This document shows positions 1 through 12,325 of a DNA stretch of 12,325 nt, one piece after another. The translations under genes and the position numbers were made by a program. The notes under the pieces are model-generated. The model saw nothing but the letters and a program-made list of their open reading frames with translations, was not told the origin of the DNA and did not search any database. Position 1 is the stretch's first letter. Each line of letters begins with the position of its first letter. This stretch comes from Bacteroidota bacterium. GTDB taxonomy: Bacteria; Bacteroidota; Bacteroidia; Flavobacteriales; Weeksellaceae. Location: positions 1 to 12,325 of the forward strand of contig JAEWOM010000129.1 of NCBI GenBank assembly GCA_023399675.1. Direction: 5' to 3'.

Positions 1-230
1 ACGCCATCCCGACCGACGGATTGTGGGATGTGGACAGAACCGACGAGCAGCAGATCGGCGCAACCTATCCCGAATTGGAAAAAATTCAAAAGGAATGGGG
101 CACCAAAACTGAAGACGATTATACAGGCAGGGATCTGGAAGTGTTCCGAATTTTTTCAAAAATGAACAGAGCTGCCCAGCATAAAATGAATCCGATTCCG
201 GTTTGTGAAATTCTGGATGAATGGAGATAA
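1..230 (+). CDS. nadE: NAD+ synthetase, C-terminal part (5' end outside window)
   Basis: This is the last ~76 codons of NAD+ synthetase, which amidates deamido-NAD+ (nicotinic acid adenine dinucleotide) to NAD+ with ATP in the cytoplasm, the final step of NAD synthesis. The frame is open from the window edge (first full codon at 3) and reads IPTDGLW, then RTDEQQIGATYPELE, then a tail with KMNPIPVCEI before TAA. The PTDGL and DEQQIGATY blocks are typical of the C-terminal region of NadE. A TTG at 21 is an internal codon, not a start, because the family match continues upstream of it. The N-terminal ATP-pyrophosphatase part is outside the window, so the glutamine- or ammonia-dependent type cannot be fully settled; the C-terminus resembles the short ammonia-dependent form. 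The gene is followed within 5 nt by a hairpin repeat that may also serve as its terminator. Confidence 0.9.
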   Translation, partial: AIPTDGLWDVDRTDEQQIGATYPELEKIQKEWGTKTEDDYTGRDLEVFRIFSKMNRAAQHKMNPIPVCEILDEWR

Positions 231-234
231 AATT

Positions 235-288
235 CCCCTCCTTTGGAGGGGTGGCAATCTGCCGGAGGCATGATTGACGGGGTGGTTT
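235..288 (+). repeat. Two-hairpin intergenic repeat (REP-like)
   Basis: The 63-nt gap between nadE and the ribonuclease gene is almost filled by two adjacent hairpins. The first has a perfect 7-bp stem, CCCCTCC (235-241) with GGAGGGG (245-251), and a TTT loop. The second pairs CAATC-TGCC (255-263) with GGCA-GATTG (267-276, T271 bulged) around a GGA loop. The motif GGGGTGG occurs after each hairpin (248-254 and 279-285). From memory, very similar CCCCTCC-TTT-GGAGGGGTGG...GACGGGGTGG blocks recur between genes in many Flavobacteriia genomes; I could not check this. It could be a mobile REP-type element, an RNA stability element or a terminator. Only the hairpins themselves are directly visible. 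Confidence 0.65.
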
Positions 289-293
289 ACAAT

Positions 294-815
294 ATGAACA
301 CAATGAATTCACAAAAAATCAAACTTTTCACCTTATTTGTAGTCGGCGCTCTTGCCGGAATGCTTGGCATGTATCTTTTCAACAACTACAAAATTGAAAA
401 AAAAGAACCTGCGCCGGTTAACCAGTCAGCTTCGCCGAGCGTTAATTCTCAAAACGCAACGTATTCAGCTCCGTCAAACAGCCGCTGGGAAATTGACGCA
501 CTTACCGACGAAGAAACAGTGGTTTCCTACGTAAAACAAAACCGGAAACTGCCCGATTATTATCTCACTAAATCGGAAGCCAGGGAAAAAGGCTGGGTTG
601 CTTCCAAAGGAAATCTATGTGATGTGCTTCCCGGAAAAGCGATTGGCGGCGATAAATTCTCAAACAGAGAGAAACTTTTACCGCAAGGGAATCAGTATTT
701 TGAGGCCGATGTAAATTACAACTGCGGAAACCGCGGCGCAGACCGAATCGTTTTTACTAAAAAGGGAGAAGTCTGGCTTACACACAATCACTATAAAAGT
801 TTTGAAAAACAGTAG
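294..815 (+). CDS. Barnase-family guanyl-specific ribonuclease, membrane-anchored
   Basis: A 173-residue ribonuclease of the barnase (N1/T1) family, which cleaves single-stranded RNA preferentially after G. Residues ~8-32 form a hydrophobic segment after a basic start, then a Pro/Ser/Asn-rich linker to ~63, then the catalytic domain (~65-173). The domain aligns with barnase almost throughout: LPDYYLTKSEA, GWVASKGNL, GKAIGGDKFSNRE, FEADVNYN, THNHYKSF. The equivalents of barnase K27, E73 (general base), R83, R87 and H102 (general acid) are K93, E137, R147, R151 and H166, so it should be active. C109 and C144 sit at barnase positions 43 and 80. No clear signal-peptidase site is seen, so a signal anchor with the domain outside the inner membrane is likely. 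The frame opens further upstream (to 243), but that lies inside the repeat; ATG 294 (or 303) is preferred. The next gene begins within 6 nt. Confidence 0.92.
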   Translation: MNTMNSQKIKLFTLFVVGALAGMLGMYLFNNYKIEKKEPAPVNQSASPSVNSQNATYSAPSNSRWEIDALTDEETVVSYVKQNRKLPDYYLTKSEAREKGWVASKGNLCDVLPGKAIGGDKFSNREKLLPQGNQYFEADVNYNCGNRGADRIVFTKKGEVWLTHNHYKSFEKQ

Positions 816-818
816 GTG

Positions 819-1454
819 ATGATGAGCGCCGGAAATAATTTCAGCAATTTCTTGAAGACGGTTTTATCGTGCTTTTTATTCTGCACAGTTTTTTCCTGTG
901 ATAACTATAAACCGGAAGCCTTGTCAACAGTCGTGAAGGAACAGGAGAAGACCATTACTATTCAGCCTTTTGATGATCTGCAGCCGGAAAAAGTACAGTA
1001 TGTTGCAAATGAAATCAGGAAAGTATATCCAAACATCAAAATACTTGCTCCGGTTCCCATTACGAAAGAGGCATATTATGCACCCAGAAACCGTTACCGC
1101 GCTGATACCATCATCCGCAAACTGCGGCAGAAAGCTGACAAAAATGAGATTATCATAGCTTTAACTTCGAAAGACATCAGCACGACGAACGCCGGTCATC
1201 CGGATTTTGGCGTGATGGGCTTAGGCTTCAGTCCCGGAAGCGCCTGTGTTGCTTCAAATTTCAGAGTAAAAAATAACGGACAGTTCGCTAAGGTTGCGAT
1301 TCACGAACTCGGACACACACAGGGATTGCCGCACTGCCCTGTAAAAACATGTTTAATGCGCGATGCTGAAGGCAAAAACCGCACAGATCAATTAACCGGT
1401 TTCTGCCCGAAATGTAAAGCATTCCTTAAAAAGAAAAACTGGAAACTCACTTAA
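819..1454 (+). CDS. Archaemetzincin-like zinc metalloprotease, lipoprotein
   Basis: A 211-residue metalloprotease-like protein. Near its C-terminus it carries HELGHTQGLPHC, then C-x4-C-x-M and C-x2-C. This is the archaemetzincin signature HExxHxxGxxHCx4CxM...CxxC: three histidines and a glutamate for the catalytic zinc, a Met-turn, and four cysteines for a structural zinc. The spacing from Met to CxxC is about 15 residues, slightly shorter than the 17 usually given. The N-terminus has a hydrophobic stretch ending in TVFSC (lipidated Cys27), so the mature protein is probably anchored in the envelope or on the surface. Family substrates are poorly known; bacterial members are mostly uncharacterised. 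GTG 816, ATG 819 and ATG 822 are all possible starts; 819 is chosen. It follows the ribonuclease stop by 3 nt, so the two are almost certainly translated from one mRNA. Confidence 0.85.
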   Translation: MMSAGNNFSNFLKTVLSCFLFCTVFSCDNYKPEALSTVVKEQEKTITIQPFDDLQPEKVQYVANEIRKVYPNIKILAPVPITKEAYYAPRNRYRADTIIRKLRQKADKNEIIIALTSKDISTTNAGHPDFGVMGLGFSPGSACVASNFRVKNNGQFAKVAIHELGHTQGLPHCPVKTCLMRDAEGKNRTDQLTGFCPKCKAFLKKKNWKLT

Positions 1455-1487
1455 GAAAAAACCAAAACCCATTCGAAAAATTCAAAA

Positions 1488-1787
1488 ATGACAACAGCTT
1501 ACATAGATTTTACAGACATCGGTGATTACGAGGAATTTTATCAACAACTGAAAGAAAAAGTTTCGCTGCCTGATTACTTTGGAGACAATCTCGATGCTCT
1601 GTATGATGTGATAACGGGCGGCATTGAACTTCCGCTGCACCTCGAATTTGTCAATATGAGTGTGGACCAGCTGGAGACATTTGAGGATTTACTCGCCACA
1701 CTGGAAGATGCCGAAGAAGAATCAGAGGATTTTACATTCACATACTGCCTCGAACAGTATGAAGATGATGATGAGCCACAGGAATGA
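1488..1787 (+). CDS. Barstar-family ribonuclease inhibitor
   Basis: A 99-residue acidic protein without a signal peptide, so cytoplasmic. It matches barstar over its first ~86 residues: LPDYFGDNLDALYDVITG corresponds to the inhibitory helix-loop of barstar. Barstar Y29, D35 and D39, which plug the barnase active site, are Y30, D36 and D40; barstar Y30 and W38 are F31 and Y39; barstar E76 aligns with D74. A strongly acidic tail (EDDDEPQE) extends past the usual 90-residue end. It lies 33 nt after the metalloprotease, on the same strand as the ribonuclease two genes upstream. The natural partner is therefore presumably that ribonuclease, inhibited if it remains in or returns to the cytoplasm. 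Orphan barstars also exist in bacteria, so pairing is inferred from gene order and the conserved interface. Confidence 0.9.
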   Translation: MTTAYIDFTDIGDYEEFYQQLKEKVSLPDYFGDNLDALYDVITGGIELPLHLEFVNMSVDQLETFEDLLATLEDAEEESEDFTFTYCLEQYEDDDEPQE

Positions 1788-1832
1788 CAAAAAAAGGACT
1801 GCTTTTTGCATCCACCTGTAAAAATTACTTTT

Positions 1833-2147
1833 ATGGACATATTAATCAATACAGACAATCACGTAGGAGCAGATCAGGCAACAAAAGATTATTACAGAGA
1901 GGAACTTCAGAGTTCCCTGGAAAGATTCAGCGACTATGTGACGCGCTATGAAGTATTTTTCTCAGACGAAGCAAGTAACAAGGAAGTGGAAGGCGATCAA
2001 AAATGTGTGATTGAAGCCAGAATAAAAGGAAGAAACCCGGAAAGAGTTTCAAGCCACGGTTCTACCCAGAAAACAGCTTTTGACGGGGCTGTCGACAAAA
2101 TAAAAGTACTGCTCGGCAGAACAATTGAGAAACAGCGCGGATATTAA
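1833..2147 (+). CDS. HPF/RaiA-like ribosome-associated protein (short form)
   Basis: A 104-residue protein resembling the single-domain hibernation promoting factor/RaiA family (sigma-54 modulation/S30EA). These bind the 30S decoding centre and keep idle ribosomes inactive in stationary phase. The visible pattern fits the beta-alpha-beta-beta-beta-alpha fold: strand MDILINTDN, helix 18-39, strands around YEVFFSD, KCVIEARIKG and RVSSHG, then helix TAFDGAVDKIKVLLGRTIEKQ. There is no C-terminal dimerisation domain as in long HPF. A TTG start at 1806 is possible in the same frame, but ATG 1833 places the first beta-strand right at the N-terminus as in the family. It starts 45 nt after the barstar gene and shares its terminator, so co-transcription is likely. 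The similarity is moderate, and the exact role (HPF, YfiA or another ribosome-binding factor) is not resolved. Confidence 0.75.
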   Translation: MDILINTDNHVGADQATKDYYREELQSSLERFSDYVTRYEVFFSDEASNKEVEGDQKCVIEARIKGRNPERVSSHGSTQKTAFDGAVDKIKVLLGRTIEKQRGY

Positions 2148-2164
2148 TTTACCCGTCACAAAAA

Positions 2165-2200
2165 AATAAAAAAGTGCTTCAGATTGAGGCACTTTTTTTT
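2165..2200 (+). terminator. Bidirectional intrinsic terminator between the HPF-like gene and pafA
   Basis: A 9-bp stem (AGTGCTTCA 2173-2181 with TGAGGCACT 2185-2193, one G·T pair) closes a 3-nt loop. It is flanked by an A-run on the left and eight T on the right. Either transcript therefore ends in a stem followed by a U-tract. It sits 25 nt after the HPF-like stop and just beyond the end of the convergent pafA gene. Confidence 0.88.
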
Positions 2201-2211
2201 AATTCATATCG

Positions 2212-3858
2212 TTACTTTTCAAAAACTTCAACAATCGGATTTCCGATATTTCCGCTGGGGTTTTCAATTTTCAGCATCTGTGCAAGTGTAGGTGCGATAT
2301 CTGACATATGATACGGCTTCGAACTTTCACCTCTGTTGACGCCGGTACCGTAGAAAATCAGCGGAATATGCGAATCGTACGAATTCCAGACGCTGTGCGT
2401 GGTTCCTTTCTTGGCATAATTCGGAAGCATTCCATCGTGAGAAATAATCTGAATATCGCCGCTGCGCTGCCAGTTGTAGCCGTTAATAATTCTCGATTTG
2501 ATCGGTTCCGGAATGGCAGACTCTCCCACTTTCTTCAAATCCACGGCATATAAAACACGGGGATCTTTGTTCAACTGCGTGATGATGCGGTTTTTAATAT
2601 TCTCTTCGTTTAAACTGTTTTCCGCAATCAGGTTGTGGTTAATATAAATCTGGTAGTTATCGATTGCCCAGATTAATTTTTCATGTGCGAACTGTGCTTT
2701 CAGATCTTCTTCAAGGTTTTTCTGCAGGCCGTCGTCGAAGAATCCGGTGAGCATCTTATTGGCTCTCATGTAGCCTTCTGCATGTGCACCGCCATGATCA
2801 GCAGAGAGAAAAACCAGATAATTGCCTGCACCGACTTTTTTGTCGAGCATCGCAAAGAAATCTTCCAGATCTTTATCCAGACGCATATACGTATCCTGAA
2901 TTTCCACAGAATTCGGACCGAAAGCATGGCCCACGTAATCCGTGGAAGCCAGATTGACAGCCAGGAAATCCGTGTCAGCATTTTTACCCATCTGATATCC
3001 GTCCACTGCTGCTTCTGCCACTTTCAGAGAGAGCGTATTTCCGAAAGGAGTCGTACGAATCACATTTTTCTTCGCAGCATAGTCGGCAGCTAAGTTACTG
3101 TATGGAAAAACCGGCTGTTTTGCACTTCCGAGCAGATGTTCCCATGCAACATTATCGGCAGTACTTTCGCGGTATTCTGCGATGGGCTTCAGTGTTTTCC
3201 AACCATTAGCAACCAGTTTTTCACCCCAGTTCTGAGCATTGAAAGTCTTCAGCCACTGCGGAAGTTCATTCATATAATAAGAGCTCGTCACGAAATGGCC
3301 TGTGGCTTCATCAAACCAGAAAGCGCCGGTTGGATTATGGCCTGCAGGAAGAATTGAGGCGCGGTCTTTCAAAGAAACGCCTACTACCTTTGAGCGAAAA
3401 TTTGTGGCAATCCCAAGTTGGTCTGTGATGGTGGTACTCCAAAGGTTATGTGGTGAATGGGCACCGATTTTTTCCGAGGAAGAACCGACACCTTTTACAG
3501 ATTTGTCTGTGGTACAGTACACATTTTCACCGGTTTTACGGTCGGTCCAGTCATTACCGGCAATTCCGTGAATAGACGGAACAGAACCGGTATATGCCGA
3601 AGTATGGCCGATAGCCGTAACGGTCGGGACGTAATCAATCATCACATTGTTCAGGTTGAAACCGTCGTTCATAAGCCTGTTGAAACCGCCTTTTCCGTAA
3701 TGCCGCTGATATTTATACAGAAAATCCCACCTCATCTGATCCACCATAATTCCAACTACCAATTTAGGTTGGGTCTTCGTGGAATTTTGATTTCTTTGAG
3801 CATTAAATGACGAGAAGAGGGCAAACAGCAGTATAAAAATCTGGATTTTTCTGAGCAT
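2212..3858 (-). CDS. pafA: PafA-type alkaline phosphatase, exported
   Basis: A 548-residue exported alkaline phosphatase of the PafA type, which releases phosphate from phosphomonoesters in the periplasm or outside the cell. A signal peptide is visible, ending near FNA-Q (20/21). The active site of E. meningoseptica PafA is present throughout with a constant +2 offset. The nucleophile T79 is T81 (in PTVTAIGHTS). N100, K162 and R164, the phosphate-binding residues that distinguish it from diesterases, are N102, K164 and R166. The zinc ligands D38, D305, H309, D352, H353 and H486 are D40, D307, H311, D354, H355 and H488. Length is normal for the family (~546). A TAAATTTG box lies 22 nt upstream of the start. 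It is probably monocistronic. PafA enzymes are reported as largely phosphate-insensitive in regulation; no Pho-box-like repeat was recognised here. Confidence 0.95.
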   Translation of the reverse strand: MLRKIQIFILLFALFSSFNAQRNQNSTKTQPKLVVGIMVDQMRWDFLYKYQRHYGKGGFNRLMNDGFNLNNVMIDYVPTVTAIGHTSAYTGSVPSIHGIAGNDWTDRKTGENVYCTTDKSVKGVGSSSEKIGAHSPHNLWSTTITDQLGIATNFRSKVVGVSLKDRASILPAGHNPTGAFWFDEATGHFVTSSYYMNELPQWLKTFNAQNWGEKLVANGWKTLKPIAEYRESTADNVAWEHLLGSAKQPVFPYSNLAADYAAKKNVIRTTPFGNTLSLKVAEAAVDGYQMGKNADTDFLAVNLASTDYVGHAFGPNSVEIQDTYMRLDKDLEDFFAMLDKKVGAGNYLVFLSADHGGAHAEGYMRANKMLTGFFDDGLQKNLEEDLKAQFAHEKLIWAIDNYQIYINHNLIAENSLNEENIKNRIITQLNKDPRVLYAVDLKKVGESAIPEPIKSRIINGYNWQRSGDIQIISHDGMLPNYAKKGTTHSVWNSYDSHIPLIFYGTGVNRGESSKPYHMSDIAPTLAQMLKIENPSGNIGNPIVEVFEK

Positions 3859-3879
3859 TTTCGGGAATTTTTAGAAGTA

Positions 3880-3887
3880 CAAATTTA
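3880..3887 (-). promoter_or_regulatory. -7 promoter box for pafA
   Basis: On the minus strand this reads TAAATTTG, an exact match to the Bacteroidota -7 consensus TAnnTTTG, 22 nt upstream of the pafA start. No TTG is found at the expected -33 distance (a TTCC is there instead), so this is a half-conserved promoter. Its 10-nt context CGTAAATTTG is identical in the mdh promoter. Confidence 0.65.
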
Positions 3888-3950
3888 CGTTAATCCTGCG
3901 AGTTGACGGAAGCTGAATAATTAACTATTTGTTACTACTGAGGCAATTTT

Positions 3951-4961
3951 TCATTTGGTAAATATTATTTCGTCGAGGTTCAATTCCCAGGAATCCAGAT
4001 CTTCATAGGTAATCTTGATCGTATAATCATCCACGAATTCTATCTCCTTGTTGCAAAAATGTGTGCAGCTCTCTACAATGACGGGAAAATAGAGTTTTTT
4101 CAACTTGTCGTACGCTATAAGATCTCCCCGGAAATAAATCAGTAAAAACCGACCGTTTTCAATTGTGCTTTCTGAGCCGCCGTTAATTTCGAAAAGGTTT
4201 TCCTGATAGCAAGTAGAAAATACTTCATCCATCTCACCGATAAAACCTGCACCAAAAGCTGAATCAACGCCATTGTCCTTCTGCCATTTTTCCCGGTAAT
4301 TTTTGTAATGTTCTGCATTTTTTTCAGCTGCTGTAGGATGATAAATATATGGTGAACCATCAGCAAAGCGCTTCAAAGTCCGGTAGTAAACAGGCGCCTT
4401 ATTCTCGACAAATGTGCCTTTGATGCAGCTTGCACAAAGATCTGTCGGGTATCCAACATATTCCAAACGGTAATGTTCGTTCGGATTATTGATGTTCAGC
4501 ATCAGGAAATTCACTTCCTGTTCCTGAATGGCTTTACCCATGTAACTGACGTTAGATGCGATAAACAGAAATTCCCTGCCGTTTACCTTTTCTATTTTCA
4601 GATTGGCACTGTCAATCCTGAGGTAACTCCAGTCCGTTTCAAAAATTTCCTTCTGCAGGATCAGTTTTTCTTTACCATCTTCAAAACGGTATTGTTCTGC
4701 GATCAGCACGTTAAGCGTATCTGCATAAAAATAATTACCGCGCGATTCGTTGGACTTTACAAAAAGTCTGAAAAATCCATCTTTGGTTTTTGCCGTAAAT
4801 ACGCTTTTCTGTTTCAAGCTGTCGGGAATATGGTTTTCCGTCTTCCGAACCAACTCTTGTTTAGCATTTTTCTGCACGGCTTCGTTCTTGCCGCAACTTA
4901 GAACACAGAGCAGAAATATTAAAAAAGCAATCACCACGATCTGAAGCAATTTTGAAATCAT
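3951..4961 (-). CDS. Predicted lipoprotein of unknown function
   Basis: A 336-residue protein that I do not recognise. The N-terminus is a clear lipoprotein signal: MISKLLQ, a hydrophobic core, then VLSC with Cys23 as the lipidated residue. The mature part is rich in Lys/Glu and predicted beta-strand, with no transmembrane segment after the signal. It has five further cysteines, two as a CxxC (C176-C179, CASC) and two as CxxxC (C299 and C303), plus C251. These could form disulfides or a metal site in the periplasm, but no known motif surrounds them. No strong promoter box is seen upstream; the best candidate (TAATTTAA on the minus strand) departs from the consensus at two positions. It lies 92 nt upstream of pafA on the same strand, but the pafA promoter sits in between, so a shared function is not implied. 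Confidence 0.8.
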   Translation of the reverse strand: MISKLLQIVVIAFLIFLLCVLSCGKNEAVQKNAKQELVRKTENHIPDSLKQKSVFTAKTKDGFFRLFVKSNESRGNYFYADTLNVLIAEQYRFEDGKEKLILQKEIFETDWSYLRIDSANLKIEKVNGREFLFIASNVSYMGKAIQEQEVNFLMLNINNPNEHYRLEYVGYPTDLCASCIKGTFVENKAPVYYRTLKRFADGSPYIYHPTAAEKNAEHYKNYREKWQKDNGVDSAFGAGFIGEMDEVFSTCYQENLFEINGGSESTIENGRFLLIYFRGDLIAYDKLKKLYFPVIVESCTHFCNKEIEFVDDYTIKITYEDLDSWELNLDEIIFTK

Positions 4962-5024
4962 AGCGTTGTGTTTTTGCTGAGTTTAAATTACGAAGAAATA
5001 TGATGCGTTGAAAAAAAAGAAAAA

Positions 5025-5110
5025 ACCCGATCCTAGCCCCGATTGCAGCGGAAATCCTTTTTTTGTTTGGGTTTGGAATGGCAAAAAAAGATTGCAGCGG
5101 AAAGCGGGTG
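5025..5110 (+). repeat. Structured intergenic repeat with duplicated GATTGCAGCGGAAA
   Basis: Between the lipoprotein gene and mdh lie two exact copies of the 14-mer GATTGCAGCGGAAA (5041-5054 and 5090-5103), 49 nt apart. Between them is an inverted repeat, CTTTTTTTG (5057-5065) with CAAAAAAAG (5082-5090), around a 16-nt loop. AATC before and GATT after can extend the stem with one bulge. The left flank is CCCGATCCTAGCCCCGAT, the right flank AAGCGGGTGC. From memory, similar blocks (AGCCC-GAT...AGCGG...ATCCTTTTT...AAAAAGAT...AGCGG) recur between genes in many Flavobacteriia; this was not checked here. Its role is unknown. It could be a terminator, a mobile REP-type element or a folded RNA. No convincing coding frame covers it. 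Confidence 0.6.
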
Positions 5111-5147
5111 CACACGTGTAAAATGGTGGAAACGCCCTGCTCCTGAA

Positions 5148-5179
5148 AAAAGAAAAACGCACCTGAAGAGATGCGTTTT
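5148..5179 (-). terminator. Intrinsic terminator of mdh
   Basis: On the minus strand, AAAACGCA pairs with TGCGTTTT over 8 bp (plus positions 5154-5161 with 5172-5179) around a 10-nt loop. It is followed by a T-rich run, 20 nt after the mdh stop. The opposite direction lacks a comparable T-run, which fits termination of mdh. Confidence 0.8.
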
Positions 5180-5199
5180 GTACTGTTTCTGATTTGCGC

Positions 5200-6126
5200 T
5201 TATACGCCCAGATCGCCGTTTACTTCGCGAACTGCGTTTGCAGCCTCCTCAAATTTGGATTTTTCTGCATCGGTAAGTTCAATTTCTACAATTTTTTCTA
5301 CGCCGTTTCTGCCGATGATCGCCGGTACACCCAGACAGATATCTTTCTGGCCGTATTCACCGTCCAGCATCAGTGAGCATGGAATCATTTTTTTCTGGTC
5401 GCACGCGATAGCATGAACAATCACGGAAACCGCTGCTCCCGGAGCGTACCATGCAGAAGTTCCCAAAAGTTTGGTCAAAGTTGCACCTCCCACTTTTGTT
5501 TCCTCGATTACATAGTTCTGCTTTTCTTCATCCAAAAATTCTGAAACCGCCACACCGTTTCTTGTTGCTTTGCTCATCAAAGGAAGCATTCCTGTATCGC
5601 TGTGTGCTGCGATCACCATGCCGTCCACATCAGAAGCTGGGCATCCTAACGCTTCGGAAAGTCTGTATTTGAAACGTGCGCTGTCCAAAGCACCGCCCAT
5701 TCCGATAATTCTCTCTTTTGGAAGTCCGGACGTTTTGTGAACCAGGTAAGTCATCGTATCCATCGGATTGGAAACTACGATGATGATGACATCCGGAGAA
5801 TGTTTTACGAGGTTAGCAGTTACTTCTTTCACGATTCCGGCGTTGATGCCGATCAGTTCTTCACGTGTCATTCCAGGTTTTCTCGGAATTCCGGATGTGA
5901 TTACAGCAACATCAGAACCGGCAGTTTTGGAATAATCGCCGGTGGTACCGGTAATTTTGGTATCAAAACCGTTAAGCGATGCGGTTTGCATCAAATCCAT
6001 GGCTTTACCCTCTGCAAAACCTTCCTTAATGTCCACCAAAACTACTTCTGAACAGAAGTTTTTCATTGCGATGTATTCTGCGCACGATGCGCCTACAGCT
6101 CCTGCTCCGACTACGGTAACTTTCAT
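5200..6126 (-). CDS. mdh: Malate dehydrogenase
   Basis: A 308-residue NAD-dependent malate dehydrogenase of the LDH-like type, converting malate to oxaloacetate in the TCA cycle in the cytoplasm. The N-terminal Rossmann fold has GAGAVG (7-12) and an acidic NAD-binding residue, D32. The substrate loop IPRKPGMTREE carries R82 and R88. R82 at the specificity position marks it as malate rather than lactate dehydrogenase. The catalytic pair is D148 and H175 (in AAHSDTGM), with the substrate-binding R151 beside D148. N120 lies in VVSNPMD. Length and motifs are normal, and nothing is missing. It is monocistronic, with its own promoter upstream and terminator downstream, and divergent from the TPR gene. 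Confidence 0.96.
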   Translation of the reverse strand: MKVTVVGAGAVGASCAEYIAMKNFCSEVVLVDIKEGFAEGKAMDLMQTASLNGFDTKITGTTGDYSKTAGSDVAVITSGIPRKPGMTREELIGINAGIVKEVTANLVKHSPDVIIIVVSNPMDTMTYLVHKTSGLPKERIIGMGGALDSARFKYRLSEALGCPASDVDGMVIAAHSDTGMLPLMSKATRNGVAVSEFLDEEKQNYVIEETKVGGATLTKLLGTSAWYAPGAAVSVIVHAIACDQKKMIPCSLMLDGEYGQKDICLGVPAIIGRNGVEKIVEIELTDAEKSKFEEAANAVREVNGDLGV

Positions 6127-6185
6127 AATATATTTATTTTATTGATTTTAAATGTTGATTTTCTGAATGTGAATTATTCGGATTT

Positions 6186-6216
6186 CAAATTTACGAAATG
6201 TAGAAAAATTGGACAA
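6186..6216 (-). promoter_or_regulatory. Promoter of mdh (Bacteroidota -33/-7 type)
   Basis: On the minus strand TTG (plus 6214-6216) is separated by 20 nt from TAAATTTG (plus 6186-6193). This is the full consensus TTG-N17-23-TAnnTTTG of flavobacterial housekeeping promoters. It predicts a transcript start near 6180 and an A/T-rich leader of about 50 nt before the mdh ATG. Confidence 0.78.
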
Positions 6217-6335
6217 TTTTTGAAGTTTGCTTTTTCTGAAATAAAATAAATGTCTCCGCTTTGAAAACGTCTGCATTTTGAATCATAAAAAAGCGTATCA
6301 TTACCATAACAAATGCTGTAGCAAGATTTCTAACA

Positions 6336-7208
6336 ATGAAAAAACTGATTTTACTTTTGAGCCTGCTGTCATTCATGGCAGTACCAGCACAAACGCTGGA
6401 AGACAGAGTTGCGGATGAAACCTGTAAGTGCCTGCGGAATCTTTCTGTGGTTACGGAGGAAGCCTACCAGGACTGTATGGGAACAGCACTTGCCAACGGA
6501 CTCGCGGAGAGTACCGACAAAAAAATGGTCAGAAAAAAAGTGAAAAATGTTGACCGTATGCTGGAAACACTTAAAACAGTACAGGCAAAACTGGACAAAA
6601 CCTGTCCTGTCCGGGTATTACAGGACCCGATCATTGAGAAAAGAGATTCTGTGTACAGCAGTCACCCCAATGCAAAAAGTATGGAACTGTACAAAAGCGG
6701 CAAAGATCTGATGGAGAAAAGTAAGTTCCGCGAAGCCATAGCTTATTTCGAAAAAGCAGAAACTGAAAGCCCGAACTATGTACTCGTTCTGGATGACATG
6801 GCGAAAAGTTACCGTGAACTGAAGGAATACGACACAGCAGTGAAATATTATGAAAAATCGCTGGCTGTTTTCCCGGAAGGAGATTTTGCACTGATGAACG
6901 GCGCAGTCGCCTATGTTAAACTGAAAAACTACGCCCGTGCGGAAGAACTCTACACAAAACTTTCAGCCTACTATCCTGAGAATCCGGAAGGATATTTCGG
7001 GCTTGGCCAGGTAAATTTTTTACAGGAAGAAAATGAACCTGCGCTGCGAAATATGTGCAAAGCACTGAGAATATATCATGAGACGGAAAATCCCTACCTG
7101 AAAGACGCGCAGGTTTTCGTTTCTGCCATCTATCAGGATATGGAGAAGAAAGGCAACGGAGCGCAGGCACTAAAAATTGCAGAGGAATTCGGAATTAAAC
7201 TGAAGTAA
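6336..7208 (+). CDS. Exported TPR-repeat protein
   Basis: A 290-residue protein with a cleavable signal peptide (MKKLILLLSL..., likely cut after VPA near residue 18). The N-terminal part (20-95) holds four cysteines, CKC at 30-32, C47 and C90. It looks like a small disulfide-bonded helical domain that I cannot name. Residues ~113-248 are four tetratricopeptide repeats, recognisable by A-x-x-x-F/Y-x-x-A patterns, e.g. FREAIAYFEKA and YDTAVKYYEKSLAVFPE. A final helical segment follows. TPRs bind other proteins, so this is probably a periplasmic scaffold or assembly factor, but no partner is indicated by the neighbours. The 209-nt divergent region to mdh shows no clear plus-strand promoter. Confidence 0.85.
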   Translation: MKKLILLLSLLSFMAVPAQTLEDRVADETCKCLRNLSVVTEEAYQDCMGTALANGLAESTDKKMVRKKVKNVDRMLETLKTVQAKLDKTCPVRVLQDPIIEKRDSVYSSHPNAKSMELYKSGKDLMEKSKFREAIAYFEKAETESPNYVLVLDDMAKSYRELKEYDTAVKYYEKSLAVFPEGDFALMNGAVAYVKLKNYARAEELYTKLSAYYPENPEGYFGLGQVNFLQEENEPALRNMCKALRIYHETENPYLKDAQVFVSAIYQDMEKKGNGAQALKIAEEFGIKLK

Positions 7209-7240
7209 GAATTCCCTTACAATTCATCAATAAAAGATCT

Positions 7241-7297
7241 CCGAAATCTAAATTTTTCGGGTGAAATTTTGGCCGGCACCGATATTCATCGTTTTTT
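7241..7297 (+). terminator. Weak terminator-like hairpins between convergent genes
   Basis: CCGAAA (7241-7246) can pair with TTTCGG (7255-7260). Further on, CGAT-attc-ATCG (7280-7291) is followed by six T. Both stems are short. They lie in the 87-nt gap between the TPR gene and the convergent NA37 gene, where termination is expected. Confidence 0.35.
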
Positions 7298-8312
7298 AAT
7301 CTTCTTTCTCGAAATACAGCCGGTAATATTTTCCTTTTTCGTCCTGCCCCGTTTCAATCATTTTGCGGTCGCCATGAACGTAGATATGGAAATTTTTGTC
7401 GAGTTTGATTATGGACTTGAAGTAACGCTGATTTTTTTTCACCGCAGAAGTATTAATCGGGAATTCTTCTGAAATGGATACCTGCATGTCCTGTTCGTAA
7501 TCGGTTTTAAAGTTTGTGAAACTCTCGATCACATGTTCGTCCTGAAGCACTTCTTTCGTGAATTCATCATAATCGAACTGCTCTTTTTCTTTAAAGAACG
7601 TTAAAGATTTGTTCAGAAAATCCGCCTGATCTGCTTTGGAAACTTCAAATTCCGTCGGCAGCTGCTTGGTGATGTAATCCTTGTAAACCTGCAGTGTTTC
7701 CTGCGTGTGGAAATATTCGTCGTCGCGCTGTTTCACTTTCAGAAAATCCTCAAACCAGTAATATTCGTCACCGTTTTTGTTGTTATCCACTACGGAAACG
7801 GCATATCCGGTTTCTTTGAAATTGTTGTAAACAAGGCAGCCTTTATCGAGTTTTGAAAGGCCGATACCAAAATCTTTCTCTACATCAAAAGTTTCATTGT
7901 TCGGGAAAATTTTGAGGAAAGGATTTTTATTTTCGGTTTTAAAAATTCCGATTTTATCAATCTTATTTCCATCGGTATTTTCCTCGCCTTCAAAATAGCA
8001 GATAAACAGTTCCCCTCCCTGCACACGTGGATTTTCAGCAGCATCATAAAGATGTTTTGCGATATTTTCGCTTTCCCAGACGAATTTAGCCGGGTCTTCA
8101 AAAATTTCGGAAACAAAGCTGTACACCGGGTTGTTCGTTAAATAAGAATCATGGTAAAACTGAAACTGTTCTTCCGATTTGAATGCTTTCAGGAAAAAAT
8201 CTGACAGAAGTTCTGCCATGTCTTCATCTAATTTCAGTTCTTCCTGAGAAACGATCAGGTTTTCCTGGTTGATTTTGTTACCTACCCTGTGAACGATTAT
8301 TTTTGACAGCAT
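7296..8312 (-). CDS. Nucleoid-associated protein, NA37 (NdpA/YejK) family
   Basis: A 338-residue protein of the NA37 family, related to E. coli YejK/NdpA, a nucleoid-associated protein of unclear function. Family-like stretches are IIVHRVGNK at the N-terminus, DEDMAELLSDFFLKAFKSEE, an IAKHLYDAA helix and GGELFICYF. Then come FGIGLSKLDKGCLVYN and a C-terminal half with conserved aromatic and charged residues. It is cytoplasmic, with no signal peptide. ATG at 8312 is chosen because IIVHRVG then follows directly; the frame opens 12 codons earlier at a GTG (8348). A weak -7-like box TATCTTCG (minus strand, plus 8332-8339) sits between the two, which also favours 8312. Residues important for DNA binding in this family are not known to me. 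Confidence 0.85.
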   Translation of the reverse strand: MLSKIIVHRVGNKINQENLIVSQEELKLDEDMAELLSDFFLKAFKSEEQFQFYHDSYLTNNPVYSFVSEIFEDPAKFVWESENIAKHLYDAAENPRVQGGELFICYFEGEENTDGNKIDKIGIFKTENKNPFLKIFPNNETFDVEKDFGIGLSKLDKGCLVYNNFKETGYAVSVVDNNKNGDEYYWFEDFLKVKQRDDEYFHTQETLQVYKDYITKQLPTEFEVSKADQADFLNKSLTFFKEKEQFDYDEFTKEVLQDEHVIESFTNFKTDYEQDMQVSISEEFPINTSAVKKNQRYFKSIIKLDKNFHIYVHGDRKMIETGQDEKGKYYRLYFEKED

Positions 8313-8435
8313 AATACACCATTTTGACGCGCGAAGATAAACATTCACAAAAAAATCAGGTGCAAAAATCTCTGTGATTTCTGAAACATATAATTCAAAA
8401 AAATACAGTTAATTTGAGGTTTAAACGCATTTATA

Positions 8436-8648
8436 GTGGAACATATTCAGGATGAATTTTTAGAATTCAAGCAGGAACTCAAGGACTTGGGGATAGAAGT
8501 GATCAAAATTGTAAAAGTAGGAAACGGAAATATGGATTTCCACGAAGTATTTTACAAGTCTCCGAAGTACGTCGAAGTAAAAACTGTTTTTCTGCACTTA
8601 CAGAAAATTGATGAACTGATCGCGCAGTTCAAAGCAGCATACAGCTGA
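8436..8648 (+). CDS. Small conserved-looking hypothetical protein, GTG start
   Basis: A 70-residue ORF, preceded in frame by a TGA at 8415. GTG 8436 is the only reasonable start, as the first in-frame ATG is 32 codons in. The product begins MEHIQDEFLEFKQELKDLG, a likely amphipathic helix. It continues with a strand-like IEVIKIVKVGNG and ends in another helix, IDELIAQFKAAYS. No signal peptide, cysteine or known motif is seen. Codon and composition patterns look coding, and the ORF fills the gap between the divergent NA37 gene and the dismutase gene. A near-consensus box TTAATTTG lies at 8409-8416. It was not recognised as any family; the superoxide dismutase gene downstream has its own promoter, so a joint role is uncertain. 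Confidence 0.6.
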   Translation: MEHIQDEFLEFKQELKDLGIEVIKIVKVGNGNMDFHEVFYKSPKYVEVKTVFLHLQKIDELIAQFKAAYS

Positions 8649-8710
8649 AAAACAACAAATTGTGGAATAAATTACAAAGTTCCTGCAATGACAGAGCGCA
8701 GGATTTTGAG

Positions 8711-8718
8711 TAAATTTG
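8711..8718 (+). promoter_or_regulatory. -7 promoter box for the superoxide dismutase gene
   Basis: TAAATTTG is an exact Bacteroidota -7 box, 26 nt upstream of ATG 8745. No good TTG lies at -33. Its position inside the upstream extension of the frame (open from ATG 8688) argues that translation starts at 8745 and not earlier. Confidence 0.65.
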
Positions 8719-8744
8719 ATCCATTCAAATCAAAAAAAAATAAA

Positions 8745-9521
8745 ATGAAATTATTAAAAACCACGATGACGGCGGCGGTATTTGCCCTGGTATTTACTTC
8801 CTGCGAGCAGAAAACGACCGATACAGCCAACACTTCCGGCGTTACCACCACTGAAACTGCAGAAACTAATGAAGATCTGGGAAAACCAGCCGATGTATCT
8901 GCTGATCCGGGAACCTTTAAAATAGTTCCTCTCGCTTACGGGTACGATGCTTTGGGCGATAATATCGATGCGAAAACCATGAATGTGCATTATTCCAAGC
9001 ATTACGTCGGTTATCTGAACAAACTCAATAAAGAAGTGGAAGGCAAAGCGCAGGCTTCGCAAACCATCGAAGAAGTACTCAGAAATATGGATATGAATAA
9101 CTCCGCTTTGCGAAATAATGCGGGTGGATATTACAACCATAATCTGTTTTTCGACATGATCGGTCCGAATGCCGGTGGAGAACCTACAGGTGAGTTGATG
9201 ACGGCTATTCAGCGGGATTTCGGTTCTTTTGATGCTTTTAAAGAACAGTTTTCCAAGGCCGGTGCCGATCGTTTTGGCTCCGGTTGGGCGTGGTTGGTTT
9301 CAGACAAGGCCGGAAAACTTTCAGTAGGAAGTACGCCAAATCAGGACAATCCGTTGATGCCGGGAGCAGAGATTTCCGGGTCGCCGGTGTTGGCGATGGA
9401 TGTTTGGGAGCACGCGTATTATTTGAAGTATCACAATAAGCGACCGGATTATATCCAGAGTTTCTGGAATGTGGTAAACTGGAACAAAGTTGCAGAATAT
9501 TACACCAAAGCGAAGCAATAA
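8745..9521 (+). CDS. Superoxide dismutase, Mn type, lipoprotein
   Basis: A 258-residue Fe/Mn-family superoxide dismutase, converting superoxide to hydrogen peroxide and oxygen. Residues 1-20 form a lipoprotein signal ending VFTSC (Cys20 lipidated), followed by a ~40-residue Thr/Glu-rich linker and the full enzyme (~55-258). Metal ligands are H82 (VHYSKHY), H132 (YYNH), D219 and H223 (DVWEHAYY). G128, four residues before H132, and Q200 in NQDNP are the arrangement typical of Mn enzymes; Fe enzymes have Gln at the first site. The enzyme should be envelope- or surface-anchored, whereas most bacterial family members are cytoplasmic. ATG 8745 is preferred over 8688 because a signal peptide then starts at residue 1 and a promoter box lies between them. 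A strong terminator follows. Confidence 0.93.
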   Translation: MKLLKTTMTAAVFALVFTSCEQKTTDTANTSGVTTTETAETNEDLGKPADVSADPGTFKIVPLAYGYDALGDNIDAKTMNVHYSKHYVGYLNKLNKEVEGKAQASQTIEEVLRNMDMNNSALRNNAGGYYNHNLFFDMIGPNAGGEPTGELMTAIQRDFGSFDAFKEQFSKAGADRFGSGWAWLVSDKAGKLSVGSTPNQDNPLMPGAEISGSPVLAMDVWEHAYYLKYHNKRPDYIQSFWNVVNWNKVAEYYTKAKQ

Positions 9522-9548
9522 AAAGCAAGCACCAAATCACAAAATAGG

Positions 9549-9576
9549 AACGCCCGGCACAATTAGTCCGGGCGTT
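9549..9576 (+). terminator. Intrinsic terminator after the superoxide dismutase gene
   Basis: AACGCCCGG (9549-9557) pairs perfectly with CCGGGCGTT (9568-9576), 9 bp with a 10-nt loop, followed by TTTGTTTATT. It lies 27 nt after the dismutase stop. On the other strand the T-run is poor, so it may end the convergent gene less efficiently. Confidence 0.88.
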
Positions 9577-9594
9577 TGTTTATTCTGTTACTGA

Positions 9595-10008
9595 TCAGTT
9601 TATTTTGAATCCAAGATCTTGCTTCCAGGCTTCACCGAAGTTTTTAGTCAGGTAAGAAGCAACGATTTTATTATTTCTTTCTGCATCTTTCTGTTCGCCC
9701 GGCAGCATCACGCAGCCTTTATTAATAATTTTGACGCCGTATTTTTTTTCGAAATCCTTATTGTAAAGAGGCGCAAAACCGTAATGCAGGAAAACGGCTT
9801 TCTTTTCTTTCATGAGCACGCTGATATTCTGTGCAGTTGCCATAACCGGAATTTCAACGTTTTGTCGCGTCGCCTGCACTTCGCGTGTTTTCACCTTGTC
9901 GCGCATCGGTGAATTTCTGTCAGGTGTTTCAGTTTTTTGTGCCGAAAACAGAGCGACTGAAAGTACTGCGATTAGAAGGACAGGCAAGAAAGTTTTCAAG
10001 GAGTTCAT
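9595..10008 (-). CDS. Small exported protein of unknown function
   Basis: A 137-residue protein with a signal peptide: MNSLK, a hydrophobic core, and a likely cut after FSA (residue 23). The mature part (~114 residues) begins with a charged, Thr/Arg-rich stretch, then a strand pair and the segment FEKKYGVKIINKGCV with one cysteine (C99). It ends in a helix, NNKIVASYLTKNFGEAWKQDLGF. No known domain is recognised. One cysteine in an exported protein means no internal disulfide. Upstream on the minus strand TAACTTTC departs from the -7 consensus at one base only, a weak promoter candidate. It converges with the dismutase gene and is separated from groEL by a terminator. Confidence 0.75.
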   Translation of the reverse strand: MNSLKTFLPVLLIAVLSVALFSAQKTETPDRNSPMRDKVKTREVQATRQNVEIPVMATAQNISVLMKEKKAVFLHYGFAPLYNKDFEKKYGVKIINKGCVMLPGEQKDAERNNKIVASYLTKNFGEAWKQDLGFKIN

Positions 10009-10083
10009 AAAATGTTTTAAGGTAGATGAATTATTTTTCGGAAAGTTAAAGTGACTTAATGGAATAGTGGTTTAGTTTTAAAT

Positions 10084-10116
10084 AAAAAATCCGCCCAGAA
10101 AAATCTGAACGGATTT
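10084..10116 (-). terminator. Intrinsic terminator of groESL operon
   Basis: On the minus strand AAATCCG-TT-CAGA pairs with TCTG-GG-CGGATTT around a TTTT loop (plus 10087-10116), followed by a T-run. The two central positions are G·U pairs only in the minus-strand RNA, where they give a continuous 13-bp stem. On the plus strand they are A/C mismatches. This polarity fits termination of groEL, whose stop is 45 nt upstream. Confidence 0.82.
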
Positions 10117-10160
10117 CATTTATGTATTGAAAGGACTTCCGTCTTCCATCTTCCCGCCTT

Positions 10161-11798
<1,638 letters not shown>

Positions 11799-11818
11799 CT
11801 AAGTAAATTATTTGATTT

Positions 11819-11995
11819 TTATTTTTGTAAAATGAGATCTTTTAAAAGATAAATAGTGAAAGGTTCGTCTATTTTAGAAAATTCAAGATAGCCGCAAACG
11901 GCATACTTTTCTTTAATTTCAATAACACTCATAATTCCTTTAATTCTGTCAATTTCCGGAATACTGTGCCTTACTTTAGATCCTTTTTCTATCAT
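11819..11995 (-). CDS. Small ORF between groES and groEL, unknown function
   Basis: A 58-residue ORF lying between groES and groEL in the same direction. ATG at 11995 comes 7 nt after the groES stop; a TTG at 12010 would add five residues and overlap groES by 8 nt. The sequence has features of a real small protein: EKGSKVRHSIPEIDR, then GIMSVIEIKEKYAVCGYL, then FTIYLLKDLIL. The order G-x-x-V...G-x-M-x-V...A-V-C...L-L-x-x-L resembles small SH3-like barrel proteins such as the YodC/DUF2158 type, but this is only a pattern similarity. Composition (Lys/Ile-rich) fits the genome. It would be co-transcribed with the chaperonins. Whether it is translated is not shown by sequence alone. Confidence 0.65.
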   Translation of the reverse strand: MIEKGSKVRHSIPEIDRIKGIMSVIEIKEKYAVCGYLEFSKIDEPFTIYLLKDLILQK

Positions 11996-12002
11996 TATCT
12001 TT

Positions 12003-12281
12003 TTAGCCAATCACTCCCAGAAGATCTCCTTCCTTCACTATCAGATAATCTTTACCGTCAAGTTTCAGTTCAGAACCGGAGTATTTTCCGTAAAGAACTT
12101 TGTTGCCAACCTGTACAGTGGTAGGCTCGTCTTTTTTACCGGGTCCAACAGCTACTACTGTTCCTTCCTGTGGTTTTTCTTTTGCAGTGTCCGGAATGAT
12201 AAATCCTGAAGCAGTGGTGGTTTCAGCTGCGGTTGGTTCTACCAGAACTCTGTCCGCCAATGGTTTGAAATTTACTGACAT
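12003..12281 (-). CDS. groS: Co-chaperonin GroES (Hsp10)
   Basis: A 92-residue GroES, the heptameric lid of the GroEL chamber. N-terminal [12 protein letters not shown], the mobile loop ending [13 protein letters not shown] with the hydrophobic FII anchor for Gro[19 protein letters not shown] and the C-terminal [12 protein letters not shown] are all typical. Length is close to E. coli GroES (97). It is the first gene of the operon. Only 44 nt of upstream sequence is in the window, and no TAnnTTTG box or inverted-repeat operator is visible there, so the promoter probably lies beyond the edge. Confidence 0.97.
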
Positions 12282-12325
12282 AATATTGTATATAATTATA
12301 ATTTTTTACCTGCCCTCTTTTTCTC

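What the first reader, a model, noticed from the sequence alone, without database searches (positions are those of the whole stretch)
294..1787. Ribonuclease-protease-inhibitor cassette: barnase, archaemetzincin, barstar
Seen: a barnase-family ribonuclease with all catalytic residues, a metalloprotease with the archaemetzincin signature, and a barstar with Y30/D36/D40, on one strand with 3-nt and 33-nt gaps. Known: barnase and barstar form an exported RNase and cytoplasmic inhibitor pair. Inference: an archaemetzincin placed between toxin and immunity gene may be a third functional component (processing, release or a second effector). I do not recall this three-gene arrangement being described.
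Basis: partly seen in the sequence, partly recalled or inferred. Interest (0 to 1): 0.72.

Follow-up and report, generated by a model that had tools for sequence, protein, structure and literature searches.

The report
Protease gene inside RNase–inhibitor gene pair
In one family of bacteria, a ribonuclease and its inhibitor are neighbouring genes, and many species carry a probable membrane-linked protease of unknown role exactly between them, a gene that has been lost many times, which gives a testable lead to what this little-understood protease family does.

Summary
In detail: a barnase-family RNase (294-815, with an N-terminal hydrophobic helix), an archaemetzincin with a lipoprotein-like signal (816/819-1454) and a barstar (1488-1787) lie in one row. 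It is not a quirk of this strain. In 320 genomes of one family (Weeksellaceae by named relatives) the RNase occurs in 282, with barstar after it at 240 of 247 inspected main loci. A strong archaemetzincin match occurs in 113 of 320, beside the RNase in 108 of 113. In all 94 fetched loci that have one (5 broken or remnant) it lies between RNase and barstar. Its stop overlaps the barstar start by 4 nt in 65 of 89 intact cases, and it is under purifying selection like the RNase. But 153 of 247 loci lack it, some with deletion scars, and 0 of 52 archaemetzincin loci outside the family have an RNase or barstar nearby. So it is a real but dispensable, family-specific third gene. That it sheds or trims the tethered RNase is the leading guess, untested; one indirect sequence test gave no support.

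The parts
3..230 (+). C-terminal part of NAD synthase (NadE), conserved upstream neighbour, not part of the cassette
   Evidence: TIGR00552 E 4e-4 and PF02540 E 0.015, both below the curated cut-offs; NadE upstream at 210 of 247 inspected main RNase loci
235..251 (.). palindrome CCCCTCCTTTGGAGGGG between NadE and RNase genes
294..815 (+). barnase-family ribonuclease; hydrophobic helix about 324-380, low-complexity linker about 381-512, catalytic domain about 513-809
   Evidence: hydrophobic stretch in 179 of 182 relatives, lipobox in 0 of 182
816..1454 (+). archaemetzincin (peptidase family M54), lipoprotein-like signal with Cys at 897-899, zinc motif from 1302, Cys4 site to 1415; start GTG 816 or ATG 819/822
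1488..1787 (+). barstar (barnase inhibitor family)
1806..2147 (+). HPF/S30AE-like protein, downstream neighbour; its relative was found at one fetched locus only (L149)
   Evidence: PF02482 E 1e-8
2212..3858 (-). PafA alkaline phosphatase, convergent downstream neighbour
   Evidence: NF042991 797 bits, over cut-off; reached in 46 of 250 fetched RNase stretches, many of which end before it could appear

Best explanation
This is a chromosomal RNase-inhibitor locus of the family Weeksellaceae with an optional third gene. The RNase is probably anchored by its N-terminal helix with the catalytic domain outside the cytoplasm; barstar protects the cytoplasm; the archaemetzincin is a lipoprotein-like zinc protease at the envelope whose gene is coupled to barstar. 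It entered the RNase-barstar gap probably once, is kept under purifying selection where present and has been lost repeatedly. Most likely mechanism (inferred): it acts in the envelope in the same setting as the RNase; the leading guess is that it trims or releases the tethered RNase through the flexible linker, as a modulating and not a required step. Shown: the anatomy, the linkage, the overlap geometry, the purifying selection, the repeated loss. Inferred: topology, co-translation, protease activity, substrate. The confidence is for 'functional accessory member of the cassette'; for the specific shedding step I give about 0.18-0.2.
For: 108 of 113 strong archaemetzincins in 320 genomes lie beside the RNase on the same strand (58 of 58 by coordinates; 50 of 55 fetched). 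In all 94 fetched loci with one it is between RNase and barstar. 4-nt stop-start overlap with barstar in 65 of 89 intact cases, against 1 of 85 for RNase-to-barstar where the protease is absent. Median dN/dS 0.103 for the archaemetzincin, the same as RNase (0.103), 0.066 barstar, 0.044 NadE. Zinc motif and four cysteines in 90 of 91 single-frame copies, the 91st being the short remnant L164. The block keeps its order in three neighbourhoods (acyl-CoA dehydrogenase named by eye, GNAT and DinB). Pairwise distances of the archaemetzincin follow RNase best (r 0.83; NadE 0.75, barstar 0.71; 86 rows). Lipoprotein signal by a simple rule in 71 of 89, most of the other 18 by eye, L043 has no such Cys. 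An archaeal archaemetzincin, AMZ-tk, degraded casein (passages of PMC4681839).
Against: 153 of 247 main RNase loci lack the protease, yet the RNase catalytic residues are intact in the 183 rows aligned (182 loci of the first batch plus window; H102 falls in a gap in 1). The state changes at least 40 times on the best tree; about 21 independent pairs are separated by well-supported branches (FastTree). Neither RNase N-terminal length nor barstar length changes with protease presence. The unrelated NadE gene is also a steady neighbour (210 of 247), so steady position alone is not proof of joint function. Archaemetzincins outside the family stand without RNase or barstar (0 of 52), so the protein has a role of its own. 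AmzA of Methanopyrus and of Archaeoglobus showed no protease activity in vitro (passages of PMC3427221). The window itself has a 33-nt gap, not the overlap.
Confidence: 0.5

Rival explanations
1. Passenger: the archaemetzincin is an independent envelope lipoprotein protease that once landed in the RNase-barstar gap and stays there by descent; its substrate has nothing to do with the RNase.
For: Genomes outside the family carry archaemetzincins, several with lipoprotein-like N-termini by eye, among varied neighbours without RNase or barstar. The gap also accepts a GIY-YIG nuclease gene in 28 loci. NadE, unrelated in function, is a steady neighbour too (210 of 247). Repeated loss with the pair kept. 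No linked change in RNase N-terminal or barstar length.
Against: Stop-start overlap with barstar in 65 of 89. Of the 110 genomes with RNase and a strong archaemetzincin, only 2 (G594, G303) have it away from the RNase. Block order kept where NadE or PafA is not the neighbour.
Confidence: 0.35
2. Dosage device: translation through the protease gene sets or couples barstar synthesis, so the protease gene's main effect in the cassette is on inhibitor level.
For: 4-nt overlap; in five loci that lost the protease, 16-23 codons from its 3' end remain before barstar, as if barstar's translation signals lie there.
Against: Purifying selection on the protein and complete zinc/Cys4 motifs show that the protein itself matters; of 85 protease-less loci only 2 have barstar within 5 nt of the RNase stop, so barstar works without such coupling. 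The window has a 33-nt gap.
Confidence: 0.08
3. Second effector: the protease is a delivered toxin and the cassette a two-effector weapon.
For: Zincin-like metallopeptidases occur as toxin domains in polymorphic toxins (passages of PMC3482391); one archaeal archaemetzincin inhibited growth of several bacteria (passages of PMC4681839).
Against: No further gene lies between protease and barstar (largest gap 122 nt), so no separate immunity gene there; no delivery domain in the Pfam scan; a mostly single-copy locus in 282 of 320 genomes; no PADLOC match.
Confidence: 0.05

Closest known systems
Barnase-barstar pair (Bacillus amyloliquefaciens)
   Same: RNase domain and inhibitor of the same families, with the catalytic residues and key interface acids
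   Different: RNase carries an N-terminal hydrophobic helix and linker, probably uncleaved; the two genes are adjacent and often separated by a protease gene
Archaemetzincins AmzA (Archaeoglobus, Methanopyrus), peptidase family M54
   Same: fold, zinc motif and Cys4 residues
   Different: lipoprotein-like signal, x15 instead of x17 before the last CxxC, genetic link to RNase-barstar
CarG of Myxococcus (archaemetzincin-like regulator)
   Same: bacterial member of the fold family (passage of PMC3427221)
   Different: CarG has Gln for the catalytic Glu; the window protein keeps HExxH
Simple barnase-barstar gene pairs and barnase cassettes of polymorphic toxin systems
   Same: toxin-then-immunity gene order; that paper calls simple pairs a possible incipient form (passages of PMC3482391)
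   Different: a third gene between; no trafficking modules or variable toxin tips seen; same order in a whole family

Membership tests
Barnase-type ribonuclease (PF00545) | domain match and catalytic residues | tested here: met
Barnase-type ribonuclease (PF00545) | cleaved signal peptide and free secretion, as classical barnase (recalled) | tested here: inconclusive
   hydrophobic stretch in 179 of 182, lipobox in 0 of 182; cleavage was not predicted
Barnase-type ribonuclease (PF00545) | RNase activity | not testable with these tools
   -
Barstar (PF01337) | domain match and acidic interface residues | tested here: met
   (D35-equivalent is D in 176 of 180 rows, D39-equivalent in 180 of 180; numbering recalled)
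Archaemetzincin, peptidase M54 (PF07998) | HExxHxxGxxHC-x4-C-x-M-x17-C-x2-C | tested here: inconclusive
   all residues present, last spacing x15 instead of x17; a looser pattern fits 90 of 91 single-frame relatives, the 91st being a short remnant
Archaemetzincin, peptidase M54 (PF07998) | fold | tested here: met
   predicted model only
Archaemetzincin, peptidase M54 (PF07998) | proteolytic activity | not testable with these tools
   -
Polymorphic toxin system | trafficking domains with variable C-terminal toxin and cognate immunity | tested here: not met
   short RNase with helix and linker only; present in 282 of 320 genomes, mostly once
Anti-phage defence system | match to a known model | tested here: not met
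   no PADLOC match for the three window proteins at E <= 0.01

The most novel reading that the evidence does not exclude
The archaemetzincin is a dedicated envelope sheddase or activator of a membrane-tethered barnase: it cuts the linker and frees the RNase, making the triplet a regulated RNA-degrading device and giving archaemetzincins a clear physiological substrate.
Probability: 0.18. Interest if true: 0.8.

Novelty: new variant of a known kind. Interest (0 to 1): 0.48.

Why it matters
Archaemetzincins occur in archaea, bacteria and eukarya, and one structural paper says very little is known of their biological importance (abstract passages of PMC4681839, and PMC3427221). A lasting genetic partner with a well-understood RNase and inhibitor gives a concrete candidate substrate and a natural experiment: many related genomes differ in having the protease gene beside the same pair. 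It also shows a probably membrane-anchored barnase as a gene of most members of one bacterial family.

Tried and rejected
RNase N-terminal (helix plus linker) length and barstar length against protease presence on the tree: no link. The barstar residue table at the end was not split by state through a script error and is not used. Idea that the protease goes only with helix-anchored RNases of the common type: 2 of 23 RNase loci with an unaligned N-terminus also have it, both with a disturbed RNase frame, and many of the 23 are anchored, lipoprotein-like or cut by contig ends by eye, so no rule. Weak archaemetzincin matches (14 of 127 genomes, E 5e-6 and weaker; 9 of the 14 listed, in frames of 276-350 aa) were dropped from the count of 113. 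Further weak scar matches (blastn in L148, L125, L058, L182, L154) were not counted. The one genome-contig scan gave a single locus, used only as a door to genomes. Literature searches: no paper with 'archaemetzincin' and 'barstar'; none with barnase, barstar and Chryseobacterium; 'barstar' with 'flavobacteri' gave one Streptomyces paper (listing only); barstar, metalloprotease, operon and ribonuclease gave three papers (listing only; one of them, PMC3482391, seen in passages); none for GIY-YIG, Bacteroidetes, palindromic and repetitive.

Full report
What is there. The window holds the end of an NAD synthase gene, then an RNase, an archaemetzincin and a barstar on the + strand, an HPF-like gene and, convergent, a PafA phosphatase. 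The RNase has a hydrophobic helix near its N-terminus, a low-complexity linker and a complete barnase domain (helix and linker read from the translation). The archaemetzincin has a lipoprotein-like signal (Cys28 counted from GTG 816, 90% or more conserved among 34 aligned sequences), a full zinc motif and four cysteines, and its AlphaFold model matches solved AmzA structures best. Barstar keeps Y30, D36 and D40. The finding's coordinates and gaps are right, with a small uncertainty of the protease start.

Which organism. No genome is held for the window.

How common is the pair. In a phylum-wide sample the RNase occurs in 7 of 296 genomes, 6 of them in the family used below, the seventh (G270) outside it. 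In that family it occurs in 282 of 320, mostly once. I inspected the main RNase locus of 247 of the 282 genomes (its 250 rows include 3 second copies): barstar follows in 240 of 247, NadE precedes in 210 of 247. The 150 strongest RNase places were listed; 52 further RNase genomes had a strong archaemetzincin, 50 of them fetched with their RNase; the other 80 were placed, and I held a main-copy locus for 67 of these and a second copy only for one more (G491). Some stretches are cut by contig ends.

How common is the protease and where. At E <= 0.001, 127 of 320 genomes match; 113 match strongly (E 8.8e-24 or better), the other 14 only weakly. 110 of the 113 have the RNase, 3 do not. By coordinates 58 of 58 are beside the RNase on the same strand; of the 55 others fetched, 50 are, and 5 divergent ones are elsewhere (L117, L118, L121, L122, L123). 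So 108 of 113. In all 94 fetched loci with an archaemetzincin (93 of the 108 plus the remnant L164) it lies between RNase and barstar. 15 of the 108 rest on coordinates alone, without barstar checked.

Tight order. In 89 intact cases the protease stop overlaps the barstar start by 4 nt in 65 and lies within 5 nt in 78; the largest gap is 122 nt. Where the protease is absent, RNase and barstar overlap by 4 nt in 1 of 85 and lie within 5 nt in 2 (starts taken as the nearest upstream ATG; first batch of loci). The RNase-protease distance ranges from overlap to 505 nt; the long gaps hold a GIY-YIG gene, whole or disturbed. The window, with 33 nt before barstar, belongs to the minority.

Different neighbourhoods. 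The block occurs as NadE-RNase-protease-barstar with PafA beyond, as NadE-block-GNAT-DinB (L115), and as acyl-CoA dehydrogenase (divergent)-block-GNAT-DinB (L043, L055, L204, L205) (acyl-CoA dehydrogenase and the L115 neighbours named by eye, the L204 ones by Pfam). The flanking genes differ without separating the three.

Loss. Three copies have frame breaks or stops inside (L083, L116, L119), one lacks its front half (L120), one is a short tail (L164). Five further protease-less loci keep 16-23 codons from the 3' end of the gene before barstar, 78-100% identical in amino acids to intact genes (L065, L152, L159, L167, L177). On a FastTree of RNase+barstar+NadE with 180 rows the state changes at least 40 times; 21 (169 rows) or 22 (180 rows) independent pairs are separated by well-supported branches. 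With gains made expensive the tree needs 55 losses; exchange of whole cassettes between strains could replace part of that. The cassette archaemetzincins form one side of a branch in a mixture-model tree of 30 cassette and 36 other rows, support only 70; in a larger, quicker tree (90 and 30 rows) one outside protein (L003) falls among them. One entry into the gap is therefore likely, not proven.

Selection. Median dN/dS over pairs with dS 0.1-1 is 0.103 for the protease (183 pairs), 0.103 for RNase (202), 0.066 for barstar (267) and 0.044 for NadE (397), all from loci that hold the four genes with an intact protease. The protease is thus kept for its protein. RNase active-site residues are intact in the 183 rows aligned, with and without the protease (H102 falls in a gap in one), so the RNase does not seem to depend on it.

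Outside the family. Of 58 other archaemetzincin loci (52 outside the family, 6 inside), none has RNase or barstar within the stretch held, mostly 1.5 kb each side; many of the 52 are weak, distant matches. Neighbours vary in the 13 loci I looked at one by one. So the protein has an independent life elsewhere, and the link is a family trait.

Mechanism. Shown are anatomy, linkage, overlap geometry, selection and loss. The positions fit an envelope protease made together with barstar beside a tethered RNase; cleavage of the linker is the simplest joint function, but the one sequence test I could make (N-terminal length of RNase in related pairs that differ in the protease) gave no support. I hold 'accessory functional member' at 0.5, 'passenger' at 0.35, a dosage role at 0.08 and a second effector at 0.05.

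Literature. For PMC3427221, PMC4681839 and PMC3482391 I saw passages found by term, not the whole texts. No paper in the held library joins archaemetzincin with barstar; most subscription papers are not held, so this is no proof of absence.

Noticed in passing
RNase-archaemetzincin or RNase-barstar gap of 28 loci of the first batch, such as L150, L195, L208: A GIY-YIG nuclease gene of about 102 aa, sometimes disturbed, sits in the gap (28 loci read; 30 by a looser string rule, of which 19 have inverted ends GTCATTGCGAGG...CCTCGCAATGAC). Gene-less bits of the repeat sit in the gaps of L152, L165, L177 and L183, like relics of a mobile element. Long gaps of the later batch were not checked.
   Followed up: partly
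L278, L279, L280: Second barnase copies with a lipoprotein-like signal and no barstar in the stretch held, in three genomes that also have an RNase aligned over the common N-terminus.
   Followed up: no
L059, L061, L132, L260, L261, L263, L285: Main RNase loci without barstar in the stretch held (7 of 247); in the first three, genes that look by eye like an outer-membrane efflux protein lie downstream.
   Followed up: no
window 2212-3858 and several loci: PafA alkaline phosphatase is a convergent neighbour of the cassette; RNase plus phosphatase could serve phosphorus scavenging from RNA, which is a guess.
   Followed up: no
L015-L027, L029-L031: Distant archaemetzincins stand near a gene that looks by eye like a response regulator in 16 of the 18 loci L014-L031.
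   Followed up: no
L305, L306, L309, L312, L313, L314: Archaemetzincins near genes that look by eye like HPF, EF-Tu and a tyrosine recombinase; the window too has an HPF-like gene beside its cassette.
   Followed up: no
window 235-251: Palindrome CCCCTCCTTTGGAGGGG between NadE and RNase, one copy of this pattern in the window.
   Followed up: no
window 7296-8348, - strand: 37-kD nucleoid-associated protein family (PF04245, E 5e-33).
   Followed up: no
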